Source: Burkholderia multivorans ATCC BAA-247
GTDB lineage: Bacteria > Pseudomonadota > Gammaproteobacteria > Burkholderiales > Burkholderiaceae
Assembly (NCBI RefSeq): GCF_000959525.1
Contig: NZ_CP009832.1
Span: 2,666,001-2,730,000 of the forward strand
Reading direction: 5' to 3'
DNA: 64,000 nt
Shown: piece after piece, positions 1 to 64,000 of the stretch
Position numbering within the stretch: the first letter of the stretch is position 1
Layout: every line of letters starts with the position of its first letter
Notes under the pieces: generated by a model
Seen by the model: the letters and a program-made list of their open reading frames with translations, nothing else
Told to the model about the DNA's origin: nothing
Databases searched by the model: none
Translations under genes and position numbers: made by a program

Positions 1-1117
1 CTGCCAGCTGCGCCGCCTTCTTCGGATCGACACGCTCGATGTAGGCCCGCGCGAGAACAAACGACGCCTCCAGCGGCGACCATCCCTTGTTGATCGCCTC
101 CTTCATCTTCGCTTCGTAGTCGACGCCGGCCTTTTTGTAGTTGCGCTCGGTCTCCCCTGAACCGATCTTCGAAAACCAGTTCTTCAGGTTGTTCGCTGCC
201 TCGTCTGCGTTGCCGGCCGTCTTCATCTGGACCTGCAGCATTGCGCCGAGCTGCGTCACCGAATCCTTCCCCGTGATGCCGAGCTTCTTCATTTCGGCCA
301 ACAGCACCGGGAACCAACGCGCCATGTCGACGGATTCGAACGAGCCCTCCTTGCCGAGATACGCGATCGCCTCAAGCGCCTTCATCATCGCCTTGGGATC
401 CTTGATGTCAGCGTTCTGCTGCAGCGCCTGAATCATCTGCGCAGTCTCGACGCTGGACGCCCCCTGACCTACCGAGAATTTCGCGACGGCCGGGCCGAAG
501 TTCAGCGCCCGGTCGACGTCCATCCCGGCCGCAACCATCTGGTTGACCGCGTCGGCCAGCTCGTTGCGCCCCATGCCGTTCGACAATGCGTCACGGCGGA
601 TGCGCTCGGACATCGCGCGCTCCTGCTCCGTGCGCGCGATGCCGGCCTTGATCGCGATGTCGCGAATGATCGCCTGATACTGCGCCGACACCGTGGTCGG
701 CACCGCGACGGCCGCACCGAGCTTCATGGTGTCGCGCGCCGCATCACGCATGCCGTCGCGGCCGACAGCCAGACGTTCGTGCCCGGCCGCTTTCAGTTCG
801 AGCCCGCGAACGGTGCGCCCGAGTCTCGCGTACGCGCGATCGAGGCGATCGACCTCGAACCCGGCGTCACGCAGCGCACGAACATTGCTGTCCAGCTTGC
901 GCCGGATTCCGTCCGCGGCGCTGTCGCCCGCCAGATGCAGCCGGCGAAACTCCTCTTGCAGCTTGATCGTCTCGCCAATCTGCCGCTGCCACATGCCGCG
1001 CTCGCTCGCAGCCTTGCGCAGCCCGACGATCTTCGAGTTCGTGTCGGCAAACGCCTTGCCGAGCGTTGCCGACACGGCACCGCCGATGACGATGCCAAGT
1101 GCAATATCGCGTGCCAT
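1..1117 (-). CDS. Phage tail tape measure protein (P2 gpT-like), partial
   Basis: The reading frame starts with ATG at 1117 (protein begins MARDIALGIVIGGAVSA) and runs off the left edge, so only the N-terminal ~372 residues are present. After a short N-terminal hydrophobic stretch comes a long helical, Ala/Arg/Glu-rich region, then a stretch typical of TP901/P2 tape-measure proteins (residues about 190-330, with MVAAGMDVDRAL and EAIAYLGKEGSF). It sets tail length and forms the central scaffold of the contractile tail. It directly follows the gpE/E' chaperone genes, the conserved order in contractile and flexible phage tails. Confidence 0.85.
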   Translation of the reverse strand, partial: MARDIALGIVIGGAVSATLGKAFADTNSKIVGLRKAASERGMWQRQIGETIKLQEEFRRLHLAGDSAADGIRRKLDSNVRALRDAGFEVDRLDRAYARLGRTVRGLELKAAGHERLAVGRDGMRDAARDTMKLGAAVAVPTTVSAQYQAIIRDIAIKAGIARTEQERAMSERIRRDALSNGMGRNELADAVNQMVAAGMDVDRALNFGPAVAKFSVGQGASSVETAQMIQALQQNADIKDPKAMMKALEAIAYLGKEGSFESVDMARWFPVLLAEMKKLGITGKDSVTQLGAMLQVQMKTAGNADEAANNLKNWFSKIGSGETERNYKKAGVDYEAKMKEAINKGWSPLEASFVLARAYIERVDPKKAAQLA

Positions 1118-1129
1118 GTCAGTCCTCGC

Positions 1130-1502
1130 TCAATCAGTCAGCCACCACAACACGTCGTCGATCGTCATGTCGTCAACCGACTGCGGCTGCACCCCGTACT
1201 CCTTCATCAGCCGGCGAGCCAGCGCCTTCACTGTTTCGATTGGCAGCCGGACGAACGGATCGAAAGGATTCGTACGCACGCTGCATGGCGTCGTAATCGA
1301 CCATGTCCATTCCTTCGATGTCGTCGGGCGCGACGTCGGCCAGCGTCGCGAACAGCACGATCTCGCGCAGCTCGTCGTCACCCTGTGCCTGCTTGCTCGC
1401 CGCGCGCATGTCGCGAACCTTTGGGCGGCGCATCACCAGTTCGTCGCGCACGACGCCGTCGAACGCCACGGGATACTTCAGTTTGATCTTCACGGTTTCC
1501 AC
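1130..1502 (-). CDS. Predicted gpE+E' programmed frameshift product
   Basis: In the frame reached by skipping one base (+1), the sequence downstream of codon 80 of gpE stays open to a stop at 1130 and encodes a compact, non-repetitive segment (DPFVRLPIETVKALARRL then MTIDDVLWWLTD). Joining at TTT-CGA (minus strand 1265-1260) would give about 123 residues. Slippage of tRNA-Phe from UUU to UUC with CGA in the A site is a plausible mechanism. P2 makes E and E+E' by a -1 shift and Mu-type phages use -2, so a +1 geometry would be less common. The frame relation is read directly; the slip site is inferred. Confidence 0.5.
1173..1502 (-). CDS. Tail assembly chaperone gpE (unshifted product)
   Basis: A 109-residue protein whose first 80 residues (METVKIKLKYPVAFDG to DAMQRAYESF) match the pattern of the phage tail assembly chaperone E/41/14 family; the remainder (SVRPAANRNSEGAG...) is low-complexity and looks like read-on after the conserved domain. 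It lies between the tail tube and tape measure genes, where such chaperones bind the tape measure during tail assembly. A second open frame overlapping its 3' end continues to 1130; see the separate frameshift entry. Confidence 0.8.
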   Translation of the reverse strand: METVKIKLKYPVAFDGVVRDELVMRRPKVRDMRAASKQAQGDDELREIVLFATLADVAPDDIEGMDMVDYDAMQRAYESFRSVRPAANRNSEGAGSPADEGVRGAAAVG

Positions 1503-1584
1503 TCAGCACCTCAGAAATGACAAAGGGACGGTCAACGGCCCGCCCCTCGGGTTATCGAAAAGTTGCTTTGGCCGGCCGCGGCGC

Positions 1585-2088
1585 TCACATGCCGAGCGCC
1601 TTGCGCACATCGGCGAGCTGATCGACGCCGTCGATGATGCGGATCATGTTCAGCACGTCAATCTCGCAGATCACCGCACCGTCGATCTCGGCCTTGTAGT
1701 AAGACAGATCGGCCGTGTACTTCAGCTCCGACGTCGAGCCCGGCTTCCAGCTGCCGGGATCGTATTCGGACAGCATGCCGCGCATGATGAGCGCGACCGA
1801 CTTCACCTTGCCCCGCGTGTCGCGAAACGCACCGCGAAAGGTGGCGTTGAACGCGCTGTTGTCGGCCAGCCCGAAGAACTTCAGCACGTCACGCTCGACG
1901 CTCCCCATGGTGAACGCCGCCTGCAGCCCCTCCATACCTTGGTCGACCTTGACGGGCGCGTCCATGCCGCCCGCGCGATAGTCCTCCGTCTTGATCTTCA
2001 GCTTCGGCGGACTGACTTCGGGCGCGCGGCCGGCAAAGCCGCGCCCGTCGACGTACAACGCCATGTTGTTCAGAGTTTCCGGGACCAT
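1585..2088 (-). CDS. Major tail tube protein FII (P2 gpFII-like)
   Basis: A 167-residue protein starting MVPETLNNMALYVDGRGFAG, the typical opening of P2 FII tail tube proteins, and of the usual length (about 170). It polymerises into the inner tube through which DNA passes. The middle contains the family's conserved run around FTMGSVERDVLKFFGLAD. It lies 10 bp downstream of the sheath gene and upstream of the chaperone pair. The dispersed motif AAAGTTGCTTT lies just after its stop (1559-1569). Confidence 0.9.
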   Translation of the reverse strand: MVPETLNNMALYVDGRGFAGRAPEVSPPKLKIKTEDYRAGGMDAPVKVDQGMEGLQAAFTMGSVERDVLKFFGLADNSAFNATFRGAFRDTRGKVKSVALIMRGMLSEYDPGSWKPGSTSELKYTADLSYYKAEIDGAVICEIDVLNMIRIIDGVDQLADVRKALGM

Positions 2089-2098
2089 GCGTCACCTC

Positions 2099-3268
2099 TT
2101 ACGATTGCGTGTCGAGAACTTCCGTCAGCCACTCGTTCGTGACCTCGAAGCGGAAGATCGGGTTTTCTGCCGGCGGAACGTCCGTGAACCGGATGTTCCA
2201 GTACACCTTGCCCTGCTCGAGCTGCGACGCGGAATTGAGCTTCGGATCCGGGTACACCTCGAAGTTGATCACCGCGCCCTGATTGCGCAGATCGCGCATG
2301 AACGCCCGCAGCCCTTCGGTGACGTCCTGCACGTACGTTGCCGTAATGCCGCGATCGACCGCCCACTTATGGCCGGCCTGCACGGCGTCCATCACGATGT
2401 CGAGCGTGCGCACGCGAGTCACGAACGACCACTTCGGATCGGCCGACAACGTCCGGTTGCCCCACAGGCGATACCCGCCGTCGCGGATGATCGTCGTGAT
2501 GAACGCGTTGTTCAGCAGATTCGCGCGGCAGGTCTCGTCGCCGTCGAGAAATTCGATCGGCCGCTTCGTGCCGCTGATGCCGACGATTTCCTTGTTCGAG
2601 GGCGATGCCCAGAAGCCGATCGCCGCGTCGGTCTGGCAGAACAGGCCCGCCGCATACGCCGATGCCGGCGCGTCGACGTCCGCGTTCTTCGCCGTGTCCC
2701 AGTACCGCACGCCGGGATCGACCAGATACAGACGCTTGCTGCCGAAGTTCTTCGCGTACTGGATCGCATCCTCGTCGGTCTTGTTCGGCCCGTCGATGAT
2801 CGCGATCGCGCGCAGCTTGGCGGCAAGCTCATCGGCCGCTGTCGCGACCGGCTGCTTGGCGGTATGGCCGGGCGCGATCAGCAGCCGCGGCTTCAGGTCG
2901 AACAGCGATTTGCCATCGAGCAGCGCCTGCATGCCGGTGCGCGCACCGCCCGCGGACACGCCACCGATAATCGCGGACGTCAGTTCAGCATCGGTCTGAT
3001 CGGCCGGAACGCCGACAGCCACCATGACCGTCTTGCTCTGCTTGTAGATGCCCTGAATCGCGCGCGTGATCGGGCTGGTCTCACCGAACGCAGCGACGGC
3101 GTCGTACTCGCTGGTGATGCGCACGGGCACGTTGGGCGCGACGAGGTCCGGGCCAGGCGTGTAGGTGTCCACGATGCCGACGACCGACGTCGACGGGACT
3201 GCGATCGTGCGCGGCCCGGTATCGACCAGCACGGTCGTGACGCCGTGATAGAAAGAAGTAGCAGCCAT
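2099..3268 (-). CDS. Contractile tail sheath protein FI (P2 gpFI-like)
   Basis: A 389-residue sheath subunit, the usual length for P2 FI. It opens MAATSFYHGVTTVLVDTG, and the C-terminal half has the family hallmarks FITTIIRDGGYRLWGNRT and FEVTNEWLTEVL. The sheath contracts to drive the tube through the cell envelope, so the phage is a myovirus. An intrinsic terminator lies between it and the upstream fibre-assembly gene, so expression must depend on read-through or a local promoter. Confidence 0.93.
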   Translation of the reverse strand: MAATSFYHGVTTVLVDTGPRTIAVPSTSVVGIVDTYTPGPDLVAPNVPVRITSEYDAVAAFGETSPITRAIQGIYKQSKTVMVAVGVPADQTDAELTSAIIGGVSAGGARTGMQALLDGKSLFDLKPRLLIAPGHTAKQPVATAADELAAKLRAIAIIDGPNKTDEDAIQYAKNFGSKRLYLVDPGVRYWDTAKNADVDAPASAYAAGLFCQTDAAIGFWASPSNKEIVGISGTKRPIEFLDGDETCRANLLNNAFITTIIRDGGYRLWGNRTLSADPKWSFVTRVRTLDIVMDAVQAGHKWAVDRGITATYVQDVTEGLRAFMRDLRNQGAVINFEVYPDPKLNSASQLEQGKVYWNIRFTDVPPAENPIFRFEVTNEWLTEVLDTQS

Positions 3269-3291
3269 TCAGGTCTCCGAGAAAGCTACAA

Positions 3292-3317
3292 ATAGAAAAG
3301 CCGCTCATGTGAGCGGC
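3292..3317 (-). terminator. Intrinsic terminator upstream of the sheath gene
   Basis: On the minus strand GCCGCTCA / TGAGCGGC form an 8-bp perfect stem (3300-3307 with 3310-3317) and are followed by a T-rich tract. It lies in the late operon between the fibre assembly gene and FI, one of several such hairpins in this operon. Confidence 0.7.
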
Positions 3318-3364
3318 CTGCAATTCGAACGTGCGTCATCGCACTCTTAAATGCGGATCCAGCG

Positions 3365-4075
3365 TCAGTCGGTCAGCTCGGCGTTCCGGCTGTCGACCGG
3401 CACTTGCTTCGGCGGCTGCGCGGCTGCAAGGCGTGCAGCGGCGTCCGCCTCCAGTCGCTTTCTCGCGGCGTCAGCTTCCGCCTCGGCCTGCGCAACGACT
3501 TGCGCCTCGTCCGGCTCATCGGGCCAAACGACACCGTCCGGAAACGTCGGCGAATCGACAAGCCGCACCAACGCCATTTGATAAGCCGCCCACGCCTTGA
3601 AGACAGCTTCTTCAGCGAGCGTCATCATGCCGGCGGCAAACGCGTCGGCCTTGCCGAAGTTCTTCCGCACAGCAATTGCGCGTCGTCTCTCGAATTCCGC
3701 CATCGCCACGTCGCGAGCGCGAGCTGCGACGATCGACGGGTCCACCTCCCATGATTTTGTCGCCTCGCTCCAAACGTGCTCATCGGATGGCCGCGGTACA
3801 TCAGTCAAGCCGGCATCGTCCGGCGTAATTCCAATGACCAGTATCTCGGCCACCTCGCCGTTGTCCTTTCGATAGAGACGCAATGTTCGATAGTCAGGCA
3901 CCAGTGACCACGAACCATCGCGAAAGACCGGCCACGTGAGGCGCGGCCGCTCAGGCAATTGCATGGACGTGGTAAATGCTGGCTCCAGCCACCGACCGGG
4001 ATTGAGAGGATCAGGATCAGCCAAAAAACTGTTCAGATATTGACCGGTTTGGCTGTCATATTGATGCAAGAGCAT
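3365..4075 (-). CDS. Tail fibre assembly protein
   Basis: A 236-residue protein immediately downstream of the tail fibre gene (12 bp gap). It opens MLLHQYDSQTGQYLNSFLAD, and residues 30-120 (ending near HVWSEATKSWEVDPS) resemble the tail-fibre assembly/DUF4376 type of protein. The C-terminal 60 residues are an Ala/Glu/Arg coiled-coil (AEAEADAARKRLEAD). Such proteins act as chaperones for folding or trimerisation of the fibre encoded just upstream. The family call rests on position and composition. Confidence 0.7.
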   Translation of the reverse strand: MLLHQYDSQTGQYLNSFLADPDPLNPGRWLEPAFTTSMQLPERPRLTWPVFRDGSWSLVPDYRTLRLYRKDNGEVAEILVIGITPDDAGLTDVPRPSDEHVWSEATKSWEVDPSIVAARARDVAMAEFERRRAIAVRKNFGKADAFAAGMMTLAEEAVFKAWAAYQMALVRLVDSPTFPDGVVWPDEPDEAQVVAQAEAEADAARKRLEADAAARLAAAQPPKQVPVDSRNAELTD

Positions 4076-4087
4076 TTCGTACTCCGT

Positions 4088-5392
4088 TTAATACGCGCGA
4101 ATCATTGCAAGCAGCGCGATGTTGCGCGGACGTGCTTCGTTTCCGCCGTCACCGTTGATCGTGATGGAATGGACGTGGTCGCCGACTGCACCGATTCCGA
4201 CGTTGTGCGCGTGATTGCCCGCCCCGTCGGTGTCAAATACGTGCACGTGGTCACCAACGACAGTTGTCCACGGCTGGACCGGCGTATCGACTGAAAACGT
4301 GCTGCCGACGCCGCCCCGGTCGGTATCCGCTGTCCACTCGGGAGTCCTGTAGTCCAGCTGGTGACTGTGCGCGCCTCCGCCCGCGGTCGTGCCGTGGTGA
4401 CCATGCCATCCTTGCGTATCGGTCCACGCAGAATGACCGTGTGCTCCCGCCGCACCGGACGATGCGCCGTGCGCGTGATAGGCGTTCTGCCCGCCTTGCC
4501 ATGTCCCGATCGCGCGCGACGCGTCCGCCCCGCGGCCATCGTCCCAGCAACGCAAGAATTCCCCACGCAATTCGGGCAAACGGAATGTCGTCGCGCCATC
4601 CCCATGGGAAAAGCAGCCGTTGTTGCCGGCGCCCCATGCAGCATCAGTAACGAGCGCGCCGCTTGCCTGCGCGTACGCCCAAAGCTTGGGATAGTCGGCC
4701 CGTTTGATCAGCGCCCCGTTGCACTTCAGGTACCCTGCCCGCGCCTGCGTACGAGGTTCGAATACGATCTGTCCGATCACTGCGCTATCGAACACGAAGT
4801 TCCCGAGGTCGGTCGCGTCCACCATGCACCTCAGCCCGGAACCATCAAGATTCCAGCCGATCTTGACCTTATTCGCGCCTTGATTCGTGCCGCCTCCCTG
4901 CTGAACCGGCGTAAAGCCGAGCGCTGGCTGATAGTTCTGCCCTCTGACCCATGCCGCGTTCACCACGACCGAACCGCTATCGCCCATAGGTGGTGTCGGC
5001 GTCGTCGGCGTGCCGACGAACGGCGGTGAGTCCAGCGCCGCTTTCGATGCCAGCGCACTCGCGACCTTCGATGCGAAATTCGGATCGTTGTCTAGCGCCT
5101 TCGCGAGCTTGCTCAACGTATCGAGCGTGCCCGGCGCCTGCGCTACCAAAGCGGCGACCTTTTCTGCCAATTCGCCGTGTGTCGCATATTGCGGATGCGG
5201 ATCGGTCGCTTCAACATGCTCGTCAAAGCTGCTTTGGCTGGCCTCGATCGCTTTTTTCAGATATCGAGTGCGGTTCGCAAGTTGCTTTGCCTGCAAGTTG
5301 TCGATACCGTCCGGTCCACCCATTACAGGATCCGACGTTTCGAGTTGGTAGATTCCATTCTCCCATCGCTCGATCTCAACCAGATCTGTCAT
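4088..5392 (-). CDS. Tail fibre protein (P2 gpH-like) with collar and His-rich tip
   Basis: A 434-residue fibre. The N-terminal ~70 residues carry a P2 H-type baseplate-attachment segment (GIDNLQAKQLANRTRYLKKA). Residues about 210-270 contain a tail-collar signature (GYLKCNGALIKRADYPKLW and TTFRLPELRGEFLRCWDDG). The C-terminal third is rich in Gly and HxH pairs (HAHNVG, DHVHSI, HSHQLDY), as in fibre tips that bind metal ions, and ends in the conserved EARPRNIALLAMIRAY. It should recognise the host receptor. The start codon overlaps the gpI stop by four bases (ATGA), indicating coupled translation. Confidence 0.9.
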   Translation of the reverse strand: MTDLVEIERWENGIYQLETSDPVMGGPDGIDNLQAKQLANRTRYLKKAIEASQSSFDEHVEATDPHPQYATHGELAEKVAALVAQAPGTLDTLSKLAKALDNDPNFASKVASALASKAALDSPPFVGTPTTPTPPMGDSGSVVVNAAWVRGQNYQPALGFTPVQQGGGTNQGANKVKIGWNLDGSGLRCMVDATDLGNFVFDSAVIGQIVFEPRTQARAGYLKCNGALIKRADYPKLWAYAQASGALVTDAAWGAGNNGCFSHGDGATTFRLPELRGEFLRCWDDGRGADASRAIGTWQGGQNAYHAHGASSGAAGAHGHSAWTDTQGWHGHHGTTAGGGAHSHQLDYRTPEWTADTDRGGVGSTFSVDTPVQPWTTVVGDHVHVFDTDGAGNHAHNVGIGAVGDHVHSITINGDGGNEARPRNIALLAMIRAY

Positions 5393-5958
5393 GTCGTGAT
5401 ACTCCCTCTAGTGTATTGCCCGTCCCGGACTGCAATGCCGTTATGACGGATCGCAACGGCTGCATAATCGAGCGCGGCAAGCTTGCTGCGGGCAGGCGCG
5501 TAACGCTCAATCGCCCGCCACAACTTGTCGGCCTGATCGCGGGTGACTGGCCTCCCCAACTTCACGATGTACTCTGCCCACGCGCTCGTCCTACCGCGCA
5601 ATTGCTCACCGTTACGTACGAACGCCCCATCGCGACGCCCGCCTCTGCGCCCTTCGATGATCGTGACCTCGCCGAACCCAAGGCGGCGAATTACCTCACG
5701 CACCGCCCAAGGTGTGCCCTTCTTTCGATGCAACGCCAACGAGCCCTTCACCAGCGCTCGCCGGGCATCCTCCGATTCGGCGAGTTCCCAACCATCGACA
5801 GCCAGTGCCCATGCGAGCCACGGTAACCACGCTACTGGACAGCGATCAGCGTCCCATAGCGTGCGCAGCACTTCCGGCTGGACGGTCGGGCGCATCACGC
5901 GCGCGAGTGCCGCCTCGAGCGGCGTTTGATTCGACGGCAGCAGCGGCTCAGGCGTCAT
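5389..5958 (-). CDS. Tail protein I (P2 gpI-like)
   Basis: A 189-residue baseplate/tail protein I. It opens MTPEPLLPSNQTPLEAALARVM and contains the family core LWDADRCPVAWLPWLAWALAV and RLGFGEVTIIEGR. In P2, gpI is needed for baseplate formation with J and W. It overlaps gpJ by 11 bp upstream and the fibre gene downstream, so J-I-H form one tightly coupled block. Confidence 0.93.
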   Translation of the reverse strand: MTPEPLLPSNQTPLEAALARVMRPTVQPEVLRTLWDADRCPVAWLPWLAWALAVDGWELAESEDARRALVKGSLALHRKKGTPWAVREVIRRLGFGEVTIIEGRRGGRRDGAFVRNGEQLRGRTSAWAEYIVKLGRPVTRDQADKLWRAIERYAPARSKLAALDYAAVAIRHNGIAVRDGQYTRGSITT

Positions 5959-6841
5959 CGATCTTCACCTCCAAATTGATGGCCGTGCAATGCGCAAACT
6001 CTCGCGAACCACATAAGACATCGTCGGCCGGCGAACGCAGTTCTATGCGGGTGACGCCACTGTCGGGCGCGTGGAGCGCCCCTTCGATAGCAGACCGGGG
6101 CATACCAACCCGAAGCTTTCTCGAATTCGCCACCACGCTCTCCAACATCTTTCGGCGGGCATCCAGCACAATGTTCGGATCCGGCCCGCCGCCGACATAT
6201 ACGATCGCATCGATGGCGTATTCGATCTTCGCCGCCGCACTGATCAGAACCGTATCGTTGAGCGGGCGAACGGTCTCGGGCGCTACTTTGTCGCGCACCA
6301 GATCAAGCAATGCCTGATCCGGTACGCCATCGCCTCGTGCGGACATGATCGTGAGCCGCACGGTACCCGGTTCCGGTCGGTCTACAGTCACATCCAGCAC
6401 GTCGGCAGACGCGTCCATCGCGAATGCCCGGTACGCGCCGAATGGCCCTGCAACCGTCGCACGCTCCATCGACATCTGAGCGCGCAACTTCAACCGATCG
6501 TCCGATTCCATGCGCCGCTCGACTGGCGGATTAGCTTCCGGATCACCGGGATCGATCACCGCTCGCTCCGTGTCCAACAGAACCGCCAGATGCTCCAGAT
6601 CGGCGCCCGTAGAAAACGCGAGCATGACTGCGCGCGCAGCGTCATTGACTCGCGCCGCAGCACGGATCTCGTCATACGCTGCCAGCTCGATCAGCTTGAC
6701 GACCGGATCCGACTTCAGCGCCGCAGTCCAGTCGGGATAGATCGATTTGAAATACTCCAGCTTCATTCGGAACGCGGCCTCGAAGTCGAGTACCTCGACA
6801 AGATCCGGCGGGTCCAACGAAGCGAGATCGATAATCGTCAT
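5948..6841 (-). CDS. Baseplate assembly protein J (P2 gpJ-like)
   Basis: A 297-residue protein of normal family length. It opens MTIIDLASLDPPDLVEVLDF and carries the baseplate J core DLEHLAVLLDTERAVIDP and PEPGTVRLTIMSARGDGVPD. It forms the baseplate wedge with W and I. The ATG overlaps the stop of gpW, the arrangement found in P2-like phages. Confidence 0.95.
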   Translation of the reverse strand: MTIIDLASLDPPDLVEVLDFEAAFRMKLEYFKSIYPDWTAALKSDPVVKLIELAAYDEIRAAARVNDAARAVMLAFSTGADLEHLAVLLDTERAVIDPGDPEANPPVERRMESDDRLKLRAQMSMERATVAGPFGAYRAFAMDASADVLDVTVDRPEPGTVRLTIMSARGDGVPDQALLDLVRDKVAPETVRPLNDTVLISAAAKIEYAIDAIVYVGGGPDPNIVLDARRKMLESVVANSRKLRVGMPRSAIEGALHAPDSGVTRIELRSPADDVLCGSREFAHCTAINLEVKIDDA

Positions 6842-7182
6842 GTTGGCACCTCGATTTCCACAGCCGTGCCGTCGTATTCACCACGAATCGCGAATGTTGG
6901 TTTGCCGTCGATGACCGACAGCACCTTGACCTGAGCGAGTTTGATTCGTGGTTCCCATCGGCCGATCGCCCGTGCCGCTTCGGCCTGTGCGGCAGATATC
7001 CATCCGCGTGTGATCGGAAGATCGACCATCAGCGGGATGTCCGACCCGTACTCGGGCAATTCCCGTCGCGTTCCCTTGCGCGTGCCGAGGATGTCGCCGA
7101 GACTCTGCTTCAAGTGCGCGATGCCGGTGATCGGCGCACCGGTCCATCGGTCCATGCCGACGAGTGCACCGGACCGGCTCAT
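6838..7182 (-). CDS. Baseplate wedge protein W (gp25-like)
   Basis: A 114-residue protein with the gp25/W lysozyme-like baseplate fold signature: GMDRWTGAPITGIAHLKQSL, TRRELPEYGSDIPLMVD and AARAIGRWEPRIKL. It starts at the stop of the preceding small gene and overlaps gpJ. Known role in the family: baseplate wedge component. Confidence 0.93.
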   Translation of the reverse strand: MSRSGALVGMDRWTGAPITGIAHLKQSLGDILGTRKGTRRELPEYGSDIPLMVDLPITRGWISAAQAEAARAIGRWEPRIKLAQVKVLSVIDGKPTFAIRGEYDGTAVEIEVPT

Positions 7183-7376
7183 CCGCGCTCCTCGACCCGC
7201 TTGAAGTCGGGATGCGCATCGAGGTATTCGATCTGGGCGGCGGATCTTGCGATCGCCTCGCCAGACAGGACACGCAGCACGTCGCCGTTCGGGAAGACGA
7301 TCACGCGGCTACGGAACCGCGTATCGAGAAACTTTGCGACGGCCGGCGTAGCAGCCGGCGGGTTGTCTTTTGCCAT
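7179..7376 (-). CDS. Small phage protein between V and W, unknown function
   Basis: A 65-residue protein (MAKDNPPAATPAVAKFLDTR...). ATG at 7376 is chosen over an upstream in-frame ATG at 7466 because the longer start would run back through the terminator at 7392-7415 and the end of the neighbouring gene. It has no signal peptide or membrane segment. Its stop overlaps the gpW start (ATGA), so it is co-translated with baseplate genes and may be a small baseplate or chaperone factor, but no function can be read from the sequence. Confidence 0.65.
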   Translation of the reverse strand: MAKDNPPAATPAVAKFLDTRFRSRVIVFPNGDVLRVLSGEAIARSAAQIEYLDAHPDFKRVEERG

Positions 7377-7391
7377 GATCGGCCTCTCAAA

Positions 7392-7415
7392 AACAAAACC
7401 CCGCCGAAGCGGGGC
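7392..7415 (-). terminator. Intrinsic terminator after the membrane cargo gene
   Basis: CCCCGC (7399-7404) pairs with GCGGGG (7409-7414); on the minus strand it is followed by TTTTGTTTTT. A copy of the dispersed AAAGTTGCTTT motif (7416-7426) abuts the stem. Confidence 0.75.
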
Positions 7416-7462
7416 AAAGTTGCTTTTCACATGTGTTCGCCAAGAAATTCGGCGCATTCCGC

Positions 7463-8197
7463 TCATTTGGACAACTGCTCTACCGTCTCCAAATGCACGC
7501 CATCAAGCGGCAGTTGCATCGTACGGCCTTGGTAGTACAAGGCAATGCGCGTGGCGGACTGCGCAACCTCGTAACCTCGACCGATCTCTTTTCCATCTCG
7601 CGTTGCCACGTAGCATTTCGCCCTCGACCGAAGGCAACCTTTATCGAAGTCCGCTTTGTGTTGCTTCGCGATGTGCTCACCGATTGCAGCGCCTATACCA
7701 GAAGGGATCGAAATAAACGGCGGCAGAAAGATGCAAAACCAGACGAAGCCGATCGCCAGAAGAAGGACCACAATGATTGTGCTTAGACACTTTCTGAGTG
7801 TCGGTGCACGGCGGACGACTTCAAGTGCGGCTCCCGATTTCTCCGTGATACGCGGCATCAGAATCGATATTAATTTCCGGGCGCCATACACTAATCCGAT
7901 GTACACAATTACTGCGACGGCGCACAACAGTAGTCGTTTCCATGTACTGGCCAGCCATTCTTGCAACGCAATAGAAGCATTCAATGCGCCCCACACTGCG
8001 AGCACCAAGTGCTTTGCGCGGTCTATTTGGAAGCCGCTATCGTCAACTGAAAACACTTCGAGGTACGCGCCGTAATAGGCATCCCCAAGCGAGTAGGCGA
8101 TTCCTAACCACATCAGGCCGATCACCGACACGATGACAGCCCACGGCCAGTCGAATATGTGCTTCTTCTCAGGTTGCTGCTGTACCACTCCGCTCAT
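7463..8197 (-). CDS. Four-helix membrane protein, cargo (moron) of unknown function
   Basis: A 244-residue protein with four predicted transmembrane segments (about residues 18-38, 62-82, 88-106 and 135-158) and a soluble C-terminal domain of about 60 residues (from DKGCLRSRAKCYVATRDG). It splits the otherwise continuous baseplate genes V and W, is followed by its own terminator, and is AT-richer than its neighbours (29 of 60 bases GC in line 7921-7980). These features mark a moron expressed from the lysogen, perhaps altering the envelope or excluding other phages. Its layout resembles the membrane protein at 27240-28094. Function not recognised. Confidence 0.75.
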   Translation of the reverse strand: MSGVVQQQPEKKHIFDWPWAVIVSVIGLMWLGIAYSLGDAYYGAYLEVFSVDDSGFQIDRAKHLVLAVWGALNASIALQEWLASTWKRLLLCAVAVIVYIGLVYGARKLISILMPRITEKSGAALEVVRRAPTLRKCLSTIIVVLLLAIGFVWFCIFLPPFISIPSGIGAAIGEHIAKQHKADFDKGCLRSRAKCYVATRDGKEIGRGYEVAQSATRIALYYQGRTMQLPLDGVHLETVEQLSK

Positions 8198-8311
8198 TCA
8201 CTATCTCCAGACAGAATTAAGCACGTTCCTGCGGACCGAGATTCCGCGGCAACCGAACATACACAATGCGGCTAGCCACCAATACCTGTCAGGAACGACA
8301 GGAGCACGGTA

Positions 8312-8992
8312 TCAGACCGGCACGGACACCAGTTCGCCGTCCCCCTGCTCTCTATGCTTATGCGCAAGGAAGGACTTGCCCGCGATCTCGACGTCGCCGG
8401 AATAATGCGCCTCGCCCTCCACGCGAACTGCCGGACCACCATCGCCGCCGCCCTTGCCCTGCATGCCACCGTTGAAAGTGAGCAGTTTCTCGGTCGTCGT
8501 GTTGCCAGTGAAGGTCGAGTCCGGCACGTCACCGAGGAATTGCTTCGTGCGCAACGTGACGCCATCCGCGCGCAGCTCCAGCTCGGTGCCACCGATGCGA
8601 AACACGATGCGCCCGCCTGCCGGCACGTCGACGCGGTATTCGTGCTTCTCATGGTCGTAGACTTCGGACGCGCCATCCGGGTAGTCCCATGCCGTCTCGG
8701 ACGGACTGGACCGTGCCGAGCCGCCATGCTGATCGGAGTAATAGCCCGGAGCGGCGTACGCGCCGGCCAGCTCCCCGGACGGTGCAAACATCGACGCCTG
8801 CTCGCCGACGGACGGCGGACGCCAGAAGCGAACGATGCCAGCCGCGGCGGTCTTCCACGGCATCCAGTCGCTCACCCAATCGCCGATACGTACGCGGCAC
8901 AGCGGAGGCTGATACGAGACCTGCTCGACCGTCCCATGCTGCACCATGCAAGCCATGCGGCGGTCGATCTCGCCCAGCTCGTAATCGCTCAT
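8312..8992 (-). CDS. Baseplate spike protein V (P2 gpV-like)
   Basis: A 226-residue protein opening MSDYELGEIDRRMACMVQHG; ATG at 8992 overlaps the upstream stop (ATGA), which decides the start. It has the N-terminal OB-fold of gpV (VSYQPPLCRVRIGDWVSDW, FWRPPSVGEQASMFAPSGEL) followed by a beta-helical spike (GGRIVFRIGGTELELRADGV) and the conserved end SFLAHKHREQGDGE. It is the membrane-piercing tip at the base of the tail. Confidence 0.93.
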   Translation of the reverse strand: MSDYELGEIDRRMACMVQHGTVEQVSYQPPLCRVRIGDWVSDWMPWKTAAAGIVRFWRPPSVGEQASMFAPSGELAGAYAAPGYYSDQHGGSARSSPSETAWDYPDGASEVYDHEKHEYRVDVPAGGRIVFRIGGTELELRADGVTLRTKQFLGDVPDSTFTGNTTTEKLLTFNGGMQGKGGGDGGPAVRVEGEAHYSGDVEIAGKSFLAHKHREQGDGELVSVPV

Positions 8993-9516
8993 GGCGCACC
9001 ACCTCCATCGTTGGCCGGATTCCAGTACTGGCCTTCGTTGCCGCTGCCCGTGTCCGGATCGACGCCCCACAGAATCGCGGGGCCGTCCGGAATGTCGCCC
9101 ATATCCATGCCAAGGCCGAATTCGTGGGTCCATTCGACCAGCCACACGCAATACGTGTCGAGCTGCGGCCGGAACGGATCCTCGGCCACCTGCACGACCT
9201 TGCCCGGCGTAATGGGCAGTTCCCACGTGTTCCCATGCACGACCATCGCAACGCGCGCTGCCACCTCGCGCACGTCGAGCTCCGCGCCTTCGGCGATTGG
9301 ATCGAACACGACGCGGGCCTGCATGCGCGCGATCAGCGGCACATCGCCCGTCCCGTCGTCGTGGCCGGGCTCGAATTCGCTCAGTTCGATGGCAATCAGC
9401 GGCGTGTCGATCTTCTGACCGAGACGCGGGTACGCCTCGATTCGTTTCATCGCAGGCAGCTTCTCGCGCATGCCGCGCTCGATCGCATCGTGTAGCACTT
9501 TCAGGTTCTCAAGCAC
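8989..9516 (-). CDS. Probable tail terminator/completion protein (gpU-like position)
   Basis: A 175-residue protein (MLENLKVLHDAIERGMREKL...) with alternating strands and helices, no signal or membrane segment. It lies between the gpZ-like gene (8-bp overlap) and gpV (4-bp overlap), where lambda and chimeric phages place the tail terminator that caps the tube and joins it to the head. The call rests mainly on gene order and size; no catalytic motif is expected in this family. Confidence 0.6.
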   Translation of the reverse strand: MLENLKVLHDAIERGMREKLPAMKRIEAYPRLGQKIDTPLIAIELSEFEPGHDDGTGDVPLIARMQARVVFDPIAEGAELDVREVAARVAMVVHGNTWELPITPGKVVQVAEDPFRPQLDTYCVWLVEWTHEFGLGMDMGDIPDGPAILWGVDPDTGSGNEGQYWNPANDGGGAP

Positions 9517-10036
9517 GGCGCATCACCTTCTGCAGTTCGTAGTTCACTTCCTGACGGAGAATTACCATCAGCCGGGCCTCGCATGCCTTGGCCGCACGTC
9601 GGAACGCCGGGTCGCCCGACTGCTGCCACGAAACCGTGATCAGCCGGTACGGCATGCGCTCCTTGCCGACACGCTCGTATATCGGGCCATCGGGCTTTCG
9701 CTTCGTTTGCCGCCACGCACCTTCGAACGACCGGCGGCCGACACGCATGCCCTTGCGCGTTTTCGTTGCCTTTCCGAGCCGATGCGCTTCGATCGGGTTC
9801 AAACCGAGCCACACCTTGCCGGTATCGGCCGAGCGGAGAAAGAAGTAGAGGCGGCTACGGATCACCTTCTGCGGGATCTTCGTCGCCGCCCCGACTTCCT
9901 TCGCGGTCTGGCTCTTGATCCAGCCCGCCGTCTTGCGCAACGTCCGTCGCCACGCACCCTGTATCGCGGACGGCGACAACCCTTGCAGCACGGCCATCGC
10001 CTCTTTGATATCGATTTCGATCTTCAGATCGTCCAT
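9509..10036 (-). CDS. Minor tail protein Z (lambda gpZ-like)
   Basis: A 175-residue basic protein (MDDLKIEIDIKEAMAVLQGL...) with the gpZ pattern WRRTLRKTAGWIKSQTAKEV near residues 28-50 and many Arg/Lys residues. gpZ works at the head-tail interface of lambda and influences DNA positioning at the tail. It sits between the small head-tail joining gene and the terminator-like gene, as in lambda (FII-Z-U). Confidence 0.8.
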   Translation of the reverse strand: MDDLKIEIDIKEAMAVLQGLSPSAIQGAWRRTLRKTAGWIKSQTAKEVGAATKIPQKVIRSRLYFFLRSADTGKVWLGLNPIEAHRLGKATKTRKGMRVGRRSFEGAWRQTKRKPDGPIYERVGKERMPYRLITVSWQQSGDPAFRRAAKACEARLMVILRQEVNYELQKVMRRA

Positions 10037-10041
10037 TTCGC

Positions 10042-10332
10042 CTACTGGAGAATGAGGACCGTCCAGCCGGTGCCGTCCGGATGCGCCTCAAGCACGCGGT
10101 AACGCTCGCCCCTTGCGATCAGGATGCTGCCCTGACGGACCGTAGTGGCATCGCGGTCGCGCAGATGAAACACCGGTGCGACGAGCTGCGTGCGCTGGCT
10201 GCCGAGATCCGGCCCGAGCCACGGCGACGCGAACATCCCTTCGACGGGCCGGCCGTCGATCGTGATATCCGCGTCGCCGAGATCACGCAGCACCGCAGCA
10301 TCGACGTCCGAGATCAGATCCCGGAACGCCAC
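10042..10332 (-). CDS. Head-tail joining protein (lambda gpFII-like)
   Basis: A 96-residue beta-rich protein (MAFRDLISDVDAAVLRDLGD, then GSILIARGERYRVLEAHPDG). Length and position between capsid and gpZ fit the lambda FII/phage-attach family, which forms the connector on which the tail docks. Only 1 bp separates it from the capsid stop. Confidence 0.78.
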   Translation of the reverse strand: MAFRDLISDVDAAVLRDLGDADITIDGRPVEGMFASPWLGPDLGSQRTQLVAPVFHLRDRDATTVRQGSILIARGERYRVLEAHPDGTGWTVLILQ

Positions 10333-10333
10333 G

Positions 10334-11329
10334 TCACACCTTCAGCTTGACGATCGCCTTCGGGCGCGTGCAGAGGTGAACCGGGTTCGACTGCGCCTCG
10401 ATGTCGACGCCCTTGCCGAACTGCGCGAGTTCCTGCTTCGCGTAGTACGGCAGACCCGTCGTGTTCACCGCTTCAACGTAGTCGGCCGGCGCGAAACGCG
10501 TGATGAACAGCTCCGGCACGCCTTCCGGCACTGCGTACGCTTCGTCGTCCGCGACGTAACCGATGTCGCCGACGCGCCCGCGATATCGTTCGAACGTGCA
10601 CCCGCCGAAGTCGAACGCATCGCGCCCGTCGCCCCGCAGCTGCGCGGCCATAACGGACGCAAGATACGTTTCCTTCACCGACTTCGCGACGATCAGCTTG
10701 TTCCAGAACTCGCGCCCGCAGAACACGCGCACGCCGGTGTAAGCCGTCGCGCCGAGCGCGTCCTCGATCGCGTCCTGGACTTCGACACACTTCACGCGGA
10801 TCTCGGTTGTCGCCGTCGCCAGCTCGAACGGAATCACGGTCTGGTCGATTCCGAAGTACTTCAGCAGGTCGATCAGCACTGTCGTACCGTCCGCGTCGAG
10901 CACCGCTCCCTTGATCGCGCCGATTCGATGGAACTCATGCGTCGCGTCGAGCTGACGACGCAGCTTCGCCAAGCGCCGGTTCACGACGGTCTGCAGCGCT
11001 TCCAGCTCCGTCTCGGAGCCGAAGGCACGCAGGTTCTGGATTTCGTCCGCCTTCAGGAATGCGCGCTGCGGCAGATGCACCGTGTTGAACGGGATCATGC
11101 TGCGCTTGCTGCCGACGACGACCGCCGCCGGCGTGCCGCGCTCACCGGCCGGAACAAGCGACAGCGTGTCGCCGTCACGCTCGATCTGCACGGTCGTCGT
11201 CGTGATGCCGTCCTCTTCGAACAGGCCGAGTGCGCCGATGCGTCCCGGTACGTGCGGCTGATCATTGATTGCAGCGGTAAGGGACGACAGCGAAAACGCG
11301 TCGTCTTGAAACAGGGCGATGTCCGCCAT
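10334..11329 (-). CDS. Major capsid protein (lambda gpE family)
   Basis: A 331-residue capsid subunit opening MADIALFQDDAFSLSSLTAA, with the gpE-family features RSMIPFNTVHLPQRAFLKAD, CGREFWNKLIVAKSVKETYL and VPEGVPELFITRFAPADYVE. Length is close to lambda gpE (341). It builds the HK97-fold shell stabilised by the decoration protein encoded upstream. A strong intrinsic terminator precedes it, so its high expression must rely on antitermination or a local promoter. Confidence 0.95.
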   Translation of the reverse strand: MADIALFQDDAFSLSSLTAAINDQPHVPGRIGALGLFEEDGITTTTVQIERDGDTLSLVPAGERGTPAAVVVGSKRSMIPFNTVHLPQRAFLKADEIQNLRAFGSETELEALQTVVNRRLAKLRRQLDATHEFHRIGAIKGAVLDADGTTVLIDLLKYFGIDQTVIPFELATATTEIRVKCVEVQDAIEDALGATAYTGVRVFCGREFWNKLIVAKSVKETYLASVMAAQLRGDGRDAFDFGGCTFERYRGRVGDIGYVADDEAYAVPEGVPELFITRFAPADYVEAVNTTGLPYYAKQELAQFGKGVDIEAQSNPVHLCTRPKAIVKLKV

Positions 11330-11353
11330 ACAACCTCCAACATGGAAATGGAT

Positions 11354-11382
11354 ACAAAAAAGGCCACGCGCAGTGCGTGGCC
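11354..11382 (-). terminator. Intrinsic terminator between decoration and capsid genes
   Basis: GGCCACGC (11362-11369) pairs with GCGTGGCC (11375-11382); on the minus strand the stem is followed by TTTTTTG. It is a perfect 8-bp GC-rich stem with a U-run, inside the late operon. Confidence 0.8.
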
Positions 11383-11402
11383 CTGAATGGCGCTTAGGAC
11401 GG

Positions 11403-11747
11403 TCAGCGGACGATCACGTGCCGCTCGGCGAGATCGCTGCGGCCGGCAACGTCGAGCCCGGTCAACAGCGCACCGGCGACCTCGGCGAGCCGCACGATGC
11501 CCGTCGCCGGGCGCGGCGCGTCCGACGCCGGCAGCGGCGCATAGAGCACTGCCGCCGCGACTTCCGAGCCGTCGTTCGCCGCGTTGTCGTAGGGTGCATA
11601 CTCACCGGTGCTCGTCACGCCGAGCACCTGTCCGGCCGGCAGCGCCGGCCCCGCCTTGACCACGATGCGCTCGCGCGAAATCTGCCCGTTGCCTTCCGAC
11701 ACGAGAAATTCGGCCGTCAGCACGCCTTGTTGCTTCACGTTCGACAT
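11403..11747 (-). CDS. Head decoration protein D (lambda gpD family)
   Basis: A 114-residue protein (MSNVKQQGVLTAEFLVSEGN...) of lambda gpD size (110), with the family's beta-rich core (AGQVLGVTSTGEYAPYDNAA) and C-terminal SDLAERHVIV. gpD trimers clamp the expanded capsid at three-fold sites. It lies between the protease and the capsid gene, exactly as C-D-E in lambda. Confidence 0.93.
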   Translation of the reverse strand: MSNVKQQGVLTAEFLVSEGNGQISRERIVVKAGPALPAGQVLGVTSTGEYAPYDNAANDGSEVAAAVLYAPLPASDAPRPATGIVRLAEVAGALLTGLDVAGRSDLAERHVIVR

Positions 11748-11771
11748 GAGTTTTCCCCTCCTCGGGTAACG

Positions 11772-12845
11772 TCAAAGTTGCTTGCCGCTCTTGCGAGCCG
11801 CGTAGATGGACGCCGCTCGCGGCGCGTTCGCGACCACGGTCGACTCGGCCGGTGCGACCGGTTGAGCGCGATGATTGATCCGCGTCTGCGACGCGGTCAC
11901 ACGCTCGAACAGCCGTGCGCGAACCTGATCGGGCGACAGGCCGTCCGCCACGAACCCCGCTGTCAGCTCGGTCAGATTCGCCGCGAGACAGATGCCCGCA
12001 ATGTCCTGCGCGTTGCGGATCGCCGCATCGACCGTCGCGCGATCGCGCAGTCCGGTCGCGAGTACGATGCCTTCGGCGCAGTGCTCGATGCGCGCGTCAC
12101 GGCACGCCGCATACACGTGCGACGCAAGCGCCGTTACGTCCGGCGCCGCCTGCGGTGCCGGCGCCGGGGTGGGCTGCGGCTCAGGAACGGGCGGCGCTTC
12201 GGCATCGTCGGCAAGCAGCGCACGGATCGGATCCGGCACGGCCGCGAACCGCGCGACGTGTCGCGCAGCGCCCGCATACGCCGCGATACGGATCGGCTCG
12301 GCGATCGTGTCGCAGAACCCCTGCTCCTGCGCCTGCGCGGCGGTGAGCCACGTTTCCGCGTCCATGATGGCCCGCACTTCGTCCTCGGTCCGGCCGCTGC
12401 GCTTGACGTAAGCCGCGAGCATGTTGTCCGACGTGCTGTCGAGCAGGTCCGCGAGCTTGCGCAGGTCCGCGGCCTCGCCGGCTGCGACCGTGTGCGGGTT
12501 GTGAATCATCAGCATCGCGTTCGACGGCATCACGATCTCGTCGCACGCCATCAGAATCAGCGATGCCGCCGATGCAGCGACGCCGTCGACGCGGCCCGTC
12601 ACCTTGCCGGCGTGCCGACGCAGCGCGTTGTAGATCGTGAATGCGTCGAACACGTCGCCGCCCATCGAATTCACGGCCACGACGATCGACGTCGCCGTTG
12701 CGGCGACCTCATCGAGCTTCGACGCGAACAGTTCTGCGTCCGTACCCCAGAAGCCGATATCGCCGTAGATCCGGATCTCGGCCACCTGCTCGCCGGCCGC
12801 GTTCGCCTGCGCCCGGATGTCCCACCAACGCTTCTTTCCCTTCAT
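11772..12845 (-). CDS. Head maturation protease / scaffold (ClpP-like, lambda gpC)
   Basis: A 357-residue protein. ATG at 12845 overlaps the portal stop (ATGA) and is preferred to longer frames. The N-terminal ~200 residues are a ClpP-like serine protease (IRIYGDIGFWG, VNSMGGDVFDAFTIYNALRR) with nucleophile Ser92 in GVAASAAS and His115 in MLMIHNPH. A Pro/Ala linker (VPEPQPTPAPAPQ) joins it to a C-terminal scaffold-like helix region. It processes the portal and scaffold during prohead maturation. The stop lies inside a copy of the dispersed AAAG..CTT motif (11774-11784). Confidence 0.93.
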   Translation of the reverse strand: MKGKKRWWDIRAQANAAGEQVAEIRIYGDIGFWGTDAELFASKLDEVAATATSIVVAVNSMGGDVFDAFTIYNALRRHAGKVTGRVDGVAASAASLILMACDEIVMPSNAMLMIHNPHTVAAGEAADLRKLADLLDSTSDNMLAAYVKRSGRTEDEVRAIMDAETWLTAAQAQEQGFCDTIAEPIRIAAYAGAARHVARFAAVPDPIRALLADDAEAPPVPEPQPTPAPAPQAAPDVTALASHVYAACRDARIEHCAEGIVLATGLRDRATVDAAIRNAQDIAGICLAANLTELTAGFVADGLSPDQVRARLFERVTASQTRINHRAQPVAPAESTVVANAPRAASIYAARKSGKQL

Positions 12846-14332
12846 TCGCCATCCCCATTTGAAAAACCGCCTCCACCGTCGACCGGTTCGAGCGTGTCGT
12901 ACCGAAGGCCGAGCCGCAGCTCGCGCGCAAGATCGGCCGCGTTCTCGTCGTCCACCTGCTCGGGGTCGTCGCCGCGCGCGAGCACCGCGCCCGAACGGCT
13001 CGCCAGTCCGGCCCGGATCTCCATTCGCTTCGCCGTGACGTCCTGCACGGGATGGATGTACGGCCAGCCCTGCGGCACCCATCGAACCCGCAGGTAGTCG
13101 CGCCGGTTTCGGTAGTAGTCCGGCATCGGCATCGCACCCGACAACGCGCAAGCATCGACCCACCAGCGCCAGACCTTCCGGCAGAACTGGTGAATGAACA
13201 CGTTCCATTGCAGCTGCTCGATCGAGCGGCGGAACTCGTTCAGGATCACGCGCAGCACGCGGTCGCTCACGTCGCGCAGGTCGCCGGTCAGCACTTCGTA
13301 CGGCATGCCGACCGACGCCGCTGCGGCCATCAGTTGCTGGCGCATGAACGGGCCGTAGTCGGCACCCGCACCCGGCGGCGCAGCGAACTTCACGTCCTCG
13401 CCGGGCGCAAGCTCCTGCATGCTGCCCGGCTCGAGCGAAACGACGGGCGAGAACCCGTCGACGTCGTACTGCATGGCGCCGCCGGTCACCGGATCGCCCG
13501 GCATGCCCGGCTCGGTCGGCGGCTTCGTGATGAAGCCGGCAAAGAGGTTGCTGACCTCCTGTCGAAACAGCACCGCGTCATCGAAGTTGTCGAGTGACTT
13601 CAGCCGAAGCAGCACGGTCGACAGCTCCGGAACGCCGCGCACCTGACCGGGCCGAAGCGCGAGAAAGACGTGCGCAATCTCATCGGCCGGCACGCGCACG
13701 GTCTGCATGTTCGCGATCGATGCGCGCCCGTACTCGCCGGGATGACGCCGCAGCAGGTGATACGCGACACGTCGGCCGTCTGCGTCGAACTCGACGCCGT
13801 TGATGATCTCGCCACCGGGAACCAGCTCGTTTTTCTCCATCGGCAGCAGATCGCCTTCGAGTAGCTGGATCTGTATCGGCACCGCGAGCCCGTCGCGCGG
13901 GCTGCGCATCCGGCGACGTACCAGCACCTCGCCGTCGCTGAAAAACGACCGTGCGGCCAGCGTCTGGATGCCCGCGATGTCGAACACGTCGTCGGCGTCG
14001 ATCTCGTGCCCGCTGTCCTCCCAAAGTTGCTTTTGCATCTTGCGCACTGCATCGTTCGGATGCTGCGGATGCGCTTGAATGCCCGTGCCGATCGTGTTCG
14101 AAACGAGTCGCGCGATCGCCGTCTTGGCCCACGGGTCGTTTCGGATCGCGTCGCGCGCGCGAGAACGCATGAGCGACAGGTTTTGCACGGCAGCCGTGTT
14201 CGGCCCCGCCCCTGATACTCGCCACGACTTCGCCCGCGCCCCTACGGTGCTCGCCGATTCGTATGCCGCCGCCTTCAACCGCGTCGGCACCACGAAGCCA
14301 CGCCGGGCGAGCGCGGGATACGTGCGACTCAT
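12842..14332 (-). CDS. Portal protein (lambda gpB family)
   Basis: A 496-residue portal of the lambda type, opening MSRTYPALARRGFVVPTRLK. Diagnostic stretches are SLMRSRARDAIRNDPWAKTA, RLVSNTIGTGIQAHP, ALRPGQVRGVPELSTVLLRL and YEVLTGDLRDVSDRVLRVIL. It forms the dodecameric DNA entry ring. It overlaps gpW upstream and the protease downstream by 4 bp each. Confidence 0.96.
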   Translation of the reverse strand: MSRTYPALARRGFVVPTRLKAAAYESASTVGARAKSWRVSGAGPNTAAVQNLSLMRSRARDAIRNDPWAKTAIARLVSNTIGTGIQAHPQHPNDAVRKMQKQLWEDSGHEIDADDVFDIAGIQTLAARSFFSDGEVLVRRRMRSPRDGLAVPIQIQLLEGDLLPMEKNELVPGGEIINGVEFDADGRRVAYHLLRRHPGEYGRASIANMQTVRVPADEIAHVFLALRPGQVRGVPELSTVLLRLKSLDNFDDAVLFRQEVSNLFAGFITKPPTEPGMPGDPVTGGAMQYDVDGFSPVVSLEPGSMQELAPGEDVKFAAPPGAGADYGPFMRQQLMAAAASVGMPYEVLTGDLRDVSDRVLRVILNEFRRSIEQLQWNVFIHQFCRKVWRWWVDACALSGAMPMPDYYRNRRDYLRVRWVPQGWPYIHPVQDVTAKRMEIRAGLASRSGAVLARGDDPEQVDDENAADLARELRLGLRYDTLEPVDGGGGFSNGDGE

Positions 14333-14535
14333 CGCACCCCCTTGCCCGCGTGCCGCAGCCGGAAGATCGTTGAGCGCCCTGCAGCGCCGCTCAGATCGCG
14401 AATGATCTCGGTGCGCGCTTCGCGCAGCTCGGCGATCGAGCGATATTTCACTCGTCGATCCGCGTACTGGACTTCCAGCTCGCCTTTAGCGATCGCCGAC
14501 TGGATACGCTCCAGATCCTGCTTTGTGTATGCCAT
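14329..14535 (-). CDS. Head-tail connector gpW (lambda gpW family)
   Basis: A 68-residue protein (MAYTKQDLERIQSAIAKGEL...) with the gpW fold pattern ending LREARTEIIRDLSGAAGR. ATG at 14535 is preferred over 14541 because AGGAGG lies 5 bases upstream of it. lambda gpW is 68 residues and binds the portal after packaging. It lies between TerL and the portal, as in lambda. Confidence 0.93.
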   Translation of the reverse strand: MAYTKQDLERIQSAIAKGELEVQYADRRVKYRSIAELREARTEIIRDLSGAAGRSTIFRLRHAGKGVR

Positions 14536-14544
14536 GAACACCTC

Positions 14545-16659
14545 CTAGCGTCGCGACAGGTAGCTCGACCGCCCGACTCGACGCCCCTGAATGCGCGAAA
14601 CCCCGCTCGGTGGCGGGGTTTCGGTGGGTTTTGCAGCTTGCGGCGCGAGCCGCGGGTTCTCGACGGCAACCGGTTCGGCCGGCGGATCGGGCAACGGCTC
14701 AACCGGTAGCACCGAAGGCAACGTTTCCAACACGGGAACCGCGTCGAACAACGAAACCTGAGAGACACGGTGCTGTTCCAGTTGCCAGTGCTCCTCCTTC
14801 ATCAGATGAACCTTGACGCTGCGAGCCGCATGGAGCGCGTAGCCTTCGCAGTCCAGCGCCTCGTTTCTCGCACCGGCCTTCTTTTGCCACACGCGCTTGC
14901 CGCCGCGCGGCCCCGGCACCTTCACCTCGGCCGTGAGCTGCGACAGGTAGTCGCCGCGTACGTCGCGATACCAGTGCATGCGGCCCGGCCCGTCGCCTTC
15001 GAGCTTCAGCCGGTTTTCCAGAATCAGATCCTTCGCGCGGCTCACGCCGACCATGTACGGGCGCAGACCGTACTTCGCGGCCTTGCTGTTGTTCCGGGTC
15101 GAATCGATCGATGCCTTCGGCACGCTGAAGATCTCCGCGTCCGGGTTGCTGCTGCCCTTGACCGCCATCACGTGATGCCCGGCCTGTTGCGCCGCGCGCA
15201 CGTACTTGTAGACGGCGTCCGACGTGGAGCCGTCCGACGAGTCGATCGACGTCGCGCGCACGCGCAGCAGCCAGCCGTTTTCATGCCGGTAGCCGTGCGT
15301 CAGAAGCGTCGTGAGCGCACCCCATACGCCGCCGACGAGCGGATCCTGCTGTTGCTCGAGCACGTTGCCGTGGATCTCGCCCCACGCGACGAGCCAGCTT
15401 TCCTCGCCGCGCCCCCATGCGCGAAGGATGATCGCCAGACGGTCGTGCTGCACGTCGACGCCGAGCGTCAGCAGCAGGCCGCCGGCCGGCACCGTCAGTT
15501 CGTCCTACGGCAGCGCCCGTTCGGCGAGCACATCGAGCTCGGGCAGGTCGCTCTTGTACTTGTACGGCCGGCCCTGCGAGTTGTTCACGAACGAGCGCAT
15601 TTTCGTGTCGTCGCCCTCGCGCAGCGCCTTCTCGGCCGTCAGCCACTTCTTGACCAGTTCGGCCATGTTGGAGCCGGGAAACGGCGACACCAGCTCGTTG
15701 ATACGAAAGCCGGCGACACCGTGAAACGGCGCAGTGGCGACCCACCGCCCGCGGCGTACCGCACGAATGCGTGCCGCGTCGTCCCACAACGAACCACAAT
15801 GCGGACAGGTATAGCGGGCCGACTCCGGCCGAGCGCGGCCGTACACCTCGTGCACGACATCCGCGTCCTCGCTCCACGTGACGTTTTCCCATGCAAGTTC
15901 GTGCTCTTCGTCGCAGTCGGGACACGGCACCAGATACACGCGCTGATCGGACGCCGCGTATGCCTGCTGGATCCGCGACAGACCGTCGACAGTCGGCGTA
16001 CCGCCCAAGATCATCTTGCGGCGCCGGGCCGAATAGCTCTTGTTCCGCTCCTCGAGCAGCGTGATCGAGTCGCCCTGCTCGCGCACGTTCGTGTTCGCGT
16101 CGTCCGGCTCTTCGACGGCCACGACCGGGGCCGGCGTCGACTTCACTTCGTCCGGCGCATTCGACGTGATGAACTTCAGGAAGCCACGGGCGAACGTCTT
16201 GTGATCCCACAGGTTGTTTTTATCCCGCGCCGAATGCACCGGCAGTTTGGCCGAAAGCCGAGGCGTCACCTCGACCATCGGTTCGAACTTTTCGAGGTTG
16301 AACTTCTTCGCCGTCTTCTCTTTCGGGAACATCACGATCATCGGACACGGATCGACGTCGATCCGCTTGCCGATGTAGTTCAGCAGGACGCCGTCCGTCC
16401 ACGCGACCTGCGCCGATTTCATGCACACAACCTTCTGCACGTTCGGATCGTCCAGCGCGTCGTGCATGCCAAACACCCACGGCGTGATGGCCGGGTTATA
16501 GCGCCCCGGCGTAGCGGTCGCTTTCGCGCTCATCCTCCGATGCTTGCGCGCCCATTCGGTCGTCCCGATCCGCTCCGGTGGACGCAGCATCTTCGCGATC
16601 CGGCGAATCACTGCGTGCACCGTCTGGGTCGTATTCAGAAAGCTGCTCAAGGCATCCAT
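14545..16659 (-). pseudogene. Terminase large subunit (lambda gpA family), interrupted by in-frame TAG
   Basis: One continuous frame encodes a GpA-type terminase, but codon 385 is TAG (15505-15507) between ALP and DELTVPAGGLLLTLGVDVQ. The first part (384 residues) has the packaging ATPase: MKSAQVAWTDGVLLNYIG near residue 80, VVAVEEPDD, and a zinc ribbon (CPDC...CPHC). The second part, intact from about 15492, holds the nuclease half (LTLGVDVQHDRL) and a Pro-rich tail. Homologues usually have Tyr or a similar residue here; TAC or TAT to TAG is one substitution. Unless the amber codon is suppressed or a sequencing error, packaging should fail. A 10-bp stem hairpin (14597-14622) lies in the 3' coding part. 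Confidence 0.85.
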
Positions 16660-17065
16660 AGATATGCTCGTTCAACCATTCGACGTCGACGTGGACGCCG
16701 TATAGCGCGTGCAGCTCCTGCACCAGCTTGTCGGCGAGCGACAGCAGTTCCGTTTGAAAAGCGCCGACCATCAGGCCGTATGCCTGTTCCAGCTGCGCCG
16801 CGTTGACGAGCTGCCCTTTCTTCTCGGCCAGCGTCAGCAATTTGATCTCGCGGTCGACGCGCTCCGTCATCGCGCGCTCGGCGACGAGATCGATGCCGGT
16901 CTCGCTCGCGCGGCCGGCAGCGACTTCGCGCAAGTGCCGGATATACGCGACGCGAATCTCGTCCATCGACGCGGTCTTGTAATCGAGCCGAGCCTTGTCG
17001 ACAAACCGTGAAACGGCCGACTGATCAAGATCAAGATGCTCGGCGATCTGCTGTTGAGTCGGCAT
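16496..17065 (-). CDS. Terminase small subunit (Nu1-like)
   Basis: A 189-residue DNA-packaging recognition subunit. The N-terminal HTH (PTQQQIAEHLDLDQSAVSRF) binds the cos/pac site, the middle is helical (ERVDREIKLLTLAEKKGQLV), and the C-terminal half should contact TerL. It overlaps the TerL frame by 164 bp; the acidic, low-complexity C-terminus (DPDGARSDSPDRED) is encoded in the overlap. Confidence 0.88.
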   Translation of the reverse strand: MPTQQQIAEHLDLDQSAVSRFVDKARLDYKTASMDEIRVAYIRHLREVAAGRASETGIDLVAERAMTERVDREIKLLTLAEKKGQLVNAAQLEQAYGLMVGAFQTELLSLADKLVQELHALYGVHVDVEWLNEHIYGCLEQLSEYDPDGARSDSPDREDAASTGADRDDRMGAQASEDERESDRYAGAL

Positions 17066-17096
17066 GAATATGACCCCCTAGGGAGACTCGCCAGTA

Positions 17097-17126
17097 GAGA
17101 AAAAACGCGGGTGCGAGCCCCCGCGT
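17097..17126 (-). terminator. Intrinsic terminator upstream of terminase genes
   Basis: ACGCGGG (17105-17111) pairs with CCCGCGT (17120-17126); on the minus strand it is followed by TTTTTTC. It lies 30 bp before TerS in the direction of late transcription. Confidence 0.7.
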
Positions 17127-17155
17127 GTGGCGATGCCCAGAGGGTCCCCGCCTGC

Positions 17156-17350
17156 TCAAAAAGTAGGCAGACCCGCGCCGATCGCGACATCGGCGGTCAC
17201 ACCGTCGCCTGCTCGGTCCATCGCCCACACGACACGGTCCATCGCGTCGTCAAACACGAAGCACCGCGCAGTAACGCGCCCCACGCTTCGATCTTCATCC
17301 CACGTCGACCAGACCTCGCTCGGCCCGGTGCTCGTCGACTCGATTCGCAT
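17156..17350 (-). CDS. Small phage protein of unknown function
   Basis: A 64-residue beta-rich protein (MRIESTSTGPSEVWSTWDED...). The internal ATG at 17350 is chosen because the alternative at 17368 lies inside a terminator stem. It carries alternating hydrophobic residues (GRVTARCFVFDDAMDRVVWA) and no signal peptide. It is the first small gene upstream of TerS between two terminators. Support is only codon composition and placement. Confidence 0.45.
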   Translation of the reverse strand: MRIESTSTGPSEVWSTWDEDRSVGRVTARCFVFDDAMDRVVWAMDRAGDGVTADVAIGAGLPTF

Positions 17351-17365
17351 TTCAGCGCCCCAATG

Positions 17366-17386
17366 CAAAAAGCCCCGAGGGCTTTC
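17366..17386 (-). terminator. Terminator-like hairpin after the MltR-like gene
   Basis: On the minus strand AAGCCC-TC-GGGGCTT followed by TTTTGC, 36 bp beyond the stop of the MltR-like gene. The flanking words resemble those of the hairpin at 18047-18081 (both contain TCGCACTCAGGGCT on the plus strand), so the MltR-like gene is bracketed by related hairpins. Confidence 0.6.
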
Positions 17387-17421
17387 GCACTCAGGGCTAC
17401 GTGTTGTTCTCGCCTCGGTTT

Positions 17422-17979
17422 CTACGTCGGCAGAAAGTCTGGATCCGGTTTGAGCCGATAGCCGACGTTCACGACCTGCATCTCAAGCATGCCGGTCCGA
17501 AGAATAAGCATCACGGTAATCACACACGCGATGAACTTCTTTCGCAAGAGCGGCATATCCGGAAATGTGCCCTGCTCGACCCCTCGGATGTAAGCCGCGT
17601 CGTTCTGAGCCCATTTCGCAACCTCCTCGACTCTGTTGCGATGTCTCTCCAGATCGAGATTCGGTTCAGCAGCATTGTGCGCGAAATCGTTGCGAATCTT
17701 TCGAAGGATGTTCAATACCTTCACAAACTCATCATCGAATATACCCATGCGGTGAGCAAGCGTAATGCGTGAGCTGAAGCTGCCGAGTGGGCGGCTCGGA
17801 TCAAACAGATCGTCCGATGACTTACTCGGACTTGGGTGCAAAACATGCTTGAGAAGTCGTTCAAGGTCTGAATCGATTTGCGCGACTCCAAGAACAACGA
17901 TTGCACGCTCACTCTCACGTATCAAAGTCTGAAACAACTTGACACCTTGCACTGCAATATCCGTGTATTCCTTTCTCAT
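17422..17979 (-). CDS. MltR/DUF4145-like protein, prophage cargo
   Basis: A 185-residue protein (MRKEYTDIAVQGVKLFQTLI...). Residues 22-105 fit the mannitol-repressor-like fold: ERAIVVLGVAQIDSDLERLL, then GSFSSRITLAHRMGIF and VLNILRKIRNDFAHN. The RNDFAH segment is an RX4H motif as in HEPN ribonucleases. A hydrophobic helix near residues 150-165 (KKFIACVITVMLIL) is odd for a soluble repressor. It sits alone between the Q-like gene and the terminases, bracketed by related hairpins, and is AT-rich (29 of 60 GC in line 17641-17700), which marks it as acquired cargo. A role in defence or RNA cleavage is inference. Confidence 0.65.
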   Translation of the reverse strand: MRKEYTDIAVQGVKLFQTLIRESERAIVVLGVAQIDSDLERLLKHVLHPSPSKSSDDLFDPSRPLGSFSSRITLAHRMGIFDDEFVKVLNILRKIRNDFAHNAAEPNLDLERHRNRVEEVAKWAQNDAAYIRGVEQGTFPDMPLLRKKFIACVITVMLILRTGMLEMQVVNVGYRLKPDPDFLPT

Positions 17980-18046
17980 ATGACGTCCACCGGGCAGTCG
18001 TGTTGATGTCAGTCTATATCAATACCATCGCTCGATTGGACCACCA

Positions 18047-18081
18047 AACAAAAAGCCCTGAGCGCCTTCGCACTCAGGGCT
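18047..18081 (-). terminator. Strong intrinsic terminator downstream of the Q-like gene (tR'-like)
   Basis: AGCCCTGAG (18054-18062) pairs with CTCAGGGCT (18073-18081), followed on the minus strand by TTTTTGTTT. It is a perfect 9-bp stem with a U-run, 200 bp beyond the Q-like gene stop. In lambda an equivalent terminator below the late promoter is the point where Q acts. Confidence 0.8.
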
Positions 18082-18216
18082 TCGATATTCATTTCGTAAG
18101 GGCGAACGCCCTCCCAACAGATCCCGACAGACAGTTATCGTTGTTGGTCGCGGCGCTCCCGCGATTCAGTACGCCTGTCGGGCGAAGGTTGCGACACGAG
18201 TATGCGGTCGCTCATT

Positions 18217-18245
18217 TATCCAGTGACGCGGTAAAGGATGTGCAA
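18217..18245 (-). promoter_or_regulatory. Candidate late promoter (pR'-like)
   Basis: On the minus strand TTGCAC (18245-18240), a 17-base spacer, then TGGATA (18222-18217). The -10 is a poor match to TATAAT. Placement just below the Q-like gene and about 140 bases before a strong terminator copies the lambda pR'-tR' layout. Inference from position and a partial match. Confidence 0.3.
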
Positions 18246-18280
18246 AGTTTACGCGATCCGCTCTTGAAATGGAATACGTT

Positions 18281-19054
18281 TCATCCTCGCAATTGTCGAC
18301 GCAATGTGTCGTACACCGATCCATCGACCGTATCCAGCAGCGCGAGCATGTCGTGAAAGCGCCACGACCAGTACTTCCGATACTCGTCGAGCGATACGCC
18401 AAGTGCGTGCGCCCGGCCAGCATCGTCGACCTGCCGTTTGCCGGAACCGGAACAGTCAGGGCAGATGTGCCGGCCCTTTGCATCCGACACAGGCGACGCG
18501 GCGATCCGCCCCATCCCGCCGCAGTCGTCGCACGGTTCGTATTCCCGAAAGACCAGCGGCCCGTTACGCCCTTCGAAGAACGGGATACGCTCCTCCGATA
18601 CACACACCTTCCCGCTGCCCCCGCATACATCACACGCGTGCGTCGATGTCGTGACGGCACGCGCGCGACGCACGACGCCACGCCCTTCGCACTCGACACA
18701 TTGATCGTTCACCCACTCATCCAGCAATCGCAGCGCGAAGCGCTCGATGATGTCGACCTTCGACCGCTCGACAGCGTGCCCGGCACGTTGATCGCGGCGC
18801 TCGTCGCGCGACAGGCCCGTGAACCGCGCACGCTTGAATCGGCCCGACGTCCGGATCATCTGCGCCAACAGCAACGTTGCACGTCGCACCATCGCAGGAG
18901 TCGGCAGCGGCCCGGCCTTGATTCGGGCCAGCAAGCTCCCGAGATCGTTCGCAAAGGCGAGCGCGCCCAAAGTAACTTTAGGATCGGCAATCGGGTCGGT
19001 GAACTGACCACGAACGCTCATCGCAACGCCCACCCGCTCTTTCAAATCGATCAT
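18281..19054 (-). CDS. Q-like late antiterminator candidate with DnaJ-type zinc fingers
   Basis: A 257-residue protein; AGGAG lies 8 bases upstream of ATG 19054. Residues about 115-210 contain four CxxCxGxG knuckles (CVECEGRG, CDVCGGSG, CDDCGGMG, CPDCSGSG), the DnaJ cysteine-rich pattern, followed by a helical C-terminus (LDEYRKYWSWRFHDMLALLD). Several phage Q proteins combine a zinc finger with a helical core. Its place between early replication genes and terminases, and the terminator-studded operon below it, fit a late antiterminator. The family is not certain. Confidence 0.6.
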   Translation of the reverse strand: MIDLKERVGVAMSVRGQFTDPIADPKVTLGALAFANDLGSLLARIKAGPLPTPAMVRRATLLLAQMIRTSGRFKRARFTGLSRDERRDQRAGHAVERSKVDIIERFALRLLDEWVNDQCVECEGRGVVRRARAVTTSTHACDVCGGSGKVCVSEERIPFFEGRNGPLVFREYEPCDDCGGMGRIAASPVSDAKGRHICPDCSGSGKRQVDDAGRAHALGVSLDEYRKYWSWRFHDMLALLDTVDGSVYDTLRRQLRG

Positions 19055-19075
19055 GACTCTCTCCTACTCGTCCTA

Positions 19076-19207
19076 ATGTCTCAATGTCCCAAGGGAAAAG
19101 GCTTGTGGGGGTGCGCGCCTGCGACATGCGCGACATGCGCCGCTCATGTCGCGCATGTCGCGCCCCCGCACACGCGCCCGAGACCGCGCCTTGGGACATT
19201 GGGACAT
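19076..19207. repeat. Nested 132-bp palindrome, candidate phage origin
   Basis: Inner arms GCGACATGCGCGACATG (19121-19137) and CATGTCGCGCATGTCGC (19145-19161) are a perfect 17-bp inverted repeat with a 7-base loop. Outer arms 19076-19094 and 19189-19207 are 19 bp with one mismatch and share the same centre. Each arm holds short repeated words (GACATG twice; GGGACAT twice, then GGGACGT). It fills the gap between the primase/helicase gene and the Q-like gene. Iterated short repeats in a large dyad beside a replication gene suggest an origin; a very stable RNA hairpin is an alternative. Confidence 0.8.
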
Positions 19208-19276
19208 GGGACGTCCGCAGCGCGCCAAGACGGGCCAAGTGGCGCGCTTGCCGTGCAGGCACAGCGCGCCACGCAA

Positions 19277-21784
19277 TCACAACGGACTGTCGTCATCACC
19301 TGCTGCGACGAGTTCGCGCTCCGCTTCCGGCTCTTGCTCTTCCTTCACGTAGTACCAACCGCGCGATCCGGTCGACTCGCGCTTGCGCACCCATCCGAGC
19401 GACTTCAACGCCTTGCCGATGCGGCGTTGCTCGGCCAGCGTCCACTTCGACGTGTCGAGCTTCAGAATGTCCGCGAGGATCTCTTCCATCGTCGTGCGCG
19501 AGACGAATTCCAGGGCCTTAGCGATCTTGTCCTCGTACACGTCGCCCTCGTAGCGCTCCGCCTGCTCGATCTCGAACAGCGGGCGCTCATGCTCTTCGAC
19601 GTGCCACACGACGCCCGAGCGATACAGGTGAACGGCTTCCGCCCAGAGCTGATCACGAACGGCCACAATGCCGTCGATGTCGACCAACCCGCCGACACGC
19701 AACGGCCAGTAACGCCGGTTGCCCGATTCATCTTTCAGGTACGTGTCGAAGTTGACCGAGCCTGCGAACACGCACTGGCGCGGGACGTCGGTCGCACGCT
19801 TGCCGTAGAAGTTGCGGAACCGGTCGACGGCCGTCGCAAAGAAGCTCTTCACCGCCGAGGAGTCGGCCTTGTTCAACGAGTCCAGTTCGGCCAGCTCGAT
19901 CACCCACTTCCCGGCCAGCACCGCGTACGTGTCCTTGTTGCCGATCTGGATCGGCGTATCGGTGAACCACGGAGCGCCGGCCAGCACCTTCAGCGCCGTC
20001 GATTTGCGGTGCCCCTGCTTGCCTTCGAGGATCAGGACGTTGTCGACCTTGCAGCCCGGCTCCATCACGCGCGCGACGGCGGCGATCATCCACTTCATGA
20101 ACGCGAGCCGCACATACTCGCTGTCGGCCACGCGCAGGTATGTCGACGGCATCGTGCGCACACGCGGCACGCCGTCCCATGTCAGCCCTTCGAGGTATTC
20201 ACGCACGTCATGGAAGTGCGTTGCGTCCGCCACCAACAGAACCGCGTTCATCACGATATCGGTGCGCACCGAGAGGCCGTATCGCTGCGACAACCAAAGC
20301 GCGCAGCGCTGATCGTCCATGTCAGTCCACTCGCCTTTCACGCCTTGCGGGAACGGCGGCGCTTTGCGTTTCATCACGCGGCCACCGAAGTCATCCTGCT
20401 CGATGACGCCCTGCCATGCCTTGTGATTCGACAAGATCATGTGCACGTTGCCGAGCGTCGGCAGCAGCGTGCCCTTTTCCGAACGCGCGAGATCCTGCTC
20501 CCACGTGTGCGCGCCGTTCTCGGCCTCGCGGCCATCCCATTCCAGCTGTTTCGCGACAGCGGACGTCGCGGCGGATTTCGTCGGCGTGTCGTCCGCGGTC
20601 GGCACTGCAACCGTCGCCGGCCGGATTTCTTCGTTCGATGGCGCGATGACGCGCAGGATTGCCGCCTGCACCTGCGCCTGGACGGGGTCGATGCCCTCTT
20701 CGACGTGCAGGTCGTTGAAATCGGTCAGCTTGCGCTCGCCGCGATTGGCGAATGCGGGATAGACGACGCTGACGTCGGCGACCGTCGCTGCCGCCTCGTA
20801 CGCACGCTTCAGGCCCGTGTTCTCGAAGCGCTTACGGCGCAACGGCATCACGTCGTTTCCGTAGGTCACCTCAACATACGGCACGCCATTGTCGTCACGA
20901 CGTCGAGACACGGCGACCATGTACCACGTGTTCTTCGCCTCGATCCGCACCGGGTCGGCACCAAACACCAGTTCACCCCGGAAAGCGAATTCGTCGGCGA
21001 GCCAGTCGCGCATGCGCTGCTCAATCTTCCAGTCGTCGTCGGCGCAGACCAGCACGTGCACATCCGGATACGTCGCACGCAGATAGCGCACGGCCGGGAG
21101 GATGCCACCGGCGTCGAAGCAGACATTGACTGCGAACGCCTCGTCGATCGCCATGCGAATCGAGCGCGCGGTCGCGTAGCCTTCGGCGACCAGCACGATC
21201 TGGTCGTCTGCGCCGACCTCGCCGAGCAGATACGACGCGCCCTTCTTTTCCATGCCTTTGTTGAAGCGCTTCGCGCCGTCGGGGGTGATCTTCTGCAGGC
21301 CGACCAGCCGAGCATCGCCGCCGTACTGATACATCGGCACGAATATCGTGCCGTCCGCGTCGAAACGTACGCCTTCGGCCGTGATGTGCTTGCGTTCAAG
21401 ATAGGCGGACTCGCCATGCTCTGCCGCGCGGTTCCACTGATCTCGCGCGCGATTCGCGGCGAGCTTCGCCTGACGCGCATCGCGCTCGGCCTGCTCACGG
21501 TCGGCGGCCTCCTGCCGGCGACGCGTCTCCGCGAGCACTTCCTCGCTCATCGGTGCGCCGCTCCATTCGAATCGCTCGGTGCCCGGATCGTCGCCCGAGA
21601 AGTGCCCGAACGTGCCGCCATAGCCGATTACCGCGCCCTTGCTGAAGATCTCGCGAAGCTGATACCAGTATTTCTTGCGCGGCCCGTACCGATGATGTTT
21701 GCCGTCCGCGATCGGATGCCCGGCGGGCAGGTCAGGATGACCCGCAGCACGCAGCTGTTGAATAATGTGGTCCAGTGTCGCCAT
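19277..21784 (-). CDS. Primase-helicase: Toprim domain plus VapE-like ATPase
   Basis: An 835-residue replication protein. ATG 21784 is chosen over longer frames because AGGGA lies 9 bases upstream and the family starts here (MATLDHIIQQLRAAGHPDLP). Residues about 20-60 resemble a zinc-free primase N-domain, about 160-310 a Toprim domain (VLVAEGYATARSIRMAID, VHVLVCADDDW), and about 500-760 a VapE/D5-type ATPase with Walker A-like EGKQGHRKSTALKVLAG and GKWVIELAELDSLNKADSS. It probably initiates and unwinds at the phage origin; the nested palindrome just beyond its 3' end is the obvious candidate site. Confidence 0.88.
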   Translation of the reverse strand: MATLDHIIQQLRAAGHPDLPAGHPIADGKHHRYGPRKKYWYQLREIFSKGAVIGYGGTFGHFSGDDPGTERFEWSGAPMSEEVLAETRRRQEAADREQAERDARQAKLAANRARDQWNRAAEHGESAYLERKHITAEGVRFDADGTIFVPMYQYGGDARLVGLQKITPDGAKRFNKGMEKKGASYLLGEVGADDQIVLVAEGYATARSIRMAIDEAFAVNVCFDAGGILPAVRYLRATYPDVHVLVCADDDWKIEQRMRDWLADEFAFRGELVFGADPVRIEAKNTWYMVAVSRRRDDNGVPYVEVTYGNDVMPLRRKRFENTGLKRAYEAAATVADVSVVYPAFANRGERKLTDFNDLHVEEGIDPVQAQVQAAILRVIAPSNEEIRPATVAVPTADDTPTKSAATSAVAKQLEWDGREAENGAHTWEQDLARSEKGTLLPTLGNVHMILSNHKAWQGVIEQDDFGGRVMKRKAPPFPQGVKGEWTDMDDQRCALWLSQRYGLSVRTDIVMNAVLLVADATHFHDVREYLEGLTWDGVPRVRTMPSTYLRVADSEYVRLAFMKWMIAAVARVMEPGCKVDNVLILEGKQGHRKSTALKVLAGAPWFTDTPIQIGNKDTYAVLAGKWVIELAELDSLNKADSSAVKSFFATAVDRFRNFYGKRATDVPRQCVFAGSVNFDTYLKDESGNRRYWPLRVGGLVDIDGIVAVRDQLWAEAVHLYRSGVVWHVEEHERPLFEIEQAERYEGDVYEDKIAKALEFVSRTTMEEILADILKLDTSKWTLAEQRRIGKALKSLGWVRKRESTGSRGWYYVKEEQEPEAERELVAAGDDDSPL

Positions 21785-21802
21785 ACAAAAATTCCCTCGA
21801 TC

Positions 21803-21813
21803 AAAGTTACTTT
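21803..21813. repeat. Dispersed motif AAAGTTRCTTT (best-formed copy)
   Basis: CAAAGTTACTTTG lies in the primase leader. The same 11-base core occurs at 1559-1569, 7416-7426, 14023-14033, 18969-18979, 24357-24367 and 25675-25685, with close variants at 5225, 11774, 28486 and 30348. Each has AAAG/CTTT arms around three bases. None was seen in the chromosomal half. Confidence 0.7.
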
Positions 21814-21858
21814 GGCCGCGCGTCGCGGCCAGATCACAATTCGTTGAGCTACGCGCTG

Positions 21859-22032
21859 TTAGCTCGCACGCCGAGGCGCTTCCAGCTCGACGAGACGGCG
21901 GTCGCGCTCGACCTTGTGAGAAAAGCTTCGCCATGCGGCCCGCCCCGCCGCATAGCACTGCCGTCCGCTCGGCGAGCGGCTGTACTGCGATGCGCCGCGT
22001 CGCAACGCGCTACTGATCCCGTTCACGTTCAC
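21859..22032 (-). CDS. Small basic protein with GTG start, unknown function
   Basis: A 57-residue Arg/Ser-rich frame (VNVNGISSALRRGASQYSRS...). GTG at 22032 has GGAG 7 bases upstream, following the 22045 gene by 12 bp. A nearby ATG is immediately followed by TGA and cannot be used. It fills the gap between the 140-residue gene and the primase. Support is the ribosome binding site and gene spacing only. Confidence 0.4.
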   Translation of the reverse strand: MNVNGISSALRRGASQYSRSPSGRQCYAAGRAAWRSFSHKVERDRRLVELEAPRRAS

Positions 22033-22044
22033 ATGTGTCTCCGG

Positions 22045-22467
22045 TTATTTGCCGCGCAGTCGACGCCATTCCGCCGACATGAGATCGTCGAACGCGGCAA
22101 GGTCCAGCGCGCAGAGACGATCGGTAAGCTGGTCGCGGAACGCGTGACGCTCCGCCTTGGTCGCGAGCGCGGCGCATGCGCGCGCAGCCCGCTCGATGAA
22201 CAAGCGCACGCGCCCGGCTGCGTTCGCTTCCGCAAGAATCGGAGCGAGGCGATCGGGGAACGTGGCGAGCAGTTCGGACAGCAAGCGCCCCGCTTCGGCG
22301 GGGGCATACTCGAATCGGGATGCGAGCGTCGTGACAGCGCACGCCAATTGCTGCTCAGGGGTGCAACAGAGGCTAATCTGATCACGCTCGGGACGACAAC
22401 ACCCCATGCCGGGCTTAAACCGCTCCATGACGACGACGGCGACGTGCGGCAAGGTTGCGAGCAGCAT
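22045..22467 (-). CDS. Phage protein of unknown function
   Basis: A 140-residue protein (MLLATLPHVAVVVMERFKPG...) with two cysteine pairs (GMGCCRPERDQ, SLCCTPEQQ) near residues 20-40 and an Ala/Arg-rich helical remainder ending AEWRRLRGK. An internal ATG at 22428 is an alternative start. It overlaps the CII-like gene and lies in the leftward early operon ahead of the primase, so a replication or regulatory role is likely but not shown. Confidence 0.6.
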   Translation of the reverse strand: MLLATLPHVAVVVMERFKPGMGCCRPERDQISLCCTPEQQLACAVTTLASRFEYAPAEAGRLLSELLATFPDRLAPILAEANAAGRVRLFIERAARACAALATKAERHAFRDQLTDRLCALDLAAFDDLMSAEWRRLRGK

Positions 22468-22960
22468 GGATCAAGCGCTGGAACAGGCGCTGGCCCTTGC
22501 GGCCAGTCGCGATGATCTGCTCCGCCCGGCCGTCATCGATGCGCTGCTCCCCAAGAACGCGCGTCACGTCGTCTGCGACGCGGCCAACGTGAGCCTGAAG
22601 GTGCAAAGCGGTCGAGACCAGATGCACATCCACGCCCTGCCCGATGTCGTCATCAGCGCCATGCTCGTCGACGTATTCGGCGACCAGCCCGAAACGTGCA
22701 TTCAGCGCATGGAGCGCATCGAGCGCGTGCGCCTTTGCCTCGGTCTTTTCTTGCATCCATTCGACCAGCAGCTCGAACATTTCCATCGACAAGCGACTGT
22801 CGCCTACGCCGCGCAGGCGCAGACGAAGCGATTCCGGCGTGATGTTTTTCCCGCGCCGGACCGTGAGGTGGTTCGCCGCGTCGGCGACACCGCCGGGCGT
22901 GTTGCGAACGGACGTATAGAGCACGTCCAGCCATTCAGTACTGTCGTATCGGCAGGTCAT
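22415..22960 (-). CDS. CII/CP76-type phage regulatory protein
   Basis: A 181-residue protein from ATG 22960 (MTCRYDSTEWLDVLYTSVRN...). Residues 12-70 fit the CII/Phage_CP76 family: TPGGVADAANHLTVRRGKNI then TPESLRLRLRGVGDSRLSME, an HTH that assesses lysogeny promoters. The middle is helical (ELLVEWMQEKTEAKAHALDA). It follows the Cro-like gene in the leftward operon, as expected for the lytic/lysogenic control region. Confidence 0.75.
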   Translation of the reverse strand: MTCRYDSTEWLDVLYTSVRNTPGGVADAANHLTVRRGKNITPESLRLRLRGVGDSRLSMEMFELLVEWMQEKTEAKAHALDALHALNARFGLVAEYVDEHGADDDIGQGVDVHLVSTALHLQAHVGRVADDVTRVLGEQRIDDGRAEQIIATGRKGQRLFQRLIHAARNLAARRRRRHGAV

Positions 22961-23045
22961 TGTCGAGATGTTTGAGATGAGACGCGTTTCATGCTGTCGC
23001 AGCACACAATCGGTCCGTACGATGCAGGCCAACGAGATGCGCGAC

Positions 23046-23267
23046 TCAACGCGCTTGGTCTTGGGAATTTGCAGCCACGAGGTTCGCCATGAACAGATCC
23101 GGCCGCTCCACCTTCACTGCCGCCGGAATGCCACGAACAAGCCAGTTGCAGACACGTTGCGTGCCGCCGAGGTGTTTTTCGTAGCCAAGCAACTCGGCGA
23201 CCTTCGCCGGTCCGCCCAGTCGTTCGATCGTCCGGCGATCCGTTTGGATGTGAGCTGATTTGTCCAT
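23046..23267 (-). CDS. Cro-like HTH regulator
   Basis: A 73-residue protein with a short HTH (RTIERLGGPAKVAELLGYEK then GTQRVCNWLVRGIPAAVKVE), typical of Cro/YdaS-like phage regulators in which a helix pair recognises operator DNA. It is divergent from the CI-like gene, with the shared operator region between and over their start codons. It should head the leftward early operon (CII-like, replication genes). Confidence 0.75.
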   Translation of the reverse strand: MDKSAHIQTDRRTIERLGGPAKVAELLGYEKHLGGTQRVCNWLVRGIPAAVKVERPDLFMANLVAANSQDQAR

Positions 23268-23277
23268 AGGACAATAT

Positions 23278-23331
23278 TAAACACCATGTTTATTTCTGAA
23301 GCAAACAGAGCGTTTAACAACAAGACGTTTA
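23278..23331. promoter_or_regulatory. Triple operator-like array between cro-like and cI-like genes
   Basis: TAAACA-CCA-TGTTTA (23278-23292) is a perfect dyad that covers the ATG of the CI-like gene. Weaker relatives follow at 23302-23316 (CAAACA-GAG-CGTTTA) and 23317-23331 (ACAACA-AGA-CGTTTA). Three sites at a divergent regulator pair recall lambda OR1-OR3. Binding is inferred. Confidence 0.6.
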
Positions 23332-23894
23332 CTTCGACGACCATTGGCCGCATGCGAGCCATACACGAAACAATGCGGCGCCTCTACGCCGCTGCGCGAG
23401 AACTTCGGGACGTTGACGGCCCCGCAAATGTCGCGCGTCTGCTCAATGAATCGCCCCAACTTCTCAACAATTGGGAGCGTCGAGGGATGTCTGCGGCCGG
23501 CATCATGAAAGCTGCTGGCGCGATAGGTTGCAGAGCGGAATGGCTCCGGTCTGGCATCGGTGATATGGCCGACACGGGTGCAGGCAGTGAAACATTACGA
23601 GACAGTAAGGTTTCTGGCGACGTAACGAGCCGCCAAAAACCGAAGCCGCTGCCGACAAGCAAGGCCGACATCATCGAACGTACAAAGTCGTTTGGCTCCA
23701 AGCTAACCAAAGCAGCGGAACAGGATCTCGTCACACCTCAGTTGATGCAAGCGCTGGAAGGCATGCTGGAGGCCGGACTTGCAAGCTCGAATGCAGCGGC
23801 GTTTGCGAAACGCTCACGCGCTGCCATTCGCGCGGCCGTGCAGCCTGAAGGCCAAACTGACAATGAAGGACAAAAACGGGGATCTGCGCGATAA
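23286..23894 (+). CDS. CI-like phage repressor candidate
   Basis: A 202-residue protein. Residues about 22-95 form a CI-type HTH: ETMRRLYAAARELRDVDGPA, NVARLLNESPQLLNNWERRG and GAIGCRAEWLRSGIGDM. There is no S24 peptidase (LexA-like) domain; the rest is basic and helical, so induction by RecA cleavage is not expected. ATG 23286 lies inside an operator-like dyad and has no clear ribosome binding site; ATG 23352 is an alternative. It is divergent from the Cro-like gene. Confidence 0.65.
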   Translation: MFISEANRAFNNKTFTSTTIGRMRAIHETMRRLYAAARELRDVDGPANVARLLNESPQLLNNWERRGMSAAGIMKAAGAIGCRAEWLRSGIGDMADTGAGSETLRDSKVSGDVTSRQKPKPLPTSKADIIERTKSFGSKLTKAAEQDLVTPQLMQALEGMLEAGLASSNAAAFAKRSRAAIRAAVQPEGQTDNEGQKRGSAR

Positions 23895-24117
23895 CGTCAT
23901 CGACCTTGCTACGTACCGAGTAGCCCGCCGGCGACGCATCCCAGCCGACTCAGACGAATCAGAATTCGTAACAGAAATTCACTTTTCCATCACGCGCGGC
24001 GGTGACATCGTGACTTCCCCGCCGCGGCTTGCTGACAATCACCTCCTCGCGGTTCTTTCGTGGTGTCAGAGCCTGTCTGCCTTCGTCCTAGATTCCTACG
24101 TGGACGCGACAGCCTGA
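23863..24117 (+). CDS. Small phage protein, unknown function
   Basis: An 84-residue protein (MKDKNGDLRDNVIDLATYRV...), starting within the last codons of the CI-like gene with GAAGG upstream. It has a basic stretch (VARRRRIP), a strand-rich middle (SEFVTEIHFSITRGGDIVT) and an aliphatic C-terminus. Co-expression with the repressor is likely from the overlap. No family recognised. Confidence 0.6.
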   Translation: MKDKNGDLRDNVIDLATYRVARRRRIPADSDESEFVTEIHFSITRGGDIVTSPPRLADNHLLAVLSWCQSLSAFVLDSYVDATA

Positions 24118-24183
24118 CCCAGCCCTACACCTACAGCCACCACTAACGCTAACGAAGTGTGTCGCTCGCGCACGGGCAGAAAG

Positions 24184-24222
24184 TAAACACGACGTTTGCT
24201 TTTTTATTAAACATAGTGTTTA
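24184..24222. promoter_or_regulatory. Operator-like dyads before the rightward early operon
   Basis: TAAACA-CGA-CGTTTG (24184-24198) and the perfect TAAACA-TAG-TGTTTA (24208-24222) match the array at 23278, and the two centres are 24 bp apart, the same spacing as the first two sites there. They lie 44 bases before the first gene of the 24266-27184 operon, so one repressor probably controls both promoters. Confidence 0.65.
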
Positions 24223-24265
24223 TTCCGTTTACTGCATCAACCCAACGCGTAAACGGAGAACCAAC

Positions 24266-24484
24266 GTGAAATCAGTCGATCAGCATTCCGCTATCCGTCA
24301 GGAATGGCTTCGCCAAGAGCAGCAGCACCGCATCAAGTCGACCAGACCAGCCAGCCAAAGCAACTTTGAAAAATCGAAGATCTTCCGCTGGACGGTCGTC
24401 GCCGCCCTGCTGTTTGTCGTCGTGAATGTGTTTCAGGACGATCCTGTCGTCGCTCCGACGACCGCCTACCACGTCACCGTCTAA
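24266..24484 (+). CDS. Small single-pass membrane protein, first gene of early operon
   Basis: A 72-residue protein with a GTG start and GGAG 7 bases upstream. A hydrophilic, Gln/Arg-rich N-terminus (MKSVDQHSAIRQEWLRQEQQ) precedes one transmembrane helix (FRWTVVAALLFVVVNVF, residues about 41-57) and a short tail. Being first under an operator-controlled promoter suggests an early role such as superinfection exclusion or host takeover; that is inference. A copy of the dispersed motif lies inside the gene. Confidence 0.65.
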   Translation: MKSVDQHSAIRQEWLRQEQQHRIKSTRPASQSNFEKSKIFRWTVVAALLFVVVNVFQDDPVVAPTTAYHVTV

Positions 24485-24533
24485 ATGCCCCGACATTGCC
24501 GGGGCGAGCGGCCCCGGCGTCATGGAGACCACC

Positions 24534-24896
24534 ATGCCGCGAATCAAAGCCCGAACCCTTCCCCTCGTCGACGTCGAACGTCGCGACACCCTCTCGCTTC
24601 GCACCATCACGCGTTACGACCGGAATGCACGCCGTCCGGCGACCCCGATCCTCGTCGGCAAGTACATCGTCGGTCGCCGCCCCTTGGCCGATAGCGTGCA
24701 TACCGAGTACCTGATCCTTGACGGCACCGAAATCGCGCACAAGCAGATCTCGATCCCTAGCGAAGGCGACTGCGCAACCGCGATCAAGCGCCTGCGCGAC
24801 GCAAAGCGCGCGGCGGGCACCGCAGCATCGAAGGCGATCGATAAGGCGAAGAAGGCCGGCAAGGCGCGCACCGATGCCGCGCGGGAGATTGCGTAA
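24534..24896 (+). CDS. Phage protein of unknown function
   Basis: A 120-residue protein (MPRIKARTLPLVDVERRDTL...). ATG 24534 is preferred over 24522 because GGAG lies 6 bases before it. The first 75 residues are strand-rich (LVGKYIVGRRPLADSVHTEY); the last 40 are a Lys/Ala helix (KAIDKAKKAGKARTDAARE) that could bind nucleic acid. Its stop overlaps the ParB-like start. Confidence 0.6.
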   Translation: MPRIKARTLPLVDVERRDTLSLRTITRYDRNARRPATPILVGKYIVGRRPLADSVHTEYLILDGTEIAHKQISIPSEGDCATAIKRLRDAKRAAGTAASKAIDKAKKAGKARTDAAREIA

Positions 24897-26200
24897 TGGA
24901 CGACCGCACGCAACAGCTCGACCTGACTGCGCCGATCCCGACCGGGAACACGAAGGCTGCCGCCTCTCAGGCCGGTGCCACATCTGCCGATCTCTGGATG
25001 GTGCCGTACGACAAAATTCACTATGACCCGGCCGACAATATCCGAGCCGTCGACCTCGCGTGGGTGAATGAACTCTCGGTTCTGATGATCCAACACGGGT
25101 ACGACAAAGGCTCGCCGTTGCACTGCTACGTGCGCAAAGTCGACGGAAAGGATCTGTTCTACGTCTACAAGGGGCAGCACCGCTATCTCGCGGCCGGCAA
25201 GGCGATCAAAGCGGGAAAGGATCTCGGAAAGATCCCATTGGTGGTGCGCGATAGCCGCGAAGTCAACCGCGCGAAGATGGTGGTGGACGGCTACCACAAC
25301 AACCGCCAGAAGGCCGCATCGCCCCTAGATCTGGCTGCGGCGATTGCCGAGCTGCGCGACATCCATAACTACGACTCAAAGCAGATCTGCGCCGAACTGA
25401 ACATTACCGAGCAGACTATCCGCGATGCCGCGCTTCTGGAAAAAGCCCCGGCCGAATTGCACGACCTCGTCCGCGGCGGCGCAATCGCAGGCACCCTCGC
25501 GATCGAAGAGATCCGCACGCACGGCGCCGACAAGGCGCTCGAGCGCATCGTGTCCAGTCTGTCGAAAGCGAAGGAAGCTGGCAAGAGCAAGGTCACGAAG
25601 AAGCATCTGACGTGTGACACAAAGCCTGCTGAACGCGCCGCGCCCAAAGCGACGAAGGTCAGCGATGCGTGTGCAAAGCAACTTTTGCAGGCGTTACAGG
25701 CGGTCCTGCACGATCCCGTGTTCGGCAAGCTTTCTCCGGGCACCATCGACGCCGTACATGACGCGCTGACGCCAATCGCAGATCTACTCGATACAGTGCC
25801 GGCTCGCAAGACTGCGTACGCCATCGCCACCGCAAACGAACACGGCGTCTACACGCCGACAGACGTCATATCCGCGCCGAAGCAACAACGCACCGGTCGC
25901 TGCCCGGCAGAAATTCGGGTCGCGCAGATTTCGGACGGTGAGTGGATTTATGGCTTGGACTACACCATCGGGATGGCCGGCGGCGCATCGCCATGCACAT
26001 ACCACGAAGGAATGCCGACCTATCTGACCCGCGTGCAGGCGATTCGGGGGGCCGTGCGCGACCTTACCCGCCGCATCGAAACGAGCCCCACCATGCCGAA
26101 AGCCAAGGAGACCGCCAGCGTTCGTAAGTGGCTCGACAAGCTGTATGCAATGCCCGATCCCGACTGGACGCCGGATATGGCGCAGGAGGCAGCGAAATGA
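24896..26200 (+). CDS. ParB-like nuclease/partition-domain protein
   Basis: A 434-residue protein. Residues about 35-120 fit the ParB/Srx N-terminal fold (VPYDKIHYDPADNIRAVDLA, HCYVRKVDGKDLFYVYKGQHR); about 140-190 give a KorB/ParB-type HTH (YDSKQICAELNITEQTIRDA). The C-terminal half holds a separate domain (RKTAYAIATANEHGVYTPTD onward). The phage is integrated and no ParA gene is near, so plasmid-style partition is unlikely; regulation or DNA modification is more probable. It overlaps both neighbours in an operon. Confidence 0.75.
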   Translation: MDDRTQQLDLTAPIPTGNTKAAASQAGATSADLWMVPYDKIHYDPADNIRAVDLAWVNELSVLMIQHGYDKGSPLHCYVRKVDGKDLFYVYKGQHRYLAAGKAIKAGKDLGKIPLVVRDSREVNRAKMVVDGYHNNRQKAASPLDLAAAIAELRDIHNYDSKQICAELNITEQTIRDAALLEKAPAELHDLVRGGAIAGTLAIEEIRTHGADKALERIVSSLSKAKEAGKSKVTKKHLTCDTKPAERAAPKATKVSDACAKQLLQALQAVLHDPVFGKLSPGTIDAVHDALTPIADLLDTVPARKTAYAIATANEHGVYTPTDVISAPKQQRTGRCPAEIRVAQISDGEWIYGLDYTIGMAGGASPCTYHEGMPTYLTRVQAIRGAVRDLTRRIETSPTMPKAKETASVRKWLDKLYAMPDPDWTPDMAQEAAK

Positions 26201-26655
26201 CCTCGCACCCGGCCCTTTCTACCCCACGTCCGCTGCCGCGAAAGCGGGAACACGCGAAGAAGCGCCCGGCGCTCGCACTGGCAAGCGTCGACGGTACGTC
26301 GATGCAGTCGAACAGCAGCGGGCTGACGCCCGCAACAACAATCCAGAACAACGATGCGCCGCTCACGCGGCGAAAAGCAATCCAGACGAACGAAGCCTTG
26401 GCGGACGCCCGCCAAGGCAGGCTCGCGCGATTCGACGCCCTTCGCATCGAGATTCGCGCGTTGATCACCGAGATCTCGCACGCGGCCGACGTCGAGCTGC
26501 TGGACCTGATGGCCGACGAGATCGGCTCGTTCGCTCGCCATAAAGCCGCGCAGGACGCGCGAACCTGGGCAGCAACCGCTGGCATCACGTTGGAAACCGG
26601 CTTGATGCAGCTCGCTCGGGCGATCCCTTTCAATTCGAAGCATGGAGACCAATGA
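26197..26655 (+). CDS. Phage protein of unknown function
   Basis: A 152-residue protein (MTSHPALSTPRPLPRKREHA...), ATG overlapping the upstream stop. The N-terminus is basic and proline-rich; residues about 60-130 are helical (RLARFDALRIEIRALITEIS, ELLDLMADEIGSFARHKAAQ). No family recognised. Confidence 0.6.
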   Translation: MTSHPALSTPRPLPRKREHAKKRPALALASVDGTSMQSNSSGLTPATTIQNNDAPLTRRKAIQTNEALADARQGRLARFDALRIEIRALITEISHAADVELLDLMADEIGSFARHKAAQDARTWAATAGITLETGLMQLARAIPFNSKHGDQ

Positions 26656-26957
26656 TGGGTTCACTAATCAATCTGCCGGGCGTCGCTGCCGGCCGCATCG
26701 ACGACGTACCATTCTTCCAGTCCCCCGCTCACGCAATCCGTCTGCTGCGGCAGCATCGGGCCTGTACTGATGCCGGCGATCATGGTGCGATATCGATCTG
26801 GCGCGCAGATGACGGGAAGTGGAACTGCCTGTTCAGCCGACGTCACATTGACATCGATCATTCAGCCTTCGATTACAAGAAGGACGTGCGCGTATGGCTC
26901 GACGCGTGGCATCCGAAAATTTACGGCATGGCCGCCCGAGCAGGGGAAAGTGAATGA
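26652..26957 (+). CDS. Phage protein of unknown function
   Basis: A 101-residue aromatic-rich protein (HGAISIWRADDGKWNCLFSR, DYKKDVRVWLDAWHPKIYGM) with GGAG just upstream and 4-bp overlaps on both sides. The spread of Trp and His suggests a folded nucleic-acid-interacting protein, but nothing is diagnostic. Confidence 0.6.
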   Translation: MMGSLINLPGVAAGRIDDVPFFQSPAHAIRLLRQHRACTDAGDHGAISIWRADDGKWNCLFSRRHIDIDHSAFDYKKDVRVWLDAWHPKIYGMAARAGESE

Positions 26958-27184
26958 GCCTGCTGACCCGCGCATACATTCTGGAAAAGTACGGCCCCCG
27001 CATGACACTGGCGCAGCTCGCACAGCTTCTGCTCATGTCAGAAGGGACAATTCGCAACCAGATCAGCGCCGAGACATTCCCTATCGCGACATACAAAGAG
27101 GGAGGCGCTAGGTTTGCACCCTACGACGCAGTGGCGGACTATCTGGATGCGATGTCGACCCAAGCTCGCCTCAAGGCTGCGTAG
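26954..27184 (+). CDS. Small HTH protein, excisionase/PrtN-like
   Basis: A 76-residue protein with a clear HTH (MTLAQLAQLLLMSEGTIRNQ) followed by strands and DAVADYLDAMS, resembling excisionase and pyocin activator PrtN-type regulators. As the last gene of the rightward early operon before cargo and integrase, it could be the excisionase directing integrase at the att site, or a late-gene activator. Confidence 0.65.
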   Translation: MSLLTRAYILEKYGPRMTLAQLAQLLLMSEGTIRNQISAETFPIATYKEGGARFAPYDAVADYLDAMSTQARLKAA

Positions 27185-27239
27185 CCCAAAGTCAGCGCGG
27201 GCGCACAGAAGCGCGCGCCTGCGCCAAACTTGCGGCCAA

Positions 27240-28094
27240 TTATTCCGGCTGATAGAGAAGATTCTTAACTTCGTCGCATCGACCGAACCACTTACATCGC
27301 ACTCCCTCGAATGCAGACCGCGCTCGTGCATCATCGACCGCTGCAATAGCGGTCCACTGAACAAACATCAAGTGACCATCCATCTTCTTCGCAAGTACTC
27401 CGCGATCAAGGTATCGCAGAATGACGAGCTTCGGCAGCACATCCTTATTCGATAGAAATATCGTCGCGGATGGCTTCTCTTTTAGGTTGGCGATCGCCCG
27501 AGCGTCGCCCGCAACATAGGACACTGCGACAACAACCGGCACCCAGACGAAGATCCAGCCATACTTGGTCACCCACGGAGCACCGTTATTCGGCAATAGC
27601 CTTGCGGAAAATGTGAGCCACGCAATACCCACGAACACCATCATCTGGCCATAGTATTGACTTCCAGACCATACGAATGAACCGATCCCTATTGCGGCCA
27701 TTACGATCACGAATATGCTTGGAGTATGCGCGATGAAGGCGATGCATCGCCAGACGACGTTTGAGTTCTTCGCCCCCGCCAATGCTTGTCGCCTTATCTC
27801 AGCCGGATCCCGCCAACCGTCTATTCGACGAGTGAAAAGATGCTGTATTACCGACCCCAGCATGACAAATCCTAAGGCCGGTGCCCATATAACGGCGGAC
27901 CTCGCGTGATCAGTCAACGAAGTTGGAACTTGCGACATTTCGAGTCCCAGCCGCGAAAAGTACGCCACGTCAAATATAACCGAGCACGGAAGGACGAGCA
28001 TGGCCAACAGCGTCATGACGCTTGACATGCGCTCAAGAGACGATGGCCCCTCCGCCTTAACAGTCATCTGGGGGCTTTCGATCACTTCACTCAT
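27240..28094 (-). CDS. Multi-helix membrane protein, cargo of unknown function
   Basis: A 284-residue protein with about five transmembrane segments (near residues 28-50, 66-86, 115-140, 145-163 and 175-192) and a soluble C-terminal domain of about 90 residues (SATIFLSNKDVLPKLVILRY, GVLAKKMDGHLMFVQW). It is AT-richer than the phage core (29 of 60 GC in line 27601-27660) and convergent with the early operon. It shares with the 7463-8197 protein the N-terminal helix-loop-helix pattern and the small C-terminal domain, so the two may be distant relatives. Membrane effectors of this sort occur in phage-exclusion systems; that is inference only. Confidence 0.7.
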   Translation of the reverse strand: MSEVIESPQMTVKAEGPSSLERMSSVMTLLAMLVLPCSVIFDVAYFSRLGLEMSQVPTSLTDHARSAVIWAPALGFVMLGSVIQHLFTRRIDGWRDPAEIRRQALAGAKNSNVVWRCIAFIAHTPSIFVIVMAAIGIGSFVWSGSQYYGQMMVFVGIAWLTFSARLLPNNGAPWVTKYGWIFVWVPVVVAVSYVAGDARAIANLKEKPSATIFLSNKDVLPKLVILRYLDRGVLAKKMDGHLMFVQWTAIAAVDDARARSAFEGVRCKWFGRCDEVKNLLYQPE

Positions 28095-28200
28095 CCCCGA
28101 CCTCCTTTCCTGTCTTTATCCGCGTGACCGAACTGCCGTCACGGCAACGCAATTGCACTTACGACACAAGCATGACCGACAATCGCGTGGCTAGCGATGC

Positions 28201-28234
28201 AAAACGCCCCAATCACATAGCCGCGATTGGGGCG
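28201..28234 (-). terminator. Intrinsic terminator of the TPR-HEPN operon
   Basis: CGCCCCAATC (28205-28214) pairs perfectly with GATTGGGGCG (28225-28234); TTTTGC follows on the minus strand. It lies 20 bp after the HEPN-like stop and separates that pair from the membrane protein gene. Confidence 0.85.
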
Positions 28235-28254
28235 CTCCGTATAACCGCCAACAC

Positions 28255-28641
28255 TCAGGGATTGCTTGCCTGATGCACCACAGCAAAGAACTGGTCAGCC
28301 TGCGCCTCGATAGACGGGCAATTCGCAATCAGGTCAGTCGCATCGGCCTGCGAAAAATCCTCGTCCAAGAAGTAGTCTGCGCGTGTTCGCACTTTCTTCA
28401 TGTCTTGCAAGCGGTATGCAAGTGAACGGCCTTTTAGCCCTTGTGCCTTGAGCCGCTCACCTAAGCGCTCATGCTCTCCTAAAACAAAGTTGCTTGGCGG
28501 CAAGCAGGCATCTGCAACTTGAAGCACTTTGTGAAACATCGCGTAATACCCGCGAGAAGCACCTGATCGCCACTCACATTCGCTTCCGCCATTCGCCATG
28601 GTGGCCGCGAGTGCTTCGATGTCCTTGATTCCGATACTCAT
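28255..28641 (-). CDS. HEPN-like protein, second gene of a coupled pair
   Basis: A 128-residue helical protein. The pattern EWRSGASRGYYAMFHKVLQV (residues 23-42) and MKKVRTRADYFLDED (near residue 80) match the UPF0332/HEPN family seen in toxin-antitoxin and defence loci. The canonical RX4-6H ribonuclease motif is not obvious; the equivalent position reads RTRADY, as in many UPF0332 members. Its ATG overlaps the TPR-like stop, implying a stoichiometric partner. A terminator follows. A toxin or sensor role is inference. Confidence 0.7.
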   Translation of the reverse strand: MSIGIKDIEALAATMANGGSECEWRSGASRGYYAMFHKVLQVADACLPPSNFVLGEHERLGERLKAQGLKGRSLAYRLQDMKKVRTRADYFLDEDFSQADATDLIANCPSIEAQADQFFAVVHQASNP

Positions 28642-29420
28642 CTCGTCACCGACACGAACTGGCCATCAAAGCGATAGGAACTTACAGGTCGACACGCAAA
28701 CGTCACCATACCTGGCGCCGGATCGTCGAACCTCTCACACAGCGCCTCTGAAATTGCCCAATTTAGCTCGCCGCACCGCTGCGCCGAGTCAGTGACATAC
28801 AGTTCCATTCTCAGACCAGCGTCACCGAAGTCTTCCATCATGGTTTGCCTGATAGTGCCACCATGCGCCCGAACCGCGCCGACAGCTGTCTCAATCAACT
28901 CTTCCCGCATTTCTCGCGTCGCGCCGTGAGCCTCGGCCAAAGCGAGCAACCGCTTCATGGAGTCAACTACAGGGTCCGAATCACTGACCTTGAATCTGCC
29001 AATCATGTCGAGTGCCCCCTCGAAATCGAGAATGGTTCGATAGAGGTTTACCATCCCGCTGATTGCCGTCGTGTCGTTTGCGCTGACCAACGGCTCCATT
29101 TGCTGACAAACCTCTCTGGCTAGACGGCACTCAGCGACCGCCGCGAGCAATCCCATTCCATTTGCCAACACCATCTTGTCACGAGGCGACAGCTTGAGCG
29201 CCGCACGAACACTGCGCACGCACTCCGTATGGTTGCCCTGAATGACCGCGATCGCAGCAAATGATAGCCATGCGAACGCAGGATCCCCGACGCCGCTTTC
29301 CAATGCAGCGCGCGCCTGCCGTTCATAGCGTTTTACGAGCAAGTCGTTACTTTGCGCGTAGGCCGCCATTCTCAACAGATCGTTGATGGCCTGATTTACT
29401 GCTTCTAACGGTTGCGTCAC
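28638..29420 (-). CDS. TPR-like helical-repeat protein, first gene of pair with HEPN
   Basis: A 260-residue protein (MTQPLEAVNQAINDLLRMAA...). Residues about 30-160 are a helical-repeat (TPR-like) array: RQARAALESGVGDPAFAWLS, RSVRAALKLSPRDKMVLANG, REVCQQMEPLVSANDTT and LYRTILDFEGALDMIGRFK. The C-terminal ~80 residues form a different, strand-containing domain (FGDAGLRMELYVTDSA, MVTFACRPVSSYRFDG). TPR proteins commonly sense or scaffold partner effectors. It is coupled to the HEPN-like gene by a 4-bp overlap and lies next to the integrase, a usual cargo slot. Confidence 0.65.
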   Translation of the reverse strand: MTQPLEAVNQAINDLLRMAAYAQSNDLLVKRYERQARAALESGVGDPAFAWLSFAAIAVIQGNHTECVRSVRAALKLSPRDKMVLANGMGLLAAVAECRLAREVCQQMEPLVSANDTTAISGMVNLYRTILDFEGALDMIGRFKVSDSDPVVDSMKRLLALAEAHGATREMREELIETAVGAVRAHGGTIRQTMMEDFGDAGLRMELYVTDSAQRCGELNWAISEALCERFDDPAPGMVTFACRPVSSYRFDGQFVSVTR

Positions 29421-29525
29421 CGCTCCGACCCCGATTATTTGTGTGGAATTTGTAGCCGATAGTATCAGAGCGCGATCAATGTGATACCGATCCGCCGTCA
29501 GACCGGACTCCTCGCCGTGTCTGCG

Positions 29526-30623
29526 TCAATCGATCGGACCCACGATCCGCCGGCCCTTTTGGGACACCTGGTCCGGCCGCAGGTTCGTGTACCTCTTCAG
29601 ATTACGCCAATCCTTGTGACCCGTCACCGCTGCCACCTCAGGAATATCCCACCCGCCCTCGAAGAGCGCACTCGTCGCTTCGTGCCGCAGATCGTGCAGC
29701 CGAAGGTCGACGATGCCTTTATCGACGCACGCCAGCTTGAAGTACTTGCTCGCCGTACTCTTGTCGAACCGGAAAATGTACTCGTTAGGATGTGGGTCGA
29801 TCTTCGGGTCCGCCTTGCGCTTCGCCTCGTATGCCGGCGGCACCGGATATCGCGCCTGACGCAATAGCACTTCGAGCGAGTCGCCGATCAGCGGCACCCA
29901 CTCGTCGTTGCCCTTCTTCTGCCGTGGATGTTTGCGATCGCGGACGAGCGCGAGCCGGCGCTCGACGTCGAGATCCGACCACGTCAACCGAAAAAGCTCG
30001 CCACGCCGGAATGCGCTTTTCATCGCCACGCGGATGACATCCGGCACCGCCTGTTCGCGCTCCGGATGTTCCGCAAACCACTCGAAGATCTTCACGATCT
30101 CTTCACGGGTCGGCCGCCGATCGCGATGCTTCCCCGGCCCGATGAGCTGCAGGTGATCGAGGGTCGGCCGCGCAATACTCGGAGCGTGCGGCAACCGCAG
30201 GTCGAGCAGCGAGGCCATGTGTTTGTACACCGTCCCGAGCTTGGATATGTCCATGTCGATCGTGTACTGCCCTGCACCCTCTTTCTTTCGTTCCTGGGCA
30301 AACTTGACCAGCCGCTTGGTCGATAGCTTCGCCGCCACCTCATCGTCAAAGTGACTTTCCAGCCGCTTGAGCATGTAGTCTTCGTTCGACTTCTCGGCGA
30401 CCGGCCGGCCGGAATCGTTGCGTGCGTTTCGATACAAGCGCACCAGCTCGCCGACCGTGATCGTCTGCTCGTCGACGGCGGCTTGCCCCTTGTCGATACC
30501 GCCCTCGATCTCTCGCGCCCATGCTTCGGCCGCGCCCTTGGTTCGAAACGTCTTTGCTATACTCTGTCCCCGCCGGCGGACTTGAGCACGCCAGCGGTCG
30601 CCGATCTTGAGGATCGAAGCCAT
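29526..30623 (-). CDS. Tyrosine-type phage integrase
   Basis: A 365-residue site-specific recombinase. ATG 30623 has GGGG 6 bases upstream; the N-terminus (MASILKIGDRWRAQVRRRGQ) is an arm-binding domain, residues about 55-140 a core-binding SAM-like domain, and 165-360 the catalytic domain with Arg206/207 (AFRRGELF), His310-Arg313 (HDLRH), His336 (TGHKDW) and nucleophile Tyr345 (LKRYTNLR). All catalytic residues are present, so excision should be possible. It reads away from the tRNA, with arm-type repeats upstream. Confidence 0.96.
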   Translation of the reverse strand: MASILKIGDRWRAQVRRRGQSIAKTFRTKGAAEAWAREIEGGIDKGQAAVDEQTITVGELVRLYRNARNDSGRPVAEKSNEDYMLKRLESHFDDEVAAKLSTKRLVKFAQERKKEGAGQYTIDMDISKLGTVYKHMASLLDLRLPHAPSIARPTLDHLQLIGPGKHRDRRPTREEIVKIFEWFAEHPEREQAVPDVIRVAMKSAFRRGELFRLTWSDLDVERRLALVRDRKHPRQKKGNDEWVPLIGDSLEVLLRQARYPVPPAYEAKRKADPKIDPHPNEYIFRFDKSTASKYFKLACVDKGIVDLRLHDLRHEATSALFEGGWDIPEVAAVTGHKDWRNLKRYTNLRPDQVSQKGRRIVGPID

Positions 30624-30642
30624 GAAACACCCCGTTTGTGGA

Positions 30643-30704
30643 CTGTAGCAATGCGTCATCCACATACGCTGCTACAAGGTCGATTTGTAGCAGAATTGTA
30701 GCAG
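30643..30704. repeat. Integrase arm-type site cluster
   Basis: TTGTAGCAG occurs at 30685-30693 and 30696-30704, its inverse CTGCTACAA at 30669-30677 and a partial copy CTGTAGCA at 30643-30650. Short direct and inverted repeats beside an integrase gene fit arm sites of attP. They also overlap the integrase promoter region, so may allow autoregulation. Confidence 0.55.
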
Positions 30705-30839
30705 GCGGGGCGTTAAACTATGCTTCACAACCGGTCATTTCGCGTCATGCACGGAAAGACGAAAATCCCGGAAAGGCACACGGGACAAGGCTAAGAGCCT
30801 GATTCACAAGAGTTCAGTCTATCCCGCTCAAACTATCCG

Positions 30840-30914
30840 CTCCCCGTAGTTCAATGGATAGAACAAGCGCCTCCTAAGCGCTAGATACAGGTTCGATTCC
30901 TGTCGGGGGGACCA
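30840..30914 (+). tRNA. tRNA-Arg (anticodon CCT)
   Basis: A 75-nt cloverleaf: acceptor CTCCCCG pairs with CGGGGGG (one T-G pair), D-arm GTTC...GAAC, anticodon arm AGCGC-CTCCTAA-GCGCT with anticodon CCT, T-arm ACAGG-TTCGATT-CCTGT, and encoded CCA (30912-30914). It reads Arg AGG codons. The prophage abuts its 5' side. Confidence 0.96.
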
Positions 30915-31251
30915 GCCGAGCTTCCAAACCCTCCCCGAGACCTTCCTGCTTTAATCCCGAACACACGTCTAGCGCCCATCGCGATGTGACGTTGCCCGGA
31001 GCAACCCGAAAGTGTTAGTGCTATCCGTCGGTTTCAGCCGATACCGATAACGGCCGGCGGCCGCAAATTGCATCGGCCCGGTTCGAGATCGCAGCTTCGT
31101 TGCCCCACGGAGGTGCTCAAACCCGCACGCCGCAATCCCGGCCTTCCAGGCACACCCAATGCTCGCCCGCATCCACCGCGGCGCCGCCTCACCACGACGA
31201 GGCAGAAATGACGCGCCACATGACCGCACCTGCCCTGGAAGGAGAACCCCA
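30915..31251. other. Intergenic, no gene recognised
   Basis: Nothing with coding character is seen between the tRNA and the next ribosome binding site (GGAAGGAG at 31238-31245). A minus-strand open frame here is Gly/Trp-rich and antisense to the following gene, so it is disregarded. Confidence 0.6.
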
Positions 31252-31497
31252 ATGACCGCCCGCACCCCCACCCCCGCCGACCCATCCGACCCGGCCAACC
31301 AAACCCCACCGCCCCAAACCGACGAAGTCAGCACCGACCGCAAAGGCAACGTGCATCAAAAGGGCCACGGCAGCATGGACGAAACGATGATCCCGCAGAA
31401 GCCGGAGCCCGACAAAGGCCCCTACGAGCCGCCGCCGGGACACCTCGACAACCCGAAAGACGTCGAGCCGCCTAGCGGCGGCGACCTGTCCGCGTGA
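31252..31497 (+). CDS. Small proline-rich hydrophilic protein
   Basis: An 81-residue acidic/proline-rich protein (MTARTPTPADPSDPANQTPP..., PPPGHLDNPKDVEPPSGGDL). GGAAGGAG precedes the ATG. It has no hydrophobic core and is predicted disordered. Function unknown; it is the first host gene after the tRNA. Confidence 0.65.
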   Translation: MTARTPTPADPSDPANQTPPPQTDEVSTDRKGNVHQKGHGSMDETMIPQKPEPDKGPYEPPPGHLDNPKDVEPPSGGDLSA

Positions 31498-31519
31498 CGC
31501 CAGCCGGTCGCACGCGGCG

Positions 31520-32290
31520 CTACGCGCCGCCCCACTGCATCGTGAGCCCGCCGTCGATCGTCCACGTCTGCCCCGTCACGTAGTCGCCGTCGTCGGACGC
31601 GAGAAACAGCGCCACACGCGCGATCTCTTCCGGTTGCCCGGGCCGATGCCACGGAATCACCGACATCGATGCATCGCGCTGCTGCGGGTCGTTGAGGCGA
31701 TCGCGCGTCATCGGCGTGTCGATCAGGCCCGGCGCGATGTTGTTCACGTTGATCCGGTCCTCGGCTACTTCGCGCGACAAACTGCGCGCAAGCGAGCCGA
31801 GCCCCGCCTTCGCCATCCCGTACGGCGCGCTTTCCGGCGTCGGCAGATGCTGCGCGACCGACGAAATGTTCACGATCCGCCCGCCGCCGCCCAAGGCGCG
31901 ACGCTGCCGGACGAACGCGCGGCAACAGTACAACGGCCCGAGCAGATCGGTCCGCAGCACGGTATCGATCTGCGCATCTTCGAGATCGGCGACGGCCGCG
32001 CCCGGCGCACCGACGCCCGCGTTGTTGACCAACACCTCCAGTCCGCCGAGCGTATTCATCGCTTCCGCGAAGAACGCGTCGACCGACCGCGGGTCGCCTA
32101 CATCGCCCTGGATCGCGCACGCGCGCCGGCCCACTGCCTGAATGCGCCGCACCGTTTCCTGAGCGCCGTCATGGTCCGTGTGGTAGACGATCGCGACGTC
32201 CGCGCCTTCCTGCGCGAACAGCGTCGCGATCGCCTGGCCGATTCCGGAGTCCGCGCCCGTGACGAGCGCGCGAATGCCTTGCAGTTTCAT
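31520..32290 (-). CDS. Short-chain dehydrogenase/reductase (glucose-dehydrogenase-like)
   Basis: A 256-residue classical SDR. NAD(P)-binding TGADSGIG at residues 11-18, NNAG near residue 89, active-site Ser around NISSVAQHLP and YGMAK for Tyr-Lys. C-terminal GQTWTIDGGLTMQWGGA is typical of the glucose 1-dehydrogenase-like subgroup. ATG 32290 fits the family start (MKLQGIRALVTGADSGIG). Substrate unknown. Confidence 0.88.
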   Translation of the reverse strand: MKLQGIRALVTGADSGIGQAIATLFAQEGADVAIVYHTDHDGAQETVRRIQAVGRRACAIQGDVGDPRSVDAFFAEAMNTLGGLEVLVNNAGVGAPGAAVADLEDAQIDTVLRTDLLGPLYCCRAFVRQRRALGGGGRIVNISSVAQHLPTPESAPYGMAKAGLGSLARSLSREVAEDRINVNNIAPGLIDTPMTRDRLNDPQQRDASMSVIPWHRPGQPEEIARVALFLASDDGDYVTGQTWTIDGGLTMQWGGA

Positions 32291-32449
32291 GTACCTGTCC
32301 CTCCTGGCAAGTCGAGTTGCGGTCAACGCGCCGCGGCACCATCGAGCGCAGCGCGCACCATGCGCGACATCAGCCGGCGCATGCGCCGTTCCTTCCCGCG
32401 GCACGCACGATGCTGCGCGACTCGACACTCACGACAGCGATCGAACACC

Positions 32450-34477
32450 ATGAACCCATTCGACGAAGCACGCGAGCAGATGGTGGAACGGCAAATCGCA
32501 GCGCGCGGCGTGCGCGATCCGCACGTACTCGACGCGATGCGCACCGTCGCTCGCCATCGGTTCGTTCCCGCGGAACTCGTGGAATTCGCATACAGCGACA
32601 CGCCGCTTCCGCTTGCCGACGACCAGACGATCTCGCAACCGATCGTCGTCGCACGCATGCTGGAAGCCGCGACGCTCTCGCCGACCGATCGCGTGCTCGA
32701 TGTCGGCACCGGTTCCGGATATGCGGCGGCGGTCGCATCGCGCATCGTCGCGCACGTCGACAGCATCGAGCGGCATGCGTCGCTCGCCGCGTCCGCACAG
32801 CGCACGCTCGCGGAGAACGGCTTCGCCAACGTCGATGTCCATCACGCGGACGGCACGCTCGGCTGGCCGGCGCATGCCCCGTTCGATGCGATCGTCGCGG
32901 CCGCAGGCGGGCCCGACGTGCCACGCGCATGGCGCGAGCAACTCGCGATCGGCGGGCGCATCGTGATGCCGATCGGCGACGAGCGCGACCCGCAGCGGCT
33001 CGTGCGGATCACGCGCACCGGCGCGACGCAGTTCGAGCACGAAGATCTCGGCGCGGTACGCTTCGTGCCGCTGATCGGGGAACAGGGCTGGCCCGAGCAA
33101 GATCCCGTCCGCGACGACGACACCGCGCAAGCCGCGCACGACGTACAGCACGACGCGCAGGCCCGATACGTCGCAGCGCCGCCGACACCGCTCGCGCGCA
33201 CGATCGCACGCGCGGCGCGACCGCTTCCCGAGCCGGAGGATCCGACGTTCGCGGATGCGTTCGATCATCTCGCCGACAAGCGCGTCGTGCTGCTCGGCGA
33301 ATGCAGTCACGGCACGTCGGAGTTCTATCGGGCGCGCGCGGCAATCACGCGGCGGCTCGTCGAGCGGCACGGCTTCAACATCGTCGCGGTCGAAGCGGAC
33401 TGGCCGGACGCGGCAATCGTGCATCGTTACGTGATGCTCGACGAGCGGCGCGACGCCGATCCGCCGTTCCAGCGCTTTCCGACATGGATGTGGCGCAACG
33501 AGGAATTCGCCGCGTTCGTCGAATGGCTGCGCGCGCACAACGGCCGCACGCGGCGCGATGCGCGCTGCGGCTTTCATGGTCTGGACATGTACAGCCTATC
33601 CGCGTCGGTCGAGGCCGTGCTCGACTATCTCGATCGCTCGGACCCGAACGCGGCGCGCATCGCGCGCGAGCGCTACGGCTGCCTGACACCGTGGCAGAAG
33701 GATCCGCTCGTGTACGGGCGCGCCGCGATGTCGTCGGGATTCGAGAACTGCGAGGACGCCGTGATCGCGCAACTGCAGGACATGCTGCGCGGACGCATCG
33801 CGCGCGCAGGCGACGACGACCTGCATTTCGACGCGACGCAGAACGCGCGGCTCGTCGCCTCGGCCGAGCGCTATTACCGGACGATGTACCGCAGCGCCGC
33901 GCAAAGCTGGAACCTGCGCGACACGCACATGTTCGAGACGCTCGAAAACCTGCTCGCGGCGAAGGGCGACGGCGGCCGCGCGGTGGTGTGGGCGCACAAC
34001 TCGCATATCGGCAACGCGGCCGCGACCGAAATGGGCGACATCCGCGACGAGCTCAACGTCGGGCAGTTGTGCCGTGACCGCTTCGGCGACGACGCCGCGC
34101 TGATCGGTTTCGGCACGCATGCGGGCACGGTCGCCGCAGCGACCGACTGGGGCGGCCCGCTCGAAGTCATGCGCGTTCTTCCGTCGCGCGACGACAGCTA
34201 CGAGCATGCGTTTCACGAGTCGGGGCTGCCGCGCTGTTTCGCCGATCTGTCGGCCGACGGCGATCGCGCGCTCGTCGAATCGCTGCGCGAGCCGCGGCTC
34301 GAGCGCTTCATCGGCGTGATCTACCGCCCCGATTCGGAGCGGCACAGTCACTACGCCGAAGCGCGGCTGTCCGGGCAGTTCGACGGCTATGTATGGTTCG
34401 ACAACACGCACGCGATCACGCCGCTGTCGACGCGCGCGACCGAGCGTTCGGTCGATCTGTATCCGTTCGGCGTGTGA
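32450..34477 (+). CDS. Fusion: protein-L-isoaspartate O-methyltransferase + erythromycin esterase-like
   Basis: A 675-residue two-domain protein. Residues 1-~215 are a PCMT: QMVERQIAARGVRDPHVLDA, DQTISQPIVVARMLEA and SAM motif LDVGTGSGYAA; it repairs isoaspartyl residues in damaged proteins. After a linker (about 215-260) comes an erythromycin-esterase-like domain: VVLLGECSHGTSEFYRARAA, NIVAVEADWPDAAIVHRYV and VVWAHNSHIGNA, which hold the family's catalytic Glu/His residues. Such domains hydrolyse lactones in EreA/B, but most chromosomal members are uncharacterised. The two domains share one frame with no stop, so the fusion is real in this sequence. Confidence 0.9.
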   Translation: MNPFDEAREQMVERQIAARGVRDPHVLDAMRTVARHRFVPAELVEFAYSDTPLPLADDQTISQPIVVARMLEAATLSPTDRVLDVGTGSGYAAAVASRIVAHVDSIERHASLAASAQRTLAENGFANVDVHHADGTLGWPAHAPFDAIVAAAGGPDVPRAWREQLAIGGRIVMPIGDERDPQRLVRITRTGATQFEHEDLGAVRFVPLIGEQGWPEQDPVRDDDTAQAAHDVQHDAQARYVAAPPTPLARTIARAARPLPEPEDPTFADAFDHLADKRVVLLGECSHGTSEFYRARAAITRRLVERHGFNIVAVEADWPDAAIVHRYVMLDERRDADPPFQRFPTWMWRNEEFAAFVEWLRAHNGRTRRDARCGFHGLDMYSLSASVEAVLDYLDRSDPNAARIARERYGCLTPWQKDPLVYGRAAMSSGFENCEDAVIAQLQDMLRGRIARAGDDDLHFDATQNARLVASAERYYRTMYRSAAQSWNLRDTHMFETLENLLAAKGDGGRAVVWAHNSHIGNAAATEMGDIRDELNVGQLCRDRFGDDAALIGFGTHAGTVAAATDWGGPLEVMRVLPSRDDSYEHAFHESGLPRCFADLSADGDRALVESLREPRLERFIGVIYRPDSERHSHYAEARLSGQFDGYVWFDNTHAITPLSTRATERSVDLYPFGV

Positions 34478-34602
34478 CGGCGTCGGTAAAACGCGATTGT
34501 AGAAAAGCACCGATTCGGCACGGAGAACGCCACTCGCACGCAATCCGTCGCCGCCGCCGTCGCACATGATCTGCCCGGCCCGCACGGAGCCGGGCAGCGG
34601 GC

Positions 34603-35343
34603 TCACGCGTTCGCGCCGCCGTCGATCGTCAGCCCGGTCCCGTTGATCGACCGCCCTTCCGGCCCGACGACGAACGCGACCAGCGCCGCGACGTCGTCCG
34701 CCTTGCCGTAGCGCGGAATCGCCATGCGCGCGAGCTGCGCATCGGCGTGCTCGCCGTCGGCCGGGTTCATGTCGGTATCGGTCGAGCCCGGATGCACGAT
34801 GTTGACCGTGATCCCGCGCGGGCCGAGATCGCGCGCGAGACCCTGCGTCCAGCCGATCAGCGCGGCCTTGCTTGCCGCATAGAGGCTCATCCCCGCATCG
34901 GGCACGCGCGTCGCGAGGCAGCTGCCGGTCGACACGATGCTGCCGCCTTCGCGGAGATGGCGCGCCGCCGCCTGCGACGCGACGATCACCGCGCGCACGT
35001 TGACGTTCAGCGTCGCGTCGATGTCGTCGAGCGTGAGCGCGTCGAGCGAGCCCGCGCGGAAGATGCCCGCGTTGTTCACGAGGATGTCGAGACCGCCGAG
35101 CGTGTCGGCCGCGCGATCGACGGCCGCGCGGACGGCAGCCGGATCGGCGCTGTCGGCCTGGATCGCGACGGCGCGCCGCCCGAGCGTCTCGATCTCGGCG
35201 ACGACGGCCTGCGCCCGCTCCGCCGATTTTTCGTACGTAATCGCGACGTCCGCGCCGTCCGCCGCGAGCCGTTTCGCGATGGCGGCGCCGATGCCGCGGC
35301 TGCCGCCGGTAACGAGTGCACGCTTGCCTTGAAGCCGGTTCAT
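34603..35343 (-). CDS. Short-chain dehydrogenase/reductase (FabG-like)
   Basis: A 246-residue SDR: TGGSRGIGAAIAKRLAADGA cofactor motif, NNAGIFRAG, active site STGSCLAT and YAASKAALIGWTQ (Tyr and Lys), and the C-terminal GTGLTIDGG. ATG 35343 starts the conserved MNRLQGKRALVTGG. Divergent from a TetR regulator across a 115-bp gap with paired operator-like repeats, which suggests TetR control of this enzyme. Confidence 0.9.
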   Translation of the reverse strand: MNRLQGKRALVTGGSRGIGAAIAKRLAADGADVAITYEKSAERAQAVVAEIETLGRRAVAIQADSADPAAVRAAVDRAADTLGGLDILVNNAGIFRAGSLDALTLDDIDATLNVNVRAVIVASQAAARHLREGGSIVSTGSCLATRVPDAGMSLYAASKAALIGWTQGLARDLGPRGITVNIVHPGSTDTDMNPADGEHADAQLARMAIPRYGKADDVAALVAFVVGPEGRSINGTGLTIDGGANA

Positions 35344-35369
35344 GAAAGCTCCTTTCACAATTTATGTAA

Positions 35370-35437
35370 CGGTCGACACAGAATGTGGCAAGTTGCGCGG
35401 CGCTGTCAATTGAATTATTTTATCGATCGATACAGAA
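35370..35437. promoter_or_regulatory. Paired TetR operator candidates in divergent promoter
   Basis: CGGTCGACACAGAA (35370-35383) and CGATCGATACAGAA (35424-35437) are direct repeats with two mismatches, 54 bp apart. The second sits in the 12-bp palindrome TATCGATCGATA. They flank the start regions of the SDR and TetR genes. Confidence 0.5.
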
Positions 35438-35458
35438 ATTGACGATGGAGCATATGCC

Positions 35459-36094
35459 ATGGCCGAACGGGGCCGACCGAGAAGCTTCGACAAGGACGCC
35501 GCGCTGGAACGCGCGATGCAGGTGTTCTGGCGCCTCGGCTACGAAGGCGCGTCGATGGCGGACCTGACGTCCGCGATGGGGATTGCGTCGCCGAGCCTGT
35601 ATGCGGCGTTCGGCAGCAAGGAAGCGCTGTTCCGGCAGGCGCTCGAGCACTACCGCGAGACGGAGGGGCGCGAGATCTGGGACGGCGTCGAACGGGCCGA
35701 CACGGCCTACGACGCGATACGGAACTATCTGATGCAGACCGCGCGCGTGTTCACACGGCGCTCGAAGCCGGCCGGCTGCCTGATCGTGCTGTCGGCCCTG
35801 CATCCGGCCGAGCGGTCGGACACGGTGCGACAGACGCTGATCGAGATGCGCGAGCAGACGGTCGAGGCGTTGCGCGCGCGTCTGCGCGAAGCGGCGGCGG
35901 CCGGCGAGATCGCCGCGCAAGCGAATGTGGATGCGATCGCGCGTTACTACGTGACGGTTCAGCAGGGCATGTCGATCCAGGCGCGCGACGGCGCGAGCCG
36001 CCGCGATCTGGAAGCGGTCGCGCACGCGGCGCTGGCCGCATGGCCGGCGCTGACGGGCACGGGCGCGGGCGCCGCGCCGCCCGCGCAGTCGTGA
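35459..36094 (+). CDS. TetR-family transcriptional regulator
   Basis: A 211-residue regulator. N-terminal HTH: RSFDKDAALERAMQVFWRLG, then MADLTSAMGIASPSLYAAFG and SKEALFRQALEHY; the rest is a helical ligand-binding domain (YDAIRNYLMQTARVFTRR...CLIVLSALHP). ATG at 35459 overlaps CATATG-like leader bases. It likely represses itself and the divergent SDR gene via the repeats between them. Confidence 0.9.
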   Translation: MAERGRPRSFDKDAALERAMQVFWRLGYEGASMADLTSAMGIASPSLYAAFGSKEALFRQALEHYRETEGREIWDGVERADTAYDAIRNYLMQTARVFTRRSKPAGCLIVLSALHPAERSDTVRQTLIEMREQTVEALRARLREAAAAGEIAAQANVDAIARYYVTVQQGMSIQARDGASRRDLEAVAHAALAAWPALTGTGAGAAPPAQS

Positions 36095-36122
36095 TCGCGC
36101 GGCGCCGCGCCCGGCGAATGCG

Positions 36123-36620
36123 TTAGCGGCCGACTGCCTGCTGCACGTCCTTCGACGCGTGCCATACGCGATAGCGCACGTCGAAACCGTCCGGCACGTA
36201 CACGACGAGCGGCAAGCGGCTGTTGTAGCGCAGCAGTTGCCCGTCGGTGCGCACCTGCACGAAGCGCTGCTGCGGCGTCTGCCCCGGGCAGGCCATCATC
36301 GTCGCTGCCGGCCCTTTCACGTCCGTCAGCCGATAGTACGGATAGCCCCAACCCTTCACGTCCTCGGCAGTGAGCTCGCCGCCGAACCAGTGCTGGTTGC
36401 AGTCGGTCTCGAGCGTCTTGCCGATCATCAGCTCGACGCGCGCATCGCCTTCGTTCTCGAGCGCGGGCAGCGCGATCACGAAGCGCTGCTGGCCGGCTGC
36501 CGGTTGCGGAAACATCTTGATCGACTCGGCCGATACGGCCGGCGCCGACGCAGGCGTAGCCGCGCACGCGGCAGTCGTCACGCAGAACGCGGCCAGCGCG
36601 GCCCGGATCGCGAATTTCAT
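36123..36620 (-). CDS. eco: Ecotin, periplasmic serine protease inhibitor
   Basis: A 165-residue precursor. ATG 36620 gives a signal peptide/lipobox-like start (MKFAIRAALAAFCVTTAACA). The reactive loop TMMACPG (Thr107-Met108-Met109-Ala-Cys111) matches the E. coli ecotin P1 Met site, and Cys74/Cys111 would form the conserved disulfide. PLVVYVPDGFDVRYRVWHA is the C-terminal dimerisation strand. It protects the cell against host or own trypsin-fold proteases. Confidence 0.95.
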   Translation of the reverse strand: MKFAIRAALAAFCVTTAACAATPASAPAVSAESIKMFPQPAAGQQRFVIALPALENEGDARVELMIGKTLETDCNQHWFGGELTAEDVKGWGYPYYRLTDVKGPAATMMACPGQTPQQRFVQVRTDGQLLRYNSRLPLVVYVPDGFDVRYRVWHASKDVQQAVGR

Positions 36621-36763
36621 CGATGTGCTCCTTGCAAACAAAAGAGCCCGGGATGCTAACACTTTCCCCGCAACACCTTACGCCGCTGTAATTTCGCGAC
36701 ACAATTGCGAACAGCCGGCAACGCTCGCGCGCGGTATTTATAGCGGAACCAACGGAGAACATC

Positions 36764-37108
36764 ATGCTGAAGCTCATTGCTGCCGCGGGCGCCGCCACAC
36801 TGCTGGCCGGCTGCGTCGTCGGACCGGACGCCGGATACGGCTACGGGCAGTCGTACTACTCGGATCCGGGCTACGCGTACGGCCCCGCTTACGCGCCCTC
36901 GCCCGTCTACGGCACGGTCAACATCTGGGGCGGCGGAGGCGGCGGACGCGACTGGGATCGCGGCCATCGCGACTATCGCCGCTGGGACCGCGACCGCGGC
37001 GATCACGGCTGGGGCGGCTGGGGCCGCGGCGGCCGCCGCGGCGACTGGAACGACGGCGGCGGAGGCGGCGGGCACGGCCGCGGCGACGGTGGCGGGCATC
37101 GCCACTGA
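36764..37108 (+). CDS. Small glycine/arginine-rich lipoprotein
   Basis: A 114-residue protein with a lipobox (MLKLIAAAGAATLLAGCVVG; Cys17), a Tyr/Gly-rich segment (YGYGQSYYSDPGYAYGPAYA) and a Gly/Arg/Asp/His-rich tail (WGRGGRRGDWNDGGGGG). Low complexity suggests a flexible surface or periplasmic protein. Function unknown. Ends convergently with the next gene at a shared terminator. Confidence 0.75.
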   Translation: MLKLIAAAGAATLLAGCVVGPDAGYGYGQSYYSDPGYAYGPAYAPSPVYGTVNIWGGGGGGRDWDRGHRDYRRWDRDRGDHGWGGWGRGGRRGDWNDGGGGGGHGRGDGGGHRH

Positions 37109-37175
37109 CGGATTTGCAACCGTTTGTATCCGCGCACCGGCGCATCGAGCGCGACCGACGCACGGCACAGCCAGC

Positions 37176-37206
37176 AAAAAGGCCCTCGCACGACGCGAGG
37201 GCCTTT
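37176..37206. terminator. Bidirectional intrinsic terminator
   Basis: GGCCCTCG (37181-37188) pairs with CGAGGGCC (37195-37202), with AAAAA on the left and TTTT on the right, between convergent genes ending at 37108 and 37241. Confidence 0.9.
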
Positions 37207-37240
37207 TGTCATTCGAACTCCACGTATCGGCAGGCGCCGC

Positions 37241-37603
37241 TTACCAGCCGGCCGGCTGCGCATAGCCGCCCGACACGGGCGCACCGCACACGTACGCACG
37301 CTGATAGCGGTCGTAGCAATAGCGCGGGCCGTCGTCCTGATACTGGGCCTGCTGATAGGCCGGATACGCAGGCGGCTGATACGCGGGCGCCTGATAGTAA
37401 GTCGGCGGCTGATAGGCTGGCGCCTGGTACACGGGCGCCTGATACGCGACGGGCGGATTCAGCGCGGACGTGACGATCGCGCCGAGCACGGCGCCGCCGA
37501 TCAGCGCGCCGATCACCGCGCCGCCGTCGCGGCCATGCGCGGACGCCGGGCCGGCTACCGCAAGCGAACCGGCGAGAACACAGACTGCAGCGATTTTTTT
37601 CAT
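37241..37603 (-). CDS. Secreted glycine-zipper, tyrosine/proline-repeat protein
   Basis: A 120-residue protein with a signal peptide (MKKIAAVCVLAGSLAVAGPASA), a glycine-zipper helix (GGAVIGALIGGAVLGAIV) and repeats of the type YQAPxYQxP (residues about 55-90), ending with a Cys pair (CYDRYQRAYVCG). Likely an outer-membrane or periplasmic protein; function unknown. Confidence 0.75.
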   Translation of the reverse strand: MKKIAAVCVLAGSLAVAGPASAHGRDGGAVIGALIGGAVLGAIVTSALNPPVAYQAPVYQAPAYQPPTYYQAPAYQPPAYPAYQQAQYQDDGPRYCYDRYQRAYVCGAPVSGGYAQPAGW

Positions 37604-37758
37604 GGTGAGGCTCCCACGCGAAGTGGTACGAGATGCGATGCATTGTGGGCGCATGCGGCGGTAATAGATGCAGCAAGTGGTAACGCGCGATTACGGCGGC
37701 GCGGCATGCCGAAACGCGGCACCGCCGTGCTACGATTTTCGGCACTCAGGAGACGCTC

Positions 37759-38139
37759 ATGCAGCCCGAAACCGCCCGCCGTTTCGATACCGAGTTCGCG
37801 CCGCGCATCGCGCAGGCGATCGCCGCCTTCTTCGCCGATCACGTGTCGACCGACGTCGTGCCGTACGGCGGCCACGGGCACCCCACACGCGTTCGCATCC
37901 GCAGCGCACCGCACGAGCACGTGAGCGGCTTCGCGCATCCGCTGAACCTCGAGCTCACGTGGGATACCGACGAAATCGAGCGGCTGATGGAAGCGGACGG
38001 CGCGCAGCGCTTCGAGCACTACTTGGCCGCGCTGCCGAAGAAGCTGAATGCGTGGCAGGGCGCGCGCGACATCGATCTCGCGTCGCGCACGCAGGCCGAT
38101 CCGCTGGTGCGGCTCGGCGGCCTCGACTTCGAAGGCTGA
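37759..38139 (+). CDS. Conserved hypothetical protein
   Basis: A 126-residue soluble protein (MQPETARRFDTEFAPRIAQA..., EHVSGFAHPLNLELTWDTDE). No signal peptide or membrane segment. Looks like a small Burkholderia-restricted family (possibly DUF5594; not certain). Stands alone between a secreted protein gene and the MFS gene. Confidence 0.7.
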   Translation: MQPETARRFDTEFAPRIAQAIAAFFADHVSTDVVPYGGHGHPTRVRIRSAPHEHVSGFAHPLNLELTWDTDEIERLMEADGAQRFEHYLAALPKKLNAWQGARDIDLASRTQADPLVRLGGLDFEG

Positions 38140-38314
38140 GGGCGCGCCGCCCGGCATCGCGTGTCCGATACGCGCGACGCGGGCCGGTGATACACTCGGC
38201 CGGTCCGCTTCCGGCGACATTGCGCCGGGCCGGACGCATCGCCGTCATCGCCCGTCTTCATCGTTGCGTACGCAACCGGGCGCCGCTGCCGGACAACCTG
38301 CTTTCACTCCCGCC

Positions 38315-39682
38315 ATGAACGCCGATACCGGCCTGCCGCTTCCGCAACGCTACTGGGCGATCGTCTGCGTCGCCCTCGGCATCACGCTTGCCGTGCTCGA
38401 CGGCGCGATCGCGAACGTCGCGCTGCCGACGATCGCGCGCGACCTGCACGCCTCCGATGCCGGATCGATCTGGATCGTCAACGCGTATCAGCTCGCGGTC
38501 ACGATCACGCTGCTGCCGCTCGCGTCGCTCGGCGAACGGATCGGCTACCGCCGCGTCTACATCGCCGGCCTCGCGTTGTTCACCGCTGCCTCGCTCGGCT
38601 GCGCGCTGGCCGGCTCGCTGCCGACGCTGGCCGTGATGCGCGTGATCCAGGGCTTCGGTGCGGCCGGCATCATGAGCGTGAACGCGGCGCTCGTGCGGAT
38701 GATCTACCCGTCGTCGATGCTCGGGCGCGGGCTGTCGATCAATGCGATGGTCGTCGCGCTGTCGTCGGCGATCGGGCCGACGGTGGCGTCCGCGATCCTG
38801 TCGTTCGCATCGTGGCCGTGGCTGTTCGCGGTGAACGTGCCGATCGGCATCGCGGCCGTGCTCGGCAGCGTGCGCGCGCTGCCGACGAACCCGCTGCACG
38901 ACGCGCCGTACGACATCCCGAGCGCGCTGATGAACGCGTGCGTGTTCGGGCTGCTGATCATGGCCGTCGACGGTTTCGGCCACGGCGAAGGCCGCCTGTA
39001 TGTCGCGGCCGAACTGATCGTCGCGCTCGTCGTCGGCTACTTCTTCGTGAAGCGCCAGTTGTCGCAGCCGGCGCCGCTGCTGCCGGTCGACCTGATGCGC
39101 ATCCCGATGTTCGCACTGTCGATCTGCACGTCGGTCGCATCGTTTACGTCGCAGATGCTCGCGTTCGTCGCGCTGCCGTTCTGGCTGCAGAATTCGCTCG
39201 GTTTCTCGCAGGTCGAAACGGGGCTCTACATGACACCGTGGCCGCTCGTCATCGTGTTCGCCGCGCCGCTCGCGGGCGTGCTGTCGGACCGCTACTCGGC
39301 CGGCATCCTCGGCGGCATCGGGCTCGCGCTGTTCGCGGCCGGGCTGCTGTCGCTCGCGACGATCGGCGCGCATCCGGGCACCCTCGACATCGTCTGGCGG
39401 ATGGCGCTGTGCGGCGCGGGCTTCGGGCTGTTCCAGTCGCCGAACAACCGCGCGATGCTGTCGTCCGCGCCGCGCGCGCGCAGCGGCGGCGCGGGCGGCA
39501 TGCTGAGCACCGCTCGGCTCACCGGCCAGACACTGGGCGCCGCGCTCGTCGCGCTGATCTTCGGGCTCGCGCCCGACCGCGGGCCGACCATCGCGCTCTA
39601 TGTCGCCACCGCGTTCGCGGCGACGGCGGCCGTCGTCAGCATGCTGCGCATCGCCTCGCCGCAGCCCGATGCGTCGGCCTGA
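38315..39682 (+). CDS. MFS efflux transporter, DHA2 (EmrB/QacA) type
   Basis: A 455-residue protein with about 14 hydrophobic segments. Family motifs: LDGAIANVALPTIARDLHAS (motif D1), GERIGYRRVYIAGL (motif A), VIQGFGAAGIMSVNAALVRM and SSAIGPTVASAIL (motif C, antiporter). Proton-driven drug export at the inner membrane is expected. There is no membrane-fusion partner next to it, so it may act alone. Confidence 0.9.
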   Translation: MNADTGLPLPQRYWAIVCVALGITLAVLDGAIANVALPTIARDLHASDAGSIWIVNAYQLAVTITLLPLASLGERIGYRRVYIAGLALFTAASLGCALAGSLPTLAVMRVIQGFGAAGIMSVNAALVRMIYPSSMLGRGLSINAMVVALSSAIGPTVASAILSFASWPWLFAVNVPIGIAAVLGSVRALPTNPLHDAPYDIPSALMNACVFGLLIMAVDGFGHGEGRLYVAAELIVALVVGYFFVKRQLSQPAPLLPVDLMRIPMFALSICTSVASFTSQMLAFVALPFWLQNSLGFSQVETGLYMTPWPLVIVFAAPLAGVLSDRYSAGILGGIGLALFAAGLLSLATIGAHPGTLDIVWRMALCGAGFGLFQSPNNRAMLSSAPRARSGGAGGMLSTARLTGQTLGAALVALIFGLAPDRGPTIALYVATAFAATAAVVSMLRIASPQPDASA

Positions 39683-39706
39683 ACGCGGCGCGCGCCGACG
39701 GGCCGT

Positions 39707-40303
39707 TCAGGCCGTGTCGAGCGCATCCAGTACGAAGCGCACGCGCGCCTTCACGCTCGCGCGCGGCAGTTCGATCAGCCGGTAACCGTAACGCGTATAG
39801 CAGGCCACCATCGCGTCGTACGTGCGCACGGCCTCGTCGAAATCCTGTCGCCGCTCGGCATCCTGCGCATAGATGTCGCGCCACGGCGGCGCGATGAACA
39901 CGCGACGGTGATAACGGAAATGCCGCGCGGCCGTCTCCGCATGCGGGGGTACCGCGATGCCGGTCAGTTGCAGATAACCGATCACGTCCGGCACGCCGCG
40001 ATCGAAGAACACCGGCCCGCGCGCGTGCCGCGCGAGATCGTACGAGCGCATCTCCCAGCTCAGCATCAGCTCCGCGAACGCGGCGCGATCGTCCCACGGC
40101 AGCGCGCGGCCGCCGATCGCCATCTGATCGCGGATCACGCCGCGCCCGGCTTCGGCGGAACGCGCGAAGCCCGCCCGTTCGAGTGCGTCGAGCAGCGTGC
40201 TCTTGCCCGAACCGGGCCCGCCCGTGACGACGAAAAAACGATCGAGCGCATCGCCGTCCGGCGCGCACCGGGCGGCGCCGGACGCGCTCGCGTGCTCACG
40301 CAT
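39707..40303 (-). CDS. Small P-loop NTPase (AAA_28 type) coupled to otsA
   Basis: A 198-residue protein with Walker A VVTGGPGSGKSTLLDAL (residues about 25-41), a Walker-B-like RGPVFFDRGVPDVIGYLQ and a lid region (PWRDIYAQDAERRQDFDEAV). It resembles nucleotide kinase-like AAA_28 proteins. ATG 40303 overlaps the otsA stop by 8 bp, so the two are translationally coupled. Its substrate is unknown. Confidence 0.8.
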   Translation of the reverse strand: MREHASASGAARCAPDGDALDRFFVVTGGPGSGKSTLLDALERAGFARSAEAGRGVIRDQMAIGGRALPWDDRAAFAELMLSWEMRSYDLARHARGPVFFDRGVPDVIGYLQLTGIAVPPHAETAARHFRYHRRVFIAPPWRDIYAQDAERRQDFDEAVRTYDAMVACYTRYGYRLIELPRASVKARVRFVLDALDTA

Positions 40304-41717
40304 GCGCGATGCGCCGGCCCGCACGCTGCGTGACCGAGGCCGCCGCCGCGACGCTGCGCAGATCGGCGACGAAGGTATCGCGCCACACCGACAGATCGTT
40401 CGCGCGCAGCCGCGCGAGGTTCTCCTCGTGACGCGCCTGCCGTTCCGCGAGCGGCATCGACAGCGCGCGCTCGAGCGCGTCGGCCATCTGCGACAGGTCG
40501 TACGGATTGACGAGCAGCGCGCCCGTCAGCTCCGCCGCGGCGCCCGCGAACTCGGACAGTACGAGCACGCCCGGATCGGCCGGATCCTGCGACGCGACGT
40601 ATTCCTTCGCAACGAGGTTCATCCCGTCGCGCAGCGGCGTCACGTAGCCGACCTGCGACATCCGGAAGAACGCCATCAGCAGATTGCGCTCGTACTTGCG
40701 GTTCAGATATTGAATCGGCGTCCAGTCGAGCTGCGAAAACCGTCCGTTGATGCGACCCGCCTCGCCTTCGAGCGTTTCGCGGATCCGCTGGTACGTCTGC
40801 ACGTCGGAACGCGTCGGCGGCGCGATCTGCACGAGCGACACGCGCCCCTGCCAGCCCGGCGCATTCGCGAGCATGCGCTCGAACGCCTGGAAGCGTTCGA
40901 CGAGCCCCTTCGAATAGTCGAGACGATCGACGCTCATCACGAGCTTGCGGCCGCCCAGTGCGTCGCGCAGCATCTTCACCGGCTTGCGCGCGCCGTACTG
41001 GACGGCCGCCTGCGCGATCGCGTCCGGATACACGCCGATCGGATACGCGGCCACCTTCACGACGCGGCCGTGTGCATGCAGCATGCCGTCCTCGCTTGCG
41101 GTGCCGATCCCGCGCCGCTCGATGTAGTCGGTGAACGCCTGCTTGTCGGCATCGGTCTGGAAGCCCGTCACGTCATACGCGCACATGAACTTCACGAGCT
41201 CGTCGTGCGGCGGCACGAGCCGCAGCACGTCCGGCGACGGAAACGGAATGTGCAGGAAAAAGCCGATCGGATTCTTCACGCCGAGCTCGCGCAGCGCGTG
41301 CGCGAACGGCAGCAGATGGTAGTCGTGCACCCAGATCAGATCGTCCGGGCGCAGCAGCGCGGCGAGCTGCTTCGCGAGCATCGCGTTGACGCGCAGATAG
41401 CCGGCGTACTCCTGTCGGTCGAAGCGCGCGAGATCGCCGCGATAGTGGAACACGGGCCACAGCGTGGCGTTCGAAAACCCGCGATAGTACTGATCGTAGT
41501 CGCGGCGCGTCAGTCCGACCGTCGCATAAGTCACGTTGCCGTCGCGCCGGATCGCCGGCGCCGCGTCCGGCGTCCCGACGATCTCGCCGTTCCAGCCGAA
41601 CCAGACGCCGCCCGTTTCCTGCAGCGCGTCCATCACGCCGACCGCGAGGCCGCCTGCACTCGGGCGTGTGTCCTCGCCGATGGCGACACGGTTCGATACC
41701 ACGATCAATCTGCTCAT
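40296..41717 (-). CDS. otsA: Trehalose-6-phosphate synthase (GT20)
   Basis: A 473-residue glycosyltransferase that makes trehalose 6-phosphate from UDP-glucose and glucose 6-phosphate. Hallmarks: MSRLIVVSNRVA, GGLAVGVMDALQETGGVWFG, WVHDYHLLPFAHALRELG, SVDRLDYSKGLVERFQAF and VLVLSEFAGAAAEL. Length matches E. coli OtsA (474). No otsB phosphatase lies in the window; the downstream gene is a P-loop NTPase instead. Confidence 0.96.
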   Translation of the reverse strand: MSRLIVVSNRVAIGEDTRPSAGGLAVGVMDALQETGGVWFGWNGEIVGTPDAAPAIRRDGNVTYATVGLTRRDYDQYYRGFSNATLWPVFHYRGDLARFDRQEYAGYLRVNAMLAKQLAALLRPDDLIWVHDYHLLPFAHALRELGVKNPIGFFLHIPFPSPDVLRLVPPHDELVKFMCAYDVTGFQTDADKQAFTDYIERRGIGTASEDGMLHAHGRVVKVAAYPIGVYPDAIAQAAVQYGARKPVKMLRDALGGRKLVMSVDRLDYSKGLVERFQAFERMLANAPGWQGRVSLVQIAPPTRSDVQTYQRIRETLEGEAGRINGRFSQLDWTPIQYLNRKYERNLLMAFFRMSQVGYVTPLRDGMNLVAKEYVASQDPADPGVLVLSEFAGAAAELTGALLVNPYDLSQMADALERALSMPLAERQARHEENLARLRANDLSVWRDTFVADLRSVAAAASVTQRAGRRIAHA

Positions 41718-41844
41718 TCGGCTTCCCCTCCTCGATTTCGATTGAATGGCGTGCGGCGCACGCCATGACGGGCGCGGCGGCGCAAACGCTGCCGCGCGGC
41801 GGTTCAGACGTCAGAGATGCGATGAAAGGCGACCGCGGCGGGAC

Positions 41845-42057
41845 TCAGGCGTCCTGCTCCTGCCCGAGGTCGCGCTGATACTCGAGCCCTTCCGGGCGCG
41901 CACCGCCCTGGTTGTGATCGCCGTCGGATGGCGTTTCGCCGGGCGCGCCGGCAGGCGGTGCGGATGGTGCGTCGGTCGGTGGACGCGAGCGGTCGTTGCC
42001 TGCGTCGGGCGGCCGGTGCGAGAACCGTTTCGAACGACGCATGACGGGATGTCTCAT
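41845..42057 (-). CDS. Possible small hydrophilic protein
   Basis: A 70-residue frame (MRHPVMRRSKRFSHRPPDAG..., GLEYQRDLGQEQDA), Pro/Asp/Arg-rich, probably disordered. No good ribosome binding site; kept because its composition looks protein-like and it lies in an otherwise gene-free 680-bp gap before the lipoprotein pair. Confidence 0.35.
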   Translation of the reverse strand: MRHPVMRRSKRFSHRPPDAGNDRSRPPTDAPSAPPAGAPGETPSDGDHNQGGARPEGLEYQRDLGQEQDA

Positions 42058-42397
42058 AGCATGCGATGCGGCACGAGGCCGTCGTTGAAACAAGTGATGA
42101 CAAAACAGTTTAGGCAGCTTCGTTTTGCGCAACGGTAACAAAACCCTTCAATTTGTAACGCTTCGACCCCTGCCTCGTCAACTCGCCCACAATGGCGGCG
42201 CGCGTGCGCGCGGGCCGGAGCGGCTGGCGGGGTTCGTCGATGCAAGGCGTGCCGATGCAGGAAGCGCCTACCGGCCGCAGTGGCCAGCCGCCCCATTTGT
42301 CAAAGCTTTGCAGTTTTCCTGTGACGATTGCGAAACAATGACACGGCGCGTGCCGCGCACGCGTCGCCGCTTCCCCAGACAGGATTTGCACTCAGGG
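42058..42397. other. Gene-free leader of the lipoprotein pair
   Basis: AT-rich patches at 42085-42165 and 42290-42345 stand out against the GC-rich surroundings and probably hold divergent promoters. CAAAGCTTTG at 42301-42310 is a perfect 10-bp palindrome. No convincing gene seen. Confidence 0.4.
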
Positions 42398-42949
42398 ATG
42401 AACACTCGTTTCGAATCGCCGTACCGGGCCATGCCGGTGCGCATCGCGCTGGCCGTCACCGCTGCGGCCGCATTGCTGTCCGGCTGCAATTCGCTGTACA
42501 GCGAAGGTGCGACGGCCGGCGCCGGTATCGCCGGCGCCGCGATCGCCTCCAAGGTTACGAACAACGCCGCCGTCGCGACGGGCATCGGCCTTGGCGCGGT
42601 CGCCGGCGCACGCGCGGGCGTGCAGTACACGCAGCGCGTCGCGCACCGTTATACGCAGGAACAGATCGCGAAGGCCGCGGGCCCGCTGGACGTCGGTGGC
42701 GTCGCGCCGTGGTCGACGAATCATTCGTTTCCGATCGAGGACGACGAGCACGGCCGCGTGACGGTCAGCCGGATGATCAGCGTCGGCCCGCTCGACTGCA
42801 AGGAAATCGTGTTCGCGGTCGATACGCCGGCGAAGCCCGACAAGCCTGCGCAATCGGCGTTCTACGTCGCCACGATCTGCCGCGACGGCCCGGTCTGGAA
42901 ATGGGCCTCCGCCGAACCCGCGACGGAACGCTGGGGCGCGCTGCAATGA
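42398..42949 (+). CDS. Lipoprotein with glycine-zipper segment (first of tandem pair)
   Basis: A 183-residue protein with a lipobox (ALLSGCNSLY), a glycine-zipper-like stretch (GATAGAGIAGAAIASKV) and a soluble C-terminal domain that ends ICRDGPVWKWASAEPATERW. AGGG lies before the ATG. Its last ~90 residues resemble those of the next gene, which overlaps it by 4 bp, so the two look like an ancient tandem duplication. Function unknown; envelope location expected. Confidence 0.8.
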   Translation: MNTRFESPYRAMPVRIALAVTAAAALLSGCNSLYSEGATAGAGIAGAAIASKVTNNAAVATGIGLGAVAGARAGVQYTQRVAHRYTQEQIAKAAGPLDVGGVAPWSTNHSFPIEDDEHGRVTVSRMISVGPLDCKEIVFAVDTPAKPDKPAQSAFYVATICRDGPVWKWASAEPATERWGALQ

Positions 42950-43440
42950 GCGTCGCGATCCGTATCGCGGCGCTCGGCGCGCTGTGCGCGACGGCCGTCG
43001 CGCTGTCGGGTTGCGGATCGGTCGGCGCGGCGAGCGGTGCGCTCGCGGGCGCGGCGACCGGCCTCGTGACCGCGAATCCGGCGGTCGGCGTCGGGGTCGG
43101 CATCGCGGTGCAGGCCGCGACGGACGAAGCCGTGAACCGCACGATGAAGCAGCTCCATCAGAACCAGCAGGATGCGATCGCGCAGGCGGCGGGCAGCCTC
43201 GCCGTCGGCGAAGTGAAGCCGTGGAAGGTCAAGAACACGATTCCGCTCGACAACGGCGAAGGCGAAGTGCGCGTGACGCGCGCCTATTCGACTGCCCTCG
43301 CGCTCTGCAAGGAGTTCGCGTTCTCGGTGAAGGACGGCGACAAGGCCGACTGGTATTTTGCGAATGCGTGCCAGCAAGGCACGCGCTGGAAATGGGCGTC
43401 GGCCGAACCGGCGGTCGATCGCTGGGGCAATCTGCAGTAA
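42946..43440 (+). CDS. Lipoprotein, paralogue of preceding gene
   Basis: A 164-residue lipoprotein (VALSGCGSVGAAS) with a hydrophobic Gly/Ala segment (NPAVGVGVGIAVQAA) and the same C-terminal domain: AGSLAVGEVKPWKVKNTIPL, then WKWASAEPAVDRWGNLQ. ATGA overlap with the upstream gene implies coupled translation. The pair probably acts together in the envelope. Confidence 0.8.
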   Translation: MSVAIRIAALGALCATAVALSGCGSVGAASGALAGAATGLVTANPAVGVGVGIAVQAATDEAVNRTMKQLHQNQQDAIAQAAGSLAVGEVKPWKVKNTIPLDNGEGEVRVTRAYSTALALCKEFAFSVKDGDKADWYFANACQQGTRWKWASAEPAVDRWGNLQ

Positions 43441-43509
43441 CGGCGGTGTCCATGCACCGCCGCCGATGCGCGGCGCAGCGGGCCGGGGCAGCGTTCCGGC
43501 CGGCGTGCT

Positions 43510-44847
43510 TCAGGACTCGACGTCCTCGAGACTGAAGATCTCCGTCTGATCGTTATACGAGAAGATCTCGCCGTACCGCCCCCAGTCGATCACCGCGTCG
43601 AGCGTTTCCTCCGCCGCGCCGTCCGACAGGAAATCCTCCAGCTCCTGCTCGAAGCGCACACGCGGCGCGCGATGGCCCGGCCGCTCGTTCAGCACCTTCT
43701 TGATCCGCGCGGCCAGCGGCACGTGCTTGAGCAGATGGTCCGCGAACATCAGCTTGCGCTCCTGCGTGCCGAATTCCGCGAACACGCGCCCCGGCGGCGT
43801 CAGGAACACGTCGCCTTCGCGCACGTCGGCAAAGCCCAGATGCTGCAGCACTTCCGCGATCGGGAACAGATCGTCCACCTCCAGATGCAGCGAGCGCGCG
43901 ATCTCGGGCATATCGGCACGGCCGTGATACGGCGCCATCGCGAGCGTCTCGATCAGGCCCGCCATCAGGTTCGTCGAGACCTGCGGCAGCCAGCTGCCCA
44001 GTTCGAGCCCCTTCTTCGTCGCCTCGCCGATCTGGCGCGCGGTCATCTTCGCGTAGATGTCGTCGACGAGTTTGCGGAATGCCGGATCCAGCCGGTTGCG
44101 CGGATGCTTGAACGGCACCTTGATCTCGGCGATCACGCGCCCCGGATTCGACGACAGCACCAGAATCCGGTCGCACATGAACACCGCTTCCTCGATGTTG
44201 TGCGTGACGATCAGCACCGACTTGATCGGCATGCGGCCCTGCGTCCACAGATCGAGCAGATCGGTACGCAGCGTCTCGGCCGTCAGCACGTCGAGGGCGG
44301 AGAACGGCTCGTCCATCAGCAGGATCGTCGGATCGACGACGAGCGCGCGCGCAAAGCCCACGCGCTGGCGCATGCCGCCCGACAGCTCGCGCGGATACGC
44401 GTTCTCGAAGCCGTCGAGGCCGATCAGGTCGATCGCGGCGAGCGCGCGCTCGCGCCGCTCGCGTGCGCCGACGCCGAGCGCCTCGAGGCCGGCCTCGACG
44501 TTCTGCAGCACGGTGAGCCACGGGAACAGCGCGAACGTCTGGAATACCATCGCGACGCCTTCGGCCGGCCCGCGCAACGGCTTGCCGAGATACGTGACTT
44601 CGCCGCCGGTCGGCTCGATCAGCCCCGCGATGATGCGCAGCAGCGTCGACTTGCCGGAACCGGAACGGCCGAGCAGCCCGACAATTTCGCCTTCGCGCAG
44701 CGACAGGTTCGCGTCGTCGAGCACGAGCAGTTCGCCCTGCGTCTTGTTGAAGCCGCGGCAAACGTGCTCGACGCGCAGGATTTCTTCGCCGATGCGCGGC
44801 GGCTGGGGCGTCTGAACGGGGGCGTTTACAGCATTCGGATTGTGCAT
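43510..44847 (-). CDS. ABC transporter ATPase with AAA-associated C-terminal domain (nitrate/sulfonate type)
   Basis: A 445-residue protein. Residues about 20-260 are the ATPase: Walker A GRSGSGKSTLLRIIAGLIEP, Q-loop VFQTFALFPWLTVL, signature LSGGMRQRVGFARALVVDP and Walker B LLMDEPFSALD. Residues about 290-430 form an AAA-associated domain (ATKKGLELGSWLPQV, GRADMPEIARSLHLEVDDLF), found in some taurine/nitrate-like importers. It pairs with the double permease gene upstream; no binding protein is adjacent. Confidence 0.9.
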   Translation of the reverse strand: MHNPNAVNAPVQTPQPPRIGEEILRVEHVCRGFNKTQGELLVLDDANLSLREGEIVGLLGRSGSGKSTLLRIIAGLIEPTGGEVTYLGKPLRGPAEGVAMVFQTFALFPWLTVLQNVEAGLEALGVGARERRERALAAIDLIGLDGFENAYPRELSGGMRQRVGFARALVVDPTILLMDEPFSALDVLTAETLRTDLLDLWTQGRMPIKSVLIVTHNIEEAVFMCDRILVLSSNPGRVIAEIKVPFKHPRNRLDPAFRKLVDDIYAKMTARQIGEATKKGLELGSWLPQVSTNLMAGLIETLAMAPYHGRADMPEIARSLHLEVDDLFPIAEVLQHLGFADVREGDVFLTPPGRVFAEFGTQERKLMFADHLLKHVPLAARIKKVLNERPGHRAPRVRFEQELEDFLSDGAAEETLDAVIDWGRYGEIFSYNDQTEIFSLEDVES

Positions 44848-44869
44848 CGCGTTTCGCTCTCAATCAGTC

Positions 44870-46624
44870 TCAGTCGAGCCGCAGCTTCGCTTCGGCGAAG
44901 GCATACAGCGGGCGCCACAGCAGGCGGTTGAACAGCGTGACGAACAGCGACATCACGGCGATGCCGAGGATGATCTTCGGGAAATCGCCGGCCGCGGTCA
45001 TTTGCGCGATATACGCGCCGAGGCCGTGCGCAACGACTTTCGTGTCGCCCCACTGCACGGCTTCCGACACGATGCTCGCGTTCCACGCGCCGCCCGACGC
45101 CGTGATCGCGCCCGTCACGTAGTAAGGGAAGATGCCCGGAAGAATCGCCTGCCGCCACCATTGCCAGCCGCGAATCCGGAAGTTCGTCGCCGCCTCGCGA
45201 TAGTCGTTCGGATAGGACGTCGCGCCGGCGATCACGTTGAACAGGATATACCACTGCGTGCCGAGCACGATCAGCGGCGACAGCCAGATGTCCGCGTTCA
45301 GGTGAAAGCGCGCGATCACGATCACGAACACCGGGAACAGCAGGTTCGCCGGAAACGCGGCGAGAAACTGCGCGAGCGGCTGCATCTTCTCGGCGAGCGC
45401 CGGACGCAGCCCGATCCATACGCCGATCGGCACCCACACCACCGATGCGATCGCGATCAGCACGACCACGCGCAACAGCGTGATCAGCCCGAGCACGAAC
45501 ACGTGACCGACCTCGTCCATCGTCACGCCGGTCGCGACGAAGCTCGTCACGCGCCACAGCACGTAGGCAGTCGCGAGCAGCACGACGACGGCCCATGTGA
45601 CGTCCGCGACGCGCGACGCCTTCTTCTCGACGCGCGGCAGCGTGAAGCGCATCGCGCGCGTCGGCGAAAGGCGCAGCGGAATGCGCGCGGCCTTCGCGAA
45701 CAGCCAGCCGGCCGGCACGAGCAGCTGATGGATCAGCCGCGTGCGGCGCACGAGATCGAGCAGCCACGATTCCGGCGCGTTGCCCGAGCTCGTGTTCTCC
45801 ATGCGGAACTTGTCGGCCCACGCGACGAGCGGCCGGAACAGCAGCTGGTCGTAGGCGAGGATCACGACCGTCATCGCGAGAATCACCCAGCCGACCGCGC
45901 CGAGGTTGCGCTCGACGATCGCCTCCGCGAGGTACGCGCCGATGCCCGGCAGCGTGATGGTGTGGTTGCCGACCGTGATCGCCTCCGACGCGACGACGAA
46001 GAACCACCCGCCCGACATCGACATCATCATGTTCCAGACCAGCCCCGGCATCGAGAACGGCACCTCGAGCTTCCAGAAGCGCTGCCAGCCGGTCAGGTGA
46101 AAGCCGCGCGACACCTCGTCGAGATCGCGCGGCACCGTGCGCAGCGACTGATAAAAGCTGAACGTCATGTTCCACGCCTGGCTCGTGAAGATCGCGAAGA
46201 TCGCCGCGAGTTCGGCGCCGAGCACGCGGCTCGGGAACAGCGCGAGGAAGAACGTGACCGTAAACGAGATATAGCCGAGCACCGGCACCGACTGCAGGAT
46301 GTCGAGGATCGGGATCAGCACCATGCCGGCGCGGCGGCTTTTCGCGGCGAGCGTGCCGTACACGAGCGTGAACGCGAGCGACGCGACCATCGCGGCAAGC
46401 ATCCGCAGCGTCGTGCGCAGCGCATATTCGGGCAGGTTCGACGGATCGAGCGAGATCTTCTGCGACTGCAGCGTGCCGATCGGCGCCATCGTCTCGTGGA
46501 AGCCGACAACGGCCATCGCGATCAGGCAGATGATCAGCGGAAACGCGATAAAGTCCCACCGGTTCGGCAGGACGCGCCACGCGGACGCGTTGGCGGTCCG
46601 GTTCGGATCGAATCCGACGTCCAT
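44870..46624 (-). CDS. ABC transporter permease with two fused BPD domains
   Basis: A 584-residue inner-membrane protein carrying two permease halves. Each has the EAA-type loop: first half SLRTVPRDLDEVSRGFHLTG, second half TSYPNDYREAATNFRIRGWQ. About 12 hydrophobic segments. ATG 46624 lies after GGAGAGGG and begins MDVGFDPNRTANASAWRVL. A single chain thus supplies both permease subunits; the ATPase gene follows 22 bp later. Confidence 0.88.
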   Translation of the reverse strand: MDVGFDPNRTANASAWRVLPNRWDFIAFPLIICLIAMAVVGFHETMAPIGTLQSQKISLDPSNLPEYALRTTLRMLAAMVASLAFTLVYGTLAAKSRRAGMVLIPILDILQSVPVLGYISFTVTFFLALFPSRVLGAELAAIFAIFTSQAWNMTFSFYQSLRTVPRDLDEVSRGFHLTGWQRFWKLEVPFSMPGLVWNMMMSMSGGWFFVVASEAITVGNHTITLPGIGAYLAEAIVERNLGAVGWVILAMTVVILAYDQLLFRPLVAWADKFRMENTSSGNAPESWLLDLVRRTRLIHQLLVPAGWLFAKAARIPLRLSPTRAMRFTLPRVEKKASRVADVTWAVVVLLATAYVLWRVTSFVATGVTMDEVGHVFVLGLITLLRVVVLIAIASVVWVPIGVWIGLRPALAEKMQPLAQFLAAFPANLLFPVFVIVIARFHLNADIWLSPLIVLGTQWYILFNVIAGATSYPNDYREAATNFRIRGWQWWRQAILPGIFPYYVTGAITASGGAWNASIVSEAVQWGDTKVVAHGLGAYIAQMTAAGDFPKIILGIAVMSLFVTLFNRLLWRPLYAFAEAKLRLD

Positions 46625-47090
46625 CAGGCGCCCTCTCCGGTTAGGCCGAACGAAGCCGGCAGACGATGTTGATTCATGGCTAAGCGCACGGGCGCGGTAA
46701 TTCGGTTGACTCACGATCTCACGCAGGCGCGGCGCGCTGCGTGCAAGCTGCGCCGCCGCGCGTGCTCCGGCCGAGTCGGCCCGCGACGGCACGACACTAC
46801 ACCAACCCGTATGTCAGGTCCAACCGTCCTGCGGGCGGCAGGCGGCGCCGCAGCGGCGCACGGAGCGTACCCGGCGCGCGGCCGGACGGGCAGGCGCGCG
46901 GGGTCGGGCAGCCCGGCCGCAGTCCCGGCCGGCATGCAGGCCCCGAATTATGCCGTGATCCGGCCCGGCCGTGAACCCGCCCGATCCGGCCCGCGCGCAA
47001 ACCGTGTGCGGCGTCAGCAAGCGGACACGGCGAAGCGGGTATGATCGGGGCTTGCCCCATCGGGGTCGATCGACGCGCAGGAGGAAGGGA
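46625..47090. other. Intergenic, no gene recognised
   Basis: GC-rich region between divergent genes; frames here are Arg/Pro/Ala-rich on every strand and look non-coding. A GGAGGAAGGGA ribosome binding site at its right end (47080-47090) serves the next gene. Confidence 0.5.
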
Positions 47091-47357
47091 ATGGCAGGAA
47101 ACTTGGTAATCGTCTGTCGCGATCAGGACGCCGATGCGTTCTACGAGCTGATGCAGGAATACGGGTCGTTTCAGACGCGGCTGTCGTCGACGGCGTGGTA
47201 TCTGAACATGAACGTCGTGCCGGAATCGTTGCAGGACGAGATCCTCGAACGCCTCGGCCGCTATACGACCGTCTATATCTTCGAGGCCACCAGCGTGACC
47301 TACAACACGATCGACAGCAACGCCGCCGAGACGCTCGGCACGCTGTTCGGCGAGTGA
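47091..47357 (+). CDS. Small conserved protein, probable ferredoxin-like fold
   Basis: An 88-residue protein (MAGNLVIVCRDQDADAFYEL...) with a beta-alpha-beta pattern: YGSFQTRLSSTAWYLNMNVV, LQDEILERLGRYTTVYIFEA. A very strong ribosome binding site precedes it. The layout recalls small Cas2-like or SinR-annotated proteins, but no catalytic residue supports nuclease activity. Function unknown. Confidence 0.75.
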   Translation: MAGNLVIVCRDQDADAFYELMQEYGSFQTRLSSTAWYLNMNVVPESLQDEILERLGRYTTVYIFEATSVTYNTIDSNAAETLGTLFGE

Positions 47358-47364
47358 CGCCGCG

Positions 47365-47387
47365 CGGCGCCCGCCCGGGCGCCGTTT
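47365..47387. terminator. Terminator hairpin between convergent genes
   Basis: CGGCGCCCG (47365-47373) pairs perfectly with CGGGCGCCG (47376-47384), followed by TTT, between genes ending at 47357 (+) and 47395 (-). Confidence 0.65.
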
Positions 47388-47394
47388 CGGCCGC

Positions 47395-48711
47395 TTACGC
47401 CGCCTGCGCGTGCGGCTCGCCCTTCGGCACCGCGTCGAACGGGAACGTCATCGCGACGCGCAGCCCGCCTTCCGGACGGTTGCCGATGTCGCACGTCCCG
47501 CCCAGCCTGAGCACCAGCCGCTCGACGATCGCGAGCCCGAGCCCGCTGTGGCCGTTGCCGCCGCGCGCCGGATCGAGGCGTACGAACGGCCGCGTCGCGG
47601 CCGCCAGATCGCGCGGCGCGATCCCGCTGCCATGGTCGCTGACGGCCAGCACGTAGCCGGCCGGCGTGCGCGCGGTTTCGACGAGCACGGGCGGCGCGCC
47701 GTACGCATGCGCGTTGTCGAGCAGGTTCGACAGGATGCGGTCGAGCGTCGCGGTCGGCAGACAGAAGCCGGGATCGGCGGCGAGCCGCGTCTGCACCGTC
47801 GGCGCGTTCGGCGCGACCGCGCGATAGGTGCGCGCGATCCGCTCGCAGGCCTGGTCGACCGGCACCGGCTCGCTGCGGTCGGCGCCGCCGTGCGCGAACA
47901 CGAGGAACTGGTCGACGATATGCGTCATCGAGTCGACATCGCGCACGACGCCGTCGCGCAGACGCGCATCGTCCATCATTTCGGCGCGCAGCCGCATCCG
48001 CGCAAGCGGCGTACGCAGGTCGTGCGCGACACCCGCCAGCATCACCGCGCGGTCGTTTTCGGCCTGCGACACCTGCTCGACCATCTGATTGAAACCGTGC
48101 GTGAGCTGGCGCAGTTCGCGCGGGCCGCGCTCGCGCAGCGGCGGCACAGGCTGCCCGCGGCCGAAGCGCGCGACCGCGCGTGCGAGCGAGCGCAGCGGCT
48201 GCTGCAGCTGCCATGCCGCGAACAACGCGGCGATCACGCCGGCCGAGAAAATCGTGCCGAGCCACAGCAGCATCCGGTCGAGCGAGCGCGGCGGCCGCAG
48301 CGGCTGCACCGGCACGACGATCCAGCTACGGTCGCTCGGCTCCTTCACCCATAGCACGGGCGGCCGGCCCGGCGCGCCGATCCGCACCTGCGTGCCGGGC
48401 GGCATCCGCTCGCCGACGTCGTCGCGAAAGCGCTTGAGCGGCGCCGGCAGCGGCGGGTCGTCGTCCTTCGGCACGTCGGGGCTGTCGGGTGCGACGAGCC
48501 GCACGCGCGACGGCAGCGGCTGATCGGGCGAACGCGCGACGTGCTGGCGCACGGCGTCGACGAGGAACGCGGCCTCCTCGACCGCGTAACGCGTCTGCAT
48601 CTGATTGCGTTCGAGCCGCATCGCGAAATACCACGCGAAGTGCGACAGCAGCAGCACGCCGACGACAAGCAGCGCGAGCCGGCCGAACAGCGAATCAATG
48701 GGTTTGCGCAT
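47395..48711 (-). CDS. Sensor histidine kinase (EnvZ-like)
   Basis: A 438-residue two-pass kinase: TM1 about residues 11-31, a periplasmic loop rich in Pro (about 35-140), TM2 about 148-168, HAMP (QLQQPLRSLARAVARFGRG), HisKA with His230 in GVAHDLRTPLARMRL, and HATPase (DRILSNLLDNAHAYG, SDHGSGIAP, GHSGLGLAIVERL). It should phosphorylate the response regulator whose 3' end overlaps it by 17 bp. The signal is unknown; the divergent Spy-like gene hints at envelope stress. Confidence 0.93.
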   Translation of the reverse strand: MRKPIDSLFGRLALLVVGVLLLSHFAWYFAMRLERNQMQTRYAVEEAAFLVDAVRQHVARSPDQPLPSRVRLVAPDSPDVPKDDDPPLPAPLKRFRDDVGERMPPGTQVRIGAPGRPPVLWVKEPSDRSWIVVPVQPLRPPRSLDRMLLWLGTIFSAGVIAALFAAWQLQQPLRSLARAVARFGRGQPVPPLRERGPRELRQLTHGFNQMVEQVSQAENDRAVMLAGVAHDLRTPLARMRLRAEMMDDARLRDGVVRDVDSMTHIVDQFLVFAHGGADRSEPVPVDQACERIARTYRAVAPNAPTVQTRLAADPGFCLPTATLDRILSNLLDNAHAYGAPPVLVETARTPAGYVLAVSDHGSGIAPRDLAAATRPFVRLDPARGGNGHSGLGLAIVERLVLRLGGTCDIGNRPEGGLRVAMTFPFDAVPKGEPHAQAA

Positions 48712-49420
48712 GGGCCTCGCCGTCGGGCACGAACACGTAGCCGCGCCCGCGGACCGTCTGGATGAAGCGCGGCGTCGACGGATCGGTCTCGAGGATGCGG
48801 CGCAGGCGCCACACCTGGACGTCGATGCCGCGGTCGGTACCGTCGTACTCGGGCCCGTGCAGCAGCTCGAGCAGCCGCTCGCGCGTGAGCGTGCGCAGCG
48901 CGTGGTTCACGAAAATCTTCAGCAGCGCGAATTCGCTGCTCGACAGCGTCGCCGGCTTGCCGTCGATCGACAGCGTGCGCGCCTGGAAGTCGAGCACGAA
49001 GCGGCCGAATGCGAACGGCTCGCGCTGCTCGGGCGCGGCGGCCGACGGCGTCGCGCGGCGGCGGCGCAGCACGGCCTGCACGCGTGCGAGCAGCTCGCGC
49101 GGATTGAACGGCTTGCCGAGGTAATCGTCCGCGCCGAGCTCGAGCCCGACGATGCGGTCCACGTCGTCCGCGCGCGCGGTCAACATGATCACGGGGATGT
49201 CGTCGCCCGACGCGCGCAGCTGACGCAGCGCGGTGAGGCCGTCCACGCCCGGCATCATGAGGTCGAGCACGATGAGGTCGGGGCGCTCGCGCTCGAGGCG
49301 CTTTTCGAGCGTTGCCGCGTCGTGCAGCACGGACACTTCCATCCCCTGGCGCACGAGATAGTCGCGCAGCAGGTCGCGGAGTTCTTGGTCGTCGTCGACG
49401 ATGAGGATCTGGGTAGTCAT
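48695..49420 (-). CDS. OmpR-family response regulator
   Basis: A 241-residue regulator from ATG 49420. Receiver domain: acidic cluster VDDDQE (residues 8-13), phospho-acceptor Asp53 in VLDLMMPGVDG, and Lys in LGKPFNP. C-terminal winged helix: LSSSEFALLKIFVNHALRTL and GIDVQVWRLRRILETDPSTP. Upstream of it lie heptamer direct repeats spaced 10 bp, the usual OmpR-class site layout. Confidence 0.95.
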   Translation of the reverse strand: MTTQILIVDDDQELRDLLRDYLVRQGMEVSVLHDAATLEKRLERERPDLIVLDLMMPGVDGLTALRQLRASGDDIPVIMLTARADDVDRIVGLELGADDYLGKPFNPRELLARVQAVLRRRRATPSAAAPEQREPFAFGRFVLDFQARTLSIDGKPATLSSSEFALLKIFVNHALRTLTRERLLELLHGPEYDGTDRGIDVQVWRLRRILETDPSTPRFIQTVRGRGYVFVPDGEAHAQTH

Positions 49421-49475
49421 GGCTCGAAGTTTACCGCGCACGGGCGGCGTCGAAGAACGAAACAAAGGGACGAAA

Positions 49476-49523
49476 GGGTTACTGCGGGTTACCGTGCAAG
49501 CGAACTGTAATGGGCGGTAACCC
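49476..49523. promoter_or_regulatory. Direct-repeat operator between the two-component genes and spy-like gene
   Basis: GGGTTAC occurs at 49476-49482 and 49486-49492 (10-bp register), and the inverted GGTAACCC at 49516-49523. OmpR-class regulators bind such tandem half-sites one helical turn apart. It lies between the divergent regulator and Spy-like genes, so it may control both. Confidence 0.5.
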
Positions 49524-49645
49524 GGCCGCCACCCCGCGTAACATCGGCCGGCGCCTGCGCCGCTAACCTGCGTCTTACCGGATGCGGCAGGCGGGTCGCC
49601 CCGCGGCCGCATCGCCGGACCCTCTGAATACAAGGAGTTTCTGAA

Positions 49646-50206
49646 ATGTATAAGAAGACTTCCCGCGTGGCCATGGCGGCCGCCACCGTGCTCGCCCTCG
49701 CATTCGGCACCGCGCATGCCGCCCAGTCCGCCGACGCGCCGCCGCAACGCGGCCCCGGCATGCACCACATGCACGATCACGACGGCGGCCCGTTCGGCGT
49801 GATGCTGAAGCTGCACGATCAGCTGAAGTTGAACGCGTCGCAGGAACAGCAGTGGCAGACCGCGCTCAACACGATGAAGCAGAACCGCGAAGCGATGCGC
49901 AAGAGCCACGAACAGATGCGCGAGCAATTCAAGGCGCAGCAGAACCAGCCGATCCTCGACCTGAACGCGATGCACACGGCGCGCCAGCAGGCCGAGCAGC
50001 AGAACGCACAGCTGCGCGAGCAGACGTCGGCCGCATGGCTCGCGTTCTACAACGGGCTGAACGACCAGCAGAAGGCCACGGTCAGCACCGCGCTCAAGCA
50101 GCAGTTCGCACGCATGGAACAGCGCCACGAGCAGATGAAGGCGCGCTGGCAGCAGCATCGCGAAGCCGCGAAGGCGGCGAAGGCCGCTTCGGCGCCGGCG
50201 CAGTAA
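49646..50206 (+). CDS. Spy/CpxP-like periplasmic LTxxQ protein
   Basis: A 186-residue protein with a signal peptide (VAMAAATVLALAFGTAHAAQ), a His/Asp cluster (MHHMHDHDGG, possible metal site), and a helical domain with LNASQEQQWQTALNTMKQNR and LNDQQKATVSTALKQQ, two LTxxQ-like repeats. Proteins of this family are envelope chaperones or stress sensors. Its divergence from the two-component pair suggests it is a target of that system. Confidence 0.85.
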   Translation: MYKKTSRVAMAAATVLALAFGTAHAAQSADAPPQRGPGMHHMHDHDGGPFGVMLKLHDQLKLNASQEQQWQTALNTMKQNREAMRKSHEQMREQFKAQQNQPILDLNAMHTARQQAEQQNAQLREQTSAAWLAFYNGLNDQQKATVSTALKQQFARMEQRHEQMKARWQQHREAAKAAKAASAPAQ

Positions 50207-50239
50207 GCGCCCGGCTCGCCGCCGCGCGCGGCGGCGCGG

Positions 50240-50276
50240 GGGGACGCGGCCTTACGGCCGGCGTCCCCTGTTTCGT
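50240..50276. terminator. Terminator between spy-like and pirin genes
   Basis: GGGGACGC-GGCC and GGCC-GGCGTCCCC form a long GC stem with a one-base bulge and TTAC loop, followed by TGTTTCGTTT. It lies between convergent genes. Confidence 0.75.
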
Positions 50277-50277
50277 T

Positions 50278-50985
50278 TCAGGCGTCGTGGCCGGCCACGT
50301 CGAACAGCAGAACCTCGGCCTCGCGCCCCTGTGTCAGCGCAACGGTATCGACGCCGGCGATCCGCACGCCGTCGCCCGCGCCCAGCGGATGACCGCCGAT
50401 CTCGACGTCGCCGCGCACGACGTGCGCGTAGACCCGGCGCCCGGCCGGCACGGCGTGGACGACACGCTCGTCGCCGTCGATCAGTGCCGCGAAGATGCGT
50501 GCATCGGCGTCGACGCGCAGCGCCCCGTCGCGCGCGTCCGGCGACGCGATCGGCTGCAGCCGGCCGCGCTTGTCCTCCTCGGCGAAATAGCGATGCGCGT
50601 AGTCGGGCGCGCCGCCGCGCGCGTCCGGCGCGAGCCGGATCCGCAACAGCCGCACCGGCCGCTCATGCGACGCGTTGGCTTCGCTGACCATGATGCCGGC
50701 GCCCGCGCGCGTGCGCTGCACGCCGCCGGCGCGGACGATCGCGCCGTTACCGAGCGTGTCGCGATAGCCGAGCGCGCCGTCGAGCACGATCGTCAGAATC
50801 TCGACGTCGCGGTACGGCTGCATCCCGAACCCGCGCGTCGGCGCGATGCACGCTTCGGTGAGCTCGAGCAGCGCGCCGTAACGCGGCGGCACGCGGCCCG
50901 CGCCGTCGCACGGAAAACTGTGACGGGATTCGTGCCAGCCGTAGCTGCGCTGATCGCGATCGACGGCGCGGCGGATCTGGAACAT
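50278..50985 (-). CDS. Pirin family protein
   Basis: A 235-residue bicupin. ATG 50985 begins MFQIRRAVDRDQRSYGWHES; the pirin signature includes GFGMQPYRDVEILTIVLDG and MVSEANASHERPVRLLRIRL. Metal-binding residues of the first cupin are partly altered compared with QuercetinaseYhhW-like members (HP replaced by QP). Role unknown in this genus; redox or regulatory roles are described for the family. Confidence 0.85.
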   Translation of the reverse strand: MFQIRRAVDRDQRSYGWHESRHSFPCDGAGRVPPRYGALLELTEACIAPTRGFGMQPYRDVEILTIVLDGALGYRDTLGNGAIVRAGGVQRTRAGAGIMVSEANASHERPVRLLRIRLAPDARGGAPDYAHRYFAEEDKRGRLQPIASPDARDGALRVDADARIFAALIDGDERVVHAVPAGRRVYAHVVRGDVEIGGHPLGAGDGVRIAGVDTVALTQGREAEVLLFDVAGHDA

Positions 50986-51343
50986 GAGGCGACACTCCGT
51001 GAAACCTGTTTTTCTGGATAGGCTGCACTGTAGGGGCGCGCCGATTCGGCAACAATCCGCGCGCACGCACCGCATCGTTGCATTCGCGCACGCAATCGAC
51101 GCAATGACCGTTGCCAATAGAACGATTACCGCAACAGCCGAAGCAAAGAATCGCGCGGCCGGCCCGATTGCCGTTTTCCGGGTATCGCGTTCGGGTAAAA
51201 TACCGCCCTTTTGGCGTCCGCCGATCCGGCGGCCGCCGCCGCCAAAGCGCCGAACGGCGAATTTTGGCCGTCTAGAATACGCCGCGACGCCCGGCCCGAC
51301 CGGCCGCGTGCGCGCCCGGAACGTCAGCAACAGAAGGATGGAA
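50986..51343. other. Divergent promoter region of pirin and amino-acid importer genes
   Basis: No gene seen. TAAAAT at about 51196-51201 could be a -10 element for the importer operon. GAAGGA precedes the first start. Confidence 0.4.
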
Positions 51344-52120
51344 ATGAAGAAGGCCGCCCTGTGCGCCGCCCTCGCCCTCGTGGCGGGCAGCGCCTTCGCG
51401 AAGGAGTGGAAGACCGTGCGGATCGGCGTCGACGCGAGCTACCCGCCGTTCGAATCGACCGCGCCGAGCGGCGAGATCGTCGGTTTCGATGTCGATCTCA
51501 CGAAGGAAATCTGCAAGCGCATCGGCGTCAAGTGCGTATGGGTCGCGCAGGATCTCGACGGCATCATCCCGGCGCTGAAGGCGAAGAAGTACGACATCAT
51601 CGTGTCGTCGCTGACGGTCACCGACAAGCGCCGCGAGCAGATCGACTTTTCCGACAAGGTCTACGACGCGCCGGCGCGGATGATCGCGAAGGCCGGCTCG
51701 CCGCTGCAGCCGACGGTCGCGTCGCTGAAAGGCAAGCGCGTCGGCGTCGAGCAGGGCTCGACGCAGGAAACCTACGCGAAGACGTACTGGGAACCGCAGG
51801 GCGTCACGATCGTTCCTTACCAGAACCAGGACCAGGTCTATGCCGATCTCGGCTCGGGCCGCCTCGACGCGACGCTGCAGGACGAACTGCAGGCCGACTA
51901 CGGCTTCCTGCGCACGCCCCGCGGCAAGGGCTTCGCGTTCGCGGGCCCCGAGGTGAAGGATCCGAAGACGATCGGGGACGGCACCGCGATCGGGCTGCGC
52001 AAGGAAGATACGGACCTGAAGATCCGCATCAACAAGGCGCTGGCCGACATGCACAAGGACGGCACGTACGACCGTCTGTCGCACAAGTATTTCTCGTTCA
52101 GCGTCTACTCGGCGCGCTGA
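51344..52120 (+). CDS. Polar amino-acid ABC transporter substrate-binding protein (HisJ/ArgT-like)
   Basis: A 258-residue precursor with a signal peptide ending at SAFA-KEW. Class-3 binding-protein features: RIGVDASYPPFESTAPSGEI, GFDVDLTKEICKRIGVKC, DIIVSSLTVTDKRREQIDFS and GTAIGLRKEDTDLKIRINKA. ATG 51344 has GAAGGA six bases upstream. It is the first gene of a complete importer with two permeases and an ATPase; lysine/arginine/ornithine or histidine is the likely ligand. Confidence 0.93.
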   Translation: MKKAALCAALALVAGSAFAKEWKTVRIGVDASYPPFESTAPSGEIVGFDVDLTKEICKRIGVKCVWVAQDLDGIIPALKAKKYDIIVSSLTVTDKRREQIDFSDKVYDAPARMIAKAGSPLQPTVASLKGKRVGVEQGSTQETYAKTYWEPQGVTIVPYQNQDQVYADLGSGRLDATLQDELQADYGFLRTPRGKGFAFAGPEVKDPKTIGDGTAIGLRKEDTDLKIRINKALADMHKDGTYDRLSHKYFSFSVYSAR

Positions 52121-52333
52121 GCGCCGCGACGGGCGCAGCGGATGCGGGGGCGGCCCCGCCCCCGCGCAGTACAGGCAGTCAACCACGCGCCGCCCGCCCC
52201 TCGCCCGCCGCTTGCATCGCGGGCGCGCCCGGCTCCGATGCCGGGGCGGACGGCATGATACGTACGGGGCGTTCCGCGCAGCTTGGCGGGCGCGTCTTTC
52301 GCGGCGCAGCCGATGCGCCGTCAGGGACCACAT

Positions 52334-53023
52334 ATGTTTCTACAAGGTTACGGCCCGCTGATCCTCGCAGGCACCTGGCAAACCGTCAAACTGGCGGTGC
52401 TTTCGCTCGCGCTGTCGTTCCTGCTGGGTCTCGTCGGCGCGGCCGCCAAACTGTCCCGCAACCGCATCGCGAACGGCGTCGGCACCGTCTATACGACGCT
52501 GATCCGCGGCGTGCCCGATCTCGTGCTGATGCTGCTGCTGTTCTACAGCATCCAGATCTGGCTGAACATGGCGACCGACGCGCTCGGCTGGGATCAGATC
52601 GACATCGACCCGTTCCTCGCCGGCGTGCTCGTGCTCGGCTTCATCTACGGCGCGTACTTCACCGAAACGTTCCGCGGCGCGTTCCTGTCGGTGCCGCGCG
52701 GCCAGCTCGAAGCGGGCAGCGCGTACGGCATGACGAACTGGCAGGTGTTCACGCGGATCATGTTCCCGCAGATGATGCGCTTCGCGCTGCCGGGCATCGG
52801 CAACAACTGGCAGGTGCTCGTGAAGTCCACCGCGCTCGTGTCGATCATCGGTCTCGCCGACGTCGTGAAGGCGTCGCAGGATGCCGGCAAGGGCACGCTG
52901 CGGTTCTTCTTCTTCACGCTGATCGCCGGCGCGATCTACCTCGCCATCACGACGATCTCGAACTTCGTGCTGATGTGGCTTGAAAAGCGCTACTCGACCG
53001 GCGTCCGCAAGGCAGACCTATGA
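52334..53023 (+). CDS. Amino-acid ABC transporter permease (HisQ-like)
   Basis: A 229-residue permease with about five membrane helices (GTWQTVKLAVLSLALSFLLG...) and the EAA loop RGAFLSVPRGQLEAGSAYGM. It ends in VRKADL and overlaps the next permease by 4 bp. The 213-bp gap after the binding-protein gene holds a GC hairpin (GGGGGCGG/CCGCCCCC near 52146-52164), which could lower expression of membrane parts relative to the binding protein. Confidence 0.92.
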   Translation: MFLQGYGPLILAGTWQTVKLAVLSLALSFLLGLVGAAAKLSRNRIANGVGTVYTTLIRGVPDLVLMLLLFYSIQIWLNMATDALGWDQIDIDPFLAGVLVLGFIYGAYFTETFRGAFLSVPRGQLEAGSAYGMTNWQVFTRIMFPQMMRFALPGIGNNWQVLVKSTALVSIIGLADVVKASQDAGKGTLRFFFFTLIAGAIYLAITTISNFVLMWLEKRYSTGVRKADL

Positions 53024-53733
53024 TCGAACTCATCCAAGAATACTGGCGCAACTATCTGTACACCGACGGCTACCGGATCACGGGCGTCGCGATCACGCTG
53101 TGGCTGCTCGTCGTGTCGATCGGGCTCGGGTTCTGCCTGTCGGTGCCGCTCGCGGTCGCGCGCGTGTCGAAGCGCAAATGGCTGTCGCGCGCGGTATGGC
53201 TCTATACCTACGTGTTCCGCGGCACGCCGCTCTACGTGCAGCTGCTGCTCTGCTATACGGGCCTGTACAGCCTGCAGGTCGTGCGCGGCACGCCGATGCT
53301 CGATGCGTTCTTCCGCGAAGGCATGAACTGCACGCTGCTCGCGTTCACGCTGAACACCTGCGCGTATACCACCGAGATCTTCGCGGGCGCGATCAAGGCG
53401 ACGTCGTACGGCGAGATCGAAGCCGCGCGCGCGTACGGGATGTCGACGTTCACGATGTACCGCCGCGTGATCCTGCCGTCCGCGCTGCGCCGCTCGCTGC
53501 CGCTCTACAGCAACGAAGTGATCCTGATGCTGCACGCCACGACCGTCGCGTTCACCGCGACCGTGCCCGACATCCTGAAGATCGCGCGCGACGTCAACTC
53601 GGCGACCTACATGTCGTTCCACGCATTCGGGATCGCCGCCCTGCTCTATCTCGTGATCTCCTTCACGCTCGTCTGGCTGTTCCGCCGCGCCGAGCGCCGC
53701 TGGCTCGCGTATCTGCGCCCGCAAGGCAAGTAA
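53020..53733 (+). CDS. Amino-acid ABC transporter permease (HisM-like)
   Basis: A 237-residue permease (MIELIQEYWRNYLYTDGYRI...), HisM-type with TYVFRGTPLYVQLLLCYTGL and EAA loop AGAIKATSYGEIEAARAYGM. Overlaps the HisQ-like gene, indicating a 1:1 heterodimer. Confidence 0.93.
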   Translation: MIELIQEYWRNYLYTDGYRITGVAITLWLLVVSIGLGFCLSVPLAVARVSKRKWLSRAVWLYTYVFRGTPLYVQLLLCYTGLYSLQVVRGTPMLDAFFREGMNCTLLAFTLNTCAYTTEIFAGAIKATSYGEIEAARAYGMSTFTMYRRVILPSALRRSLPLYSNEVILMLHATTVAFTATVPDILKIARDVNSATYMSFHAFGIAALLYLVISFTLVWLFRRAERRWLAYLRPQGK

Positions 53734-53751
53734 GTTTCCGCAGGACTATTC

Positions 53752-54531
53752 ATGAATTCCCAGACCCAGAAGCTTTTCGTCGACGATCTTCACAAGCGGT
53801 ACGGCAGCAACGAGGTGCTCAAGGGCGTGTCGCTGAAGGCGAACGCCGGCGACGTGATCAGCGTGATCGGCTCGTCCGGCTCCGGCAAAAGCACGATGCT
53901 GCGCTGTATCAACTTCCTCGAGCAGCCGAATGCGGGCCGCATCTTCGTCGACCGCGAGGAAGTGCGCACCGCGGCCGACAAGACGGGCGCACTGCGCGCC
54001 GCCGATCCGAAGCAGCTGCAGCGCGTACGCACGAAGCTCGCGATGGTGTTCCAGCACTTCAATCTGTGGTCGCACATGAACGTGATCGAGAACGTGATGG
54101 AAGCGCCCGTGCACGTGCTCGGCATTTCGAAGAAGGAAGCCGAGGAGCGCGCGCGCGAGTATCTCGAGAAGGTCGGGCTCGCGCCGCGCGTCGAGAAGCA
54201 GTATCCGTCGCACCTGTCGGGCGGCCAGCAGCAGCGCGTCGCGATCGCGCGCGCGCTGGCGATGCATCCGGACGTGATGCTGTTCGACGAGCCGACTTCC
54301 GCGCTCGATCCGGAACTCGTCGGCGAAGTGCTGAAGGTGATGCAGAAGCTCGCCGAGGAAGGTCGCACGATGATCGTCGTCACGCATGAGATGGGTTTCG
54401 CGCGCAACGTCTCGAACCACGTGATGTTCCTGCACCAGGGGCGCGTCGAGGAAGAAGGCGTGCCGGCCGACGTGTTCGCGAACCCGAAGAGCGAGCGCCT
54501 GAAGCAGTTTCTGTCGGGCAGCCTCAAGTAA
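53752..54531 (+). CDS. Amino-acid ABC transporter ATPase (HisP-like)
   Basis: A 259-residue ATPase: Walker [21 protein letters not shown], signature [20 protein letters not shown], Walker [20 protein letters not shown], and H-loop [10 protein letters not shown]. The insertion [20 protein letters not shown] is typical of HisP. It energises the permease pair encoded just upstream. Confidence 0.96.
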
Positions 54532-54551
54532 CGCGCCGCGCGTCCCGCCGC

Positions 54552-54595
54552 GCAAAACGAGCGCCCCGCGGTTCGCCGCGCGGCGCTCGTTTTGC
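54552..54595. terminator. Bidirectional terminator
   Basis: GCAAAACGAGCGCC (54552-54565) and GGCGCTCGTTTTGC (54582-54595) are a perfect 14-bp inverted repeat with further pairing in the loop, between convergent ATPase and GNAT genes. Confidence 0.9.
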
Positions 54596-54597
54596 GT

Positions 54598-55095
54598 TTA
54601 CGTGGCGTCGACCGGCGCGTCGGCGGCGAATGCGCGCAAGGCGTCGCCCGCCAACCGGTAGCGCACCCACTCGCTCTGCGGCGCCGCGCCGACGCTTTCG
54701 TAGAAGCGGATCGCCGGTTCGTTCCAGTCGAGCACGCTCCATTCGAAACGGCCGCAGCCCGACTCGACGGCGATCCGCGCGAGCGTCTTCAGGAGCCGCA
54801 GGCCGGCGCCCGCGCCGCGAAAGCGCGGCGAGACGTACAGATCCTCCAGATACAGCCCCTGCCGACCGAGCCAGGTCGAATACGAGAAGAAATACACGGC
54901 GAAGCCGGCCGGCTCGCCGTCGACTTCGCAGATCAGCGCGCGCGCGGGCGACGCGTCGCCGAACAGGCTGCGCTCGAGCGATGCAGGCGTCGCGACGACC
55001 TCGTGCTCGGCTTTCTCGTAGACGGCCAGCTCGGTAATGAAACGCAGGATCAGCGGCACGTCGGCGACGGTCGCGCGGCGGATGTCGATTTGCAC
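54598..55095 (-). CDS. GNAT family N-acetyltransferase
   Basis: A 165-residue acetyltransferase: MQIDIRRATVADVPLILRFI start, EDLYVSPRFRGAGAGLRLLK (motif A, acetyl-CoA pyrophosphate loop RGAGAG), and WSVLDWNEPAIRFYESVGA (motif B). It resembles diamine/spermidine-type or YhhY-like members with the same layout, substrate unknown. Confidence 0.9.
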   Translation of the reverse strand: MQIDIRRATVADVPLILRFITELAVYEKAEHEVVATPASLERSLFGDASPARALICEVDGEPAGFAVYFFSYSTWLGRQGLYLEDLYVSPRFRGAGAGLRLLKTLARIAVESGCGRFEWSVLDWNEPAIRFYESVGAAPQSEWVRYRLAGDALRAFAADAPVDAT

Positions 55096-55228
55096 GGCAG
55101 GAGCCCTCCTTCGGCCCGGACGAAAACGGAGAGAGCGCCGCGATTCGCGCTGGCGCTCGTCGAACCGACATGCTACGTTCGCGTCGCGCCTGCAGGAAGT
55201 GCAGTTTTTTCATTCGGATCTGAACGCC

Positions 55229-56151
55229 ATGCATCACGATTTGCGCCGTCTCGACCTGAACCTGCTGCTCGTCTTCGACGCGCTGTACCGCCACCGCGCT
55301 CGGTGGCCGCGGCCGCATACGAGCTCGCGATGAGTCCGTCCGCGCTGAGCCACGCGCTCGCACGGCTGCGCGACGCGATCGGCGACGCGCTGTTCGTGCG
55401 CCTCGGCAACGAGATGCAGCCGACCGTGCGCGCGGACGACATCGCGACCTGGGCCGGCGACGCGCTCGACGCGATGTCGAAAGGGCTCGCGCGGGCGCGG
55501 CGCTTCGATCCGGCGCACAGCGACCGCACCTTCGTATTCGCGGCGACCGACTACACGGCGTTCGCTGTGCTGCCGGCGTTCGTCGCGCAGATCCAGGAGG
55601 CGGCGCCGCGACTGCGGATCCGCGTCGTCCATTCCGACCGGAAGATCGCCGTCGACGAACTGGCCGCCGGCCGCATCGATTTCGCGCTCGGCTATCACGA
55701 GGAAGCGGTCGCCGATGCGCCGGGTATCGAAGACTTCGACTGGTTCGCGGACGACTATGTCGTGATCGCGAGTGCCGCCCACCCGACGATCCGCCGACGC
55801 CTGACGCTCGACCAGTATCTGGCGGCGCGCCACGTGGTCGTCACGCCGTGGAACGAATCGCGCGGCGTGATCGATTACGTGCTGGACCGGCTCGGCCTCG
55901 CGCGCGACGTCGCGGTGCAACTGCCGACCGTGCTGGCCGCGCCATTCATGATCGCGCAATCCGCGCTGCTGATGACCGTGCCGAACCGCGCCGCGCAGAC
56001 GCTGCGGCACGCCGCGCCGATCCGCCTCTTTCCCGCGCCGTTCGAGATTCCGCGCTACACGCTGAAGGTCTACTCGCACGCGAAGCATGCGCGCACCGAC
56101 GCGCACCGCTGGATTCGCGCGCGCCTGCTGGAGGCGCGGCCGCACGCCTAG
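55229..56151 (+). pseudogene. LysR-type regulator broken by a 2-bp insertion
   Basis: ATG 55229 begins a normal LysR HTH (LRRLDLNLLLVFDALYRHR), then the frame is lost. In another frame the protein continues SVAAAAYELAMSPSALSHAL and LRDAIGDALFVRLGNEMQPT through a full effector domain to 56151. The breakpoint reads CGCGCTCGG at 55295-55303 where CGCTCGG would keep frame, so one GC dinucleotide is extra. Without it the protein would have 306 residues, the usual LysR size. Could be a true mutation, a sequencing error, or a slip in a short GC run. Confidence 0.85.
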
Positions 56152-56321
56152 CGCGCCGCACGGAGCGCGGCGAGACATCGCTGCCGAACGCGCGAGCGCA
56201 TCCCTTACCCGCCGAAATCATTACGAATTACTTACCAATTCCGCGCTCTGCCCGCATACGCCGGCGTTTTATCGACGTCAATACTGGCAATCCTTGATCC
56301 CGATTCGCCGAAATCGTGTCT

Positions 56322-56342
56322 CCCTTGTCGGACAAGGGTTTT
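56322..56342 (+). terminator. Intrinsic terminator
   Basis: CCCTTGT (56322-56328), CGG loop, ACAAGGG (56332-56338), then TTTT. It lies 170 bp beyond the LysR frame. Confidence 0.75.
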
Positions 56343-56389
56343 CCGGCGATCGGCGGCGCGCGCACGGCCGTCGCGGGCCGTGTTGCATG

Positions 56390-56700
56390 GCAATTTGGCG
56401 ACACGTGTTAGTCAAACAACGATTTCCGTCGCCACAAAATTGTATTTTTGCTAAATTAGTAACCAAAGTAGCAAAACGAAGTGCGTGAAATGTAGTTTAG
56501 CTTCACGACACAACAAGGAGACCCCGCAGACCCACCCGGCCGCGCGGGACCGCTCAACGGCACTCCCGTCCGCTTGCCCCGCGTGCTGCGCCGACCCGGC
56601 CCTGCACGAGGTCTCCCTGGTTATCCCGCTTTTGCCCGCCGCTCGCCGCGTCGGGCATCTCGTGCAGTCTGGGTTGACTTTTTGACAGGGTATGGAGGAG
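56390..56700 (+). promoter_or_regulatory. AT-rich leader of the porin gene
   Basis: The stretch 56400-56480 is markedly AT-rich (TTGTATTTTTGCTAAATTAG) and probably contains the porin promoter. A long untranslated leader of about 200 bases follows, ending in GGAGGAG before the start codon. Confidence 0.5.
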
Positions 56701-56703
56701 ATG

Positions 56704-57780
56704 ATGAAGAAAGCTTTGGTCGCGGCCGCGCTGATGGCTGCTGGGGTGGTGACGGCGCATGCACAGAGCAGCGTGACGCTGTACGGTCGCCTGGATGCCG
56801 GCCTCGAATACATGAACGGCTTCCAAAACGGTCACCAATTCCGCGCGGAAAGCGGCGACTGGGGCACGAGCCTGTGGGGCTTGAAGGGCACCGAAGACAT
56901 CGGCGGCGGCAACAAGATCCTGTTCCACCTGGAAGGCGCGTTCAACACGATGACGGGCGGCTTCAGCGGCTCGATCTGGGATCGTTTCGCGACCGTCGGT
57001 ATCTCCAACGACCGCTACGGTACGCTGCTGCTCGGTCGCGAACTCGCGATCGCAAACGGCGTGTGGGACTTCGACCCGTTCGGCCAGTCGAACTGGTCGA
57101 CCGCGTCGCTCGTGCGCGGCCGCAACTGGAACAAGACCAGCAACAACGTGTCGTATCAGTCGCCGCAGTTCTACGGCCTCGACTTCTACGGCCAGTTCTC
57201 GTTCTCGAACTCGACCAGCTTCAACGGCAACACGACGGCCGGCCAGCCGGGTCGTGCAGCCGGCGCGCAGATCACGTACACGAACTCGCTGTTCCAGTTG
57301 CGCGGCATCTATGACGAAACGCGCGACAGCAACGGCCGCTTCTCGGACGTGTTCAACTACTCGCGCGAATATTTCGCGGGCCTGAACGTGTTCCTCGGCC
57401 AGTTCAAGCTGCAGGCTGCTTACCAGGCCTCGCGCGCCGACGGCAGCGGCGGCCCCGCAGCGAACGCAGGCGTGACCGGCACCCAGCAAGTCTGGGGCGG
57501 CGTGACGTGGCAGGCGACGCCGGCCGCGGCACTGATCGCAGCCGTGTATCACGTGAACGCGAACCACGGCGGCGGCAACGCGAACATCTACACGGTCGGC
57601 GGCTCGTACAACATCTCGAAGCGCACGCTGTTCGACTTGCAGGTCGCGACGGTGCGCAACAGCTCGACGGCGAACTTCGGCCTGAACGCGAACCCGGCCG
57701 GCACGGCCGTGTCGACCGGCAACCCGCATCCGGGCGGCAGCCAGACCGGCGTCTACGCCGGCATCCAGCACCTGTTCTGA
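56704..57780 (+). CDS. Gram-negative general porin (OmpC-like, Burkholderia type)
   Basis: A 358-residue precursor. The signal peptide MKKALVAAALMAAGVVTAHA ends before QSSVTLYGRLDAGLEY, the classical Burkholderia porin start; the loop 3 region and final strand (GVYAGIQHLF, C-terminal Phe) fit a 16-strand barrel. ATG 56704 is chosen from three close ATGs because GGAGGAG lies just upstream. Transports small solutes across the outer membrane. Confidence 0.95.
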   Translation: MKKALVAAALMAAGVVTAHAQSSVTLYGRLDAGLEYMNGFQNGHQFRAESGDWGTSLWGLKGTEDIGGGNKILFHLEGAFNTMTGGFSGSIWDRFATVGISNDRYGTLLLGRELAIANGVWDFDPFGQSNWSTASLVRGRNWNKTSNNVSYQSPQFYGLDFYGQFSFSNSTSFNGNTTAGQPGRAAGAQITYTNSLFQLRGIYDETRDSNGRFSDVFNYSREYFAGLNVFLGQFKLQAAYQASRADGSGGPAANAGVTGTQQVWGGVTWQATPAAALIAAVYHVNANHGGGNANIYTVGGSYNISKRTLFDLQVATVRNSSTANFGLNANPAGTAVSTGNPHPGGSQTGVYAGIQHLF

Positions 57781-57841
57781 TCAGGCGCCGTCCAAAGAAC
57801 GATTCGACAACGCTTTCCACGCTGCTGCGAGAGGCGCGTAT

Positions 57842-57878
57842 CGGTGCGGTACCCAATCGGGTATCCGCACCGTTTTTT
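57842..57878 (+). terminator. Intrinsic terminator of the porin gene
   Basis: CGGTGCGGTACCC (57842-57854) pairs with GGGTATCCGCACCG (57859-57872) with one bulge, followed by TTTTTT. Confidence 0.85.
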
Positions 57879-57925
57879 ATTGGCGGGCCGGATTGCGCGG
57901 CCCATGCCGTGAAGCGATGCGGCGC

Positions 57926-58276
<351 letters not shown>

Positions 58277-58339
58277 TCAATGCTCGTGTGGAATGAAAAA
58301 TCGCGATCCCGATTGTAAGCCGCCGACGTCGCGCGCGGC

Positions 58340-60064
58340 TCAGTCAAGGCCTTCGCCGAGGCGTTCGCCAAGGCGTTCGCCAAGGCGTTCGGCAAAGCGC
58401 GACGTGATGGGATAACGCCAGTCGCGCCCGAACGCACGGTGCGTGACGCGAATCCCGATCGGCGCCTGGCGCCGCTTGTACTCGTTGAGCTTGATGAGCC
58501 GCGTCACGCGCGCGACGTCGGCCGGCGCGTAGCCGGCCGCGACGATTTCGGCGAGCGGGCGGTCCTCTTCCATGTACATCCGCATGATCGCGTCGAGCAC
58601 GTCGTAAGGCGGCAGGCTGTCCTGGTCGGTCTGGTTCTCGCGCAGTTCGGCCGACGGCGCGCGCGTGAGGATCCGTTCGGGGATGATGTCGCGCCGCCCG
58701 TAGTCGGACGTCGCGTTCCGGTAGCGGCACAGCCGGTAGACCAGCGTTTTGGCGATGTCCTTCAGCACCGCGAAGCCGCCCGCCATGTCGCCGTACAGCG
58801 TGCAGTAGCCGACCGCCATCTCGCTCTTGTTGCCGGTGGTCAGCACGATCGAGCCGAACTTGTTCGACAGCGCCATCAGCAGCGTGCCGCGGATGCGCGC
58901 CTGGATGTTCTCCTCGGTCGCGTCTTCCGCGCGGCCCACGAATTCGGCGGCGAGCGCCGCCCGGAACGCGTCGAACATCGGCGCGATCGCGATCTCGTCG
59001 TAGCGCACGCCGACGCGCCGCGCCATGTCGGCCGCGTCCGTCGTCGAGATGTCGGCCGTGTAGCGCGACGGCATCATCACGGCGCGCACGCGCTCGGGCC
59101 CGAGCGCATCGCACGCGACGGCCAGCACGAGCGCCGAATCGACGCCGCCCGACAGCCCGATCAGCGCGCCCGGAAAGCCGTTCTTGCCGATGTAGTCGCG
59201 CACGCCGAGCACGAGCGCGCGATAGACCTGTGCCTCGACCGGCAGCGGCGGCGCGATCGCGCCGGGCAGCGGCCGCGCGCCGTCGAATTCGACGATCGCG
59301 TGCCCCTCGTCGAACTGCGGCATCTGTGCGACGAGCGTGCCCTGCCCGTCGAGCACGAACGAGCCGCCGTCGAACACCAGTTCGTCCTGCCCGCCGACGA
59401 GGTTCACGTACACCATCGGCAGCCCCGTCTCGCGGATCCGCGCGCGCAGGATGTCGACGCGCATCGCTTCCTTGTTCATGTGGTACGGCGAGCCGTTCGG
59501 GATCAGCAGCACCTGCGCGCCGGCCGCCTTCGCGATCTGCGCGGCCGACGCGTGCCACGCATCCTCGCAGATGATCACGCCGAATTTCACGCCGTTGAGC
59601 TCGAAGACGAGCGGCTCGGCGTCGGTCGCGAAATAGCGCTTCTCGTCGAACACCTCGGCGTTCGGCAGATCCTGCTTGCGGTAGGTGCCGACGATCCGGC
59701 CGCCGACGATCAGCGACGCCGCGTTGTACGTGTCGACCGGCGGCACGCCGCGCTCGATCGGGCGGTTTGCATTACCATCGACGCCTGGCGCACCGCGCAG
59801 CGGATGACCGACCAGCACCGCGAGCCCGTCGAGCGGCTTGAGCGCATCGGCGAGCGCGTCGAGCGCGGCGGCCGCTTCCGCGTAGAACGCGGGACGCAGC
59901 AGCAGGTCTTCCGGCGGATAGCCGGACAGCGCGAGTTCCGGCGCGATCATCAGGTGCGCACCATCTTCGTGCGCGGCACGGGCCGCCGCGACGATGCGCG
60001 CGACGTTGCCGGCAAAGTCGCCGACGGTGACGTTGATCTGGGCGAGAGCGAGTCGGGTCTTCAT
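58340..60064 (-). CDS. nadE: Glutamine-dependent NAD+ synthetase
   Basis: A 574-residue two-domain enzyme; the ATG at 60064 starts MKTRLALAQINVTVGDFAGN. Residues 1-~270 are a nitrilase-type glutaminase (Glu in APELALSGYPP, Lys in YRKQDLPN, Cys in GVIICEDAWH) supplying ammonia; residues about 290-550 are the synthetase with P-loop GLSGGVDSALVLAVACDAL. It makes NAD from deamido-NAD. The C-terminus carries a 12-bp tandem repeat giving ERLGERLGERLGEGLD, longer than expected. Confidence 0.95.
   Translation of the reverse strand: MKTRLALAQINVTVGDFAGNVARIVAAARAAHEDGAHLMIAPELALSGYPPEDLLLRPAFYAEAAAALDALADALKPLDGLAVLVGHPLRGAPGVDGNANRPIERGVPPVDTYNAASLIVGGRIVGTYRKQDLPNAEVFDEKRYFATDAEPLVFELNGVKFGVIICEDAWHASAAQIAKAAGAQVLLIPNGSPYHMNKEAMRVDILRARIRETGLPMVYVNLVGGQDELVFDGGSFVLDGQGTLVAQMPQFDEGHAIVEFDGARPLPGAIAPPLPVEAQVYRALVLGVRDYIGKNGFPGALIGLSGGVDSALVLAVACDALGPERVRAVMMPSRYTADISTTDAADMARRVGVRYDEIAIAPMFDAFRAALAAEFVGRAEDATEENIQARIRGTLLMALSNKFGSIVLTTGNKSEMAVGYCTLYGDMAGGFAVLKDIAKTLVYRLCRYRNATSDYGRRDIIPERILTRAPSAELRENQTDQDSLPPYDVLDAIMRMYMEEDRPLAEIVAAGYAPADVARVTRLIKLNEYKRRQAPIGIRVTHRAFGRDWRYPITSRFAERLGERLGERLGEGLD
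58349..58396. repeat. 12-bp tandem repeat in the nadE 3' end
   Basis: Four units in register: GCCTTCGCCGAG, GCGTTCGCCAAG twice, and GCGTTCGGCAAA. They encode repeated Glu-Arg-Leu-Gly steps, so changes in copy number stay in frame. Confidence 0.85.
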
Positions 60065-60164
60065 GACGGGAGCGGCGCAGCCGGGCGGCGCGCGGTGAAC
60101 GGCTGACGAAAACGTCGCGGGGCGCGCACGCAACCGGCGACATCCAAACGGTACGGATTCACGC

Positions 60165-61343
60165 TTGAAACACGAACGCATCGATTATCGCACGGGCATC
60201 CTGTCGTCCCCGGCCGAGGTCGCGGCCGACGAATGGAACACGCTGCTCGCGCGCGACGCGCAGCCGACGCCGTTCCTGCGCCACGAGTTCCTCGACGCGC
60301 TGCATGTCGCGCGCTGCGCGGTCGACGAAACCGGCTGGTCGCCGCACTTCGTCACGCTGACCGACGCGCGCACGGGCCGGCTCGCGGCGGCCGCGCCCGT
60401 CTATGCGAAGCAGCATTCGTACGGCGAATACGTGTTCGACTGGGCCTGGGCCGACGCCTATCAGCGCAACGGGCTGTCGTACTACCCGAAGCTGCTGTGC
60501 GCGGTACCGTTCACGCCGGTGCAGGGCACGCGGCTGCTCGCCGTCGACGACGACGCGCGCCGCCGTCTCGCCGCGACGCTGCTCGCGTTCGCCGAGCAGA
60601 GCGACGCATCGTCGCTGCACGTGCTGTTCCCGACCGGCGACGAGGCGCGGCTGCTCGAATCGATGGGGATGATGCTGCGCGAAGGCGTGCAGTTCCACTG
60701 GGTCAACGACGGCTACCGGCACTTCGACGACTTCCTCGGCACGCTCGAACAGAAAAAGCGCAAGAACATCCGCGCGGAGCGCCGCAAGGTGCGCGACGCG
60801 GGCGTCACGTTCCGGCGGCTCACCGGCGAGCGCATTACCGATGCGGACTGGCGCTTCTTCACGCGCTGCTACCGGCAGACCTATCGCGAACACTATTCGA
60901 GCCCGTACCTGAATCTCGACTTCTTCCGCGCGATCGGCGCGACGATGCCCGAGAACCTGCTGCTCGTGATCGCCGAAGCCGACGGGCAGCCGATCGCGAG
61001 CGCGCTGGCCGTCTATCGCCGCGGCGAGCATGGCGGCGGCACGCTGTACGGCCGCTACTGGGGGGCGCTCGAGCACGTGCCCTGCCTGCATTTCGAGACG
61101 GCGTACTATCAGCTGCTCGAGTTCTGCATCGAAGCGGAACTCGACACGTTCGAAGGCGGCGCGCAAGGCGAGCACAAGCTCGCGCGCGGCTTTCTGCCGA
61201 CCGTCACGCACTCCGCGCACTGGCTCGCGCATCCGGCCTTCGCCGACGCGGTCGCGCACTTTCTCGAACGCGAGACCGAGCATATCCACGCGTACGTCGA
61301 CGAATTGCGCGAGCACGATCCGTTTCGGCGCAGCCGAAGCTAG
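60165..61343 (+). CDS. GNAT-like peptidogalycan-type protein (COG3146/DUF482)
   Basis: A 392-residue protein of the DUF482 acyltransferase family: TPFLRHEFLDALHVARCAVD, YVFDWAWADAYQRNGLSYYP, FLGTLEQKKRKNIRAERRKV and CLHFETAYYQLLEFCIEAEL with the Glu/His cluster of the family. The frame begins with TTG 60165; no nearer in-frame ATG gives the whole domain. Divergent from nadE. Substrate unknown; N-acyl transfer to envelope components is the usual suggestion. Confidence 0.8.
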   Translation: MKHERIDYRTGILSSPAEVAADEWNTLLARDAQPTPFLRHEFLDALHVARCAVDETGWSPHFVTLTDARTGRLAAAAPVYAKQHSYGEYVFDWAWADAYQRNGLSYYPKLLCAVPFTPVQGTRLLAVDDDARRRLAATLLAFAEQSDASSLHVLFPTGDEARLLESMGMMLREGVQFHWVNDGYRHFDDFLGTLEQKKRKNIRAERRKVRDAGVTFRRLTGERITDADWRFFTRCYRQTYREHYSSPYLNLDFFRAIGATMPENLLLVIAEADGQPIASALAVYRRGEHGGGTLYGRYWGALEHVPCLHFETAYYQLLEFCIEAELDTFEGGAQGEHKLARGFLPTVTHSAHWLAHPAFADAVAHFLERETEHIHAYVDELREHDPFRRSRS

Positions 61344-61620
61344 CGTCGCCGCATCCCGCCCGACGTCTCGGCGCGACGTTCGTGCGGCAACGCGAACGTC
61401 GTCGATGCGCGGTCGATCGGTGCGCCGGCGCGATACGGAGGCTCGCGGTTCGCGATGTGGCACGAGACGACGCATCGGCAATCACGTCGCGACCCGGCCG
61501 GATTCCGCGCGTTCGTCGCCCCGCCCCGCGCGCGCCGCGTTCGCGCCCTTCGCCGCAATCGCCCGCGATCGCGCATGCCATTTCTGAGACACTTGCGGTT
61601 CCGCACTCCGCCGATTGGTC

Positions 61621-62325
61621 ATGTCCTGGTTTCTGTATCTGATCGAATGCGTCGACGACAGCGTCTACACGGGCATCACGACCGACGTCGCCGCGCGCTT
61701 CGACGAACACGCGGCCGGCAAGGGCGCGCGCTACACGCGCTCGCGCAAGCCGCGCGCCGTGCTCGCGTCGTTTCCGTTGCCCGACCGGTCGATCGCGTCG
61801 AAGGCCGAATACTGGGTGAAACGGCTGACCGCCACGCAAAAGCGCGAACTGGCCGCCGGTATCCGGACGCTTGCGTCGGTCTTGCCGGCCGCGCTGTTCG
61901 CGGTCGAAGACGAAGTGGAGCGCGTTGCGGCCGGCCAGCCTCCGCGTACGGGTGCCGGCCGGCGACGTGGCGCGAAAGCATCGGTTGCCGTGGAGAAATC
62001 GGCCGACGCGATCGGGCCATCGAAGGCCGCACGCGGAGCGACGCGCGCGCAGCAGGCCACGGGGGCCGAAACGCCTGTCCCGGCCATCCGCAGCGCGAAA
62101 GCGCCGCAGGTCGAGAAGGCGACGAAGACGAAAAGGACGGCCAAGCCGACGAAGGTACCGGCGCCGGCACGCGCCGAAAAAAGCACAAAGCCTGCAAAAG
62201 CCGCACAACCGGCAACAGCCCCCAATGCCCCGACATCCGGACCGAAGCGCCCGCCATCCGCGCGCTCCATCGCCGCCGCGCCACGCAAAACCGGCCGCAC
62301 AAAACAAAACCGCGCGGCCTCGTGA
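61621..62325 (+). CDS. GIY-YIG domain protein with long basic tail
   Basis: A 234-residue protein. The first ~85 residues are a YhbQ/UPF0213 GIY-YIG domain (MSWFLYLIECVDDSVYTGIT, RFDEHAAGKGARYTRSRKPR, SKAEYWVKRL). The remaining ~130 residues are Ala/Lys/Pro-rich (KTKRTAKPTKVPAPARAEKS), like histone H1-type tails, which the short family members lack. A role in DNA binding or repair is possible but unproven. Confidence 0.85.
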   Translation: MSWFLYLIECVDDSVYTGITTDVAARFDEHAAGKGARYTRSRKPRAVLASFPLPDRSIASKAEYWVKRLTATQKRELAAGIRTLASVLPAALFAVEDEVERVAAGQPPRTGAGRRRGAKASVAVEKSADAIGPSKAARGATRAQQATGAETPVPAIRSAKAPQVEKATKTKRTAKPTKVPAPARAEKSTKPAKAAQPATAPNAPTSGPKRPPSARSIAAAPRKTGRTKQNRAAS

Positions 62326-62342
62326 CGAGACTCGCGCGGTTT
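62307..62342. terminator. Terminator between convergent GIY-YIG and ppa genes
   Basis: AAACCGCGCG (62307-62316) pairs perfectly with CGCGCGGTTT (62333-62342), with a 16-base loop, between convergent stops. Confidence 0.75.
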
Positions 62343-62380
62343 GCCTGCACCGCGAACCGGCCGCCGGGCCGGCGCGCCGC

Positions 62381-62908
62381 TTACTTCTTGTAGTTCGCGA
62401 CGCCGTCGGTGATTTCCTTGTGCGCGGCATCGATGCCGGCCCAGCCTTCGACCTTCACCCACTTGCCCTTCTCGAGCGCCTTGTATTGCTCGAAGAAGTG
62501 CTTGATCTGGTCCTTCAGGTACTCCGGCACGTCGTCGATCGACTTCAGGTTCGCCGTCATCGGGCAGACCTTGTCGTGCGGCACCGCGATCAGCTTCGCG
62601 TCGACGCCCGACTCGTCCGTCATCTGCAGCATGCCGAGCGCGCGCGAACGCACGATCGAGCCGGCCAGCAGCGGGAACGGCGTGATCACCAGCACGTCGA
62701 CCGGATCGCCGTCGCCCGACAGCGTCTGCGGGATGTAGCCGTAGTTCACCGGATAGCGCATGCCGGTGCCGATGAAGCGGTCGACGACGAGGAGGCCCAA
62801 CTCCTTGTCCGCCTCGTACTTCACCGGATCGCTCTGCGCGGGAATCTCGATGATCACGTTGAAATCTTGCGGCAGGTCCTTGCCGGCCGGAACATGATTG
62901 AAGCTCAT
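62381..62908 (-). CDS. ppa: Inorganic pyrophosphatase
   Basis: A 175-residue family I enzyme: [41 protein letters not shown] (metal-binding Asp cluster DGDPVD) and [14 protein letters not shown]. It hydrolyses PPi from biosynthesis (including NAD synthetase nearby). Length matches E. coli Ppa (176). Confidence 0.97.
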
Positions 62909-63181
62909 GAACGCTCTCTGTTGGTCGATGGGAAGTCGGGACAGGGCCGCCGCGGCCGGTGCGCGACGCGGGCGTCCCCGCAGGGAATGCGCCATTATAG
63001 CCAATCGACCGGTGGCGTCCGGACGACGATCGGCCGATAATCGTTCCCGATGTCCGGCGCGCGGACACGATCCGGCGCGGCACCGCCGCGGCCGCCGCGA
63101 CACGACAGCACGACTCCGACCCACCGACCGGCCTCGCAGCCGGGCACCGGCGCCACGTGGCCCGGCACGACAGGAGCAGGC

Positions 63182-64000
63182 ATGGAAGAGGCAAAGCATT
63201 TCATCGCGGGCGAATGGACGTTGCCCGCGCAACTGGAAACGATCGCCGTCATCGATCCGTCCGACGGCCAGCCGTTCGCGACGATCGCGCGCGGCACCGC
63301 GCCGGACATCGAGCGCGCCGTCGCCGCCGCGCGCGACGCGTTCGCCGGTGCGTGGGGCGCCGCGAGCGCGGCCGAGCGTGGCCGCGTGCTGATGCGGCTT
63401 TCGATGCGCGTCGCCGATCATCTCGACGAACTGGCCGCGATCGAGGCGCGCGACACCGGCAAGCCGCTCAAGCAGGCACGCGCCGACGCAGCCGCGCTCG
63501 CGCGCTACTTCGAGTTCTACGCGGGCGCCGCCGACAAGCTGCACGGCGAAACGCTGCCCTATCAGGCCGGCTACACGGTGCTGACCGTACGCGAGCCGCA
63601 CGGCGTGACGGGCCACATCGTGCCGTGGAACTATCCGATGCAGATCTTCGGGCGCAGCGTCGGCGCGGCGCTCGCGGCCGGCAACGCGTGCGTCGTGAAG
63701 CCGGCCGAGGACGCCTGCCTGTCGCTGCTGCGCATCGCGCAGCTCGCGGCCGAAGCCGGGCTGCCGGCCGGCGCGCTGAACATCGTCACCGGTTACGGCC
63801 ACGAGGCGGGTGCCGCGCTCGCGCGTCATCCGGGCATCGACCACATTTCGTTTACCGGCTCGCCGGCAACCGGCAAGCTCGTCGCGCAGATGGCCGCCGA
63901 GAACCACGTGCCCGTCACGCTCGAGCTCGGCGGCAAGTCGCCGCAGATCGTGTTCGCCGATGCCGACCTCGACGCGGCGCTGCCCGTGCTCGTGTCGGCG
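63182..64000 (+). CDS. Aldehyde dehydrogenase (ALDH superfamily), partial
   Basis: The 273-residue N-terminal part of a NAD-dependent aldehyde dehydrogenase. Features: NAD-binding [44 protein letters not shown] and the catalytic Glu in [19 protein letters not shown]; the catalytic Cys lies beyond the right edge. It resembles betaine or aminobutyraldehyde dehydrogenases, but the substrate cannot be told from this part. ATG at 63182 follows AGGAG. Confidence 0.93.

What the first reader, a model, noticed from the sequence alone, without database searches (positions are those of the whole stretch)
28255..29420. Coupled TPR-like + HEPN-like gene pair in the integrase-proximal cargo slot
Two genes overlapping by 4 bp (ATGA) with a perfect intrinsic terminator and no recognisable virion role lie next to the integrase. 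The second has UPF0332/HEPN features (SRGYYAMFHKVLQVADACLP, VRTRADYF); the first is a helical-repeat protein with a separate C-terminal domain. HEPN proteins are commonly toxins or defence effectors, and helical-repeat partners sensors or antitoxins. This is the strongest candidate in the window for an undescribed defence or toxin-antitoxin module. The usual RX4-6H motif is absent, so the activity may differ from classical HEPN RNases.
Basis: partly seen in the sequence, partly recalled or inferred. Interest (0 to 1): 0.72.

Follow-up and report, generated by a model that had tools for sequence, protein, structure and literature searches.

The report
Phage-borne HEPN and TPR gene pair
Next to the integrase of a bacterial prophage sits a two-gene cassette, a probable RNA-cutting HEPN protein and the repeat protein that probably restrains it; the same pair turns up in many phages, prophages and small plasmids, where it looks like swappable immunity or toxin-antitoxin cargo that I could not find described as a unit.

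Summary
Gene A (28638-29420, minus) and gene B (28255-28641, minus) overlap by ATGA and end at a strong hairpin terminator between a prophage integrase and an excisionase-like gene. B is a HEPN protein of the AF0298/UPF0332 branch: no classical Rx4-6H at the usual site, but a near-invariant alternative set (H57, R85, D89, Y90). A is TPR-like helices plus a C-terminal alpha-beta-beta-alpha-beta domain.

The pair is a conserved unit: 136 of 184 clustered HEPN relatives (112 of the 120 strongest) have an A-type gene immediately upstream, against 8 matches among 8,735 other ORFs. It occurs in phages, on small plasmids, and in E. coli prophages, where three alleles (A 19-32%, B 27-37% identical) use one slot beside a 97-100% identical spike gene; 4 of 11 slots read hold other cargo or none. 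Some relatives have a shorter partner resembling only A's C-terminal domain, so that part probably binds B.

Best reading: HEPN RNase toxin, inhibitor domain, TPR sensor; an immunity or TA cassette without the usual MNT partner. Toxicity, RNase activity and defence are untested, and prior validation in the DefensePredictor tables is not excluded.

The parts
28638..29420 (-). Gene A, 260 aa: TPR-like helical repeat plus C-terminal alpha-beta-beta-alpha-beta domain; probable inhibitor/sensor
28932..29420 (-). TPR-like part of A (residues 1-163; helices from 4-20 to 150-164)
   Evidence: AF2 secondary structure; profile of homologues matches TPR chains
28641..28931 (-). C-terminal domain of A (residues 164-260; H169-185, E190-197, E203-209, H213-230, E239-245); a set of shorter partners beside other HEPN genes resembles this part only
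   Evidence: hhalign 95.5%, E 1.4e-8 against an alignment of six shorter partners
28255..28641 (-). Gene B, 128 aa HEPN protein, AF0298/UPF0332-type; probable RNase toxin
28471..28473 (-). H57 codon of B, candidate alternative active-site histidine
   Evidence: H in 149 of 150 paired homologues; start of helix 56-65 between the two long helices
28387..28389 (-). R85 codon of B, followed by D89-Y90, at the classical HEPN position
   Evidence: R in 148, D in 147, Y in 148 of 150 paired homologues
28638..28641 (-). ATGA overlap: stop of A and start of B (translational coupling)
   Evidence: 98 of 138 non-redundant pairs overlap, 38 by exactly 4 bases, starts chosen mechanically
28201..28234 (-). 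Intrinsic terminator after B
   Evidence: sequence; fold z -5.05

Best explanation
A mobile two-gene toxin/inhibitor cassette carried as cargo by phages and small plasmids. B is a dimeric HEPN RNase (probably against tRNA or other host RNA) that uses an alternative active site (H57 and R85 from both subunits, with Y32/Y33). A is made first, and its C-terminal alpha-beta-beta-alpha-beta domain binds and blocks B; the TPR part reads a signal of infection (most likely a phage protein) or loss of the element, on which B is released and growth stops. Shown here: the unit, its spread, the predicted folds, the conserved residues, the cassette swapping. Inferred: dimer, catalysis, inhibition, sensing, anti-phage effect.
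For: Pairing in fixed order: 198 of 249 HEPN matches, 136 of 184 after clustering, 112 of 120 in the strongest band; only 8 of the 8,735 other ORFs match A. A and B distances correlate (Mantel r 0.757, 0 of 2000 permutations). Partner upstream is the usual antitoxin-toxin order (PMC3710099, passages). Residues near-invariant in a family with 27% median identity (93 rows). Retron-Kva2 HEPN: H64, R122 and Y40-42 needed for defence, tRNA-sized RNA falls on triggering (partly also with the dead mutant; PMC13405049, passages); PADLOC's HEPN_IX model hits 40 of 93 family members at E up to 0.01. Different positions in different phages; one E. coli prophage slot holds three alleles or, in 4 of 11 slots read, a YafO-type pair, a DUF4282 gene, a DUF2335 gene or no annotated gene. 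A 3.35-kb Klebsiella plasmid has five annotated genes, two of them the pair.
Against: No experiment. Yersinia phage YP3 has B without A, L116, L026 and L233 show no upstream ORF, and G273 has A without a B match. Flanking genes show few defence hits. Window B and A hit no PADLOC model. Members also hit PDC-M05B (MNT-HEPN) models, up to 8 of 93 for one model, so the retron match is not specific. The link from A's C-terminal domain to the small partners of Planctomycetota is only suggestive and fails for some subsets.
Confidence: 0.6

Rival explanations
1. Plain addiction module: B is a toxin and A its antitoxin, selected only because loss of the element kills the cell; the TPR part has no sensing role.
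For: Small plasmids carry it; it shares an E. coli prophage slot with a YafO-type pair; partners without the TPR part exist.
Against: At least 100 of 138 non-redundant pairs have an A of 200-300 aa, so the TPR part is usually kept; strong allele divergence in one slot is more like immunity cargo.
Confidence: 0.15
2. Regulatory pair: B binds RNA without cutting it (as suggested for inactive MtlR-type HEPN) and A modulates it, tuning lysogeny or host genes.
For: Classical Rx4-6H is missing in 134 of 150; inactive HEPN domains might act as RNA binders (PMC3710099, passage); nearest flanking genes include repressor and anti-repressor families in some contigs.
Against: Near-invariance of H57, R85, D89, Y90; presence on a plasmid without other phage genes; positions unrelated to a lysogeny switch in several phages.
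Confidence: 0.1
3. Counter-defence or host-takeover factors of the phage rather than defence of the lysogen.
For: Carried by phages, some within late gene clusters.
Against: Also on plasmids; toxin-like layout; TPR-HEPN is not known to me as an anti-defence pair (recalled).
Confidence: 0.08
4. Virion or tail-assembly role, since several copies lie among tail and baseplate genes.
For: Between tape measure and DNA-circularisation genes in PG1, one annotated gene from the tape measure in ST405-OXA48phi1.3, among baseplate genes in E. coli prophages.
Against: The same E. coli slot is filled by other genes or has no annotated gene in sister prophages; beside the integrase in the window; on plasmids.
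Confidence: 0.04

Closest known systems
HEPN-MNT (HepT-MntA) type VII toxin-antitoxin; PADLOC PDC-M05
   Same: Small HEPN gene preceded and overlapped by a partner gene; HEPN fold; the family profiles also reach MNT-HEPN loci (MNT motif read by eye) and 8 of 93 members hit one PDC-M05B model.
   Different: Partner is TPR plus an alpha-beta-beta-alpha-beta domain, not a nucleotidyltransferase; Rx4-6H kept in only 16 of 150.
Type IX retron HEPN effector (retron-Kva2; PADLOC HEPN_IX)
   Same: No canonical HEPN motif; separate His and Arg with tyrosines as active site; 40 of 93 members hit HEPN_IX at E up to 0.01.
   Different: No reverse transcriptase or winged-helix gene seen beside the window pair.
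AF0298/UPF0332 (HEPN-T, PF05168) and AbiV
   Same: Best sequence-and-fold match 2hsb; D in place of H in the classical motif, alternative conserved His in the helix 2-3 insert.
   Different: Not described with a TPR-type partner in the passages read.
LA2681 HEPN family (operon with TPR) and AbiU2 (operon with Sel1 repeats)
   Same: HEPN gene next to a helical-repeat gene (PMC3710099 Table 1).
   Different: Those keep Rx4-6H ('Yes' in the table); no sequence of them was compared here.
Tha (S. aureus prophages) and HepS (Gifsy-1 prophage)
   Different: No overlapping TPR partner is mentioned in what I saw; no paper on HepS was found in the library.

Membership tests
HEPN superfamily, HEPN-T / UPF0332 (PF05168) | HEPN helical fold | tested here: met
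HEPN superfamily, HEPN-T / UPF0332 (PF05168) | Sequence match to the family | tested here: met
   Window B alone: not in Pfam; family profile hits 2hsb E 4.7e-8; 35 of 93 members hit PF05168 at E up to 0.01, best 2.4e-6
HEPN superfamily, HEPN-T / UPF0332 (PF05168) | D in place of H in the classical motif plus an alternative conserved H | tested here: met
   D89 147/150, H57 149/150, R85 148/150; feature from PMC3710099
HEPN-MNT type VII TA | MNT nucleotidyltransferase partner | tested here: not met
   A is TPR plus alpha-beta-beta-alpha-beta; no nucleotidyltransferase Pfam hit for window A; 1 of 93 homologues hits TUTase at 0.0043; hhalign of an MNT set of only two sequences against A's C-terminal domain 1.8-3.3%
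HEPN-MNT type VII TA | Rx4-6H motif at end of helix 3 | tested here: not met
   16 of 150 paired homologues have it at the R85 column; window B does not (sequence)
Type IX retron | RT, ncRNA/msDNA and winged-helix protein in the operon | tested here: not met
   Neighbours are an integrase and a probable membrane protein without family; the ncRNA was not looked for
Type IX retron | HEPN with separate catalytic His and Arg | tested here: inconclusive
   Ranges of the weak 36ht match (profile 21-85, chain 30-91, E 0.067) would put Y32/Y33 and H57 near Kva2 Y41/Y42 and H64; R122 lies outside the match; no residue alignment seen
Type II-like toxin-antitoxin | Two adjacent, mostly overlapping, co-inherited genes, partner first | tested here: met
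Type II-like toxin-antitoxin | Toxicity and neutralisation | not testable with these tools
   needs expression in a laboratory strain
TPR repeat proteins | TPR helix-turn-helix repeats | tested here: met
   Window A is below the Pfam cut-off (18 vs 26.2 bits); family profile and model match TPR chains
LA2681 HEPN-TPR operons | Membership of the LA2681 HEPN family | not tested
   no LA2681 sequence was compared

The most novel reading that the evidence does not exclude
An unnamed, widely spread phage- and plasmid-borne immune cassette in which a HEPN RNase with an alternative His/Arg active site is held not by a nucleotidyltransferase but by a small alpha-beta-beta-alpha-beta inhibitor domain, to which phage-borne versions have added a TPR sensor; diverged alleles are swapped as units through one prophage slot, as expected if the sensor is chosen by the phages that the lysogen meets.
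Probability: 0.4. Interest if true: 0.78.

Novelty: new variant of a known kind. Interest (0 to 1): 0.62.

Why it matters
If true, it adds a mobile HEPN system with a new kind of inhibitor to the list of phage-borne immunity, and separates effector (B), inhibitor domain (A C-terminus) and candidate sensor (A TPR part) in two short genes that can be tested in E. coli K-12 with E. coli's own prophage alleles. The natural versions without the TPR part and the three swappable alleles make the question 'which part reads the signal' directly testable.

Tried and rejected
Considered and rejected: MNT-HEPN proper (partner is not MNT); type IX retron (no RT seen nearby); virion protein (cargo slot in sister prophages); chance ORFs (pairing and conserved residues).

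Led nowhere or stayed weak: whole-collection scans with the single window protein found one identical viral contig and no genome; the window pair has no DNA match in phage records and A no protein match there; A's C-terminal domain and the small partners have no credible solved relative by sequence; VIA rows for A cover mostly residues 1-209, so the fold of the C-terminal domain is barely tested; the genome search with the A profile is swamped by ordinary TPR proteins (236 of 369 genomes), so only full-length matches were used; the residue alignment to 36ht was never shown; the promoter scan found none. hhalign between A's C-terminal domain and Planctomycetota-type partners gave 9.5-45%, but the six shorter Pseudomonadota partners against them gave 0.7-1.8%, two of these 0.2%, and A's domain against the non-planctomycete subset 0.3%. 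Rows dropped: alignments A6/A7 hold the window and 92 of 100 eligible pairs (an identical copy and seven with odd or short A were left out); the PADLOC flank scan took 118 of 158 collected ORFs and the PHROG flank scan 150 of 274, with only the first 25 of 200 families shown. Papers seen only as passages: PMC3710099, PMC13405049, PMC9122126, PMC9519451, PMC10799925, PMC10440598, PMC12988326, PMC12584637; PMC13092281 as passages and sections 5 and 15. Searches for print, whose listings are capped.

Full report
What is there. On the minus strand of the window, directly after the integrase gene (29526-30665), lie gene A (28638-29420, 260 aa, GTG start) and gene B (28255-28641, 128 aa), overlapping by ATGA. 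A perfect 10-bp hairpin with TTTT follows B at 28201-28234; the stretch folds at z = -5.05, none of 200 shuffles as well. Farther on come a probable membrane-protein gene without any family hit (27240-28094) and an excisionase-like gene (26954-27184). Terminase, baseplate and tail-fibre genes in the window, the integrase and a tRNA-Arg gene at 30840-30914 mark a prophage.

Its likely active site is not the classical one. Among 150 non-identical homologues with an A partner, H57 is kept in 149, R85 in 148, D89 in 147, Y90 in 148, R25 in 149, E21 in 147. R30, Y32/Y33 and H37 are as constant, but those letters were part of the search patterns (and E21/R25 of some), so their constancy is partly selected. 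An Rx4-6H starting at R85 is present in only 16 of 150. The 2013 HEPN survey describes this for AF0298-like HEPN-T and AbiV: the H of Rx4-6H is missing and a second conserved H in the insert between helices 2 and 3 could form an alternative site (PMC3710099, passages). H57 starts helix 56-65, between the two long helices of the model. A 2026 preprint on the type IX retron Kva2 found no canonical motif in its HEPN; H64, R122 and Y40-42 are required for defence, and triggering lowers tRNA-sized RNA, to a lesser degree also with the dead mutant (PMC13405049, passages). PADLOC's HEPN_IX model hits 40 of 93 members at E up to 0.01 and PDC-M05B (MNT-HEPN) models up to 8. The ranges of a weak match to the Kva2 HEPN suggest H57 lies near H64; I did not see the residue alignment, and R122 lies outside it.

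The pair is a unit. I collected relatives of B from phages, plasmids, viral contigs and genomes. Of 249 HEPN matches in the loci, 198 have an ORF immediately upstream on the same strand that matches an iterated A profile; of 8,934 ORFs of 50 aa or more (overlapping loci counted more than once), 207 match, 199 of them at that place and 8 elsewhere, six of these 8 being pieces of broken copies (L021-L023, L166-L168). The profile was trained on upstream ORFs, so the 8 others are the control for drift. After clustering at about 90%, 136 of 184 have A: 112 of 120 with B E-values under 1e-20, 22 of 50 from 1e-20 to 1e-10, 2 of 14 weaker. Of 138 non-redundant pairs 98 overlap, 38 by exactly 4 bases. 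Distances of A and B in 93 pairs correlate at r = 0.757 (0 of 2000 permutations; highest 0.070); 48 of 93 have the same nearest neighbour. In the genus, 3 of 65 genomes have B: the own one and two diverged copies, G018 and G032, both with an A gene upstream (L003, L004). In a drawn set of 369 genomes of the class (own one included), 13 have a B match at 1e-8, but four of these stand next to an MNT gene by its motif, so the profile is not specific there; three have a full-length A beside B (L246-L248) and L250 a short A-type one. A at full length was found in 4 genomes, 3 of them these.

Exceptions. Yersinia phage YP3 has B without A; L116, L026 and L233 show no upstream ORF and L214 has an unmatched 255-aa one; L261 has A without B. 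In 32 other cases, mostly Planctomycetota, a different gene of 92-210 aa stands upstream, 15 of 32 overlapping by 4. Weaker matches of the profile are classical MNT-HEPN. In six Pseudomonadota loci (L028, L029, L249, L250, L252, L253) the partner is shorter (98-173 aa); as a set these match A's C-terminal domain (hhalign 95.5%, E 1.4e-8), though only L028, L029 and L250 did so singly. The link to the Planctomycetota partners is only suggestive (9.5-45% probability, P 0.003 to 0.0002; 30 column-shuffled controls reach P 0.19 at best), and it fails for the six shorter partners (0.7-1.8%) and the non-planctomycete subset (0.3%). The constant partner of this HEPN branch therefore seems to be the C-terminal domain, with the TPR part added, which is why I assign inhibition to the former and sensing to the latter. 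This is inference.

The pair is cargo. Annotated copies lie between tape measure and DNA-circularisation genes in Pseudomonas phage PG1, near the end of phage R656, about 3 kb before lysis genes in Klebsiella phage Chronis, next to the replication gene A of a P2-like Vibrio phage, one annotated gene from the tape measure in ST405-OXA48phi1.3 (B is annotated there as two pieces), and on plasmids of Vibrio, Acinetobacter and Klebsiella; pKPHS5 (3,353 bp) has five annotated genes, two of them the pair. Nearest flanking ORFs of viral-contig copies include integrases (10 of 150), tail proteins, anti-repressors, repressors and a head protease. In E. coli, 349 of 5,426 genomes match parts of a prophage stretch around one slot, but only 2 match 80% or more of the stretch that includes one pair allele. 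I read 11 slots, chosen by me and not at random: 7 hold a pair, of three types whose A proteins are 19-32% and B proteins 27-37% identical, while the spike protein beside them is 97-100% identical; the other 4 hold a YafO-family pair, a DUF4282 gene, a DUF2335 gene, or no annotated gene. One of the three types occurs in 33 of 5,426 genomes. Whole-cassette swapping behind near-identical flanks argues for strong, changing selection and against a virion role.

Mechanism. Most likely B is an RNase toxin, A is made first and blocks it through the C-terminal domain, and the TPR part responds to a trigger, giving abortive infection or post-segregational killing. Shown: the unit, folds (predicted), conserved residues, mobility. 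Not shown: toxicity, RNA cleavage, binding, sensing, protection. Defence genes are not notably frequent nearby (13 PADLOC families, each hit by 1 or 2 of 118 flanking ORFs, no background set scanned), which gives no positive support.

Known or new. The parts are known (HEPN-T with alternative site; TPR next to HEPN in the LA2681 family, PMC3710099 Table 1), and prophage HEPN defences exist (Tha, abstract start). Ten searches of the paper library showed no paper on this pair in the rows listed. The gap that matters is the DefensePredictor paper: 94 E. coli units tested, 42 protective, 4 of 31 in one group with HEPN domains, and TPR among the abbreviations of Fig. 4 (sections 5 and 15); the pair could be among them. 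I rate it a new variant of a known kind.

Noticed in passing
window 27240-28094 (-): A 284-aa, probably membrane protein between the excisionase-like gene and the pair, without any hit in Pfam, PHROGs, PADLOC or NCBIfam; possible second cargo gene.
   Followed up: partly
window 30840-30914 (+): tRNA-Arg (CCT) directly beside the integrase, a likely attachment site; the flanking repeat was not looked for.
   Followed up: no
L186, L187, L188, L193, L205, L208, L211, L222 (Planctomycetota) upstream of the HEPN gene: Small proteins (103-157 aa by the longest ORF) with a D-P-E motif overlap a HEPN gene by 4 bases: a HEPN partner family without TPR or MNT and without a credible solved relative by sequence.
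   Followed up: partly
L009:3389-4000 (Yersinia phage YP3): The gene before the lone HEPN gene is a near-perfect tandem duplicate of its neighbour, as if recombination had removed the partner A.
   Followed up: no
L262-L272 (E. coli prophage slot before the spike gene): A cargo slot among baseplate genes that holds HEPN-TPR alleles, a YafO-type pair, DUF4282, DUF2335 or no annotated gene; only 11 slots were read of the 349 genomes matched.
   Followed up: partly
L014 (NZ_MZ475701.1, 6480 bp): A Klebsiella plasmid record that looks like a head-to-tail dimer of the 3.3-kb plasmid, with two copies of the pair.
   Followed up: no
L021-L023, L166-L168: Copies in Candidatus Burkholderia symbionts and unnamed kin are broken into several open pieces, so the pair decays there.
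   Followed up: no
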